A stretch of 51,642 bases of DNA from positions 1 to 51,642 of the forward strand of contig JAFDAJ010000007.1 of NCBI GenBank assembly GCA_019313915.1, written 5' to 3'. Under the pieces are notes generated by a model that had not been told where the DNA came from, did not search any database, and saw only the letters and a list, made by a program, of their open reading frames with translations. This document shows positions 1 through 51,642 of this stretch, one piece after another. Position 1 is the first letter of the stretch, and every line of letters begins with the position of its first letter. The position numbers were made by a program, and so were the translations under genes. Origin of the DNA: Deltaproteobacteria bacterium. Lineage in GTDB: Bacteria > Myxococcota_A > Polyangia > Polyangiales > Houyiibacteriaceae.

Positions 1-156
1 CACTGGCGCTGGCACTGGCACTGACACTGACACTGACACTGACACTGACACTGACACTGACACTGACACTGACACTGGCACTGGCACTGACACTGACACT
101 GACACTGACACTGACACTGACACTGACACTGACACTGGCACTGGCACTGGCACTGA
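1..156. repeat. Hexanucleotide tandem array, 26 units of CACTGA/CACTGG (one CGCTGG), running off the window edge
   Basis: Period 6 with no indels over 156 nt; unit order roughly GGG-A9-GG-A8-GGG-A by 6th base. Confidence 0.97.
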
Positions 157-173
157 GAATTAACCCTTTCAAG

Positions 174-193
174 AAGGGGACTGTCCCCTTTTT
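174..193. terminator. Palindrome AAGGGGAC-T-GTCCCCTT followed by TTT; terminator-like hairpin or REP-like element
   Basis: 8-bp inverted repeat around one centre base, ending in a run of five T. Confidence 0.45.
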
Positions 194-300
194 GTGCTGG
201 CGGGCGCTGGCGGAGGGGTGGATGCGCCGGGTGGGCGGAGTGCAAGGTACTGGAATTGGTGGGCAGGGGGTCGGCATGAGGTGTGCATCTCGTGGGATCG

Positions 301-996
301 ATGGATCGCCCACGCGAACGCGTCGCCCGCCTCGGTGCGGCAGCCCTCGCTGACCCCGAGGTCCTTGCGTTGATCCTCGGCACCGGGCAGGCGGGCGAGG
401 ACGTTGGCTCATTGTCGATTCGCATCCTGAAAGACGCGGGCGGGCTCTGGGCGCTTGCGCGAATGAGCGTTGCCGAGCTCGAGCGAATTCCCGGTATCGG
501 TCCCGCGAAAGCCGCACGCTTGGCCGCTGCGTTCGAGGCCGGGTCACGTGGACTGATGTCGCCGGACATTGCCACCGCCCCACTCTCGAGCAGCGAAATG
601 GTATTCCTCCGGTACGGCCGCCGACTCATGAGCAGTCCGATCGAGCGCTTCTTCGTGATTTCGGTCGACGCAAAGAACCGCGTGCGGGCCGAGCGGGAGA
701 TTGCGCGTGGTGGGCGGACGACCTGTCAGGTGGACCCCGCCGAAGTTTTCCGGCTTTTGGTGACCGAATCGGCCTCCGGCGCGATCTTCGTCCACAACCA
801 CCCGAGCGGCGATCCCGAGCCGAGTCCGCAGGACCTCGAGCTCACCGACCGACTGGTCTCGGCGGGGTCTCTGCTCGACATCCGCATCCTCGATCACGTC
901 ATCGTCGGGAGCGGAAGATACACCAGCCTCCGCGACGCTGGCCTTTGGCCAAGTACCCCTGTAAAATCAACCCGTTCGGTGGGGTCCACCGGCTGA
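301..996 (+). CDS. radC: RadC family protein (JAB/MPN-like)
   Basis: HNHPSGDPEPS motif, N-terminal helix-hairpin-helix-like region; ATG at 301 (ORF can extend to GTG 283). Confidence 0.93.
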   Translation: MDRPRERVARLGAAALADPEVLALILGTGQAGEDVGSLSIRILKDAGGLWALARMSVAELERIPGIGPAKAARLAAAFEAGSRGLMSPDIATAPLSSSEMVFLRYGRRLMSSPIERFFVISVDAKNRVRAEREIARGGRTTCQVDPAEVFRLLVTESASGAIFVHNHPSGDPEPSPQDLELTDRLVSAGSLLDIRILDHVIVGSGRYTSLRDAGLWPSTPVKSTRSVGSTG

Positions 997-1065
997 TTCG
1001 GGCGACTTGACACCCCCACGGCCCCGTGCTTTCTTCCCGCACTCTTATTTCTCGGGAGCATTGCA

Positions 1066-1215
1066 GTGAAGCGGACCTATCAACCACATCGTAAGCGCCG
1101 TCTTCGGACACACGGGTTCCGCGCGCGTATGAAGACCAGAGGCGGACGGAGCATCATCAACGCTCGCCGTCGCAAGGGGCGGAAGCGCCTCACCGTGTCC
1201 TGCTACAAGAAGTAG
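1066..1215 (+). CDS. rpmH: 50S ribosomal protein L34
   Basis: Not in ORF track (GTG start, 49 aa): (V/M)[48 protein letters not shown]; directly upstream of rnpA. Confidence 0.96.
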
Positions 1216-1232
1216 CCAGAAATGGTGCAAGG

Positions 1233-1625
1233 ATGCCTCGCGCATCGGGAACGACAGGGGCTCCAAGCGACCAACCGCAGCGGTTTCGACGCGGCGACCG
1301 GCTGAAGAAGCGCTACGAATTCAAGCAAGCCCAACTCAGCGGGCGACGAATTCACACTCCCCACTTTCTCATCGTCGTCCAACCAAATGCACTACAAAAC
1401 ACGCGACTTGGGATCACCGTGACGAAGAAAGTGGGCACCGCAGTCCAGAGAAACCGCATCAAGCGGGTGGTACGCGAGGTGTTTCGGCGGAATCGACAGC
1501 TGTTTCCGCCCTCCCACGACCTCGTGTTTATCGCGAAGCGCGGCGCCACGGACATCGACTACGGTTCGCTCTTGAGCGAGGTGCAACGCGCGGCGAAGAA
1601 GCTACGCCCAGAGGCGAGGCGATGA
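1233..1625 (+). CDS. rnpA: Ribonuclease P protein component
   Basis: [28 protein letters not shown] motif; rpmH-rnpA context. Confidence 0.95.
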
Positions 1626-1873
1626 TCCGGGCAGCGCTTCTGTTCTTGATCCGTCTGTATCAAATGACGCTATCGCGTCTGCTCGGCCCTTCCTGCCGAT
1701 TCGAACCATCGTGCTCGCACTACACGGCCACCTGCATCGAACGCTTCGGCGCGCTGCGTGGGTCGTGGCTCGGGATCAAGCGCATCGGTCGGTGCCATCC
1801 GTGGAACCCTGGCGGCTACGACCCAGCGCCGCATCCGGAGCACCCTCACTGCCATGAGGCGCACCATGGATGA
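1622..1873 (+). CDS. yidD: Membrane protein insertion efficiency factor YidD
   Basis: [24 protein letters not shown]...[15 protein letters not shown]; overlaps rnpA by 4 nt. Confidence 0.95.
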
Positions 1874-3677
1874 TCGAAAGAAACTACCCATCACCCTTCT
1901 GGTGCTGCCGCTGGCGGCGCTCGGCGCGATGCTGGCCGTTCAATATTTCTCGCCCCCAAAGGCGCAGACCGAGGAGCCCGCCACAGAACAAACGGCGGAG
2001 CAGGCCCCCGGGCAGGCCCCCGAGGACTCCATAGGAACCGCCGGCCAAGCGCTCCCGGCACAACTTGCGCCCGTCGACTTGCGTTCGCGGATGGAATCGC
2101 AGCGGGTCTACAAGCTCGAAAACGACCGGTTCGTCGCGTCGTTTACGAACTTGAACACCGCCATGGTGAGCCTGCAAGTGAAGGGGAAGCGATACCTCGA
2201 CAAAGAGGGCAATCCGTTCGAGCTGGTAACCACCGACAAGGAAGCGTACCTGCCGCTCACACCCGTGCTATCGGGCGTGACGGTTCCGCCGGATGCGCAT
2301 TGGGAGGTCCTCGAAGCGTCGAATGAACGGCTTCGCTTTCAGTGGGTGGGCGACGGTGTGTCGCTTACTCGCACCTGGGAGCTCGCCGAGCCTCCATACC
2401 AACTTCATTCCTCGATCGAAGTCCGCAACGACGATCCACGGGCACGATCGATCGGGCTGAGTCTCACGTCTGCGCACTACGTCCGCCGCGAAGACGAAAA
2501 AGGCGGATTCATTGGAAGGCCGTCTCCTGCGCTGAGTCACGGGATCTGCCAACACGGCGACGAAACGATTCGTGAGGATCGCGACGGCCTGCTGAGTGAA
2601 GACGAGTTGCGGCCGATGCAGCCGCACAGCTACGGGCCCGGGGTCGAGTACGTCGCGCTGAGCAGCGTGTACTTCGCCATCATCGCCGCGCCCGAAGGCC
2701 AAGCCGCCGAGCGCTGCGACCTGTTGGCGACCGAACGCGGAGGCACGCTGCAGGACCCCGACGGGAGCCTTTTCGAAGCCAAGCTTGTCTACGCCCCTCA
2801 GGAGATCGGCTCCGGAGAGACGGTCACCTTCCGCACCGCCGTGTACGCCGGCCCGAAAGACTACGACGCGCTTCAGGAGTTTGGGCACCTCGCCTCCAAC
2901 GTCATCGACCTCGGTTGGTTCAGCTTCATCGCCCGGGGAATGAGCTGGCTTCTGCGCACGATTTACGGCTTTATCGGCAACTGGGGCATGGCGATCATCT
3001 TGCTCACGCTTCTCGTCCGAGTGCTGCTCCTGCCGTTCGTCATCCCGCAGTTCCGCAACATGGCGAAACAGCGCGCGCTCAAGCCGGAGATCGACAAGAT
3101 CAACGAGCTCTTCAAAGACGACCGCGAGAAGAAGGGCGCCGCGATGATGGAGCTCTGGCGCAAGCACAAGGTCAACCCGCTCGGCGGTTGCCTCCCTGTG
3201 CTGTTACAGATGCCGATCTTCTTCGCCCTCTACCAGACGCTGTCGACGAGCATCGAGCTGTACCACGCACCATTTGTCTGGTGGTGGTCCGACCTCTCAT
3301 CCCCCGATCCCTTCTACGTGCTGCCAATCATCCTCGGCGCGCTGATGTTCATCCAGCAGAAGCTCACGCCGGTCCAAATGGACGCGACGCAAGCCAAGGT
3401 CATGCTCTACGCAATGCCGCTGATGATGACGTTCTTCATGCTGATGCTACCGACCGGCTTGTGCTTGTACATGGTGACCAGCTCCGCCATCGGCATCACG
3501 CAGCAGCGATACATGTACTGGAAAATGGACCAAGAGACGGCGGCGTCGGCGACCACTTCGGACGACGACGACGACGACAAGGACAACGACGATCAAGCGG
3601 CTGCAGATTCGGAAGCCGCCGGAACCAAGCGGGCCAAGCCCCGCAGAAAGAAGAGGACTCGCCGTGGACGAGCTTAA
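1854..3677 (+). CDS. yidC: Membrane protein insertase YidC
   Basis: N-terminal TM plus periplasmic domain and C-terminal 60KD_IMP core ([19 protein letters not shown]...[20 protein letters not shown]); start 1854 or 1866. Confidence 0.95.
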
Positions 3678-4206
3678 GAGTAAACCACGTGACGGAGCGC
3701 TGATTCTCGATCAGCCTGCGCAGGAAGACCCCTCCCGTTACGCGGGAGACGGCAAGGCCGAGGAGGCTGCGGAGATTCTCGAGGAGCTCGTCAACTTGAT
3801 GGACCTCGATGTTCAGGTGGACATTCGGTCCGATGGCGAGCGAATCGAGCTCGATGTGACCGGAGAGGACTCCGGCCGCGTCATCGGCAAGAAGGGCGCC
3901 GCGCTCGACGCCCTCCAGTTCCTGATCAACAAGATGGTCAACCGGTTTCCGGAAGGGCGACGTCATGTCATCGTCGATTCCGGCGACTACCGCGACCGCC
4001 ACGACGACGGTCTCATCTCCATGGCCAAGCGCCAGGCGCACCGTGCCGTGGACGAGGGCCAGACAGTGACCCTCCAGCCAATGAATGCCCGTGACCGCCG
4101 CGTCATTCACATGTCACTCGCAAAGTTCGAGGGAGTGAGCACGATGTCGCAGGGCGAGGGGACTCGTCGGCGTATTCAGATTGTACCGGCGCGACGGCGC
4201 CGGTAG
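3664..4206 (+). CDS. jag: Jag/KhpB family RNA-binding protein (KH + R3H)
   Basis: GRVIGKKGAALDALQFLINKMVNR (KH) and NARDRRVIHMSLAKFEGVSTMSQGEG (R3H); GTG start; follows yidC. Confidence 0.93.
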   Translation: MDELKSKPRDGALILDQPAQEDPSRYAGDGKAEEAAEILEELVNLMDLDVQVDIRSDGERIELDVTGEDSGRVIGKKGAALDALQFLINKMVNRFPEGRRHVIVDSGDYRDRHDDGLISMAKRQAHRAVDEGQTVTLQPMNARDRRVIHMSLAKFEGVSTMSQGEGTRRRIQIVPARRRR

Positions 4207-4241
4207 GCTCGGGCCCTGGGTCCGGGATCTGAAGCGGGCGG

Positions 4242-4850
4242 TCAGCGTCGGTATGCCAGGATCGATCTGGGGGCACCGCTGGACGGCACTTCGTAGTCGA
4301 GCCGGCGGTGTAGCGCTAGATGCGCTGGGGCTTCCGCATCCGTTCCGGCGGTCAGCGCCCACACCTCACCCGCCAACTGCGCGCCGATCGGCAACCACTC
4401 GTCGGGCGCAAACGTAGCTCGTGAAAGCGCGACGCCGAACGGCGCGCCTGCAACGACCGGCCTTGCCGGGTCGATCTTCTGCTCGAGCATCGTCGCGCGT
4501 TCCGAAATTCCGACCGTGCCCGCGGCGCTCCGCAAGAACGCCGTCCGAATCCTCCTCGGCTCGACGAGGGTCCCGCGCAGCGTCGCGTCTGAGAGCAGGA
4601 TCGGGATCGTCGGCGCACCAACCCCCGCACCGATGTCGACGAGCGAAGCAGAGGACTCCACCCAACCCGCCCGAATCACGTGGGCTGCATCGAGAAACAA
4701 GATTTCGGCAAGCTCGATGTCGGTGCGGGCCGATGTGAGATCGGTTTTTGCGTCCCAGGCTTGCACGACGTCGAAGTATGCACCCCACCCGTCCGGCTCG
4801 GATATGCCCACCGCTGCACACACGGCCCGAATCGCGTCCGCCGCGCTCAT
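4242..4850 (-). CDS. rsmG: 16S rRNA (guanine527-N7)-methyltransferase RsmG
   Basis: TDLTSARTDIELAEILFLDAAHV, SLVDIGAGVGAPTIPI; start 4850 overlaps the kinase stop by 4 nt. Confidence 0.83.
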   Translation of the reverse strand: MSAADAIRAVCAAVGISEPDGWGAYFDVVQAWDAKTDLTSARTDIELAEILFLDAAHVIRAGWVESSASLVDIGAGVGAPTIPILLSDATLRGTLVEPRRIRTAFLRSAAGTVGISERATMLEQKIDPARPVVAGAPFGVALSRATFAPDEWLPIGAQLAGEVWALTAGTDAEAPAHLALHRRLDYEVPSSGAPRSILAYRR

Positions 4851-5686
4851 GCGTGCCGCGCCTGCTGCCACGCTGTTTTCAGGTCGGCCATTTCGGCGTA
4901 CCGATCGTCTTTGTGGCGGCACATCGCTCGCTCGACCACCCTCGCGATCGCGGCGGTAACATCTGCGACGGCCTTGATCGGAAGACAGTCACCCGCGTCG
5001 ATCTTCATCATGAGGCGGCCGATGTGCTTGTCGTGAAAAGGCTGTTTCGCGCTCAGCGCCTCGTAGAGGACTACGCCGAGTCCATAGACATCGATGCGCT
5101 GATCGACGTCGGCCTTCCCGGTCAGCACCTCTGGCGCCATGTAGGCCGGAGTCCCGCTGACCTCGCCCGTCGCAGTCAATCGATCGAGGCCGAGAATCTT
5201 CGACGCACCGAAATCCACGAGACGGGGACCCCCGTCCGCGGGCCAGATGACATTCGCGGGCTTGAGGTCCCCATGGAGGACGCCGTGATGGTGAACGGCC
5301 CCCAAACCGTCACAAAGTGCGTCGACCAACACGTCGGCCTCTCCGAGTCCGAGCGGGCCTTTCAACAGGCGCTCCGCGAGCGTTTCGCCCTCGACGTACT
5401 CAGTCACGAGAAAGACCACCCCCGCATCGTCGACCCCAAGCTCGAGCAGTCGGACGATCGCCGGATGGTCGAGGGCCTTCAGGACTGCCCCTTCCCGGCG
5501 AAACCTCCTGCGCATCGACTCATCGGCGAGGTACTCGGCGCGCAACACCTTGACTGCTGCTTTGGCTCCCTCGACGCGATCGAACGCTTCGAACACATCA
5601 CCCATCGCTCCACGGGCTACTTCCGCGACCAGCTCGTAGCGGCCGGCCAAGATGGTTCCGACGCCAATGGCTTCCAGGTCCGTCAT
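4847..5686 (-). CDS. Serine/threonine protein kinase with HGD in the catalytic loop
   Basis: AGRYELVAEVARGAMGDVFEAFD, AAVKVL, LHGDLKPANV, LVDFGASK, GTPAYMAPE; start inferred at MTDLEAIGV (5686). Confidence 0.92.
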   Translation of the reverse strand: MTDLEAIGVGTILAGRYELVAEVARGAMGDVFEAFDRVEGAKAAVKVLRAEYLADESMRRRFRREGAVLKALDHPAIVRLLELGVDDAGVVFLVTEYVEGETLAERLLKGPLGLGEADVLVDALCDGLGAVHHHGVLHGDLKPANVIWPADGGPRLVDFGASKILGLDRLTATGEVSGTPAYMAPEVLTGKADVDQRIDVYGLGVVLYEALSAKQPFHDKHIGRLMMKIDAGDCLPIKAVADVTAAIARVVERAMCRHKDDRYAEMADLKTAWQQARHA

Positions 5687-5749
5687 CACTCGGGACGGAA
5701 GATACCTCTCTTCGCAAACTCGCCCAACTGACGTACGCTCCGCCCGCGA

Positions 5750-6817
5750 ATGACGCAGCCTAGCCTCAATCAAGCCCTCCGGGAGCTGTACGGCGAGCCC
5801 CTGCCCTCGACAGAGGTCATCAAGCTGCGAGGAGATGCTTCGACGAGAAGCTACTTTCGCGTGCGTGTCACAGCAGCGCCCGCCGGCCGTCCAGCAAGTG
5901 TCATCGCCATGCAGCTTCCCGAAGACGCGTTCCAAAGCGATGAGGGGGGCCGACAGCCCGACACTCAACGGCTTCCGTTTCTCGAAGTCGCCGAGCTTCT
6001 CGAGTCGAAGGGCCTGCCCGTCCCTTCGATCTATGTAGAAGACCTCGCGAACGGGCTCATTCTTCTCGAGGACCTCGGCGACATCACCTTCGAGCACCAA
6101 CTGCGTCATGCCCCGCGCGCGGATTGGCCACGACTTTACGCAAACGCGATCGATCTGCTTGCCGACCTCCACGAACGGTGCGCCGACCTACCCGAAGGCT
6201 CGATAGTCTCGCAGCGCCGCTTCGATCGTGAGCTGCTCGACTGGGAGCTGGAGCACTTTCGTCAGTGGGGCCTCGAGGCGCCCTTTGGTCCGCTCGATGC
6301 CGCTCAGAGCCCAGCGCTTGCCGAGACGTTTGCCGCAATCGTGGGCGAGATCGAAGGGATGCCCTATGGCTTCGTGCACCGTGACTACCAATCGAAGAAC
6401 CTCATGGTCGGGCCCGGCGGTGCCCTCGCGCTGATCGATTTTCAAGACGCGCTTCTCGGCCCTCGCGCATATGACCTCGTGGCGCTTCTGTGCGACTCGT
6501 ATGTATCGCTCGACCTGGAGCTGCAGGAATCGATGATCGACCGATATGCCGCACTGCGTCGAATCGACCCGACAGCGCTGCGTCGGGAATTTTGGCTCAT
6601 CACACTCCACCGCAAGCTCAAAGACGCCGGCCGCTTCATCTATATCGACCGCATTCGCAAGAACCCCGATTTCCTGCAGTGGTACCCGCAGAGCCTGATC
6701 TACGTGGGACGGGCAATGGCCCAAACCCCCGGCTTTGACCGACTCGAACGCCTCTTGAGGACGATGATCCCAGGGTTTCCCAACGAGATCGCAAAACCTC
6801 CATCCTCGATGGAATAG
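5750..6817 (+). CDS. Aminoglycoside phosphotransferase family sugar kinase, AmgK-like
   Basis: LRGDASTRSYFRV, GFVHRDYQSKNLMV, LIDFQDALLGPRAYDLVALL. Confidence 0.82.
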   Translation: MTQPSLNQALRELYGEPLPSTEVIKLRGDASTRSYFRVRVTAAPAGRPASVIAMQLPEDAFQSDEGGRQPDTQRLPFLEVAELLESKGLPVPSIYVEDLANGLILLEDLGDITFEHQLRHAPRADWPRLYANAIDLLADLHERCADLPEGSIVSQRRFDRELLDWELEHFRQWGLEAPFGPLDAAQSPALAETFAAIVGEIEGMPYGFVHRDYQSKNLMVGPGGALALIDFQDALLGPRAYDLVALLCDSYVSLDLELQESMIDRYAALRRIDPTALRREFWLITLHRKLKDAGRFIYIDRIRKNPDFLQWYPQSLIYVGRAMAQTPGFDRLERLLRTMIPGFPNEIAKPPSSME

Positions 6818-6852
6818 ACCCACGGAACGCCGCGTTGACCCACTGAGCAACG

Positions 6853-6927
6853 GGGGGTGAAACCGACCACCAATCTGTACGCTCTCTTCTCCCACTATCC
6901 GACATCTCGCACCCCGGTTTCACCCCC
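6853..6927. repeat. Inverted repeat GGGGGTGAAACC / GGTTTCACCCCC, 12-bp arms 51 nt apart
   Basis: Exact arms at 6853-6864 and 6916-6927 in an intergenic region. Confidence 0.8.
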
Positions 6928-7019
6928 TGCTGCCATCCTTCGTGGTCCCGCTGGCTGGAGATCTCTGTGGAGTTCTCTTGCCGGCACGCCTCGTAGCGGT
7001 AGACTTTGATTTCGCCTTC

Positions 7020-7373
7020 ATGAGAACCCTCCTCCAGGCACTGGCCGTCGCCTCGATACTGTTGCTCGATGCGGCGTCCGCGAACGCAGCCGATTGCATG
7101 TGCGATCGGCTTTCTGCGGAGGGTTGTGGCGATAGCGCCCAGATACGCGAGGTACCCGCCGCACCGCTTTGGTGCGAGCGAACGGATGACCCACGCTGCA
7201 TGCCCGCAAGCACGCAAGGCACTTCGGTCAATACGCTCGTGCCGGTTGCCATGAGTTGGGCTCAACCCCTTCGATGGAACGCACCTCCCCGCACGGGCAT
7301 CCGATCGGATGTCTGGGTCGACGGAGATCCGCGGACCGAACATTCACGCAGAGTGGAACGACCACCCCGCTAG
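7020..7373 (+). CDS. Hypothetical secreted Cys-containing small protein
   Basis: Signal-like MRTLLQALAVASILLLDAASANA then CMC...C...C...C; no family recognised. Confidence 0.5.
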   Translation: MRTLLQALAVASILLLDAASANAADCMCDRLSAEGCGDSAQIREVPAAPLWCERTDDPRCMPASTQGTSVNTLVPVAMSWAQPLRWNAPPRTGIRSDVWVDGDPRTEHSRRVERPPR

Positions 7374-7477
7374 CGCCGGCCGTCCTTCTTGGGCGGTCGT
7401 CCCGGCATTTGGTTTGTTCATTCGAACATTGAGTTGGTTTCAAGCTCGCTGCTGATTCGCGGCGGGAGGATAGATAT

Positions 7478-9466
7478 ATGAGTAAAGGTTCATCAATTTT
7501 GCTAGCCATCGTGATGGCGATCGGCGGGTTCGCGCTCGGACACGTCGTGGGTTCGAGGTCCGCCACGGACGGAGGCGCTGAAGGTGGCTCCGCAGAGGAG
7601 GCGCAGGCTGCGGACGTCGAAGTCGCAGGCGACATCGAGCGGTACAAGGTCGCGGTGACCGACGCGCAGCCCTCGAAGGGTCCCAAAGACGCGCTCATCA
7701 CCATCGTCGAATTCAGTGAGTTCCAGTGCCCCTTCTGCGCTCGAGTCTTGCCGACGACGAAGGAAATCGTCGACACGTATGGCGACAAGGTTCGCATCGT
7801 GTGGCGCAACAACCCCTTGGGGTTCCACAACAACGCCGGACCCGCGGCTGCAGTGGCCATGGAAGCCTATGCGCAGGGCGGCAACGACAAATTCTGGGAG
7901 GTGCACGACCTGCTCTTCGCAAACCAGAAGGCGCTGGGCCGTGCTGATCTCGAGGGCTATGCCGAGAAGGCGGGCCTCGACGCGGCGAAGGTCAAGAAGG
8001 CACTCGACGAGGGAACGCACAAGAAGGCCATCGACGCGGACGCGGCCCTCGCTGCTTCACTCGGTGCGCGCGGCACGCCGTACTTTTTCGTCAACGGGCG
8101 GCAGCTACGGGGCGCGCAGCCTTTCGCGGCGTTCAAGACCGTCATCGACGCAGAGCTCGCAATCGCCGACACCCTTCTCAAGCAGGGCGTGAAGAAGGAG
8201 CAGATGTACGCCACGCTGACGAAGAATGGCCTGACCAAGGCTGCAGCTCCAAAGAAGCCGGCGGCCAAACCGGGACAGCCCGATCCGAAGGCGGTTTACA
8301 AGGTTCCGCTCAAGGGTAACGAGCCGCAAAAGGGGCCGGACGACGCCCTCGTGACCATCGTCGAGGTCAGCGACTTCGAGTGCCCGTTCTGCGGCCGCGT
8401 GGAACCCACCATCAAGCAAGTCGTAGACAAGTATGGCAAAGACGTGCGCGTCGTTTGGCTGAACAACCCGCTCCCCTTCCATAAGAACGCCAAGCCCGCC
8501 GCAACCGCCGCTCTCGAAGCCCAAGCGCAAAAGGGCGACAAGGGCTTCTGGGCGATGCACGGGAAGATGTTCGCAAACCAGAAGGCTCTGACGAACGACA
8601 ACCTCGAGAAGTGGGCCAAAGAGCTGGGGCTCAACATGTCCAAGTTCAAAAAGGCACTCACCGACGATAAGTACGCCAAAACGATCACGGAGCAGCAAGC
8701 GCTGGCCAGCAGCCTGGGCGCGCGTGGAACCCCGGCGTTCTTCATCAACGGCCGCAACCTTCGGGGCGCCCAGCCACTGCCAGCTTTCACGGCGCTGATC
8801 GATGAGGAGCTTGCCAAGGCCAAGGCTCTCGTCGCCAAGGGCACGCCAAGGAACAAGGTTTACGAGACGATCATCGCCACGGGCGAGACCGGACCGAAGA
8901 CCGCGCCGGCTGCCGCCGCTCCGGACGCCAACAAGGTCTACGCCATCCCGGTTCCGAAGAAGGCTCCCACCAAGGGCGCCAAGAACGCGAAGGTCGTGAT
9001 CCAGGAGTTCAGCGACTTCCAGTGCCCGTTCTGCAGCCGGGTCAACCCGACCGTCGCCCAGGTCATGAAGGAGTACGGCGACAAGGTCCAGATCGTGTGG
9101 CGCGACTACCCGCTTCCCTTCCACAAGGATGCGCAACCAGCAGCGCAAGCCGGGCGTGAGGTGTTTGCTCAGAAGGGCAACAAGGCGTTCTGGGCGTACC
9201 ACGACCTCCTTTTCCAGAACCAGAAGGCGCTTTCGCGAGAAAATCTCGAGAAATTCGCTGAGCAAGTCGGCGGGATCGACATGAAGGCATTCAAGGCCGC
9301 GCTCGATTCCGGCAAGCACAAGGCTGCGGTCGAGGCCGACATGGCAGCCGTGAGCAAAGCGGGTGCGCGAATCGGCACGCCCTCGTTCTTCATCAACGGC
9401 AAGCTGCTTCAGGGCGCGCAGCCCTACCCGGCGTTCAAGGCCGCGATCGACGCAGCGCTCAAGTAG
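7478..9466 (+). CDS. Membrane-anchored protein with three tandem DsbA-like thioredoxin-fold domains
   Basis: FSEFQCPFCARV, VSDFECPFCGRV, FSDFQCPFCSRV, each with a GTPxFFxNG motif; N-terminal TM/signal anchor. Confidence 0.93.
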   Translation: MSKGSSILLAIVMAIGGFALGHVVGSRSATDGGAEGGSAEEAQAADVEVAGDIERYKVAVTDAQPSKGPKDALITIVEFSEFQCPFCARVLPTTKEIVDTYGDKVRIVWRNNPLGFHNNAGPAAAVAMEAYAQGGNDKFWEVHDLLFANQKALGRADLEGYAEKAGLDAAKVKKALDEGTHKKAIDADAALAASLGARGTPYFFVNGRQLRGAQPFAAFKTVIDAELAIADTLLKQGVKKEQMYATLTKNGLTKAAAPKKPAAKPGQPDPKAVYKVPLKGNEPQKGPDDALVTIVEVSDFECPFCGRVEPTIKQVVDKYGKDVRVVWLNNPLPFHKNAKPAATAALEAQAQKGDKGFWAMHGKMFANQKALTNDNLEKWAKELGLNMSKFKKALTDDKYAKTITEQQALASSLGARGTPAFFINGRNLRGAQPLPAFTALIDEELAKAKALVAKGTPRNKVYETIIATGETGPKTAPAAAAPDANKVYAIPVPKKAPTKGAKNAKVVIQEFSDFQCPFCSRVNPTVAQVMKEYGDKVQIVWRDYPLPFHKDAQPAAQAGREVFAQKGNKAFWAYHDLLFQNQKALSRENLEKFAEQVGGIDMKAFKAALDSGKHKAAVEADMAAVSKAGARIGTPSFFINGKLLQGAQPYPAFKAAIDAALK

Positions 9467-9489
9467 TCGATCGAGCTAGACAGACTGGA

Positions 9490-9528
9490 AGGGGCAGGTC
9501 CGCGTGTTGGGCCTGCCCCTGTCCTTTT
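9490..9528 (+). terminator. Rho-independent terminator-like hairpin after the triple DsbA gene
   Basis: AGGGGCAGGTCC ... GGGCCTGCCCCT stem (one G-U), then GTCCTTTT. Confidence 0.72.
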
Positions 9529-9555
9529 GACACGGCGGGATCGACACACTACATT
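9527..9555 (+). promoter_or_regulatory. Putative sigma70-type promoter: TTGACA-N17-TACATT
   Basis: Exact -35 consensus, 17-nt spacer, 4/6 -10 match, upstream of the CDS at 9599. Confidence 0.45.
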
Positions 9556-9598
9556 CCGCGTCGTTCTAAAAACCAAAGTATTTTCAAGGTGTTGACGC

Positions 9599-10504
9599 AT
9601 GGCCCGAGCGAAAGCTGCTGCCGCAAAACGACTCCCCAAAAAGCCGACCGTCGAAGAGCTCTATTTCCGGAGCGACAGCGCTTACCTTTGCCTCGTGTTG
9701 AACCGTCGAACGCGCTTCATTCGCGTCGTCGACTTTCGGGCGGGCGCGCTCCCGGCGAAGCGACTCTACATTCAATCAGTCGCTACCCAAGAGAACGTCG
9801 AGAAGGTGATCACCCTCGTCGAGAAGGACGAGGTTTCGTCGTGGACGCGCGTCGGTTTCGTGCGCGAAGGGACGATCCCTGGCTTCTACAAACGCAGTGA
9901 CGGGCATCTGTGTGGATGCGTGATCGGCGACAAGACCGCGTCGATCGAAGTCACCGACGCGTCGGCCAAGCTCACCGAGCGGACGATCAACGCAGCCAAG
10001 AAGGCCGCCCCAGACATCCCCGACAAGATCAAGGGTGTCTCGGTTCGACCGGCAACCGAAAAGGATGCCCTCTCCGCGCGCGATGCCGCATGGCGAAAGA
10101 ATCCAGCCTTTGGTTCCTTCGACATGTTCGGACGCGACGCGCAGCGCATCTACTACGACACGAGCCTTCGTCGCAGCAAGACCAACTACATCTCGGCCGA
10201 GTTCCAAGACTGCTTTGGGCACGCCCTCATCGAGGTGCTGCGACTGCCCACGACCGAGAACGAGATGCTCGCCATAATCGAGGGCCTGCGCACGCTCTCG
10301 GAGAACCTCCAGGAGCGAGGGATCGTGGCTACGTTCGCGTTCGCGCCCAACGACAATGTCGAGATTTCAACTGCATTCGTGGCCGCTGGCTACCGTAAGA
10401 CGGGTCTCCTCGCACAGGGGATTCTCGACACCGACGGCGGCCGAAAAGACGCGATTCTGTGGACTCACAAGTTTGTCGACGCGCTTGCCGCGGAATACGA
10501 GTAA
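9599..10504 (+). CDS. GNAT-fold protein resembling beta-lysine N-acetyltransferase AblB
   Basis: EGTIPGFYKRSDGHLCGCVIG and C-terminal ISAEFQDCFGHALIEVLRLPTT...GIVATFAFAPNDNVEISTAFVAAGYRKTG; remembered family resemblance. Confidence 0.55.
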   Translation: MARAKAAAAKRLPKKPTVEELYFRSDSAYLCLVLNRRTRFIRVVDFRAGALPAKRLYIQSVATQENVEKVITLVEKDEVSSWTRVGFVREGTIPGFYKRSDGHLCGCVIGDKTASIEVTDASAKLTERTINAAKKAAPDIPDKIKGVSVRPATEKDALSARDAAWRKNPAFGSFDMFGRDAQRIYYDTSLRRSKTNYISAEFQDCFGHALIEVLRLPTTENEMLAIIEGLRTLSENLQERGIVATFAFAPNDNVEISTAFVAAGYRKTGLLAQGILDTDGGRKDAILWTHKFVDALAAEYE

Positions 10505-10514
10505 GCCAGCCGCG

Positions 10515-10817
10515 ATGCCCACCTACGATTACCGTTGCGACAACTGCGGCCACGAGTTTGAGCGCCAGCAGCGCATCACCGAAAACCCGCTCAAGAAGTG
10601 CCCAAAGTGCAGCAAGGACAAGGCGCGCCGCATGATCGGTGGTGGCGGCTTCATCCTCAAGGGCGGTGGGTGGGAGTCGGATTTGTATTCCGGGCCGTCG
10701 AACCGGTCAGAGAGTCCCGCCAAGAAGAGTGATGACTCGAGCTCGTCGGACTCCTCGACGACCAAGTCGGATAACAGCACGACCAAGTCCGACTCGACGA
10801 GCAAGTCCGACTCCTGA
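10515..10817 (+). CDS. FmdB-family zinc ribbon protein with Ser/Lys/Asp-rich tail
   Basis: MPTYDYRCDNCGHEFERQQ...KKCPKCSKDKARRMIGGGGFILKG; internal ATG at 10515 is the natural start. Confidence 0.9.
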   Translation: MPTYDYRCDNCGHEFERQQRITENPLKKCPKCSKDKARRMIGGGGFILKGGGWESDLYSGPSNRSESPAKKSDDSSSSDSSTTKSDNSTTKSDSTSKSDS

Positions 10818-10820
10818 ACA

Positions 10821-10916
10821 CTGACACTGTCACTAACACTGTCGCTGACACTGTCGCTGTCGCTGACACTGTCGCTGTCGCTGCCGCTGTCGCTGTCGCT
10901 GTCGCTGTCGCTGTCG
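10821..10916. repeat. Hexanucleotide array, 16 units of CTG(A/T/C)C(A/G)
   Basis: ctgaca ctgtca ctaaca ctgtcg ctgaca ctgtcg ctgtcg ctgaca ctgtcg ctgtcg ctgccg then five ctgtcg; fills the gap between two stop codons. Confidence 0.96.
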
Positions 10917-10922
10917 GCGGCT

Positions 10923-13139
10923 CTACGCCGGCTCCAAGTACGACGCGATGATCTTGCGCGTGCCCCAGCCGGGGAAGTGTACGGAAACCCGTGGCGGGGA
11001 TCCTTGCATCACCTCGGTCACCTCGCCGACTCCGAACTTTGGGTGCCGCACTTGCACGCCACGCCGTAGGCCCTCGAGATCGGGCAGGTCGGAAGCTTCG
11101 CTGTAGTCTATGTAGCTGTCTGTTGGGTCTCGGCTGGGCTCCAAGGGGGCTGTAGGGCGTGACGCGGAGCTCGATCTAGCGCCGATCCATTCGATGTCTT
11201 CACCCGGCAACTCGGTCAGGAACCGTGAAGGTATGCCGACGCGTTGCTGACCGAAGATTCTCCGAATCGCGGCAAAGCTGAGGACTAGCCGCTGCTTGGC
11301 GCGGGTGAATGCCACGTACGCGAGCCGCCGCTCCTCTTCGAGCTCCTCCGGGTCTTCCCAGGGGTCGATTCCCTTGAACGGGAATACCTGCTCTTCGAGG
11401 CCGGTCACCATCACGACCGGGAACTCCAAGCCCTTGGCGGCATGCACGGTCATCAGAGTCACCCGATCTCCGCCCGCGGCCTCGTCGGCCGAAGTGTGTA
11501 GCGTCACGTTTTCGAGGAAGTCTGCCAGCGTGGATTCGGTGTGCTCGCGCTCGAACTCGTCCATCGAGGCGACGAGTTCCTGGATGTTCTGGAACCGTGC
11601 GTCAGCCTCGGGCGTATCGTCGTGCTTCAGCATCTCGGCGTACCCGCTCTGGTTCACGAGCTCGGCGCCGATCTCACCGAGTGGGGCGCCGGAAGCCGCA
11701 ACGTCGCGGAGGCCGGACATGAGGCCGGCGAATGCGCTGAGACGCTTGCGGGCTGCGCTGCCAAACTGTGCAAGCGTAAGCTCGTCGTCGAGGAGATCCG
11801 AAAGGGTTCGCGTTTGCTCCGCGGCAGAATCGAGCAGGCGCGTGATGGTCGTCTTACCGATACCCCTCGACGGCGTGTTGATGATGCGAAGCAGGCTCAT
11901 GTCGTCCGCGGGGTTGATCATCACTCGCAGATAAGCGAGCAGATCTTTGACCTCCGCCCGATCGTAGAAGCGCATCCCACCGACGATGCGGTAGCTGATG
12001 TTGGCGCTTCGAAGCGACTCCTCGATGACGCGCGACTGAGCATGCGTTCGATAGAAAACCGCGACGTCACAAAGGCGGTGCCCCTGGGAGATGAGCTCGC
12101 GCACGCCTCGCCGCACCAGACGTGCCTCGTCGCGCTCATCCATTGTGCGCACGACCAAGATGGCGTCACCCTCTGGGTTGTCGGTCCAAAGCTCCTTCGG
12201 CTCGCGATCCGTATTGCGAACGATCACCGCGTTCGCAGCCCGGAGGATTCGCTGCGTCGAACGATAGTTTTGCTCGAGCTTGACGAGCGTGGCGTCCGGA
12301 AACGATGCGCGGAAGTCGAGGATGTTGCGGCGGTCTGCACCGCGCCATCGGTAGATACTTTGGTCGTCGTCACCTACGACGCACAAGTTGCGGTGCCCCT
12401 CCGAGAGCAGCTGAACGAGCCGGAATTGCGCGTGATTGGTGTCTTGGAATTCGTCCACGAGCACATGCGAGAAGCGGCCGACCACCGCTTCGCGAAAGGA
12501 CTCGTCAGATTCGAGCGCGCGCACGGTGCGGTAAATCAAGTCACCAAAGTCGAGGGCGTGGGCTTGCTGAAGGCGTTCTTCGTAGGTCGTGTACACCCGG
12601 CGCACGACCTCGGAATAGGTGTCGGGCGTCTCGATGTCGGCGGGCCCCTGAACCTCTTGCTTGGCGCGGTTGATCCGGCCTGCCATGGCCTTGGGCTGAT
12701 ATCGCTTCTCGTCGAGGCCCAGGTCGCGAAGCACACGCTTGACCAGCGCCAGCTGATCCTGGTCGTCGTAAATGGTGAAGTCCTTGGAGAGCCCGAAGCT
12801 CTCTCCGTGGCGCCTGAGCAACCGGGCGCAGGTGGCGTGGAACGTGCCCACCTGAACGGCGGCCCCCTGCTCGCCGAGCAAACCCAGCAAGCGCTCCCGC
12901 ATCTCGCCAGCCGCCTTGTTGGTGAAGGTGACCGCGAGAATCCGCCAGGGCGCCGCGTCATGCGTCGTGATCAGGTGCGCGATGCGAAACGTGATCACGC
13001 GGGTCTTGCCGCTTCCCGCGCCCGCAAAGACCACGAGCGGCCCCCCCTCGTGAACGACTGCTTCGCGCTGACGAGAATTCAGAGAGCCCAGATCCAGCAC
13101 CGACTGAACGTAGCTGTCTGCTTCCCGAAAACCAGGCAA
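10923..13139 (-). CDS. pcrA: UvrD/PcrA-type ATP-dependent DNA helicase
   Basis: LNSRQREAVVHEGGPLVVFAGAGSGKTRVI, VDEFQDTN, VVGDDDQSIYRWRGAD, C-terminal HPKFGVGEV. Confidence 0.95.
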   Translation of the reverse strand: MPGFREADSYVQSVLDLGSLNSRQREAVVHEGGPLVVFAGAGSGKTRVITFRIAHLITTHDAAPWRILAVTFTNKAAGEMRERLLGLLGEQGAAVQVGTFHATCARLLRRHGESFGLSKDFTIYDDQDQLALVKRVLRDLGLDEKRYQPKAMAGRINRAKQEVQGPADIETPDTYSEVVRRVYTTYEERLQQAHALDFGDLIYRTVRALESDESFREAVVGRFSHVLVDEFQDTNHAQFRLVQLLSEGHRNLCVVGDDDQSIYRWRGADRRNILDFRASFPDATLVKLEQNYRSTQRILRAANAVIVRNTDREPKELWTDNPEGDAILVVRTMDERDEARLVRRGVRELISQGHRLCDVAVFYRTHAQSRVIEESLRSANISYRIVGGMRFYDRAEVKDLLAYLRVMINPADDMSLLRIINTPSRGIGKTTITRLLDSAAEQTRTLSDLLDDELTLAQFGSAARKRLSAFAGLMSGLRDVAASGAPLGEIGAELVNQSGYAEMLKHDDTPEADARFQNIQELVASMDEFEREHTESTLADFLENVTLHTSADEAAGGDRVTLMTVHAAKGLEFPVVMVTGLEEQVFPFKGIDPWEDPEELEEERRLAYVAFTRAKQRLVLSFAAIRRIFGQQRVGIPSRFLTELPGEDIEWIGARSSSASRPTAPLEPSRDPTDSYIDYSEASDLPDLEGLRRGVQVRHPKFGVGEVTEVMQGSPPRVSVHFPGWGTRKIIASYLEPA

Positions 13140-13258
13140 AAACCAGCACTCCGGGAACCAGGGGGCGTCGATAGCTGGCCTTCGCGGTGTTTTACGCGTA
13201 GACCCTCACGCGTGGGTCGCGACGGCGACTAACCCCTTGAAAACGTCGAGGATCTTGG

Positions 13259-13918
13259 GTGAATCAACCGCTGTCCAATGCGTCCAAATCCAAGGAGGCC
13301 TCCGAGGAGTCCTCCAAGAAGGGCGACCATGACTTGGTGCAACGCGTACAGGCAGGAGATTCCGGGGCTTTTCGGACGCTGTTCGATAAGTATCATCGAC
13401 GGGCGTTTGCCGTGGCCATGGGCGTCGTCAAGAACGAAGATGATGCCCTCGACGCCGTTCAAGAGGCTTTCGTCAAGGTCCACAAGAATATACACAAGTT
13501 TCAAGGGAGCTCGAGCTTCTATACTTGGCTCTATCGTATCGTCATGAATGTCTCCATCGACCACGTTCGGCGCACCAGCAGGCGGAAGAGCCTCGACTTC
13601 GACGAGCGTGTGCTGCATGAGGAAAGTGAGGTCGCGGGAGACGGCGCGCTGCTGCCGCGTGTCACCAACGCCAACCCGGGTAAGGCGGCTCTTCGCGCCG
13701 AGCTAGGAAGCGCCATCCAGGCCGCGCTGGAGGAGCTGCCCGAGCACCACCGCGCAGTGATCGTGCTCCGAGAGATTGAAGGCATGAGCTACGAGGAGAT
13801 GGCGGAAGCCCTGGAAGTGCCCAAAGGGACGATCATGAGCCGTTTGTTTCACGCGAGAAAGAAGATGCAGGTCGCGCTTGCCCCGTATCTTTCAGGAGAG
13901 GCGATTTCCGAGGATTAG
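13259..13918 (+). CDS. ECF-family RNA polymerase sigma factor
   Basis: Region 2 DDALDAVQEAFVKVHKNIHKFQGSSSFYTWLYRIVMN; region 4 REIEGMSYEEMAEALEVPKGTIMSRLFHARKKM; GTG start. Confidence 0.94.
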   Translation: MNQPLSNASKSKEASEESSKKGDHDLVQRVQAGDSGAFRTLFDKYHRRAFAVAMGVVKNEDDALDAVQEAFVKVHKNIHKFQGSSSFYTWLYRIVMNVSIDHVRRTSRRKSLDFDERVLHEESEVAGDGALLPRVTNANPGKAALRAELGSAIQAALEELPEHHRAVIVLREIEGMSYEEMAEALEVPKGTIMSRLFHARKKMQVALAPYLSGEAISED

Positions 13919-13920
13919 CC

Positions 13921-14451
13921 ATGGAGAGCCCGAAAACAGAAGACGATAGGCTTCAGATGTTCTTCGACGGAGAGCTCGCTCCGGAGGAGGAAGCCGCTGT
14001 GCGCCGTGACCTCGAGGGGTCGCCGGAGGGCGCGGCGCAGTTGCATGAGTGGGAGCAGCTCCGCCAGGCGATGAAGGGGGTTTCCACGGACTGGGCGGCT
14101 AACATCGACTCCGAAGCGCTGTTCGCGCGAATCGAGTCCGAGATCAACGCCCCCGTGGTTCCAATCGAACGACCGAAGCAGGAGCAGCCTGTATTGAGGG
14201 TCGTTCCGGGCGGCCGCGAGCGGCGTGTGTGGGGCGGCGTGGCGACCGGGTTCGCGGCCGCCGCAGCGATCTTCTTGGCCGTGATGGCATGGCCGGAGTC
14301 TCATCTCGACCCGGCACCGGCCGCGCGAGGCTCCGAGGTGGTCGAAGTCGATTTCGGTTCCAACACGGGGACGATCTTCGAGGTCGAAGGTGGTGCCGGC
14401 GAATCTTTGGCCGTCATTTGGATCGATGACGAAGAGGTAGGGCTTCCATGA
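13921..14451 (+). CDS. Putative anti-sigma factor (single TM)
   Basis: N-terminal MFFDGELAPEEEAAVRRDLEGSPEG, one TM, directly after the sigma gene. Confidence 0.75.
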   Translation: MESPKTEDDRLQMFFDGELAPEEEAAVRRDLEGSPEGAAQLHEWEQLRQAMKGVSTDWAANIDSEALFARIESEINAPVVPIERPKQEQPVLRVVPGGRERRVWGGVATGFAAAAAIFLAVMAWPESHLDPAPAARGSEVVEVDFGSNTGTIFEVEGGAGESLAVIWIDDEEVGLP

Positions 14452-14960
14452 GTCTCATTCGACACTTGCTGGTAATCGCCATCTTGTTTGGCGCTTCTGT
14501 GAGCTCTGGCGCTTCCGCGCAGAGCAACTCTTTGGCGAGATCGGATCGCGCTTCGACGACGTCGAGCGTCCCGGCCGAAGTGCTCGTGGTCCTGGCCAAA
14601 GAGGAGCCGGGCGACATCGACCCACAGCTCAAGAAGCTGACCGCCCTCCGCAGGCCGCCGTTCAACTCCTTCCGCTCGATGAAGATCTTGTCCCGGCCCA
14701 AGCTCAAGCTGACTCCCGGCAAAGACGCGTTGGTTTCGTTGCCGAACGGCCGCCGGATGAAGTTGACTCTGCTCCGGGTGATGCCCGATGGGCGCTACAA
14801 AGTGAAAGCCGCGATCAACCGGCCCAACAAATCCGACTATCTGCCACTTCTGCAGGTCGTTGCCTCCGCCGGGGATCCGTTCTTCGTCGCTGGGCAAACC
14901 TACCAGGGCGGGACGCTCGTGGTTGGCGTCATCGTCGACCCTAAGAAGACCGCGCAATAG
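14448..14960 (+). CDS. Hypothetical secreted protein
   Basis: Signal peptide MSLIRHLLVIAILFGASVSSGASAQS; 4-nt overlap with anti-sigma gene. Confidence 0.7.
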   Translation: MSLIRHLLVIAILFGASVSSGASAQSNSLARSDRASTTSSVPAEVLVVLAKEEPGDIDPQLKKLTALRRPPFNSFRSMKILSRPKLKLTPGKDALVSLPNGRRMKLTLLRVMPDGRYKVKAAINRPNKSDYLPLLQVVASAGDPFFVAGQTYQGGTLVVGVIVDPKKTAQ

Positions 14961-15677
14961 GTGCGGGCCGACGACCCAGATGTGATCGAGATCGAAGGCC
15001 CTCCCCCGCTCGAGCAGCCAGCCGAAATCGTCATTGAAGCACTCTCGCCGGTCGTCACGCCCGAGCGTCTGGAACGAATCGAAGAGGTCGTGCGGAACCG
15101 AACCGATCGCCTCGTCTTGGTGCTGGACTGCATCGCCGACCCGCACAACTCGAGCGCGGTGTTGCGAAGCGCAGATGCCTTCGGCGTCCAGACGGTGCAC
15201 GTGATCGTCGGAGAGCACGGGTTTCGCGCGTCCCGGGGCGTGTCGAAAGGCACGCATCGATGGCTGGATGTCATTCGCTATCGGAACGCCGAGGCGTGCG
15301 TGCGGCGCCTCAAGCAGGACGGCTACGCGATTTACGTCGCCGCCATGGGTGCCGACACTACTCCGGAAGAGCTGCGCGGCACGCCTCGCTTGGCGGTAGT
15401 GTTCGGCAATGAGCACCGCGGTGTGTCGCCTGAGATGCGGAGCCTCGCCGATGGGACGTTTGCGATTCCGATGTGCGGCTTCGTTGAGAGCCTCAACATT
15501 TCGGTCGCTGCCGCCATCACGATGCAGACTCTCGCGCGGGACGGCAGGCCGCGTCTGCCGGGGGAGCGACACCAGGAGCTCAAGGCGAGATTCCTAATGA
15601 ATTCGGTACAGAAGGCCGACCAAGTGATCGAGAAATTCCTCGGGAATGATCAGGCTGGCTCAACTGTCGTGAATTAG
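14961..15677 (+). CDS. trmH: SpoU/TrmH family RNA 2'-O-methyltransferase
   Basis: DPHNSSAVLRSADAFGVQTV, VFGNEHRGVS, IPMCGFVESLNISVAAAI; GTG start. Confidence 0.88.
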   Translation: MRADDPDVIEIEGPPPLEQPAEIVIEALSPVVTPERLERIEEVVRNRTDRLVLVLDCIADPHNSSAVLRSADAFGVQTVHVIVGEHGFRASRGVSKGTHRWLDVIRYRNAEACVRRLKQDGYAIYVAAMGADTTPEELRGTPRLAVVFGNEHRGVSPEMRSLADGTFAIPMCGFVESLNISVAAAITMQTLARDGRPRLPGERHQELKARFLMNSVQKADQVIEKFLGNDQAGSTVVN

Positions 15678-15722
15678 GGGGAAGGCGCCAAGCAGGGGAT
15701 GCTATAGGCGCCGGCGGACGAG

Positions 15723-18173
15723 ATGGTAGGGAAGCAAACCCAGAAGACAAAGCGCAAGCCGACCAAGCGCAAGGCAACCAAGCGCAAGCCGACCAAACGC
15801 AAGAGGCGGAAGCCGACACGCACGTCGATGCTGCCAAAGCTGATCGGCACGGCGCTGGTGGTGGGCGCGTTGGTCGTGCTGGGGACGTACGCGTACTTCA
15901 GCCGTGACCTTCCATCCGTCAGCGCCCTTCGCGACTACAAGCCCCAGCAGACCACGCGCGTATATGACCGTCACAAGAAGGTCATTGGGGAGATATTCTC
16001 CGAGCGCCGGACCGTGATTCCGATGTCGAAGGTCCCCCGGCATATGGTTCTCTCGGTGCTTGCCGCCGAAGATGCGGATTTCTACGAGCACGAAGGGCTC
16101 GACTACAACGGCATCCTTCGCGCCGTAGGGCGCGACATCGTCGCGGGGCGGGCGGCACAGGGCGGAAGCACCATCACACAGCAAGTGGTCAAGCTGATGC
16201 TCCTGACTCCGGAACGCACGCTGTCTCGAAAGGTTCGGGAGCTCATCTTGGCGCGACGGTTGGAGAACGAGCTCTCCAAGAACGAGATCCTGCACCTCTA
16301 CCTCAACCACGTGAACTTTGGCCGTGGGCGGTACGGGATCCAGGAAGCGGCGAGATACTACTTCGCGAAGGACGCAGGCGATCTCACCCTGGCCGAGTCG
16401 GCCATGTTGGCCGGTGTTCCACAGGCGCCGACGCGCCTTTCGCCGCGGCGCAATCCTGAAGCGGCCAAGCGTCGCCAGGCGTACGTGCTGTCGCAACTGC
16501 AAGCAAAGCGGGAGGTCTACTGGCCGGATTTGAGTGAAGCGGCGATCACCGCGGCGCGCAAAGAGAAGGTCGAACTGGCTCCGCTGCCCGAGGGTTCTGG
16601 CAAGGCTCCGGAGGTGCTGTCGATCGCGCGGCAGGCGCTGCGCGCGGCGGTGGGTGACGAGGCGCTGGGCGAAGGCGGCTACGAGGTCCACACCACGATC
16701 GACCTCTCGCTGCAAAAGCAAGCGCGGGAGGCACTGCAACGTGGCCTGCGCGCGGTCGACGAGCGGCAAGGGTACAAAGGGCCGTTTCGCCGGACGAGGC
16801 GCCGCGGCGCGCCGAAGGCCACCAAGTCGGCCACGTCACTGCGAATGGGCAGAACGTACATTGCGCGCGTAACTGGCGTCGACGACGAGAACGAAAGCAT
16901 CCGGATCGATGTCGCAGGTCATCCGGCCGTCCTTCCGATGCGCGACGCCGCCCGGTACAACCCGGACGGCCGACGGGCCTCGGCGTTCACCAAGAAGGGC
17001 GACCTCCTCCCGGTGTCGATCACGCAGATGGGCGGAGAAGAAGACCCCGCGGTCGCGCGAATGGAGCGAGGCCCCGAAGGCGCGGTCGTCGTCATCGAAC
17101 CCCGCTCGCGACACGTGCTGGCCCTGGTCGGAAGCTTTGCCGCGGTGAGCGGCTTCAATCGGGCGACGCAGGCGATTCGTCAGCCCGGCAGTGCTTTCAA
17201 GCCGCTGGTGTACGCGCGCGCGATTCAGTCGCGCCGGTTCACGGCGGCATCATTGGTCGTCGACGCGCCGGCGGTGTACGAGGAGTGGAAACCGCGGAAC
17301 TACGAGCAGTGGAACTACCAGGGCGCCGTTCGGCTCCGTCAGGCGCTGGCGCGCTCGATCAACATGGTTGCCATTCGAGTGGTGGAGGACATCGGGGTGC
17401 ACGATGTCGCGGAGTTTGCGCGACAGGATGGCATTGCCACCAAGCTCGCAGAAGACATGGCGCTTGCGCTTGGGGCGAGCGGCGTGAAGCCGATTGAGCT
17501 CACCAACGCCTATGCCACGTTTGCTGCGGGCGGACGCTGGGCGCCGACGCGGATCGTGAGCAAGATCGTCGCTCCCGACGGAACACGCGTACAACTCGCG
17601 CGCGGCGAGCCAGCTCGTGACGTGATGACGCCAAGCGAAGCGTACGTGATGACCAGCATGCTGCGAAGCGTGGTGACTGAGGGAACGGGCTCGCCCGCGC
17701 AGCGACTCGAGCGCGCGGTCGTTGGCAAGACCGGCACGAGCAACGAGGCTCGGGACGCATGGTTCGTGGGTTTCTCACCTTCGGTCGTCGCCGGGGTGTG
17801 GGTTGGCTTCGATGACTCGCGACCCCTCGGCAGGCGCGAGACCGGTACGAGGACCGCGCTTCCGATTTGGATCGACGTCATGGATGCCGCGGACACGACG
17901 CCTAAGGAAACCGACTTCGCAATGCCGAGTGGTGTGACGAGGGCTCTCGTCGACCCCGCGTCGGGGTTGCTGGCCTACGAGGGCCAAGAAGACGCCTTCG
18001 AAGAGGTCTTCCTCACGGGGACGGCCCCGGTCGAAGTCGCAAGGCCACCGGATGTCGCCGACCCGAACCTGTTCTTGATGGAGCAATACGAGGAAGAAGG
18101 CGGCAGCGAATCGACCGAGACCGCACCGCCCCCGCGTGAAGAACGCGTCCTCGGCGGCATGGCCCCGCCATGA
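15723..18173 (+). CDS. Class A penicillin-binding protein (PBP1A-type)
   Basis: AEDADFYEHEGLDYNGILRA, GGSTITQQVVKLML, transpeptidase QPGSAFKPLVYARA and KTGTSNEARDAWFVGFSP. Confidence 0.95.
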   Translation: MVGKQTQKTKRKPTKRKATKRKPTKRKRRKPTRTSMLPKLIGTALVVGALVVLGTYAYFSRDLPSVSALRDYKPQQTTRVYDRHKKVIGEIFSERRTVIPMSKVPRHMVLSVLAAEDADFYEHEGLDYNGILRAVGRDIVAGRAAQGGSTITQQVVKLMLLTPERTLSRKVRELILARRLENELSKNEILHLYLNHVNFGRGRYGIQEAARYYFAKDAGDLTLAESAMLAGVPQAPTRLSPRRNPEAAKRRQAYVLSQLQAKREVYWPDLSEAAITAARKEKVELAPLPEGSGKAPEVLSIARQALRAAVGDEALGEGGYEVHTTIDLSLQKQAREALQRGLRAVDERQGYKGPFRRTRRRGAPKATKSATSLRMGRTYIARVTGVDDENESIRIDVAGHPAVLPMRDAARYNPDGRRASAFTKKGDLLPVSITQMGGEEDPAVARMERGPEGAVVVIEPRSRHVLALVGSFAAVSGFNRATQAIRQPGSAFKPLVYARAIQSRRFTAASLVVDAPAVYEEWKPRNYEQWNYQGAVRLRQALARSINMVAIRVVEDIGVHDVAEFARQDGIATKLAEDMALALGASGVKPIELTNAYATFAAGGRWAPTRIVSKIVAPDGTRVQLARGEPARDVMTPSEAYVMTSMLRSVVTEGTGSPAQRLERAVVGKTGTSNEARDAWFVGFSPSVVAGVWVGFDDSRPLGRRETGTRTALPIWIDVMDAADTTPKETDFAMPSGVTRALVDPASGLLAYEGQEDAFEEVFLTGTAPVEVARPPDVADPNLFLMEQYEEEGGSESTETAPPPREERVLGGMAPP

Positions 18174-19765
18174 ACCGGTTTTCCACCCGGATCGTCGTCC
18201 TGTTCGCCCTGGTTGCAACGTTCCCCGTCGCGCTAACGGGCATCGTCTGGCTGGGTGTATCGCACTGGGGCGCCGGCACAGGGATCGCCGAAGCGGAGAT
18301 GGCCCGCACGCAACTGCGGGAGCTCGACGCTCAACGCAAAGCAGCGGTGAGCCGCCTTTGCCGCGACGACCTGGCGGTCGACACCCTGCTCGACGAACGC
18401 GCCAGGGAAAGGCCTTCGGAGCTCGACTACGACCGCCTGTTTCGTGGATCGATGCAGGCCGCGGGGCTTCAGGCATTGTGGGTGTTGGACTCGCTGAGCG
18501 GAGAGGTCATCGCCACGGGGCACCGCCACAAGGTTCTCGGGAACGAAGGCGCCCAGCTGACGCGCCAAGCGAGGAGCGCGGGGGACCGCGCCTACGTGGT
18601 GACGCTGGGCGACCAAGAACATCAGAGGTTCTTGGTGAGGTCTTGCTCGATTGCGCGCGGAGGAGCCCACGTAACCCTGATCGCGGGGCACCGGTTCTCG
18701 GACCTTCGCCGCCTGGATCCCCGGCAGCTGGTGATCACCGGCGAGGCCAGCAAGCGAGACGAAGTGGTGATGGAGCTGGTCGACGCGGAGGGCGTTCCTC
18801 GAGGCGCGGTGGTCTGGCGCCCGAGGTTCGATCGGCGCGGCCCGCCACTTCTCCTTTGGATCGCATGCGTCGCGGTTCTGGCGCTGGGACTCGCGCTGAT
18901 GTTCGGCGGCTACCTCAATCGATGGCTGCAGTCCTCGGTTGACGAGCTCACCGCAGCCGCAACGAGGGTCGGTCGCGGGGACTTCGACACGACGCTGCGC
19001 GACGGACCCCGTGGGGCGTTCCCCGCAACCGCGACGGCGTTCAATCGAATGACGCGCGACTTGAGGGACGCGAGAGAGCAGCTGCGGCAGACCGAGCGAA
19101 TCGCCGCGTGGCAAGACATCGCGAAGAGCCTGGCGCACGAGCTCAAGAACCCGCTGTCGCCAATTCGGCTTTCAATCGAAACGCTGCGCAAGGCGCGCGA
19201 GCGCTCGCACGATGATTTCGACACGCTGTTTGATGAGTCGACGAAGACGATTCTTCAAGAGGTGGAGCGCCTTCGGAATATTGTCGACGAGTTCAGTCGA
19301 TTTGCGCGCCTTCCCGCGCCGAAGCTCGAGACAACGGACCTCCGCGAAGTCGTTAAACAGACTGCGTCCCTGCACGCGAAGGGAGATGCACCGGTCACCG
19401 CCAACCTACCGGGAGAGCCGGTCGAAGCATTTGTCGACGCCGACCAGATCACCCAGGTGCTCCACAACCTAGTGCAAAACGCTCGCGACGCGGCGAGAGA
19501 GGCGCACCCCGCAGGCGGCGGCACGGTGGGGCTGGCCCTGCAGAAGAAGGCCGGCACGATAACCATCCGGGTGGAAGACAACGGGGCGGGCATCCCGGCC
19601 GACCAAGCCGAGGCGATCTTCGAACCGTACTACACTCGCAAAGAGGGCGGCACCGGGCTAGGCCTGGCAATCACGCAGCGGATCGTGACAGAACACGGCG
19701 GCCGCATCGACGTAGAGTCGCGGGCAGGGCGAACGGTGTTCACGGTCGTGCTCCCGCACGCCTAA
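18170..19765 (+). CDS. Sensor histidine kinase (HAMP, HisKA, HATPase; NtrY-like)
   Basis: SLAHELKNPLSPIRLSIETL, NLVQNARDAAREA, DNGAGIPADQAEAIFEPYYTRKEGGTGLGLAI; 4-nt overlap with PBP gene. Confidence 0.92.
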   Translation: MNRFSTRIVVLFALVATFPVALTGIVWLGVSHWGAGTGIAEAEMARTQLRELDAQRKAAVSRLCRDDLAVDTLLDERARERPSELDYDRLFRGSMQAAGLQALWVLDSLSGEVIATGHRHKVLGNEGAQLTRQARSAGDRAYVVTLGDQEHQRFLVRSCSIARGGAHVTLIAGHRFSDLRRLDPRQLVITGEASKRDEVVMELVDAEGVPRGAVVWRPRFDRRGPPLLLWIACVAVLALGLALMFGGYLNRWLQSSVDELTAAATRVGRGDFDTTLRDGPRGAFPATATAFNRMTRDLRDAREQLRQTERIAAWQDIAKSLAHELKNPLSPIRLSIETLRKARERSHDDFDTLFDESTKTILQEVERLRNIVDEFSRFARLPAPKLETTDLREVVKQTASLHAKGDAPVTANLPGEPVEAFVDADQITQVLHNLVQNARDAAREAHPAGGGTVGLALQKKAGTITIRVEDNGAGIPADQAEAIFEPYYTRKEGGTGLGLAITQRIVTEHGGRIDVESRAGRTVFTVVLPHA

Positions 19766-19771
19766 CACCTT

Positions 19772-19785
19772 CACTGACACTGTCT
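19772..19785. repeat. Minimal CTG-hexamer motif (CACTGACACTGTCT) in a convergent gene gap
   Basis: Two to three units in the array family phase, touching the nnrS stop codon. Confidence 0.5.
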
Positions 19786-20974
19786 AGACCGTGGGCAACG
19801 ACCCAGGTCTCTGCACCCGCCCCTGCATCAAGATCGGGACGTACCGCCACGCAAAACAAACGAACCCCAGGAACCACGCCAGGGCCGAGGCAGCTAACAG
19901 CGTCCGTGCTCCCGGTCCGATGGTCGCCGCCACCCGGCAAATGGCTGCAACCGTGATCAACACGTAGGCCGCGGTCAGCACAGGGTGACTCTCCAGCGGC
20001 CGACTCGTGTGGCCGAGGGCGGCGCGACCCGCGATTGCGACGATCATCGTGCTGATCGCGCCGCTCGTCAGAGCATGGATCCCTGCGGTTCGGGGAAGGA
20101 AACCTAGCTCGGCGAACGCCAGGAGGAGAAAGCCGAGGGGGAGCCACGAAAAGGCCACGTGCAGTACCCACACGAGAGGCTCGTCACCGGTGTGGATCCC
20201 TTGCCAACGGGTGAGGCGGATAAACAGTAGGATGCTGGTGATCAAGCCAACGACGGCAGTCCATCGCGACGGGGCCCCAAGCAAGTGTAGGATCGCGAAG
20301 GCAACCATCAGCCAGGTGGTGAGCAGATCGAAGCGATCAAACACGGGCGGAAGCGTCGCCGGCTCACGCTTCTTTTCGGCGAGTTGACGCTTTAGCCAGT
20401 TGCGAGTGAACCCGGGAATGACCCGGCCGCCAATCAAATTGATGAGCATGACGACGAGCCAAAGGCCTGCGAAGAGCGCAGTCATGCTCGAACTCGCATT
20501 GCGCGTCATCCCCAGGAAGAAAAACGCATTGGTCACCGGCAACAGGCCCAGAATCAAGAGCACCTTGTAGTTGCCCTGACTGCGCGCACCGATGACCTCT
20601 CGGCTCATCAGCACGAAGAGCAATAGGCCGTACCCGAGGTCCGCCGCGATCGCGGGTGGCAGCAGGCTGGAGAACGGCAAGGCGAAGAGGACCCGCGCGA
20701 CCACCCACAGAGCGCTGAGAATCACGAGTGGCAGCCCGGAAACCGGGGGGCGCTTCGTCCAGGTCGCTACGGCGGTCAGCGCAAAACCGCCAATGGCGGC
20801 CCCCGCGAACCCGAAAATCATCTCATGCGCGTGCCACCAAGTCGGTGTCCCGAGGGAAGTGGGCATTGGCAGATACCCAAGCCACGCCGCAGCCCAGAGG
20901 GGAACGACGAGGACCGCGTAGAGCGTGGCCAGCAGAAACAGAGGACGGAACGCGTAGGTGAAGAAGGCGGTCAT
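19784..20974 (-). CDS. nnrS: NnrS family multi-TM protein
   Basis: MTAFFTYAFRPLFLLATLYAVLVVPLW, WWHAHEMIFGFAGAAIGGFALTAVATWTKRPP. Confidence 0.88.
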   Translation of the reverse strand: MTAFFTYAFRPLFLLATLYAVLVVPLWAAAWLGYLPMPTSLGTPTWWHAHEMIFGFAGAAIGGFALTAVATWTKRPPVSGLPLVILSALWVVARVLFALPFSSLLPPAIAADLGYGLLLFVLMSREVIGARSQGNYKVLLILGLLPVTNAFFFLGMTRNASSSMTALFAGLWLVVMLINLIGGRVIPGFTRNWLKRQLAEKKREPATLPPVFDRFDLLTTWLMVAFAILHLLGAPSRWTAVVGLITSILLFIRLTRWQGIHTGDEPLVWVLHVAFSWLPLGFLLLAFAELGFLPRTAGIHALTSGAISTMIVAIAGRAALGHTSRPLESHPVLTAAYVLITVAAICRVAATIGPGARTLLAASALAWFLGFVCFAWRYVPILMQGRVQRPGSLPTV

Positions 20975-20990
20975 CGCGAACCGCCAACCA

Positions 20991-21050
20991 CTGGCACTGG
21001 CACTGGCACTGACACTGACACTGACACTGACACTGACACTGACACCGTCA
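20991..21050. repeat. Hexanucleotide array, 10 units (CTGGCA x3, CTGACA x6, CCGTCA)
   Basis: Period 6 without indels; between nnrS start and the response-regulator stop. Confidence 0.96.
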
Positions 21051-21055
21051 GGGGG

Positions 21056-22393
21056 CTACTGCGCCTCGATCCCGTACCCCCGCAGCTTCCGTTGCAGCGT
21101 CCTCCGGTCGATTCCCAGCGCCGCGGCGGCTCGTGTGATGTTTCCATCCATTTCCCGCAGCACCGATTCGACATGGTCCCGTTCAACGTCAGCCAGGCTC
21201 GTTCGGCTGGACCGATCCGGCTCTGACGGGAGCGTGGAGTCACGCGCGTTTCCGAAAACGCTTGCCGCAACCATGCGACGGATCAGATCCGCTCCGAGGG
21301 TTTCAGAGATCGCAAACAACGAAGCCCGGCGGAGCACGTTGAGCAACTCTCGCACATTGCCCGGCCAGTCGTACTCCTGAAGCGCGGCCAATGCTTCGGA
21401 GTCGAGTGAGAGGTTGCTCTTTCCGAGGCGCGCGAGCAGGTGCACCGCGAGCGGCTCGATGTCTTCTGGACGCTCCCGCAGGGGTCGAATCAGCACAGGG
21501 AAAACCTGCAGACGAAAGTAGAGATCTTCTCGGAACCGGCCCGCCTGCGTTTCTGCCCATAGGTCGCGGTTGGTCGCCGCGACGATTCGCACGTCGACCT
21601 CGGTCTCACCGGATTCACCAACAGGGCGGATTGCCTTGGTCTCGATGGCGCGGAGCAGCTTGGCCTGGCTCTCGAGGGGGAGCTCGGCGAGCTCGTCGAT
21701 GAACAGTGTGCCTCCGTCTGCCTCGCGAAAGAGCCCTGCCCTGTTGTCCTGCGCTCCGGTAAACGCCCCACGCTTGTGTCCGAATAGCTCGCTCTCGAAC
21801 AGCTCACGCGGAACACAGGCCGCATTCATTGCGACGAACGGGCGTGCAGCGCGGTTGCTTTGCGCGTGAATCTGGCGCGCGACCACTTCTTTGCCCGTAC
21901 CCGTCTCGCCAAACACGAGGACCGTGTCGTCGGTTGGCGCGACCGCGCGGACGAACTCGTGCACCTCGTCGATGACCGGGCTCGCTCCGACCAGTGGAAT
22001 CGCTCGTGGAAACGACTCGGACTCGGTGCGACCCCGCTCGAGTAGCGCCTGGCGGAGCAAGGGCCTCAGCATGTCCGCATCGACTGGTTTCTCCAGAAAG
22101 GAAAAGGCGCCGAGCTGCATCGCCTCGACTGCTGCCTTCACGGTGCCGTGTCCCGTCAGCACGATGATGCTCGTCGGGATGGTCCCGCAACGTCGAAGCA
22201 CCTCCAGACCGTCGATGCCCTTCATCTTCAAGTCGAGGAGCGCGACATCCGGCGGCACGCCGTTGCTGAGCACCTCGACGGCTTCCTCTCCGCTGCTCGC
22301 CTCCGACACGGCGTAGCCACCGCGCCGCAACGCCTTCGCCATAGCGAAGCGAAAGGCCGCATCGTCGTCGATGATAAGGACGCTACCGTTCAT
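21056..22393 (-). CDS. Sigma54-dependent response regulator (NtrC family)
   Basis: Receiver IDDDAAFRFAMAKAL...DVALLDLKMKGIDGLEVL; GETGTGKEVVARQIH; ESELFGHKRGAFTGA; C-terminal ITRAAAALGIDRRTLQRKL. Confidence 0.96.
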   Translation of the reverse strand: MNGSVLIIDDDAAFRFAMAKALRRGGYAVSEASSGEEAVEVLSNGVPPDVALLDLKMKGIDGLEVLRRCGTIPTSIIVLTGHGTVKAAVEAMQLGAFSFLEKPVDADMLRPLLRQALLERGRTESESFPRAIPLVGASPVIDEVHEFVRAVAPTDDTVLVFGETGTGKEVVARQIHAQSNRAARPFVAMNAACVPRELFESELFGHKRGAFTGAQDNRAGLFREADGGTLFIDELAELPLESQAKLLRAIETKAIRPVGESGETEVDVRIVAATNRDLWAETQAGRFREDLYFRLQVFPVLIRPLRERPEDIEPLAVHLLARLGKSNLSLDSEALAALQEYDWPGNVRELLNVLRRASLFAISETLGADLIRRMVAASVFGNARDSTLPSEPDRSSRTSLADVERDHVESVLREMDGNITRAAAALGIDRRTLQRKLRGYGIEAQ

Positions 22394-24129
22394 GGCCAGG
22401 GCGCACGGTGATGCACCGTAGGCCCTTTTGCAAGCGACTCCGTCCCGGTGGGCAGCCGCACGCGCGCACGAGCGCCACCTTGATCCCGATTCTCGATGGT
22501 GAGCTCGCCGCCCATCGTCTGGACCAGCATGTACGAGGCGTACAAACCGAGGCCTGTGCCCTCGCCAGGCGGCTTGGTCGTCGCGAATGGCTCGAAGAGG
22601 CGTGCTTCGATGTCTGGATGGATCCCGCCGCCCTCGTCCTCGACGACGATCTCGACCATGGAGACGCGTCGGCTCGCCGAGAGCCAGACGCGTTTGCCGC
22701 CCGCTTCGCGGTTCGCGTCTAGAGAGTTCTGCAGCAGGTTTACGAGCACTTGCAGCAGTCGATCCGGATCGGCGACCACGACCAGGTCCCCAACCGAGTC
22801 GCTGATCTCGAGCTCCGGACCGCCTTCGCGCTTGCCGGCAAACACGAGCGCGCGAGCCCGCTCGACGATGGGGAGCAGCGGAGCCGACGAGTTCAGCCTG
22901 AGACGCGGAAGAGTCCCGCCGATCAGCAGCGAGTGGGTGATACGGCCAAGACGCCCGGTCTCATCGCGGATGAGTGCGGCGGACTCGGCAAGATCGGACT
23001 GCAGCGCTTCATCGCCGCCAAGCGACCGGATCGCCTCTCGCATGTCGGCGGCTAACGTTCGAATCGTGGCCAACGGCGTATTGAGCTCGTGGGCGACCCC
23101 CTGCGCGACGCGCCCGAGGCTCGCCAATCGCTCTGCGTGAAGCAGCCGGCGTTCTGCGAGGAGTGTTTGAGTACGGTCGACGTACAGGTTCATGACGCGC
23201 GGCGGCTCGTTGCCGCGCGAAGCCAACGGAAAGGACAGCATTTCGTAGCATCGGTCGCCGACCGTGAACCGGCATCGACCTTCGACACCGTCGTCTCGGG
23301 CACGCCAGACGGGACACAGACCAGCGGGCTGGGTCTCACAACCGCGGCGCGCGAAGGGGCACTCCCATGTGTCATCGACATTGGGGCTGGGCGCGAGCTC
23401 ATCGGCCAAACGGTTGCGCCATTCGATACGGCCGTCGGCAGACACGACCTCCAGGCCGGCTTCAAGCTCGTCGAGCGTGTTGGAGATCACTTGGTACTCG
23501 AGCTCCGCTTGGTCGCGCGCCGTCGCCAACGCCTGCTCCCGGTCTCGCAGTTCACGGACGGCATGAAGCACGACGTACGCCACAGCCGCCACGGTCGTCG
23601 TGAACGCCGCAACGTTGCCGACCGTGTCCCACGGCGGAGCTGGATCCCAGACACCGATCTGCAGCCAAGGCACCCACTCGGTCAGAGCAAGGAAGCCCGC
23701 GGCGGCTAGCGCAGCAGCCGTCGCAACGAGGGTGGCTCCGGGGCCTCCCAAGATTCCGATCAGCGCGAGGTGAAAAACGTAGAACCCAATGAACGGTGAT
23801 GAGATACCTCCGGCGGCCCACAACACCACGGTGAGCAGGACGAGGTCGACGAGCGCCTGGGAGACCGCGGCTCTCTTACCAGTCCCGAGGCCGGAGGCTC
23901 GTCGCAGAAGGAAGTAGTTGTAGACGCTGCCCACGGCGACGACGAGCAACAACACCCGCCATGCCACGCCGGGGAAGTAGCCCGCCAAGACCAACCCTGT
24001 CGCCGCCAGGACGCCCGCCATGGCGACCCATCGCAGCGTGATCAACCATCGGATACGGTCGGCGCCGAAATCGTCTCGTTCGCGGGAATCGGCAAAAATG
24101 CTCAAGCGACTGGGTTCCTCGGCCATCAT
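22390..24129 (-). CDS. Membrane sensor histidine kinase, RegB/PrrB-like H-box, with Cys-rich linker
   Basis: 6-TM-like N-terminus, CPFARRGCETQPAGLCPVWRARDDGVEGRC, GRVAQGVAHELNTPLATI, HATPase; overlaps regulator by 4 nt; start inferred. Confidence 0.9.
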   Translation of the reverse strand: MMAEEPSRLSIFADSRERDDFGADRIRWLITLRWVAMAGVLAATGLVLAGYFPGVAWRVLLLVVAVGSVYNYFLLRRASGLGTGKRAAVSQALVDLVLLTVVLWAAGGISSPFIGFYVFHLALIGILGGPGATLVATAAALAAAGFLALTEWVPWLQIGVWDPAPPWDTVGNVAAFTTTVAAVAYVVLHAVRELRDREQALATARDQAELEYQVISNTLDELEAGLEVVSADGRIEWRNRLADELAPSPNVDDTWECPFARRGCETQPAGLCPVWRARDDGVEGRCRFTVGDRCYEMLSFPLASRGNEPPRVMNLYVDRTQTLLAERRLLHAERLASLGRVAQGVAHELNTPLATIRTLAADMREAIRSLGGDEALQSDLAESAALIRDETGRLGRITHSLLIGGTLPRLRLNSSAPLLPIVERARALVFAGKREGGPELEISDSVGDLVVVADPDRLLQVLVNLLQNSLDANREAGGKRVWLSASRRVSMVEIVVEDEGGGIHPDIEARLFEPFATTKPPGEGTGLGLYASYMLVQTMGGELTIENRDQGGARARVRLPTGTESLAKGPTVHHRAPWP

Positions 24130-24191
24130 GGTTTCCTGGGTTTTGGGGTCGATCGCACCCGCTGGCCAGAGTACAACGAGGCCACCCGCCG

Positions 24192-24740
24192 ATGGCAGAC
24201 GAATCAAAAGAAAGAAAGGTGATCATTGCTCTCCTTCTGACATCGACGCTGCTGACGATGCTCGGCATCGCGGGGGTCCTCAGGGGCGCCTACGACCTGT
24301 CCTTGGCTCCCCTTCCCGAAGACATTCGCGAGTTGTACGAGCCGGAGGCCGAAGTGACCGACGCGGAGGTTCAGCTTTTCGAGGCTCAAGTGTCCAACCC
24401 CTATCGGCGACCCATGGCCGCTGCCAATGTGGTGGTTTCGGCGTTGGTGCTCATCGGTAGCTTCATGTTGAGCTGGCGCCGAAAGCTCGCGCTGTGGTGG
24501 ATCAAGCAGGCGGTGGCGGCCAAGTTGATTTGGATCACCGCCTATACCGTCTCGCTCGTCTCTCACGTCAAGTTGACGTTTGCGCCGTTGCCGCTCGAAC
24601 ATCCAGGCGGAGCGCTCCCCGAGGTCATCGGCGGCGTGATCCTCGTGAGCACGTTCAGCGGCGCGCTGCATGTCGCGGCCGCTTACCGAGCCACGCGACC
24701 CGACATCGGCCAGTTCATCGAATCCAACGCTAAAAGTTGA
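24192..24740 (+). CDS. Hypothetical membrane protein
   Basis: Several hydrophobic segments; divergent from the sensor kinase. Confidence 0.65.
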   Translation: MADESKERKVIIALLLTSTLLTMLGIAGVLRGAYDLSLAPLPEDIRELYEPEAEVTDAEVQLFEAQVSNPYRRPMAAANVVVSALVLIGSFMLSWRRKLALWWIKQAVAAKLIWITAYTVSLVSHVKLTFAPLPLEHPGGALPEVIGGVILVSTFSGALHVAAAYRATRPDIGQFIESNAKS

Positions 24741-25467
24741 TGCGGCGCATGATGGCGCGTGGCAGGGCTCGGATGACCGCCATGATGAGTCGCCACAGCG
24801 CCGGCGCATAAACGACTGGCGCGCCACGGTCCATGGCGCCCAGCACACGCCGTGCCACGGCGTCGGGCTCACCGGCGAACGGCGGCGGTTCGAGCCCGGC
24901 GGTCATGCTGGTCTTGACGAATCCAGGTTTGACGGTGACCACGCGCAGGCCTTCAGCATGGTGTTTGTGATCCAACCCTTCGAGATAGCGAGTGAGGCCC
25001 GCCTTGGCGGCACCGTAGATGATGACCGGTTTGCGGCCCCGTTCTCCCGCGACCGAGCTGAACACACACAAAGTGCCGCCGCCCTCTTCGAGGAGCGCCT
25101 TCTTCGCCGCCTCGCAGAACATGACGGTGTTGGAGAAATTGATTCGAACTAGTCTCTCGGCAAGCGCGGGGTCCGCTTCGAGCTCCTCTTGAGTGGCGAA
25201 CACGCCGGCGGTGACGACCACTGCGTCCAAACCTCCGAGCGCCTCTCGGGCAGCATCGATCGCAGAGGTAAACGCTTCGGGCTTCTCGAGGTCGCAAACC
25301 ACACCGCGCACAGGACCCGTTGCGCCTCGCACGCTCAGGTCAGCAGCACTGCGCTCGAGGTCGACGCTGTTTCGGCCAAGAAGGCAAATCGTGTCGCCAC
25401 GCTCCGCCGTCAATCGCGCAAGCGCACGCCCCATCCCCTTGGTTGCACCTAGAAACGCAACTCTCAT
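24730..25467 (-). CDS. SDR oxidoreductase, DprE2-like
   Basis: MRVAFLGATKGMGRALARL, VVVTAGVFATQEE, SSVAGERGRKPVIIYGAAKAGLTRYLEGL; adjacent to DprE1-like gene. Confidence 0.82.
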   Translation of the reverse strand: MRVAFLGATKGMGRALARLTAERGDTICLLGRNSVDLERSAADLSVRGATGPVRGVVCDLEKPEAFTSAIDAAREALGGLDAVVVTAGVFATQEELEADPALAERLVRINFSNTVMFCEAAKKALLEEGGGTLCVFSSVAGERGRKPVIIYGAAKAGLTRYLEGLDHKHHAEGLRVVTVKPGFVKTSMTAGLEPPPFAGEPDAVARRVLGAMDRGAPVVYAPALWRLIMAVIRALPRAIMRRINF

Positions 25468-25468
25468 G

Positions 25469-26797
25469 TTAGTCCCCTAGCAAGCGCACGGACTGCGCGC
25501 TTCGAAATCTGCGGTTCGGATCCCAGCGATCGCGAATCGCTTGAAACTCGTCGAGGCGTGGCCCCTCCATGGCTTCGAAATGCTCTCGCCGTGTGAATGA
25601 ATCTTTGGCGAGGTAAATACGGCCGCCCTCCTGGATCACCTGTTCGTTCAGGGCGTCGACGAGGTCTTGAGTGTCGTCCCGAACCGCGATGTCGAGCGCC
25701 AACGTGATCCCAGGCCGAGGGAAAGAAAGGATACCCTTGCTCTCTCGCCCAAAATCTTTGATGACGCACAAGAACGAAGCGCCGCCGCGGGCGGTGAGGA
25801 CGTCGAGCACGCGACGTGCCGAGGCCCGCCCTGCCTCGCGCGGCAACACGCATTGATACTGCGTAAACCCGCGTCGGCCGTACATGCGGTTCCAAGAACG
25901 GATTGCGTCGAGGGGATAGTAGAAGGACTCGTGGCTGACGATCCCGCTAGAGCGTCGGCGCCATTGCTTGCGATAGTACAGCTCGTTGAAAAGCCGGATG
26001 GTGAGCCCGCTCAACACCCAGGACGGCCAATCGAATCGGAGGCTTGGTTGGAAACCCGGCTTGGGCGCGCGGGGCGGAGCTTGGTCTGCCTCTGCCCATC
26101 GACCGGTCATGAGAATGCCGCGCCCCATGTTCTTGCCGCGCGCAAGGCAATCGATCCAACCCATGGTGTACGGCCACTCGGGCGCTGACTCCTCCAGCGC
26201 GTCCTGGAACTCATCAATGTCGTGAATGCGTCGACTCTCCTGACAGATCCACTGCGAAGGGATCCGGCGCATCCCGAACTCCACCTCGAGAATGTGCCCA
26301 GTGAGGCCCATTCCGCCGATCGTCGCACGGAAGAGGTCGGCGTGTCGTTCCGGTGAGCAATCGAGCACGCGTCCATCGGCAACCCGCATCTTGAGCGAGG
26401 TGACATGGTGACCGAAATTGCCATCCTTGTGTTGGTTCTTGCCGTGAACGTCTGCAGCAACCATGCCGCCAAGGGTAACGAACTTCGTGCCCGGGGAAAC
26501 GGGAGAGAAGTAGCCGCGAGGCATCAGAAGACGATTGAGCTCACCCAGCGTGAAGCCCGACTCGGCACGAAAGAGGCCGGAGTCCTCGTCGAAGCTCAGA
26601 ATGCGATCAGCGAACGTGGTGTTGAGGACGGTCGGCTCGTCATCCGGAGGCAGAGACGCGTCACCGTATGAGCGGCCGAGCCCCCGTGACAGATTGACAT
26701 CGGCGCTGATGCGCTCGAGATCCTCGCCCACGCGCTCCCGCCCTTGAGCCGAATGCCGGCCCCAACCCGAGAGCGTCGAAAGCGGTGGCTCACGCAT
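25469..26797 (-). CDS. FAD-linked oxidase, DprE1-like (decaprenylphosphoryl-ribose oxidase family)
   Basis: RGLGRSYGDASL, GKNQHKDGNFGHHVTSL, LSFPRPGITLALDIAV, GGRIYLAKDSFTRREHFEAM...DEFQAIRDRWDPNRRFRS. Confidence 0.86.
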   Translation of the reverse strand: MREPPLSTLSGWGRHSAQGRERVGEDLERISADVNLSRGLGRSYGDASLPPDDEPTVLNTTFADRILSFDEDSGLFRAESGFTLGELNRLLMPRGYFSPVSPGTKFVTLGGMVAADVHGKNQHKDGNFGHHVTSLKMRVADGRVLDCSPERHADLFRATIGGMGLTGHILEVEFGMRRIPSQWICQESRRIHDIDEFQDALEESAPEWPYTMGWIDCLARGKNMGRGILMTGRWAEADQAPPRAPKPGFQPSLRFDWPSWVLSGLTIRLFNELYYRKQWRRRSSGIVSHESFYYPLDAIRSWNRMYGRRGFTQYQCVLPREAGRASARRVLDVLTARGGASFLCVIKDFGRESKGILSFPRPGITLALDIAVRDDTQDLVDALNEQVIQEGGRIYLAKDSFTRREHFEAMEGPRLDEFQAIRDRWDPNRRFRSAQSVRLLGD

Positions 26798-26832
26798 GGC
26801 GTGGGTAGTGTAGCGCGATGACGGGCAGGGCC

Positions 26833-28002
26833 CTAGCGCCCACGCTTAGGCATGAGCGCCTTACGAAGCTCATCAGCGCGATCGGTGCGCTCCCACGTGA
26901 ATGTCTTCTCGGTGCGGCCGAAATGCCCATAGGCTGCCGTCGGGGCGTAAATGGGGCGCAGGAGGTCCAGGGTGTCGACGATCGCCGCGGGGCGGAAATC
27001 AAACAGCTTGGACACCACCTTGCTGATCTTCTCGTCGGAGACGACGCCCGTGCCGAACGTCGTCACGTAGACGCCCATCGGCTTCGCGACGCCGATGGCA
27101 TAGGCCACCTGCACCTCGCAGCGTGACGCGACCTTGGCGGCCACGATGTTCTTGGCCACGTAGCGGGCGAAGTAGGCCGCGCTGCGGTCGACTTTGGAAG
27201 GATCCTTGCCACTGAAGGCGCCACCGCCGTGCCGGCCCATGCCGCCGTACGTGTCGACGATGATCTTGCGACCCGTCAGGCCGGCATCTCCGTACGGACC
27301 GCCAACGACGAAGCGTCCGGTCGGATTGATGTGAAACTTGGTCTTCTTGTCGATCATCTTCGCCGGAAGGGTCGGCAGGATGACCTCCTCGATGATCGCG
27401 TCCCGAAGAGCGCGCGGCTTGACGCTCTCCGCGTGCTGCGTCGAAACCACGATCGCATCAAACCGCCGCGGCTTGTCTTTCTCGTACTCGACGGTGACCT
27501 GCGTCTTGCCGTCCGGGCGAAGCCCCTCGATGATGTTCTTCTTGCGAACCTGCGTCAGCCGGCGCGCCAGCTTGTGGGACAGGTCGATCGGCATCGGCAT
27601 GAGCTGGCGTGTCTCGTTGACGGCGTAGCCAAACATGAGCCCCTGGTCGCCGGCCCCCTGCTCCTTCTTGGCGCTGGAGTCGACGCCCATGGCGATATCG
27701 GGCGACTGCTGCTCGACCGCGGCCAGAACACCGCAGGTGTAGGCGTCGAATCCCATCGCGGAGTCGGTGTATCCGATTTCCGTGATCGCTTCTCGGGCGA
27801 CCTTCGCGATCTCGATGACGGCCTTCGAGGTGACCTCTCCAGCACAGACGACAAAGCCGGTCTTGACCATGGTTTCGACCGCCACGCGCGACTTCGGGTC
27901 TTGCGCGAGGTACGCGTCCAGCAGCGAATCGCTGATCTTGTCGCAGATCTTGTCGGGGTGACCCTCGGTCACAGACTCGGAAGTAAACAGGTATTGGCTC
28001 AT
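26833..28002 (-). CDS. metK: S-adenosylmethionine synthetase
   Basis: [58 protein letters not shown]. Confidence 0.98.
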
Positions 28003-28129
28003 AATTGCGATGCCTCATATCCGCGACGACGGTTAGAGTCAATTGGGCGGCACCGGCGCCAGTCAGGCCTCAATACTAGTTCCTCGGGCCCCGGGCCTCG
28101 GGGTTTTGGTATTGGCGCCAACGCTGACT

Positions 28130-29380
28130 TCAGAACTCGACGGGGATTTCGCTTCCGAAGGTTGCGAAGATGTTTAGGCCGTAGGCGTCGCAATCGCTGC
28201 GGAACTCCTTGGCTTCGACGGCTACTAGGACCGTTCCCATGGCCGAGCTGACGCCATCTTCGCACCTGCGCTCGATGCCGATAACGTCTTCTTCATCGGT
28301 GCAAAACTTGATGCCCTGGATGGTCTCGGTGGAGCCAGAGCACTTGTCCAAACCCTCGAAGCCGTCGGGGCAGAGGTAGGTCATGGAGAGGACCCGTGTG
28401 CTCAACCCGCCGAAGGCCTGGGCAATGATCGGTGTTGGAGAATCGAGAACCTGCAGCGCGTAGATGTCGATGTCCCTTGAATGGTGGAGCGTCGCCTGGA
28501 GGTCGACGCCCCAAGCGTCCTGCATGCAGTTGAGACCGGTACCCTCTCCGCAGATCAAGGAGACGTTACTCAGTGAATCGTTGTATTCGAACTGGTCTTC
28601 GCAGATGCAGCGTCCACTCTCGCAGTGATACCCGCCGTCGAACCCGTTGTCCGCGCACGTGCCGCAAAGCGTGGGCGAGCCGCAGATCGTGGTATTGCCG
28701 CATTCGACGCCCTGCGCTTCGCAGGTACAATCCCCGAGGCACTGAAAAACGAGGTCGCCCGATAGAACACAGTCCTCGTCGTTTGCGCATGTCGGACAGT
28801 GGGTGATGCCGCCACAACCGTCTGGAAGCCCTCCTGGGGGGGAGCATTCGTTCGTAGTGCAGGGATAGGTCGGCTCACCGCCGTCACACCCGGAATCGCA
28901 GTTGATGCCGGGCGGGCAGACGCATTCATTGTCGACGCACGCATGCTCGCCGAAGCAGCTGCCGCAGAAGATCGCCTGCTCCGCTCCACCGCAGCGAGTC
29001 GGAACAGCCCCACACTCGGCGCCCGCTCCAAAATTCGCGCAGGTGTTCTCTTCGCATCCACAGATGAAGTTCTGGCCGTTCGCGCCGCAGACGCTTCCTT
29101 CAGCGCAGCCTCCGCACTCGATCGATCCGTCGCACCCATCCGGTAGAGAGCCACATTCAATAGGAATGCCGAGGGAAGCGAAGTCGCCGATCACCTGTTC
29201 GCAGGTCTTGGGCACGCACCCGGGCTCTTTCGAATCGTAGCAACGGCTGTCACTGGTCCAGCAGAAGTATCCCGACGGACAGTCGGTAGGCTGGCCGCAG
29301 CCGAACAGACCGTTTGGAACGGCGACGTCGCATCCACCGAGGGCGACGAGGCCGAGCACTAGAGCGAAGCGGAGCCGCAT
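28130..29380 (-). CDS. Cysteine-rich putative lipoprotein
   Basis: Lipobox LGGC after signal peptide; dozens of Cys in irregular repeats (CGSLPDGCDGSIECGGCAEGSVCG). Confidence 0.83.
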   Translation of the reverse strand: MRLRFALVLGLVALGGCDVAVPNGLFGCGQPTDCPSGYFCWTSDSRCYDSKEPGCVPKTCEQVIGDFASLGIPIECGSLPDGCDGSIECGGCAEGSVCGANGQNFICGCEENTCANFGAGAECGAVPTRCGGAEQAIFCGSCFGEHACVDNECVCPPGINCDSGCDGGEPTYPCTTNECSPPGGLPDGCGGITHCPTCANDEDCVLSGDLVFQCLGDCTCEAQGVECGNTTICGSPTLCGTCADNGFDGGYHCESGRCICEDQFEYNDSLSNVSLICGEGTGLNCMQDAWGVDLQATLHHSRDIDIYALQVLDSPTPIIAQAFGGLSTRVLSMTYLCPDGFEGLDKCSGSTETIQGIKFCTDEEDVIGIERRCEDGVSSAMGTVLVAVEAKEFRSDCDAYGLNIFATFGSEIPVEF

Positions 29381-30150
29381 CAGAACGTTCCTTTCACCAA
29401 AATGCCCGTTGGTCCGATACTGACTTCAGGCATCGCCTCTTCGTGGCCACCGGTGAGCTGCCAAATGATTCCCGCAATGACGCCAGCTCCGCCCACACTC
29501 ATCATGGCAACCCCTGCTTTGGTGCGCCGCGGCCCGCGGTCGGCCATCTCTTGAACCATCGAGTAGCTCGACCCGGGTGGCGCGTTCTCGACCGTCTTCT
29601 GGTCACGCTGCCCGAGCCCGAAGAGCACCGCACCCGTCACCAGCGCAGCGCCCCCTACACCGATCGTGATCCAAGGGCCTGGACCCGGCCCCACATGCTG
29701 AGTGAGAGGTCGTTCCGCCTTCACCCTCGCGGCGGCGTCAATCGCAGCGCTCCTCGCTTCGATTTCCGCGTCGATCTCCGCGCGGCGACGCGCCTCAATC
29801 GCTGCACGCAAGACGTCAATTCGACTCGCCACGTGCTCCCGGTCCGACGACTTCGGTCGGGCTTCGAGATAGCCCTCATAGGCTTCGAGGGCCTCTTCGT
29901 CCCGCCGCATCCGGTCCGACACCGTGGCAATATTGTAGAGAAGATCGGGACTTCCCGTCAGCTCGTAAGCCAGTCGAAAGCTCGTCAGCGCGGTCGTGAA
30001 CTCCCCGTTCGCATACGCCTCAGTGCCAACGGCAAACGCCTTCTTCGCCGCGGCGATTCGCGCCTCGCGCGACTGCGAGCTCTGCGCATGGACGCCAGCC
30101 GTGGAGACCAAGCACGAAACTGCAACCGCAACGATAAGAAGGACCCGCAT
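29380..30150 (-). CDS. Secreted/membrane TPR-like protein
   Basis: Signal peptide, TPR-like AFAVGTEAYANGEFTTALTSFRLAYELTGSPDLLYNIATV, two later TM segments. Confidence 0.78.
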   Translation of the reverse strand: MRVLLIVAVAVSCLVSTAGVHAQSSQSREARIAAAKKAFAVGTEAYANGEFTTALTSFRLAYELTGSPDLLYNIATVSDRMRRDEEALEAYEGYLEARPKSSDREHVASRIDVLRAAIEARRRAEIDAEIEARSAAIDAAARVKAERPLTQHVGPGPGPWITIGVGGAALVTGAVLFGLGQRDQKTVENAPPGSSYSMVQEMADRGPRRTKAGVAMMSVGGAGVIAGIIWQLTGGHEEAMPEVSIGPTGILVKGTF

Positions 30151-30219
30151 CTCTCCCCCGAAAGTAAGAACGCATACAGAACGCGTTCCTACAATCTAGC
30201 AGTCCGGAAAGACAGATGC

Positions 30220-31830
30220 TCACTCGTGGGTGATGTGCGGAGGGGTGTCCCTCGAGATGCGGGTATCGCCTTGCCACTCCTCGCCCGCGTGCGGGTAGTC
30301 GAGATTGTAGTGCAACCCACGACTCTCTTTGCGCGCGCCTGCGCAACGGATGATCAGCTCTGCCACGTCCGCAATGTTTCGAAGCTCCAACATGTCGCGA
30401 TTGACCAAGTGCGCCCAGTAGTACTCGCGAATCTCCTCCTGCAGCATCGCGATGCGGCGTGACGCCCGGCGCAAGCGACGGTCGGTGCGAACGATCCCTA
30501 CATAGTTCCACATGAATCGACGTATCTCGTCCCAGTTCTGAGACACCACGACGGCTTCATCGCTCGCCACGGCCTCGCCGACATCCCAGTCGGGGACCTC
30601 CGTCAACTCGATCTCCGGCATCGTAGAGAGTGCCTCTTGCGCGGCGATCGCGGTCCGGTGGCCGTACACCAAACCTTCGAGGAGCGAGTTGGAGGCAAGG
30701 CGATTGGCGCCGTGGAGGCCCGTGCATGTCACCTCGCCGACAGCCCACAGCCCTGGAACCGTCGAACAGCCGTTGTCGTCGACCACGACGCCGCCGCACA
30801 TGTAGTGCGCGGCGGGGACGACCGGGATGGGGTCCTTCGTCATGTCGATGCCGAACTGAAGGCACCGTGCATGAATATTCGGAAACCTCTCGACTATGAA
30901 GGCCTCGGACTCGTGGGTCATGTCGAGGTAGACGCAATCGTCACCGCTGCGTTTCATCTCGTAGTCGATCGCGCGAGCAACGACATCGCGAGGAGCGAGG
31001 TCTTTCATCTCGTGATGCGATTGCATGAACGCCTCGCCGCTGCGCAGACGAAGGACGCCGCCCTCGCCTCGCAACGCCTCGCTAATCAGAAAGCTTTTGG
31101 CCTCGGGGTGGAACAGGCACGTCGGATGAAATTGAAAGAACTCCATGTTCGCCAGCTCGGCACCGGCGCGGTATGCCATCGCGACGCCGTCTCCGGTCGC
31201 AACGTCGGGATTCGACGTATAGAGGTACACCTTGCCTGCGCCTCCGGTGGCGAGGACCGTCGCGCGCGCGAGGTAGGTTTTCACCCTTCCTGACTCTTCA
31301 TCTAGGACATAGGCACCGACGACTCGGCGGGGCCCTCCGAACTTCGATGCCGCCACGAGATCGATCGCCATGTGGTCTTCCATGATCTCGATGTTGGGAG
31401 ACGCAGCTGCCGCTTGGAGGAGCACACGTTGTACTTCTTCGCCCGTGACGTCGCCTGCGTGAACGACGCGTCGGGCGCTGTGGCCACCCTCTCTAGTGAG
31501 ATCCAGCGACAGGTCTTCCTCGCTGCGGCTGAACTGAGCCCCGAGGTCCATGAGCTCCTTGATTCGCAAGGGACCGTCACGGACGACCATCTCGACGACC
31601 TCGCGATGCGACAGTCCGCCGCCGGTACCAATCGTGTCGTTGACGTGGGCCTCGAACGAATCGGCGGGATCGAGCACTGCGGCGATACCACCCTGAGCCC
31701 AGTTGGTCGCGGAGTCCGCGCTCCCGCGCTTGGTGACCATCATCACCCGGCCGTGGCGTGCTGCTTCGAGCGCGAAGCTCAACCCAGCTACCCCGCTACC
31801 CAACACTAGGCAGTCGCATTCCGCTCGCAT
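30220..31830 (-). CDS. nadB: L-aspartate oxidase
   Basis: CLVLGSGVAGLSFALEAA, TNWAQGGIAAVLDPADSFE, HPTCLFHPEAKSFLISEALRGEGG, GLHGANRLASNSLLEGLVYG. Confidence 0.97.
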   Translation of the reverse strand: MRAECDCLVLGSGVAGLSFALEAARHGRVMMVTKRGSADSATNWAQGGIAAVLDPADSFEAHVNDTIGTGGGLSHREVVEMVVRDGPLRIKELMDLGAQFSRSEEDLSLDLTREGGHSARRVVHAGDVTGEEVQRVLLQAAAASPNIEIMEDHMAIDLVAASKFGGPRRVVGAYVLDEESGRVKTYLARATVLATGGAGKVYLYTSNPDVATGDGVAMAYRAGAELANMEFFQFHPTCLFHPEAKSFLISEALRGEGGVLRLRSGEAFMQSHHEMKDLAPRDVVARAIDYEMKRSGDDCVYLDMTHESEAFIVERFPNIHARCLQFGIDMTKDPIPVVPAAHYMCGGVVVDDNGCSTVPGLWAVGEVTCTGLHGANRLASNSLLEGLVYGHRTAIAAQEALSTMPEIELTEVPDWDVGEAVASDEAVVVSQNWDEIRRFMWNYVGIVRTDRRLRRASRRIAMLQEEIREYYWAHLVNRDMLELRNIADVAELIIRCAGARKESRGLHYNLDYPHAGEEWQGDTRISRDTPPHITHE

Positions 31831-31886
31831 GGACGGTGCAGTCTAACAGGCGATGCGGAGTTCTTGCATGCGCTTTTCGCGCAACC

Positions 31887-32837
31887 CTACAGCTCGAGCT
31901 CGCGAGCCGAACGCAGGGCGGAGGGCGGCGCAAAGTAGTGGAAATAGCTCACCTGGTAGCCGCCCAGCGCATGCACCACGTGATTCCCAAGCTCGTACCC
32001 GGCCACGAGCAGCTCCGGCTCAGACTCGGGAACGAAGGTAACCACGTCGAACGTCAGCGGTCGAAAGAGCTTGATGATCGAATCGACCAAGCCGCCGAGA
32101 TGGCCCCGGAAATCGTAGTTGGTCTCGAAGCTGACGTAGCTCCCAGTCGCCTCGGGAGTGACGTGAAGGGCGTAGTACTCCTCGCCTTTCACCGCATTGA
32201 GGGAATATCCGGCCGGGTTGAAGACATGTTCAGAAGTGGTGAACCCAGGAAGGATGGCATCGATGCCCGATGAAATGGCAATCGATGTACCGCTAGAAAC
32301 GTGACTCGAGATGAATCGCTGGGCGACGTCTTCGTCGATCTCATGCATGAGCACTTCGAGCGTCGGGTCGTTCGTCTCGGGCGTATACGGACGGGTCGTA
32401 TGGAACATCTGAACGTAGCGCCCATGCTCGTCGCCGAAGCAAAGCGCTCGCCCGGGGAGCATCGTTTGGAGACGACGAGCATCTTCGTGGAAGCTCGTCG
32501 ATTGGTGCTCAGGGAAGTGCTCGCTCTTGCGCTCGTACACCAGGAAGGCGATCGATTCTGCTGGAATCGATCGCAGGATCTGGGGGACGGCGTCGACCAG
32601 AGTCGTCTGACCGCAGGTGATCAGGACAAACCAATCGTCGAAGACGAACAGGCTCGACTCGGACAAGATGTACGCGTCACAATGCTCGGTTCGGAGGACC
32701 GAGACAACCTTGGCCCCGGCGGACTCGACGATGCCACGCCACACGTCGTCGCCCAGCGAGCGCAAGGGCGGGAAGTCCGGAGTCACGACTGCCTCCAGCT
32801 TCTTTTCAGGGCCTTCGAAAAAACTCGACGTCCTCAT
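31887..32837 (-). CDS. Eukaryotic-type (class II) S-adenosylmethionine decarboxylase, pyruvoyl proenzyme
   Basis: SFFEGPEKKLE, AYILSESSLFV (cleavage Ser), LITCGQTTLVDAV, NPAGYSLNAVKGEEYYALHVTPEATGSYVSFETN; start inferred at 32837. Confidence 0.92.
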   Translation of the reverse strand: MRTSSFFEGPEKKLEAVVTPDFPPLRSLGDDVWRGIVESAGAKVVSVLRTEHCDAYILSESSLFVFDDWFVLITCGQTTLVDAVPQILRSIPAESIAFLVYERKSEHFPEHQSTSFHEDARRLQTMLPGRALCFGDEHGRYVQMFHTTRPYTPETNDPTLEVLMHEIDEDVAQRFISSHVSSGTSIAISSGIDAILPGFTTSEHVFNPAGYSLNAVKGEEYYALHVTPEATGSYVSFETNYDFRGHLGGLVDSIIKLFRPLTFDVVTFVPESEPELLVAGYELGNHVVHALGGYQVSYFHYFAPPSALRSARELEL

Positions 32838-32929
32838 CGAAGGGCCCATCATGCGCAGAAGCGCGACGAACGCAAGCGTGGGGGGCGCATTTTGGCGTGA
32901 CTCCGCACCCGGGGATACACTTCTCCGCG

Positions 32930-33580
32930 ATGGTTTCGCGGTTGTTAGTGGTAGTAGGCATAGCGGGCCTAATCGTGGGCACGGCGGCGCCTGCTCGCGC
33001 GGACATCTATCGCTGCAAGCGCGCCGACGGAACACAGCACTACACGAATATCAGAGAGCCCGGCCGCCGGTGCCAGCTCGTCGTGAGGAGCAGCAAGAGG
33101 TCGAAACCGCGAGCCAGCGCCAAGAAGACGGGCTCGGGAACGAAGTCGACCAGAGGCAACCGATCCAGGGACCCGGCTCGGTACAGTCGCTACAACAGCC
33201 TGATCGGGGAAGCTGCAAGACTCTACCAGCTCCCCGAGTCGTTCATTCGAGCTGTGATGCGCGTCGAGAGCGACTTCAATCCTACCGTGGTCAGCCGAGC
33301 GGGCGCGATGGGCCTGATGCAACTCATGCCGAAGACGGCGCGGTCGATGGGCGTGGCGGACCCTTTCGACGCGCGCCAGAACATCCACGGAGGCGCACGC
33401 TATCTCCGCATTCTGGCAAACCACTTCAAGGGCGATCTGGTGCTGACGGTCGCCGCGTATAACGCGGGCCAGGGCGCGGTCCAAAGGTACAATGGCATCC
33501 CGCCGTACAAGGAGACGCAGCGCTATGTACGCCGCGTGCTCAAGCACTACTATGCCTACCGTGGCGAGAGCACACCTTAG
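32930..33580 (+). CDS. Lytic transglycosylase (SLT) with N-terminal DUF4124-like segment
   Basis: ADIYRCKRADGTQHYTNIREPGRRC; IRAVMRVESDFNPTVVSRAGAMGLMQLMPKTARSMGV; AAYNAGQGAVQRYNGIPPYKETQRYV. Confidence 0.92.
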   Translation: MVSRLLVVVGIAGLIVGTAAPARADIYRCKRADGTQHYTNIREPGRRCQLVVRSSKRSKPRASAKKTGSGTKSTRGNRSRDPARYSRYNSLIGEAARLYQLPESFIRAVMRVESDFNPTVVSRAGAMGLMQLMPKTARSMGVADPFDARQNIHGGARYLRILANHFKGDLVLTVAAYNAGQGAVQRYNGIPPYKETQRYVRRVLKHYYAYRGESTP

Positions 33581-33583
33581 CCC

Positions 33584-34489
33584 ATGACGCAGACGCTCAT
33601 CGTCGCGGCGCTCGTCGGACTGGTGGCGCCGGTGATTCGCGGATGGCTTTGGGGCGTTCCCTTCAGCCTCTTGTCGATCGCGACGGTGCTGCGCTCGTTC
33701 GTTGGATCTGCGCTGACGGTGCTGATCATCGGAGTCGTGGCCCTCTTTGCCCTCCGCGCAACGTCGGTGCCTCCGGATCAGAGCACGCGACTTGCCGCGG
33801 GGATCGGTGGAGCAATCGGTTTGCTCTTGTTGCTCAGCGCCGCGCGGAGGTCTCGACATGTGCACGGCCTCTCGATCCTTTGCCAGCGCCTGCAGGAGGA
33901 GGACGCACGGCCCACCGCAACCGCCGCACTCGATCGGCTCTTACGGCGGGTACGCAACAAGGACGAACAGCGATACATCGCGCTGGTGCTGATGGCGACC
34001 GGCCCCCTGACGCAAGTCGGCATGTGGAACGAGGCGCGCGAGTGGCTGCGCAGCCTGGACGATAGCGTGCTCACGGAGCCACAGGCGGTGCTGCGCAACC
34101 AAGCGCTAGCGACGTGTGAGCTTCAATTCGACGATGTCGACGCGGCGAAGCGCGCGATCGATCGGATCCAACGGCCGACGGAGAACTCGATCGAAGTCTG
34201 GCTGGTGGCGATGGAGGCTCTCCTGATGGCCGTGGGGGGCCAACCCGCGAAAGCGCTCGAGCACCTCGGCGCGCAGGACGTGGACGACAATCCCTCGCTC
34301 CGTGCTTCGCATCGCCTCGTTCACGCGCACGTCCTCGCCGAGCGAAGTGATGAAGAAGCCGCGCTCGAAGAGCTGCGAGCGCTGCAACGGGAGGCCGGAA
34401 CTGCGGGTCTGCAGCGCGCGCGATTGCCTCGCGGGCCTGCGAGTCCACTTGCGGAGCGCTTGTTGCACGAGGCCGATCAATCCGGCTGA
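33584..34489 (+). CDS. Hypothetical membrane protein with TPR-like C-terminus
   Basis: N-terminal hydrophobic segments, helical repeat-like tail. Confidence 0.65.
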   Translation: MTQTLIVAALVGLVAPVIRGWLWGVPFSLLSIATVLRSFVGSALTVLIIGVVALFALRATSVPPDQSTRLAAGIGGAIGLLLLLSAARRSRHVHGLSILCQRLQEEDARPTATAALDRLLRRVRNKDEQRYIALVLMATGPLTQVGMWNEAREWLRSLDDSVLTEPQAVLRNQALATCELQFDDVDAAKRAIDRIQRPTENSIEVWLVAMEALLMAVGGQPAKALEHLGAQDVDDNPSLRASHRLVHAHVLAERSDEEAALEELRALQREAGTAGLQRARLPRGPASPLAERLLHEADQSG

Positions 34490-35844
34490 AAGATGACTTG
34501 CTGGGTCGGGTCGGAGTCGTAGAACCGGTGATACCGGTCGAACGTCACGGCACCAAAGGTGTTGACCACGATCGCGAACGCCGCGCAGCACAGGAACGCG
34601 ACACCGAATCGGCGCGCACTGAGCGCGACGAGAACGAATAAGAGCGGCAGGTAATCGAGCGAGAACCGGTAGCCGAACTGCACCCATCCGGTGTTTTGAT
34701 AGAGCAACGTGCAGAGCGCAGTGGGCAGAACGGCGGCCCAAAGCGCGACGATGGTCGCGTCGAGCTTCTCGGGCCAGAGGCCCCACAGCAGGTTCGGACT
34801 GGTGAACCAAAGCGCTAACCCGTGTCGGGTGATGCGAACGAAAGGGTTCGACGGGATGAGCCAGGGCACGGAGAGCAAGAAGACCGTCAGGTTCCTAGGC
34901 AGGTAGTGTGTGCTGAACAGGCCCCAGGTTTCGATCCTCGACCGCCAGCGGATTTGGAGAAATCGGTGCCCAAACTCGAACGGGTCGCCAAAGCGAGCCG
35001 CGTTGTGCCACATCGCAACGGCGACCACGGCGGCAAGCGGAATCGCGAACATCGTGAGCGTTCGGAGAAGGCGCGGCGAAGAACCATGAGTCGGGCGAGG
35101 CTCGTTCCTTGCCGCGCCGATCGCCTGAAGCACGAAGAACCCGGCGAGCAACAACGTCGCCGGGCGGCACAGGAACGCCAGGCCGAGGACCAGACCTGCT
35201 GCCGCCGGGCGGCGGGCGCCAAAGGAGAACAAGAGATAGAGACAAACGAACGCCGCCGCGACCACATGGGCCGCAAACCAGACGCTTCCCTGCGCCGCGA
35301 CGAAATAGTAGACCGATCCGATCGCGAAGAGAGCCGTGACGAGCAGATCGTCTCGCACCGAGCGCTTGCTTTGCTCCGACTCCCGCAGGAAACGCAAGAC
35401 GACGAAGAGCAGTGCCGGCGCTAGTCCTGCAAAGAGCGCCCAGAAGAGCGCGTCCAAAGTGCCGAGCCCAAAAACCGCGACGACTGGCAACAGAAGCACA
35501 GCGGGCAGCGGCGGAAACGAGACGTACCAGCGGTAGCGCTCGGCATCGGGCCCCGAGAAGGCATAGCGCCCCGGAGGGCACGGCCCGTGCGACACGGTGT
35601 CGAAGCAGGCCCAGTCATTGGTGCCGGGCGGATCGCCCCCGATGTCGAGACGGCCATGCAACCACGCGTGGGCCAAGTGGACGTAGTGGTTGTTCGGCGA
35701 AGGTCGGACGAGGCGCTGTGCGGACGTCGCGCAGTAAACACCCGCGCAGAGCGCGAAGATCGCAAGCGGAAGTGCCCACCGTTGCTCCCAAGCCCCCACG
35801 GCGGCAGCATAACCGGGCCGGGGAGGTATCCGAAGTTTGTCCAC
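34477..35844 (-). CDS. Multi-TM membrane protein, possibly GT39/GT-C-like glycosyltransferase
   Basis: Many TM segments; NNHYVHLAHAWLHGRLDI; start inferred (GTG 35844). Confidence 0.6.
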   Translation of the reverse strand: MDKLRIPPRPGYAAAVGAWEQRWALPLAIFALCAGVYCATSAQRLVRPSPNNHYVHLAHAWLHGRLDIGGDPPGTNDWACFDTVSHGPCPPGRYAFSGPDAERYRWYVSFPPLPAVLLLPVVAVFGLGTLDALFWALFAGLAPALLFVVLRFLRESEQSKRSVRDDLLVTALFAIGSVYYFVAAQGSVWFAAHVVAAAFVCLYLLFSFGARRPAAAGLVLGLAFLCRPATLLLAGFFVLQAIGAARNEPRPTHGSSPRLLRTLTMFAIPLAAVVAVAMWHNAARFGDPFEFGHRFLQIRWRSRIETWGLFSTHYLPRNLTVFLLSVPWLIPSNPFVRITRHGLALWFTSPNLLWGLWPEKLDATIVALWAAVLPTALCTLLYQNTGWVQFGYRFSLDYLPLLFVLVALSARRFGVAFLCCAAFAIVVNTFGAVTFDRYHRFYDSDPTQQVIFQPD

Positions 35845-35903
35845 CTTGACGACCCGAAACCCGCGCCCTAAAGCATTCCGGTTGTACCGACCTGGAGGTT
35901 TCG

Positions 35904-37010
35904 ATGGGGTCCCCAACCCTCGACGCAGTGACTGAAGCCCTTCGCAATGTCGAAGATCCCATCTTTGAAAAACCCCTTGGCGCCCTGGGGACGCTCGTCG
36001 ACGCGCGCCTCGAAGATGGGCGTGTGTGGGCGAAGATTCGTGTGAGCTCCCCCTCCGCCGAAGTCCGGCAGACGATCCAGACGCGGGCTGAGGCAGCGCT
36101 CGCACCGCTCGGCGTCGAGTTCGTCGAGCTGGAGCTCGAACTCAACGTACCTACCCGCGAGGCGACGAGCACCGATCCGATTCCCGAAGTGCGAAATGTG
36201 GTCTTGGTGATGAGCGGCAAGGGCGGCGTCGGCAAGAGCACCGTGGCGACGAACCTCGCGCTGGCGCTTCGGCGCCTCGGCACGCGCGTCGGCCTACTCG
36301 ACGCGGACATCTATGGCCCATCGCTGCCCACGATGTTGGGCATCGAAGGGCACCCGACGTCCAAAGACGGCAAGCGGATCCAGCCCCTTCAGCGCTTCGG
36401 CATCAAGCTGATGAGCATCGGCTTCCTCCTCGAAGATCCAAAGCAGGCCATCGTGTGGCGAGGGCCTATGCTTCACGGCGCGCTCCAGCAGTTCGTGAGT
36501 GACGTGGATTGGGGCCCGCTCGACTATCTCATCATCGACTCCCCGCCGGGCACGGGCGACGTCGCACTCACGCTTGCGCAGAAGCTCAGCATCACGGGTG
36601 CGATCATGGTCACCACGCCCCAAGAGGTCGCGCTTCAAGACGTCTACAAGTCCGTGTCGATGTGCCAGAAGCTCGACGTCCCAATCCTCGGGGTCGTCGA
36701 GAACATGAGCCATTTCATCGACAGCGCAGGGGTCAAGCACGAGCTGTTCGGCAGCGGGGGCGGCGAGAAGATCGCCGAGTTCGCGGGGGCTCCTCTGTTC
36801 GGGCAGGTGCCCCTTGACGCGCTGGTACGGGAGTGGGGCGATCAGGGCACCCCAATCGTTCAGGCCGCCCCGGCATCTGTGGCCGGCCAAGCCTTCGCGG
36901 CAATTGCCGACGCTCTCGCCGAGCGCATCGCCAAGGAGCACTTCGACCGCAGTGGAGGCGAAACCGCCCCCAGGGGCGAAGGTCCAAAGAGACTCCGCAT
37001 CCTCAGCTGA
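35904..37010 (+). CDS. mrp: Mrp/ApbC (NBP35) family Fe-S carrier ATPase
   Basis: N-terminal MIP18-like domain; VMSGKGGVGKSTVATNLALAL, DADIYGPSLPTMLG, DYLIIDSPPGTGDVALTLAQ. Confidence 0.95.
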   Translation: MGSPTLDAVTEALRNVEDPIFEKPLGALGTLVDARLEDGRVWAKIRVSSPSAEVRQTIQTRAEAALAPLGVEFVELELELNVPTREATSTDPIPEVRNVVLVMSGKGGVGKSTVATNLALALRRLGTRVGLLDADIYGPSLPTMLGIEGHPTSKDGKRIQPLQRFGIKLMSIGFLLEDPKQAIVWRGPMLHGALQQFVSDVDWGPLDYLIIDSPPGTGDVALTLAQKLSITGAIMVTTPQEVALQDVYKSVSMCQKLDVPILGVVENMSHFIDSAGVKHELFGSGGGEKIAEFAGAPLFGQVPLDALVREWGDQGTPIVQAAPASVAGQAFAAIADALAERIAKEHFDRSGGETAPRGEGPKRLRILS

Positions 37011-37024
37011 GCTATAAGCGGCCT

Positions 37025-38374
37025 GTGGACCTATTCGAACGACAAGCGGAAACCAGCTCCCCGCTCGCCGATCGGATGCGGCCGAATCGCATCGAGGACG
37101 TGGTAGGCCAAGCGCACCTGCTGGGAGACGGACACATCCTGGCGCGCGCGATCCGCTCCGACCGGATTCCCTCGATGATTCTCTGGGGTCCGCCCGGCAC
37201 AGGCAAGACCACGCTGGCGCATGTCATCGCGAACGAGACGAACTCGATCTTCGTGCCGTTCAGCGCGGTGCTTGGCGGAGTCCCGGAGCTTCGGAAGATC
37301 ATCGCCGCCGCCAAAGAGCAGAAGAACTATTACGGCAAGAAGTCCATTCTGTTCATCGACGAGATTCATCGATTCAACAAGGCGCAACAGGACGCCCTCC
37401 TGCCCCACGTCGAGAACGGCACGGTCACGTTGATTGGCGCAACGACGGAGAACCCTTCGTTTGCGGTCAACTCTGCATTGCTGTCCCGCGCGCGTGTGTT
37501 CGACCTCAAGCCGCTCGAGGCCGCAGACCTGCGCAAGCTGCTCGAAAGGGCGCTCGCGGACGGCGATCATGGAGTCGGCCACGTTCCTCAATCGGTCGAT
37601 GACGACGCGCTCGCGGCGATTTCGCAAAACGCGCGAGGTGATGCGCGACGCGCGTTGTCCGCACTGGAGCTCGCCAGCGATTTTGCGCAATCAGCGGGCG
37701 TCGAGGCGCTCACGGTTTCGATCGTTCAAGAGGCGCTCGCAACCCAAACGCTGCTCTATGACAAATCAGGCGAAGAGCACTACAACGTCATCAGCGCATT
37801 CATCAAGTCGATGCGCGGTAGCGACCCCGACGCGGCGGTCTATTGGCTGATGCGCATGCTCGAGGCCGGCGAAGACCCACTGTTCGTCCTTCGGCGGATG
37901 CTGATCTTCGCGAGCGAAGACATCGGCAATGCGGACCCGCGAGCGCTCGAGGTGACGGTCAGCGCGGATGCCGCCTTTCGGCGGCTCGGCATGCCGGAGG
38001 GCATCTTCCCCATCGCGCAGTGCTGCGTGTACCTCGCCAGCGCGCCGAAGAGCAACGCGAGCTACAAGGCCTGGAAAATGGCCCAATCCGACGTTCGTGA
38101 GCACGGGGCGCTCCCAGTGCCACTGAAGCTCCGCAACGCTCCGACCGAAGCGATGAAGTCATGGGGCTATGGGGAGGGATATCGGTACCCGCACGACGAA
38201 AGCGGCTTCAGTCGGGAGGAGACGTACCTTCCGGACCAGCTGGTCGACCGCAAGTACTATCGCCCAACGGACCACGGGTTCGAGGCACGGATTCGCGAGC
38301 GCCTTCGTGAGCTCCGATCGACGCCTAACGTGAAGGGGGACGGGTCGGGCGGGCCTGAGGAAGAAAAACCCTGA
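37025..38374 (+). CDS. rarA: Replication-associated recombination protein A
   Basis: [66 protein letters not shown] start. Confidence 0.95.
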
Positions 38375-39032
38375 AGATTGCCGCGCCTCGTTCGCCGTCG
38401 GCCTCGATTGTGCCGCCGACCCCATCGAGCACCACCGCCGCCGCGAACAGGCCGATGAACCGGCTATATCGGCCATCTAGCCGACCCTTCAACGCCTTCT
38501 GCCCCTCCAGCGTGAATGCGGTTTCCCGGAGCTCGGGAGCGATGGCTTCCCCGGCGTCCTCGACCTCGATCATGACGTGCCCGCCCCGCTGGCACACCCG
38601 AACGGTCGCGCTGGGGTCCGGGACGTTGGCCCGGGTGTTGTGGAGTAGAAGGTCGACCACCTCGACGGCAACTTGTGCGCCCCGCGCGTAGAGCTGACCG
38701 CCCTCGGCAATTTCGACCGTGACGGGAACCGGCGTATCCACGCGCTCGAGTCGCTTCAAGAACATGCCAACGTCGCCATTGGCAGCCTCGAGCGGAACGT
38801 GGCCTGTCAACCAACGACTGATCCACGCAAGCATATCGAGACCCCGGCGCAGCTCGCCCACGGCAAGCTTCACGTCTTGTAGGGCTTCGACCGAATCGGT
38901 GTCGACGAGACCCACCTCTTGCAGGAAGTCGGCGTTCGCGGTGATCGTAGCCGCGGGGTTGCGAAAATCATGGACGAGCAGACCCACCGCGTGCCCCATC
39001 TCGTCGGCATTGATCACGTTGGGCTTCGCCAC
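38325..39032 (-). CDS. Small soluble histidine-kinase-like protein (H-box + degenerate ATPase)
   Basis: AVGLLVHDFRNPAATITANADFL H-box-like; VRVCQRGGHVMIEVEDAGEAI; no sensor or TM. Confidence 0.7.
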   Translation of the reverse strand: MAKPNVINADEMGHAVGLLVHDFRNPAATITANADFLQEVGLVDTDSVEALQDVKLAVGELRRGLDMLAWISRWLTGHVPLEAANGDVGMFLKRLERVDTPVPVTVEIAEGGQLYARGAQVAVEVVDLLLHNTRANVPDPSATVRVCQRGGHVMIEVEDAGEAIAPELRETAFTLEGQKALKGRLDGRYSRFIGLFAAAVVLDGVGGTIEADGERGAAIFRVFLPQARPTRPPSR

Positions 39033-39058
39033 GTCATCTCCCTACCACGGAGGATATC

Positions 39059-40018
39059 TCAAGGAAAGAAGAGCACGATGTCTTCACCGCGTTCCTCAAT
39101 CAGCGCTGCGATGTACGACAGAATCGTAGCGCGACGGTCCATTACATCCGCGATTTGCGCGGCGTTCAACAATGGGTCCGCCTCGTGGCTCGGATCCCGG
39201 GCAAGCTCGGCTCGGATCGACGGTTCGTCGAGGGCAGCCAGGTGACGAACCACGTTCTTGGAAAACCGTTCTGTGCGGGTCAGCCCTCCGAGCAGTTTCT
39301 CGTAGCGGCGCGCGAGCAACGGCGCCGAAAACGAGCGGTCGTTGTCCCGGAGAAACGCCCGCTGGCGGGTCGAGTCGGTTGGTAGATTGCCTCCGCTAAA
39401 CCGATCCCAGTTCCCAATCAAGAAGTCGAACACGGCCATGGTGGAGAGGTCGCGGGCCAACGCAGCGTGGCCCCTTGGGATCTCTGCATCCTGGACCCAG
39501 CTCTGCCACATTGCCTTGTCCTCGAGACCGGCCGATCTGAGGCCTTTGACCCAATAGACTGCGGCGCCAGGGGCCCAACCATCTTCGTCCCACAGCACAG
39601 CGCGCTGAACCGAGCCGCGACGGGCGAGCATCTCCTCGTGAAACCGCGCCCGGATCTCCTTCCACGAGACACGGCGGTACACCGCCGGCGGCACGTTATC
39701 CAGTCCGAGCAACCGGCTGATGCGGTACGCGGCGATCTCGTATTGATAGCCGCGCTGTATCTCGTGGCTCCGCACTCTCAATGCGGCCGTCACACGCGCT
39801 ACCGTTCGCATCCTCAAGACGACAGAGCTGTGCCCGACCGGCTTGAAGCTGCGAGAGGCCGCCGACGAGATGACCTCGAGAAGCTCGTCCTGTTCGACAT
39901 CTGTGCCTACGAAGCGGGGCAGCGGCTCGAGCTCGGCGCTTGCCACAGAGCTCAGCCAACCGGCGAAAACCGCCGCCAGTACGAAGCTAGCGGACGCCCG
40001 CGAAGAGATTCTTGGCAA
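39059..40018 (-). CDS. Predicted secreted FAM20-like protein/glycan kinase
   Basis: Signal peptide (TTG start); FKPVG, YEIAAYRISRLLGLDNVPPAVYRRV, MAVFDFLIGNWDRFSGG, FLRDNDRSF. Confidence 0.75.
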   Translation of the reverse strand: MPRISSRASASFVLAAVFAGWLSSVASAELEPLPRFVGTDVEQDELLEVISSAASRSFKPVGHSSVVLRMRTVARVTAALRVRSHEIQRGYQYEIAAYRISRLLGLDNVPPAVYRRVSWKEIRARFHEEMLARRGSVQRAVLWDEDGWAPGAAVYWVKGLRSAGLEDKAMWQSWVQDAEIPRGHAALARDLSTMAVFDFLIGNWDRFSGGNLPTDSTRQRAFLRDNDRSFSAPLLARRYEKLLGGLTRTERFSKNVVRHLAALDEPSIRAELARDPSHEADPLLNAAQIADVMDRRATILSYIAALIEERGEDIVLFFP

Positions 40019-41135
40019 TGACCATCCGTTGAATCTGAGAAGTGCCTTCGTAGATCTGAAGGATCTTCGCGTCGCGCATCAACTTCTCGACTGGGTACTC
40101 CGTGATGTAGCCGTTGCCGCCGAAGACCTGCACGGCGTCAGTGGCCACCTGCATGGCGCTGTCCGCGCCGAAGGCCTTGCTGTAGGACGCGACGAGCGAG
40201 TTGCGACCGCCCTGATCGATCTGCCAGGCCGATTTGTGCACCAAGAGTCGCGTGGCCTCGTACTTGATGCCCATTTCGGCGATCATCGCCTGCACCATTT
40301 GGTGCTCCGCAATCGGCACCCCAAACGTCTTGCGCTCGAGCGCATACGCGATCGATTCTTCGAGCGCGCGGCGTATCAGGCCGCATGCGCCGGCCCCGAT
40401 ATCCGGGCGGGTGCGGTCGAAGGTCTGCATCGCCAGCTTGAAGCCGTGCCCTGCCTCGGCGAGCACGTTGTCGGAGGAAACGCGGACGTCGTCGAAGTTG
40501 ATCGTTGCCGTATTGCTAGCCCGCTGACCAAGCTTGTCTTCGGTTTTACCGACGCTCACGCCCTGCGCATCGCGGTCGATCACGAAAGCCATGATCCCGC
40601 CATGGCGGAGCGAGGGATCGACGGTTGCGAACACGATGTACCACGTGGCCCACGCCGCGTTGGTGATGAAGCACTTCTCGCCGTTGATGATCCAGTCGCT
40701 GCCGTCCTTGCGGCATCGCGCCTGAATGCCCGCCGCATCGCTGCCCGCCGCCGGCTCCGTGAGCGCATAGGCTGCGAAGATCGGCTCGGATGTCAGTGAG
40801 CCGAGGTATTTCTTTTTCTGGTCATCGTTGCCGGCAATGAGAATCGGCGTCGCGGCGAGAACATTGGCCGTCATACTCGTTTGGATGCCCGTGCACCCAA
40901 AGGCGAGCTCTTCCGTGAGGAGGACGTGGTCGACTTCCCCCATTCCAGCGCCACCGTACTCTTCGGGGATGTTCGGTCCGACGAAGCCGAGCTCCCAGGC
41001 TTCCTTGAATACGTCCATGGGGAACTCGTGGGTCTTGTCGGCCTCGCCGGCGATGGGGGTGATCTTCTCGCGAGTGAAACGGCGAGTCTCTTCGACGAGA
41101 GTTTTCTGTTCGGGGGTCAACTCGAAATTCAGCAT
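39987..41135 (-). CDS. Acyl-CoA dehydrogenase
   Basis: AYALTEPAAGSDAAGIQ, KCFITNAAWATWYIVFA, FGGNGYITEYPVEKLMRDAKILQIYEGTSQIQRMVIAKN. Confidence 0.97.
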   Translation of the reverse strand: MLNFELTPEQKTLVEETRRFTREKITPIAGEADKTHEFPMDVFKEAWELGFVGPNIPEEYGGAGMGEVDHVLLTEELAFGCTGIQTSMTANVLAATPILIAGNDDQKKKYLGSLTSEPIFAAYALTEPAAGSDAAGIQARCRKDGSDWIINGEKCFITNAAWATWYIVFATVDPSLRHGGIMAFVIDRDAQGVSVGKTEDKLGQRASNTATINFDDVRVSSDNVLAEAGHGFKLAMQTFDRTRPDIGAGACGLIRRALEESIAYALERKTFGVPIAEHQMVQAMIAEMGIKYEATRLLVHKSAWQIDQGGRNSLVASYSKAFGADSAMQVATDAVQVFGGNGYITEYPVEKLMRDAKILQIYEGTSQIQRMVIAKNLFAGVR

Positions 41136-41150
41136 GTCGCTACCTCTTGA

Positions 41151-41279
41151 TCAACGGCGCCGTTCTTGTTCGCGGCGCTCGAGTTCGGCCCGCACGGCGC
41201 GAGCTCCCATTCGAAACCCAAGCGCAAAACCGATCAACAAGACGCCCGGAATGTAAATGATGTGGGCGATGGAAGGCAT
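41151..41279 (-). CDS. Small single-TM protein (42 aa) in the ccm cluster
   Basis: MPSIAHIIYIPGVLLIGFALGFRMGARAVRAELERREQERRR; start overlaps ccmD-like stop. Confidence 0.6.
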   Translation of the reverse strand: MPSIAHIIYIPGVLLIGFALGFRMGARAVRAELERREQERRR

Positions 41280-41608
41280 CACCGGTCCTCGGAGGCTCGA
41301 ATCTGCGCGCTGAGCCGTTCGAGCTCCTCCGCTGTTTGGCGCTGAAGGCCGCGGATTCGCAGCAGAAACAGGAATAGGAGTACCCACACGATCGCATAAG
41401 CGGCCAGCATCAGTGCGCCGCCCGGAACGCTCTCCGCCTCGGGCCCTTCCACGCCGACGAACTGAGTCGCCCTCTCTGTGGCAGCGTCTTCCTGCGCATC
41501 TTGTGCTTCGGAATCCGCCGTATCCGGCTCGGGCGGCGATTCCGCGAGAGCCATGGGGGTGATGAGCATCGTGCATCCCAGCACGAGCGCGGCGATCAAA
41601 GCTCGCAT
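41279..41608 (-). CDS. ccmD: CcmD-like protein with N-terminal signal/extension
   Basis: LAAYAIVWVLLFLFLLRIRGLQRQTAEELERLSAQI, next to ccmC. Confidence 0.6.
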   Translation of the reverse strand: MRALIAALVLGCTMLITPMALAESPPEPDTADSEAQDAQEDAATERATQFVGVEGPEAESVPGGALMLAAYAIVWVLLFLFLLRIRGLQRQTAEELERLSAQIRASEDR

Positions 41609-41618
41609 GTCATTTCCT

Positions 41619-42317
41619 TCATCGGTGCATCAACTCGAGTCGTAAGCGGGCAGATTCTTCTCGTTGCCGCTCCACGGAGGCGCGCGCCCAAATCAGGAGC
41701 GCGGCCAACCCCGTAAACGCGATGAAGCTAAGACCGAGCGTCCAGTACATCTCTGACTCGAGCCCTCCCCCTTTGCCTGTGATGACGGTCGGGTGAACGC
41801 CTCTCCAACGCTGAACGCTGTAGTGAATCAATGGCAGGTCCACCAAACCAAAGAGCGCCAAGCCCGCAGCGAATCGCTTTTCGACCTCGCCGGCATCGCC
41901 CATCGACCGAAGCGCGAGGTACGCGGCGAAGATCATGCCGGCCAGAAGTGTCGTCGTGAGCCGCGGATCCCAGGTCCACCAAACGCCCCAAGCCTTGCGA
42001 GCCCAAAGCGGCCCAGTGAGCAAAACGATCAAGCAGAACAGCGTCCCGACCTCCGCACCCGCAACCCCAAGCGCATCCCACCTCGGGTCGCGCTTGAGCA
42101 GATAGACCGCGCTGCCCACCGCCGACACACCGAAGCCGATGTACATGGCGTAGGCGCTCGGCACGTGGAAGTAGAAGATCTTCTGGACGATGCCCATCTG
42201 TTGTTCGACAGGGGCGACGATGAAGATCGCGTAGAGCGTCGCCGCAAACAGCGCTAGTGTTGCGAACAACAGCAGCGACCACACGGTCGAGCTACCGGAT
42301 TGACGTGTACCACTCAT
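41619..42317 (-). CDS. ccmC: Heme exporter / cytochrome c assembly protein CcmC
   Basis: KIFYFHVPSAYAMYIGF, WGVWWTWDPRLTTTL, LPLIHYSVQRWRGVHP. Confidence 0.93.
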   Translation of the reverse strand: MSGTRQSGSSTVWSLLLFATLALFAATLYAIFIVAPVEQQMGIVQKIFYFHVPSAYAMYIGFGVSAVGSAVYLLKRDPRWDALGVAGAEVGTLFCLIVLLTGPLWARKAWGVWWTWDPRLTTTLLAGMIFAAYLALRSMGDAGEVEKRFAAGLALFGLVDLPLIHYSVQRWRGVHPTVITGKGGGLESEMYWTLGLSFIAFTGLAALLIWARASVERQREESARLRLELMHR

Positions 42318-42439
42318 GATCGTACTCGCCGGGACGCTAGCATGCAGTCGGAGGGACGTCAGCCTCCGTGGCCCTCGAATTCCCGGATTAAACGCCGTCG
42401 GTTTGCCGCCATTCCGGCTCGCCGCTAAAGACGGCGCTG

Positions 42440-43363
42440 ATGGATTTGCTCGACCGTCGGTTCCTTTTCGTAGTCGGCAAGGGTGGCGTCGGGAAGACAA
42501 CCGTCGCGACCGGGCTCGCGCTTGCGGCAAGTCGCCGCGACAAGAAGGTCCTCCTCGCGCTCGTGAACTGCAAGGAGCGCGTCAGCCAGCTCCTCAACAC
42601 CGAGCCGATTGGTTCCGAGATCGTCACCGTTGCCGAGAACCTCGACGTGGTGAACATGACCCCGGACGCAGCGCTTGAAGAATACGGGGTGATGATCCTG
42701 AAGGTGAAGGCCGTCTTCAACGCGGTCTTCAAGAACCGGTTGGTGCGCGCCTTCTTGAAAGGGACGCCCGGGCTCGAGGCATGGTCGATGCTCGGAAAGG
42801 CTTTCTACCACGCATGCCCCCCGAAGGGAGAGCCGGACTACGATCTCGTGATCGTCGACGCCCCCGCCACCGGGCACGCCCTCGACATGCTCCGTGTGCC
42901 CTTCGTCATCGAAAGCGTCGCGCCCCCCGGCCTCTTGCGACGAGATGCTGCGCGAGCGGCAAAGATGTTTCGCGACCCGGAGCGAGCCGGTGCGGTCCTG
43001 GTCACGCTCCCCGAGTACATGCCCGCGAGTGAGACCATCGAGCTGTCCAATGCGTTGGCGAACGAGCTCCGGATTCCAGTCCTGCATCTGGTGATCAATC
43101 GCGTGCTGAACGTTCTTTTCGCCGAGAAGGAGCGTCCCGTCCTCGAAAGCCTGCCATCACAGATCCCCGACGACAGTGAGATTCGCGGGTTGGCCTTGGC
43201 CGGCAAGCGGCGTGCCCTTCGCGAGACGGTTCAGGCGCGGGCCGTGAGGCGCGTGTGTAGCCATATCGATGCACCGTGCAGCGAGCTGCCGTATTACAGC
43301 GGACTGGAAAGCGACACGGCCGCGATCGAGGCGCTGAGCGAAGCGCTCCTGCGGACCGTTTGA
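42440..43363 (+). CDS. ArsA/Get3-like P-loop ATPase
   Basis: FLFVVGKGGVGKTTVATGLALAASRRDKKVLL, YDLVIVDAPATGHALDMLRVP. Confidence 0.87.
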   Translation: MDLLDRRFLFVVGKGGVGKTTVATGLALAASRRDKKVLLALVNCKERVSQLLNTEPIGSEIVTVAENLDVVNMTPDAALEEYGVMILKVKAVFNAVFKNRLVRAFLKGTPGLEAWSMLGKAFYHACPPKGEPDYDLVIVDAPATGHALDMLRVPFVIESVAPPGLLRRDAARAAKMFRDPERAGAVLVTLPEYMPASETIELSNALANELRIPVLHLVINRVLNVLFAEKERPVLESLPSQIPDDSEIRGLALAGKRRALRETVQARAVRRVCSHIDAPCSELPYYSGLESDTAAIEALSEALLRTV

Positions 43364-43411
43364 TCGCTTGCAGCCAGCCCGCAATCCACTAGCTTGCGGG
43401 GCGAGGTCATC

Positions 43412-44902
43412 ATGCCCGGCTCGGCTACGTCAGGTCTGTCGTTTCAACCACCACTGATTTTCGAGCAGGGCTCGCCCAACCGCCATGGGGCTTCGCTCGC
43501 GCCCGACGATCTACCCGAAGTCGATGCCAAGAGCACGTTCGGTGACATGGCGCGAGAGCTCCCGCCCCTCCTTCCGGAGGTCTCCGAGCCCGACGCGGTT
43601 CGCCACTACGTTCGCCTGAGCCAACAGAACTTCGCGATCGACACGGGGATGTACCCGCTTGGGTCTTGCACGATGAAGTACAACCCCAAGGTCAACGAGT
43701 GGGCGGCGCGCTTGGCTGGGTTCACAGACCTTCACCCCTACATGCCGGACCAGCTCGTTCAAGGCGCCCTCGAGCTGATGTGGCGCCTGGAACGCGGGCT
43801 CGCCGAGGTGTGCGGCATGGATCGCGTCTCGTTGCACCCGGCAGCCGGCGCGCAGGGCGAGCTTGCCGGACTGATGATGATCCGCGCGTATCACCAAGCG
43901 CACGGGCGGGACCCGAAGAAGGTGCTGATCCCTGACACCGCACACGGAACCAATCCTGCATCGTGTGCGCTCAACGGTCTACAGGCCGTTGCCTTCCCCG
44001 TAGGCGAGGACGGCATCGTCACCACCGAGACCCTGGCGCCTTTCGTCGACGACGACGTGGCCGCTGTGATGGCGACCAACCCGAACACCGTCGGCCTCTT
44101 CGAAACTCACATGCCCGCGATCGCCGAGCTCATTCATAGCAAAGGCGGCCTCGTCTATGGCGATGGCGCCAACCTCAACGCCCTGATGGGCAAGGCCCGA
44201 CCGGGCGACCTCGGCATCGACGTGATGCAGTTCAACCTGCACAAGACATTTACCACCCCGCACGGCGGTGGCGGCCCCGGCTGCGGCCCCGTCGGGTACA
44301 AGTCGCTCCTCGATCCTTACGCGCCAGTCCCCGTCGTCGAAGAGCGGGATGGGCGCTTCATCCTCGACTACGACAGCCGTCAAGCGTCGGTCGGCAGGCT
44401 CCGGTCGTTTCAGGGCAACTTCGGGATCATGGTGCGCGCCTATGCATACCTCCGCGAGATGGGCGCCGGAGGGCTCAAACGGGCCACTGAGCTCGCGGTA
44501 CTCAACGCGAACTACCTCCGAGTCTGCCTCGGCGAGACCTGGCACGTTGCCTACGACTCGGTCTGCATGCACGAAGTGGTGATCAGCGATCGCCACCTCA
44601 AGCAGTCGGGCGTCACCACGATGGACGTCGCCAAGCGACTCATGGACTACGGGTTTCACCCGCCGACGGTGTACTTCCCGCTGGTCGTGAAGGGCGCGAT
44701 GCTGATAGAGCCGACCGAAACCGAGAGTCTTCAAACCCTCGACGAGTTCGTGGGCGTCATGAAGACGATAAGCGACGAGGCGGCGGCGAATCCAGACTTC
44801 GTCAAAGCGGCGCCGCAGTCTACGCGGTTGCGTCGGCTGGACGAGACTCGGGCTGCTCGGAAGCCTGTGCTGCGTTGGACAGCTCCCGAGACACCGCTCT
44901 AA
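43412..44902 (+). CDS. gcvPB: Glycine dehydrogenase (decarboxylating) subunit 2
   Basis: GMYPLGSCTMKYNPKVNEW, HPAAGAQGELAGLMMIRAYH, PDTAHGTNPASCALNGLQAV, QFNLHKTFTTPHGGGGPGCGPVG. Confidence 0.96.
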   Translation: MPGSATSGLSFQPPLIFEQGSPNRHGASLAPDDLPEVDAKSTFGDMARELPPLLPEVSEPDAVRHYVRLSQQNFAIDTGMYPLGSCTMKYNPKVNEWAARLAGFTDLHPYMPDQLVQGALELMWRLERGLAEVCGMDRVSLHPAAGAQGELAGLMMIRAYHQAHGRDPKKVLIPDTAHGTNPASCALNGLQAVAFPVGEDGIVTTETLAPFVDDDVAAVMATNPNTVGLFETHMPAIAELIHSKGGLVYGDGANLNALMGKARPGDLGIDVMQFNLHKTFTTPHGGGGPGCGPVGYKSLLDPYAPVPVVEERDGRFILDYDSRQASVGRLRSFQGNFGIMVRAYAYLREMGAGGLKRATELAVLNANYLRVCLGETWHVAYDSVCMHEVVISDRHLKQSGVTTMDVAKRLMDYGFHPPTVYFPLVVKGAMLIEPTETESLQTLDEFVGVMKTISDEAAANPDFVKAAPQSTRLRRLDETRAARKPVLRWTAPETPL

Positions 44903-45897
44903 CCATCGTCTGCTTCTGGTGAAACGGTAAGAACGCGGCCTTGAATCCGCTGACGATGATGCGATTGATGTCGTCGCGATCCAAACCCATCTGCGTGTGG
45001 CAAAGCCAGAGCTCGCGTGACACCGTCGTGTCAGCGATCAGCCGGTTGTCGGTGTTGACGGTCACCCGCAACCCGAGGTCGTGGTAAAGCTTGAGGGGGT
45101 GGGCCCGAAGCTCCCGTACGGCTCCTGTCTGGACGTTCGACGAGGGGCAGCATTCGAGCGCGATGCGATGGTCGTTGACGTAGTGCAGCAAATCACCGTC
45201 TTCGCGTAGACGGCAACCGTGGCCGATGCGGTGCGCACCGCACACGTGGATCGCCTGGTGAATCGAAGCGGGTCCGTAGGCCTCTCCGGCGTGGATCGTG
45301 ACCGCGAGGTTGTTGTCGCGGACGAGCTTGAACGCGCGAAGGTGATGCTTGGCCGGATGATCGTACTCGGCGCCAGCTAGGTCGAACGCGACGACGCCGC
45401 GGTTCTTGTAGGCCACCGCCAGCTGCGCCATCTCGAACGACGATTCAGGCGAGATGTTCCGAATGCCGCAGAATGCCGCAGACTATGGCGTTGCCAACGA
45501 CTCCATAGTCTTTTTGCGCGTCCCAAAGACCTGCGAGTACGGCCTCGACGACGGTCGTGAGCCGGAGACCGCCGCGCGTATGGAGCATGGGCGAGTACCG
45601 CACCTCCATGTAGCGGACGTTCTCGGCGGCCGCGTCCTCACTGAGCTCGTGCGCAACCCGGTAAAGCGCTTCGGCGGTCTGCAAGACCTTGAGCGTCGTA
45701 TCGACGAGCGACCCGGCTTTCTCCCCACAGTGGAGCGCCTTGCGGAGACCCTCGGGCGTGTCCGCGGGCAGCTGGACGCCCTGCTCTTCGGCGAGCTCGA
45801 GCATCGTAGACAATCGCAGCGAACCATCTAGATGAACGTGAAGGTCCGTCTTGGGGAGTCGTTGGATGTCGGAGAGTGTTAGCTCCATCCCTGCCAT
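44820..45897 (-). pseudogene. add: Adenosine deaminase family gene interrupted by a frameshift (10-bp tandem duplication at 45461-45480)
   Basis: N-part LPKTDLHVHLDGSLR...VVGNAIVCGI then shift; C-part FDLAGAEYDHPAKHH...IHAGEAYGPASIHQAIHVCGAHRIGHGCRL; removing one 10-bp copy restores GIRNISPESSFEMAQLAVAYKN. Confidence 0.9.
45461..45480. repeat. Exact 10-bp tandem duplication GAATGCCGCA x2
   Basis: gaatgccgca gaatgccgca gactatgg, within the adenosine deaminase gene. Confidence 0.98.
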
Positions 45898-45906
45898 TGT
45901 ACCCGG

Positions 45907-46800
45907 TTATGGCCCGACTTCGAAACGGCCCAAAACCTCAATGACTTCGTCGAGGCGCTTGGCCGCGACGCTCACGCGCGTGGGCATCCCACCGTTGAGC
46001 CCGAGGGCGCTCACCAAATCGATGCCGCTGTCGAAGCGCGCCGCTACGGTGACTGTCGTTTCGTCGTGCACCAGTGAAATCGGCGCGAGACGCTGTCCGA
46101 TCAGCAGTAGCTCAGTCTTGTCGTACGGGCCGTCCCGCCGCGTGGCATCGCAGATCGCGAGGTCGCCGCGCACCTCGTAATTGGCGGAAAGCCGCTTGGC
46201 CTCGCGCTCCTTCGCCTGCAGGGCCTCCGCGGCGCCCTGAAACTCTCGGTATATCGCTGCGTCACGTGCGCCGTCGGCCAGGTACCGAACGATCAGTCCT
46301 CGAAGTGCCTCGTCACGTGGCCTGCCGCGTAGAGCCCGATCGAGAACCCTCGCGCGCTCGGACGGCTCGCCCAGCCTCGTGTCGATCGCCCGGGCGTCGT
46401 CGTCCGCTCCCTGGTAGGGCTCGACCCCACCGCGAATCCACTTGGCTGCGGAGCACAGTCCGTCGAAATCCACGTGACAGCAGATCGTGTCGATCGGACC
46501 CGCCGCCGCAACGCGCTCCGGGGTGACCATTTCCGGACAGGCGCCGTGCTGTGCCTTGGTTCGGAGGACGAAACGGGGGTCGTCCGCGTAGTCGGGGTGG
46601 CGATCGTGGTCATGGTGGTCGACCCACATCGCCAACCGCGACCCCAGGCCCTCGATGAAGGGAAGCGTCGTCTTCTCGTAGCTCGCCCCCCCCGCGTTCG
46701 CCGCAAAAGCCACATCCAGCACGACCACACGCCCCGGAAGGCTGTCTGCTTTGGGCAACTTACGGGGCGTTCCGTACGCCAAATGCGGGAAACCACCCAC
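45907..46800 (-). CDS. DHH-family phosphoesterase-like protein
   Basis: WVDHHDHDRHPDYADD (DHH) and CHVDFDGLCSAAKWI motifs; start uncertain. Confidence 0.6.
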   Translation of the reverse strand: MGGFPHLAYGTPRKLPKADSLPGRVVVLDVAFAANAGGASYEKTTLPFIEGLGSRLAMWVDHHDHDRHPDYADDPRFVLRTKAQHGACPEMVTPERVAAAGPIDTICCHVDFDGLCSAAKWIRGGVEPYQGADDDARAIDTRLGEPSERARVLDRALRGRPRDEALRGLIVRYLADGARDAAIYREFQGAAEALQAKEREAKRLSANYEVRGDLAICDATRRDGPYDKTELLLIGQRLAPISLVHDETTVTVAARFDSGIDLVSALGLNGGMPTRVSVAAKRLDEVIEVLGRFEVGP

Positions 46801-46850
46801 ATCCCGAGCATGTGGCCGGCCCCCGTATTACGCAACTGGCCGGTGCTTGG

Positions 46851-46871
46851 ATCGGTTTTTCCCAAACCGAT
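46851..46871. promoter_or_regulatory. Hairpin upstream of amt: ATCGGTTT-TTCCC-AAACCGAT
   Basis: Perfect 8-bp stem with 5-nt loop in the leader/intergenic region. Confidence 0.5.
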
Positions 46872-46967
46872 GCCTTGGGGAAACAAACCGGAAATCCAAG
46901 CCAGGCATAGATCCTCCAGTGCCGCTGCCGAGGGTGCGCTGCGGCCATGACTAAGAGGTTGAAGATC

Positions 46968-48266
46968 ATGGAAGAACAGGTTTCGGAACTGACAACGTAT
47001 GTAAACGCTTTGTGGGTTCTCGTTAGCGCCGCACTCGTTTTCTTCATGCACGCGGGTTTCGCTCTGGTGGAGAGCGGGTTCTGTCGCAGGAAAAACGCGG
47101 TGATGGTGTTGATGAAGAACTTCGGCGTGGTCGCGATTTCGTCGCTCGTCTTCTATTTGGTGGGGTACGGCGTGATGTTTGGCGAGGGCAACGCCTTCCT
47201 GGGGCTTGCGAGCTTCTTCCCGAACAACGGGGGAGCGGAGTCAGGCCTGCCGCCGTACGTCTTCCTGTTCTTCCAGCTGGTCTTCGCAGCAACCGCCTGC
47301 ACCATCGTGTCGGGCGCGATCGCGGAGCGCGGTCGGCTCCTGACCTTCTTCCTCTTCACCGCGATGGCCACGGCGATCGTCTATCCAGTGGTTGGTCACT
47401 GGGTCTGGGGCGGCGGCTGGCTTTCTGAAATGGGCTTCGTCGACTTCGCAGGCAGCACGGTCGTTCATGGCGTTGGCGGTGGCATGGCCCTCGCAGGCGC
47501 CCTCCTCATCGGTCCACGCCTCGGCAAGTTCCTGCCTGACGGTTCGGTCAGGCCGATGCCCGCGCATAACTTCCCGCTCGCCGCGCTTGGCGTGCTGATC
47601 CTATGGCTCGGCTGGTTTGGTTTCAACGGCGGTTCGGAGCTCGCCATGGACGCCGAGGTTGGTAGGATCGTTCTCGTCACCAACCTTGCCGCTTCGGCCG
47701 GCTTCATCGGCGCGCTGATCTGGATCAAGGTTCGCAGCGGTCTGCTCGACCTTTCGATGGCCCTCAACGGCGCACTTGCCGGTCTCGTCGGCATCACCGC
47801 CGGTTGCTTCAACATCACCGGTGGCTGGGCGATCATCGTTGGCATCGCCGCGGGCCTGCTCTGCGTCGAGGGCGTTCTGCTCATCGACAAGATGAAGATC
47901 GACGACCCGGTCGGCGCGATCACCGTTCACGGTGTCTGCGGCATCTTCGGCACGCTCGCGGTTGGCCTGGTCGGCTACGAGAACGCGGCCGCGGCCGAAG
48001 GACCCATTGGCCTTCTCGTCGGTGGCGGCGTCTCACAGCTCGGCATTCAGGCCATCGGCGCCTTCTCGGGTGTTGGTTTCGCCTTCGGCGTCGCCGGCGT
48101 CATCTGGCTTACGCTGAAGTTTCTCGTGCCCGGCGGCATCCGCGTCTCCGAAGCGCACGAGCTCGAGGGTCTCGACATCGCGGAGTGCGGCGTCGAAGCC
48201 TACAACGAGGAGCTCCAGGGCTTCCATGCAGGGGCGGCCGCCATGTCGGCGGCGCCCGCGGAGTAA
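46968..48266 (+). CDS. amt: Ammonium transporter (Amt/MEP/Rh)
   Basis: ALWVLVSAALVFFMHAGFALVESGFCRRKNAVMVLMKNF; DFAGSTVVHGVGGGMALAGALLIGPR; HGVCGIFGTLAVGL. Confidence 0.97.
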   Translation: MEEQVSELTTYVNALWVLVSAALVFFMHAGFALVESGFCRRKNAVMVLMKNFGVVAISSLVFYLVGYGVMFGEGNAFLGLASFFPNNGGAESGLPPYVFLFFQLVFAATACTIVSGAIAERGRLLTFFLFTAMATAIVYPVVGHWVWGGGWLSEMGFVDFAGSTVVHGVGGGMALAGALLIGPRLGKFLPDGSVRPMPAHNFPLAALGVLILWLGWFGFNGGSELAMDAEVGRIVLVTNLAASAGFIGALIWIKVRSGLLDLSMALNGALAGLVGITAGCFNITGGWAIIVGIAAGLLCVEGVLLIDKMKIDDPVGAITVHGVCGIFGTLAVGLVGYENAAAAEGPIGLLVGGGVSQLGIQAIGAFSGVGFAFGVAGVIWLTLKFLVPGGIRVSEAHELEGLDIAECGVEAYNEELQGFHAGAAAMSAAPAE

Positions 48267-48391
48267 TCAGTTCGAGAGGAAGGGTGGGGCGGCTCCCCGG
48301 TCTGTTTCGCCCTTGTTCTCTACCTATTTTTTCAATGTCGAATGTGGATGAAGAGTTTTGGCGTGGGGACACGCCGGGAGTGGAGGTCGTG

Positions 48392-49771
48392 ATGAGGAAG
48401 TTTCTAACACTGGCGGTGATGTGCAGTTTGGCATTTCCCGCGATGGCGCTTGCGCAGGAGTCGGCCGCTCCAGAAGCGCCGAAGCAGGCCGCAGACGACC
48501 TGGACAAGGAGTACGACCGCGAGGAGCCCCCAGAATCTGCCGAAGAGGCGCCCTCCGAACCTCCTCCCAAAGAGGCCGAAATGAAGATGCCGGAGTCGCC
48601 GAAAATGGCCGCGGACGACATCGCCTTAGAGACGCCCGACGTGGGCGGTTCCTGGAAGGATGGACTTTCGTGGCAGGTCATGGCCAGCGCGTTCTACCGG
48701 ATCGGTGGCTACACCAATAACGGCGTACGCGCCGGGACGTACAACAACATCCTGAGCACGGACACACCCACCGCGGGCTACCCGTACACGAACTACAACG
48801 GGTTCGGTCTGAACTTCGCGGGTGGCGACGTGATGTACACGGGTGAGAAGTTCGCGGTTCGATTGGACCTTCGCTTCGGCGAGGGTGCAGGATTGCTGTC
48901 GCCCATCGCACCGATCAAGCAGGCATACGCGGCTTGGATGCCGAGCGATAAGATCAATATCGACGTGGGCTTCTTCGACACAATCTTTGGCGCCGAAGTA
49001 GCGGACGAGTGGAACAACGCCAACTACACGCGCGGCGCGCTCTACTTCCTTCGCCAACCGTTCAACCACATGGGCCTCCGCATGGGTGCTGAGCTCGGCG
49101 AAATCGTGGGATTCACGGTGATGGTCACCAACGGCGGCGTGTACGGTGGAACGCCGATCGACGACAACGAGACGCCCGCGCTCTCTTGGCAGTTCGGTTT
49201 CAGCCCCGACGGTCACAACAGTGTTCGCCGCCGTGGCCTGCGTGAAGGCACCCGTGACGTGGGTCTGTTTTTCGGGGGAAGCCACGCTGCGAGCGGGCTC
49301 AACGGCAACAAGGACTGGGTGAACTTCTTCGATGTCGTCCTGGCGATGGACTTCGACTGGTTCCACTTCGTGCTCAACGGCGATTACTACCTCGACGGGA
49401 ACAACACCAACGCCGCGGGAGCCAAGGCGTCGGACTTCCAGTTCGGTCATAGCCTGGCGTTGATCTTCGACGCATCGGACCACTGGTCGATCGGTCTGCG
49501 AGGGGAGAACGTGAGCGGGAACGAGCTGTACAGAGAGGCAGCCGGCGGTTTCGGTGGCCTTAGCACGGGAACGATCACGCTTCGCTACAAGCCGGTCGAG
49601 TACCTGGTGATCAGCCTTGAGGGGCGGGGCGAGTGGGCAACCCGCGAGGTCTACCTCTCACGACAGGCGGCTCCAATCCTCGATGCAAACGGCGACACCG
49701 TCGGCTTCGTGCCTGACAAGGGCCACAACTACGCCGCGATCATCGGCGTCACAGCCCACATCGGCAACTGA
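48392..49771 (+). CDS. Outer-membrane beta-barrel porin-like protein
   Basis: Signal peptide MRKFLTLAVMCSLAFPAMALAQE, acidic linker, alternating barrel-like strands (AYAAWMPSDKINIDVGFFDTIFGAEV), C-terminal strand AAIIGVTAHIGN. Confidence 0.82.
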   Translation: MRKFLTLAVMCSLAFPAMALAQESAAPEAPKQAADDLDKEYDREEPPESAEEAPSEPPPKEAEMKMPESPKMAADDIALETPDVGGSWKDGLSWQVMASAFYRIGGYTNNGVRAGTYNNILSTDTPTAGYPYTNYNGFGLNFAGGDVMYTGEKFAVRLDLRFGEGAGLLSPIAPIKQAYAAWMPSDKINIDVGFFDTIFGAEVADEWNNANYTRGALYFLRQPFNHMGLRMGAELGEIVGFTVMVTNGGVYGGTPIDDNETPALSWQFGFSPDGHNSVRRRGLREGTRDVGLFFGGSHAASGLNGNKDWVNFFDVVLAMDFDWFHFVLNGDYYLDGNNTNAAGAKASDFQFGHSLALIFDASDHWSIGLRGENVSGNELYREAAGGFGGLSTGTITLRYKPVEYLVISLEGRGEWATREVYLSRQAAPILDANGDTVGFVPDKGHNYAAIIGVTAHIGN

Positions 49772-49795
49772 TCCGACGTAGTTACAACTGACGGG

Positions 49796-49828
49796 AGGCC
49801 GGCTCAGCAGAGCCGGCCTTCTGTTGTT
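49796..49828 (+). terminator. Rho-independent terminator
   Basis: AGGCCGGCTC-AGCA-GAGCCGGCCT perfect 10-bp stem, then TCTGTTGTT. Confidence 0.88.
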
Positions 49829-49843
49829 AAGCAGGGTCCTTCG

Positions 49844-49909
49844 CTGACACTGGCGCTGACACTGGCGCTGACACTGGCACTGCTGCTGGCACTGCCGCTG
49901 GCACTGATG
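49844..49909. repeat. Hexanucleotide array, 11 units (CTGACA/CTGGCG/CTGGCA/CTGCTG/CTGCCG/CTGATG)
   Basis: Period 6 phased on CTG; ends at the sirtuin start region. Confidence 0.94.
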
Positions 49910-49923
49910 TGCTACCACCGATC

Positions 49924-50742
49924 ATGCTCGCCCCGCCGGTACGCTGCCTCCTCGACACCCCCGGCCTCATCCTCTGGCTCACCGGTGCCGGCGTCTCTGC
50001 CGAGAGCGGCATTCCAACGTTCCGTGGCAAGGAAGGCTACTGGCAGGTTGGATCGCGCAACTACCAACCGGAGGAGATGGCCACGTGGGCTGCGTTTCAG
50101 GAGATGCCGGAGGAAGTGTGGGCTTGGTATCTCTATCGCCGGGGCATCTGCCGCGGCGCGGAGCCGAATGCGGCTCACCGGGCGCTTGCTGCAGCCGAGA
50201 GACGCCGCGGCGAGCGCTTTCTCTTGGTGACTCAGAACGTCGATGGGCTACACCTGCGCGCCGGCAATACGCTCGACCGCACGTATCAGATCCACGGCAA
50301 TATCGATTTCATGCGCTGTTCGCGGGAGTGCCTCCCAGCCCCGGTGCCGATGCCGGAGGGGGTCGACGTGGCTTGGGGCAAGGGCCGACCGATCACCGAG
50401 CGCGAGCTTCAAGCGCTGAAATGCCCCTCCTGTGGCGCACTCGCCCGGCCACACGTGCTCTGGTTCGACGAGAGCTACGACGAGGCGAATTTTCGCTTCG
50501 AGAGCTCCATCGACGCGGCGCAGCGGGCCTCGTTGGTCGTCGTCGTGGGCACCACCGGGGCTACATCGCTGCCGATGCACATCGGTACGATCGCGGCGCA
50601 ACGCGGGATTCCCATGGTCGTCATCAATCCCGAGCCGAACCCGTTTAGCGCGCTCGTGCAACGCACTGGCCAAGGGGCGTTTCTTTGCGGCACCGCAGGA
50701 CAATGGGTGCCGGAGATCGTCGACGCCCTCCCCTCTGCGTGA
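49924..50742 (+). CDS. Sirtuin-family NAD-dependent deacylase
   Basis: LTGAGVSAESGIPTFRGKEGYW, TQNVDGLHLRAG, HGNIDFMRC, CPSC, RPHVLWFDESYDE; ATG 49924 or GTG 49909. Confidence 0.92.
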   Translation: MLAPPVRCLLDTPGLILWLTGAGVSAESGIPTFRGKEGYWQVGSRNYQPEEMATWAAFQEMPEEVWAWYLYRRGICRGAEPNAAHRALAAAERRRGERFLLVTQNVDGLHLRAGNTLDRTYQIHGNIDFMRCSRECLPAPVPMPEGVDVAWGKGRPITERELQALKCPSCGALARPHVLWFDESYDEANFRFESSIDAAQRASLVVVVGTTGATSLPMHIGTIAAQRGIPMVVINPEPNPFSALVQRTGQGAFLCGTAGQWVPEIVDALPSA

Positions 50743-50784
50743 GGCGCCTTGCCACGATCGCGCTTCGGGGATACCTACGAGGAC

Positions 50785-51627
50785 ATGGCGCGACTTCCGG
50801 TGTGGGTCTTGTGTTTTGGTCTATTCGCTTCGTGCGCGAAAGAAGGCGAACCATCTCGCTACCCCGATCGGCCCGGGGGGGAGTGCAGCCGCGCCCCAGG
50901 CGCCACATGTGACCCTGACTTCGTATGTCACTACGGGCCTAGCGCGGAGTGCGGCGAGGCCGGTGCGCAAGGCGCCTGTTTCCCAATGCCTTCGACGTGC
51001 ACGAAAGACTACAGTCCGATCTGTGGGTGCGATGGGCGCACCTATCTCAACATCTGCGTGGCCCACTCGCACGGCGTATCACCGCGAACCGCGGGCCAAT
51101 GTCCGAGCACGGGCATCCCAGCTGGCCCAGCGGGAAGCTGCGGTCCCGGCGGCGCGACCGCCTCGTGCCAGACGGGCCTGTTCTGTCGATACACCGAAGT
51201 GCAGTATTGCGGTGAGGTCTCAGGCCCTGGCGAGTGCACCGAGCAGCCCACCGTCTGCACGAAGGAGTGGGCGCCGGTGTGCGGCTGTGACGCGCGCAAC
51301 TACAGCAACGACTGCGTGGCGCACTCACATGGTGTTTCCATCCGCCACCGAGGTCTATGTCAGGACGCCGCCCAGGCGGCCGCCGGAGCGGTGGGCGCAA
51401 GGTGCGGGGTGGAAGGCGCAGCCCACTGCTCCACCGGCCTCTTCTGTCAGTTCTCTGCGGCCGCCAAATGCGGCACGACAAACAAGCCCGGAAAATGCCA
51501 GCCCCGCCCCCAGGCATGCACCGCAGACTACAATCCTGTCTGCGGATGTGACGGCAAGACGTATGCAAATGCATGCTCCGCCCAGGCCGCCGGCGTGTCA
51601 GTGAAACAGCAGGGCGCCTGCCCGTAA
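50785..51627 (+). CDS. Putative lipoprotein with three Kazal-type domains
   Basis: Lipobox-like LFASC; CTKDYSPICGCDGRTYLNIC, CTKEWAPVCGCDARNYSNDC, CTADYNPVCGCDGKTYANAC. Confidence 0.9.
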   Translation: MARLPVWVLCFGLFASCAKEGEPSRYPDRPGGECSRAPGATCDPDFVCHYGPSAECGEAGAQGACFPMPSTCTKDYSPICGCDGRTYLNICVAHSHGVSPRTAGQCPSTGIPAGPAGSCGPGGATASCQTGLFCRYTEVQYCGEVSGPGECTEQPTVCTKEWAPVCGCDARNYSNDCVAHSHGVSIRHRGLCQDAAQAAAGAVGARCGVEGAAHCSTGLFCQFSAAAKCGTTNKPGKCQPRPQACTADYNPVCGCDGKTYANACSAQAAGVSVKQQGACP

Positions 51628-51628
51628 C

Positions 51629-51642
51629 TCGCTGACGCTGAC
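51629..51642. repeat. Start of another CTG-hexamer array (TCGCTGACGCTGAC), truncated by the window end
   Basis: Begins just after the Kazal gene stop codon (51625-51627). Confidence 0.7.

Follow-up and report, generated by a model that had tools for sequence, protein, structure and literature searches.

A eukaryotic-type S-adenosylmethionine decarboxylase that very likely serves spermidine synthesis in place of class 1 SpeD in a family of Myxococcota

What does a gene for an S-adenosylmethionine (AdoMet) decarboxylase of the eukaryotic type do in a bacterial chromosome, and where does it come from? The question is raised by a gene at positions 31887..32837 (minus strand) of the window, by which we mean the whole stretch of 51,642 nucleotides that was analysed. 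The open reading frame runs from an ATG at 32837 to the stop at 31887 and encodes the proenzyme of a class 2 AdoMet decarboxylase of 316 amino acids. An upstream GTG opens a longer mechanical reading frame. We place the start at the ATG, since the relatives begin with MxTxSFFEGPEKK, which fits that codon. An Rfam search of the window gave no match to an RNA regulator.

The initial annotation had described the product as a eukaryotic-type AdoMet decarboxylase in a bacterial chromosome and had proposed a comparison with PF01536. The assignment was confirmed by this profile, by the match to human AMD1 and by the fold. PF01536 matches with 219 bits (E=1.2e-64; curated cut-off 22.2 bits) over profile positions 2-342 of 343, and the sequence match to human AMD1 has an E-value of 1.7e-36. 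An AlphaFold2 model for which 59 bacterial relatives were used (mean pLDDT 92.8, pTM 0.91) displays the fused double-domain alpha-beta-beta-alpha fold. Its best structural matches are the human AMD1 proenzymes 1msv and 1jl0 at full length (TM 0.85-0.88, E=2e-29, 314-325 columns), followed by the enzymes of T. brucei and potato and then by the single-domain class 1 enzyme of Thermotoga maritima. With 165.2 bits the protein does not pass the cut-off of the AdoMetDC equivalog TIGR00535 (233.15), which is an annotation threshold and not a defining property of class 2. This shortfall is to be expected, since the protein belongs to a divergent branch.

The individual residues were examined in an alignment of the window protein with the human, potato and T. 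brucei enzymes (sequences of the PDB chains) and 88 bacterial relatives. All the positions that had been listed from the sequence before, i.e. (in human numbering) Glu8, Glu11, Glu67/Ser68, Cys82, Ser229, His243 and the putrescine-site residues, are kept. The predicted self-cleavage site Glu60-Ser61 (human Glu67-Ser68) lies at 32655..32660 on the minus strand, like all residues given here; it aligns with that of the three eukaryotic enzymes and is invariant across 60 bacterial proteins. Alignment with the eukaryotes and with the 60 bacterial proteins likewise identifies the catalytic acid Cys75 (human Cys82; 32613..32615) and the processing residues Ser212 (human Ser229; 32202..32204) and His225 (human His243; 32163..32165). 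The AdoMet contacts Phe7, Leu65, Glu67, Phe223 and Glu247 (Glu229 in the window protein) are kept, too. Judging from the conserved residues and the fold, the proenzyme would cut itself between Glu60 and Ser61, and Ser61 would be converted to the pyruvoyl group.

At the putrescine site, Glu15, Asp157/Thr159/Glu161 (human Asp174/Thr176/Glu178; 32355..32369), Glu238 (human Glu256) and Phe285 are kept, and the human positions Lys80, Phe111, Ser113 and Leu13 are replaced. The position of Lys80 had been read as isoleucine, and this is correct (Ile73; 32619..32621). It is not a peculiarity of the window protein, since all sampled bacterial class 2 sequences have Ile, Leu or Met there and T. brucei has Ile. 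At position 13, where the human enzyme has Leu and the enzymes of potato and T. brucei have Arg, the window protein possesses Lys13 (32799..32801), which is invariant in the 60-protein bacterial alignment and present in all but two of the sampled bacterial sequences. Both Ile80 and Lys13 mark the bacterial class 2 group as a whole; T. brucei combines Ile80 with Arg13. Putrescine stimulates processing and activity of the human enzyme and stimulates the T. brucei enzyme approximately 10-fold, and the plant enzyme does not require it (PMC5201418). The basic residue at position 13 may act as a stand-in for the lost charge. An altered putrescine regulation, as suggested by the initial annotation, is plausible from the sequence, and because of the loss of Lys80 and the basic residue at position 13 we tentatively expect a putrescine dependence weaker than that of the human enzyme. 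The proline in FEGPEK, a typical feature of fungal and protist enzymes that those of animals and plants lack (PMC5201418), is present in the window protein; most Bdellovibrionota have a serine there.

The polyamine gene set of the host genome (4.41 Mb, 448 contigs, completeness 100) is of special interest for the function of the gene. The initial annotation had recommended a search for speE, and one canonical speE was found on another contig (TIGR00417, 289 bits, cut-off 249.55). Its product, with polyamine aminopropyltransferases and spermidine synthases as best PDB matches, is the only PF01564 protein of the genome, a soluble SpeE and not a fusion. Other contigs also carry the biosynthetic arginine decarboxylase SpeA (TIGR01273, 756 bits, cut-off 624) and a member of the agmatine deiminase family, matched by PF04371 with 338 bits but below the NCBIfam cut-off for agmatine deiminase. 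The second PF02784 match of the genome is LysA. Profile searches of the host genome detected neither a class 1 SpeD, nor any second SpeD beside the class 2 gene, nor an agmatinase-family protein. Since class 1 SpeD is absent, and SpeA, the agmatine-deiminase-family protein and SpeE are present, the most likely role of the gene is to provide decarboxylated AdoMet for spermidine. We therefore consider it very likely that it encodes a functional class 2 AdoMet decarboxylase, which substitutes for class 1 SpeD in the host family and feeds spermidine synthesis. As the gene set suggests, the enzyme would decarboxylate AdoMet and SpeE would use the product to convert putrescine to spermidine. The putrescine would probably derive from arginine via SpeA and the agmatine deiminase route, for which genes of the first two steps are present. 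Two observations stand against a role in spermidine synthesis: speE does not form an operon with the class 2 gene but is located on another contig, and four of the 34 genomes of the family (G004, G009, G023 and G031) possess SpeE without a detectable class 2 or class 1 gene, which could reflect incomplete assemblies or a true break in the pairing.

It might be argued that the window protein is a class 2 homologue with a changed substrate, an ornithine or arginine decarboxylase, as substrate changes are widespread among class 1 SpeD homologues (PMC10407285). However, a neofunctionalised SpeD is marked by a genome that lacks SpeE or has a second SpeD (PMC10407285), and neither mark is present here. 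A canonical SpeE occurs without any other SpeD and the canonical SpeA already makes agmatine, which renders such a change highly improbable; the conserved AdoMet contacts and the relatives that adjoin speE also speak against it. Very unlikely, too, is the production of decarboxylated AdoMet for a purpose other than spermidine. For this there is reportedly a published precedent, as Li et al. are said to have proposed in 2019 a non-spermidine role for AdoMetDCs in genomes with only a transporter-spermidine synthase fusion, and within the host family the genus g5 (G022, G030) lacks a canonical SpeE and possesses, at the corresponding locus, a divergent class 2 gene. The sole PF01564 protein of the host genome, however, is the canonical soluble SpeE.

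The divergent genes of the family deserve attention in their own right. Three of them, located beside nadB (L095:1486-2343 (+), L096:1486-2349 (+) and L094:1336-2322 (-)), keep the cleavage site, Cys82, Ser229 and His243 and have lost putrescine-site residues, with Asp174 replaced by Phe, Ser or Gly and Glu178 by Gln or Arg. A canonical SpeE is absent from the two g5 genomes (L095, L096), where just distant matches in long membrane-protein fusions were found, one of them matching the model for a fused MFS/spermidine synthase. In G027, the genome of L094, the sole form of SpeE has 531 amino acids with a membrane-like N-terminal part. These three genes are candidates for a change of role, or may be decaying, which does not apply to the window gene.

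In regard to the genomic neighbourhood, it had been stated from the sequence that no other polyamine gene is nearby. This holds for speD, speE and speA, but metK (26833..28002, minus strand; TIGR01034, 590 bits), encoding the methionine adenosyltransferase that forms the substrate AdoMet, lies approximately 3.9 kb downstream on the same strand. Between them, 56 bp downstream of the class 2 gene, follows nadB for L-aspartate oxidase (30220..31830, minus strand; TIGR00551, 603.7 bits), and the synteny of the class 2 gene with nadB and metK is fixed across the genus. The conserved upstream neighbour, recognised by profile annotation and synteny, is a divergently oriented lytic transglycosylase-like gene from outside the pathway (32897..33580, plus strand). 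DprE1-like and DprE2-like genes adjoin metK (24733-26797, minus strand), both under the NCBIfam cut-offs. Elsewhere in the window (44820-45897, minus strand) an adenosine deaminase is split into two open reading frames in different frames (PF00962 positions 1-136 and 146-327), a frameshift that is genuine or stems from the assembly.

The class 2 gene is present in 17 of the 19 genomes of the host genus and in most of the host family. Class 1 SpeD was found in none of the 34 genomes of this family, compared to 37 of the 63 other searched genomes of the order; class 2 replaces class 1 SpeD throughout the host family. The nearest relatives are Myxococcota genes with 65-84% identity and the same synteny, and the comparison with the nearest one (L003) indicates purifying selection (dN 0.08, dS 0.60-0.74, dN/dS approximately 0.11-0.14). 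Within the phylum as a whole, 24 of 373 genomes carry a class 2 gene; outside the host family, with five of these genomes, it is rare. Two further phyla have it, Elusimicrobiota with 3 of 151 genomes and Bdellovibrionota with 45 of 189. At nearly all sampled loci of these two phyla it is located directly upstream of a speE-like gene, and this arrangement speaks for a part in spermidine synthesis throughout the bacterial group. The initial annotation had considered a horizontal gain. An isolated gain by the host organism does not agree with the retention of the gene in the whole genus, most of the family and two other phyla. Rather than a recent acquisition, the gene is a long-standing, conserved trait of the family; the ancestor of the genus would already have carried it, and probably that of the family as well.

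The Elusimicrobia MAG JACRNU01 contains two class 2 genes on two contigs (L044 and L045), each approximately 43% identical to the window protein, which represent a duplicate or a mixed bin. L119 (G743) and L126 (G586) were obtained from the search of Bdellovibrionota and yet group with Elusimicrobiota in the tree, by transfer between the phyla or misassigned contigs. L022:5998-6942 (+), from a MAG labelled as Planctomycetota, is placed beside Sandaracinaceae sequences and is possibly a mislabelled bin or a transfer.

Where the bacterial group itself comes from was addressed by two unrooted maximum-likelihood trees with only four eukaryotic rows. The letters for potato and T. brucei were taken from PDB chains, and the yeast row is an unverified sequence that only serves to support the eukaryotic group. 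The four eukaryotic rows form one group apart from all bacteria (support 99/98 and 99/99 in the two trees). The phylogeny thus separates the bacterial from the four eukaryotic sequences, but with four eukaryotic rows it does not give the direction of donation. The window gene is part of a bacterial class 2 group together with Bdellovibrionota and Elusimicrobiota, separate from the sampled eukaryotic enzymes. If the root is set between eukaryotes and bacteria, the myxobacterial and Elusimicrobiota clades lie inside the Bdellovibrionota radiation (97/83), a placement that points to spread between bacteria; the rejection of a single Bdellovibrionota clade is weak (AU test, p=0.03). Unrooted and with four eukaryotic rows, the trees favour such spread.

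We give next to no credence to a recent direct acquisition from a eukaryote by the host lineage or to eukaryotic contamination. The protein family is of the eukaryotic type, and joining the eukaryotes to the myxobacterial clade stays above rejection in the AU test (p=0.094). However, the identity to the four eukaryotic enzymes is only 28-33%, far from that of the syntenic Myxococcota genes, the eukaryotic rows stand apart in the tree, and the composition (61-66% GC) is like that of the rest of the window. Recent eukaryotic donation is therefore disfavoured by identity and tree, and contamination is ruled out by the composition, the synteny and the occurrence throughout the genus, as the initial annotation had argued from local GC and flanks. 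A mobile element origin was discarded, too, since the phage and plasmid collections contained no match to the class 2 gene; a published study reports no class 2 enzymes from viruses (PMC9992855). As far as PMC10407285 reports Li et al. 2019, class 2 enzymes were already described in bacteria in 2019 and the bacterial genes are held to derive from eukaryotes. The reverse, i.e. an origin of the fused class 2 enzyme in bacteria on the side of Bdellovibrionota and Myxococcota and its transfer to an early eukaryote, seems rather doubtful to us; bearing on it are the number of Bdellovibrionota genomes with the gene, their deep radiation and the mostly paired speE.

Taken alone, the window gene most likely encodes a functional polyamine enzyme of a type that is unusual but already published, and the interest lies beyond the single gene in the breadth and fixation of class 2 in bacteria. 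Class 2, which is regarded as an invention of eukaryotes, replaces the bacterial enzyme in a whole family of Myxococcota, where it is fixed and syntenic, and is common in Bdellovibrionota. Source and direction of the cross-domain transfer thereby become testable with far more bacterial sequences, and the uniform Lys13/Ile80 signature offers a direct test of how putrescine control arose.

Of the known systems, the class 1a and 1b SpeD proteins (T. maritima 1vr7/1tlu) catalyze the same reaction. Their single-domain fold (1vr7) resembles only part of the window protein (TM 0.69 on the target), they comprise approximately 120 instead of 316 amino acids, and a profile search with the class 1 family PF02675 gave no match to the window protein even at E=1. 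With the eukaryotic class 2 enzymes (human 1msv/1jl0, potato 1mhm, T. brucei 5tvf) the window protein has in common the two-half fold over the whole length, the cleavage site, the catalytic and AdoMet-contact residues and Glu15, Asp174, Thr176, Glu178 and Glu256, at the low identity given above. It is shorter than the human enzyme (316 vs. 334 amino acids), from which it differs by Lys80 to Ile, Leu13 to Lys, Ser113 to Glu and Phe111 to Val, and it lacks the long N-terminal extension of the trypanosomatids but shares the proline in FEGPEK with enzymes of protists and fungi. It belongs to the same class as the bacterial class 2 AdoMetDCs of Li et al. (2019, Biochem J), as these are cited in PMC10407285.
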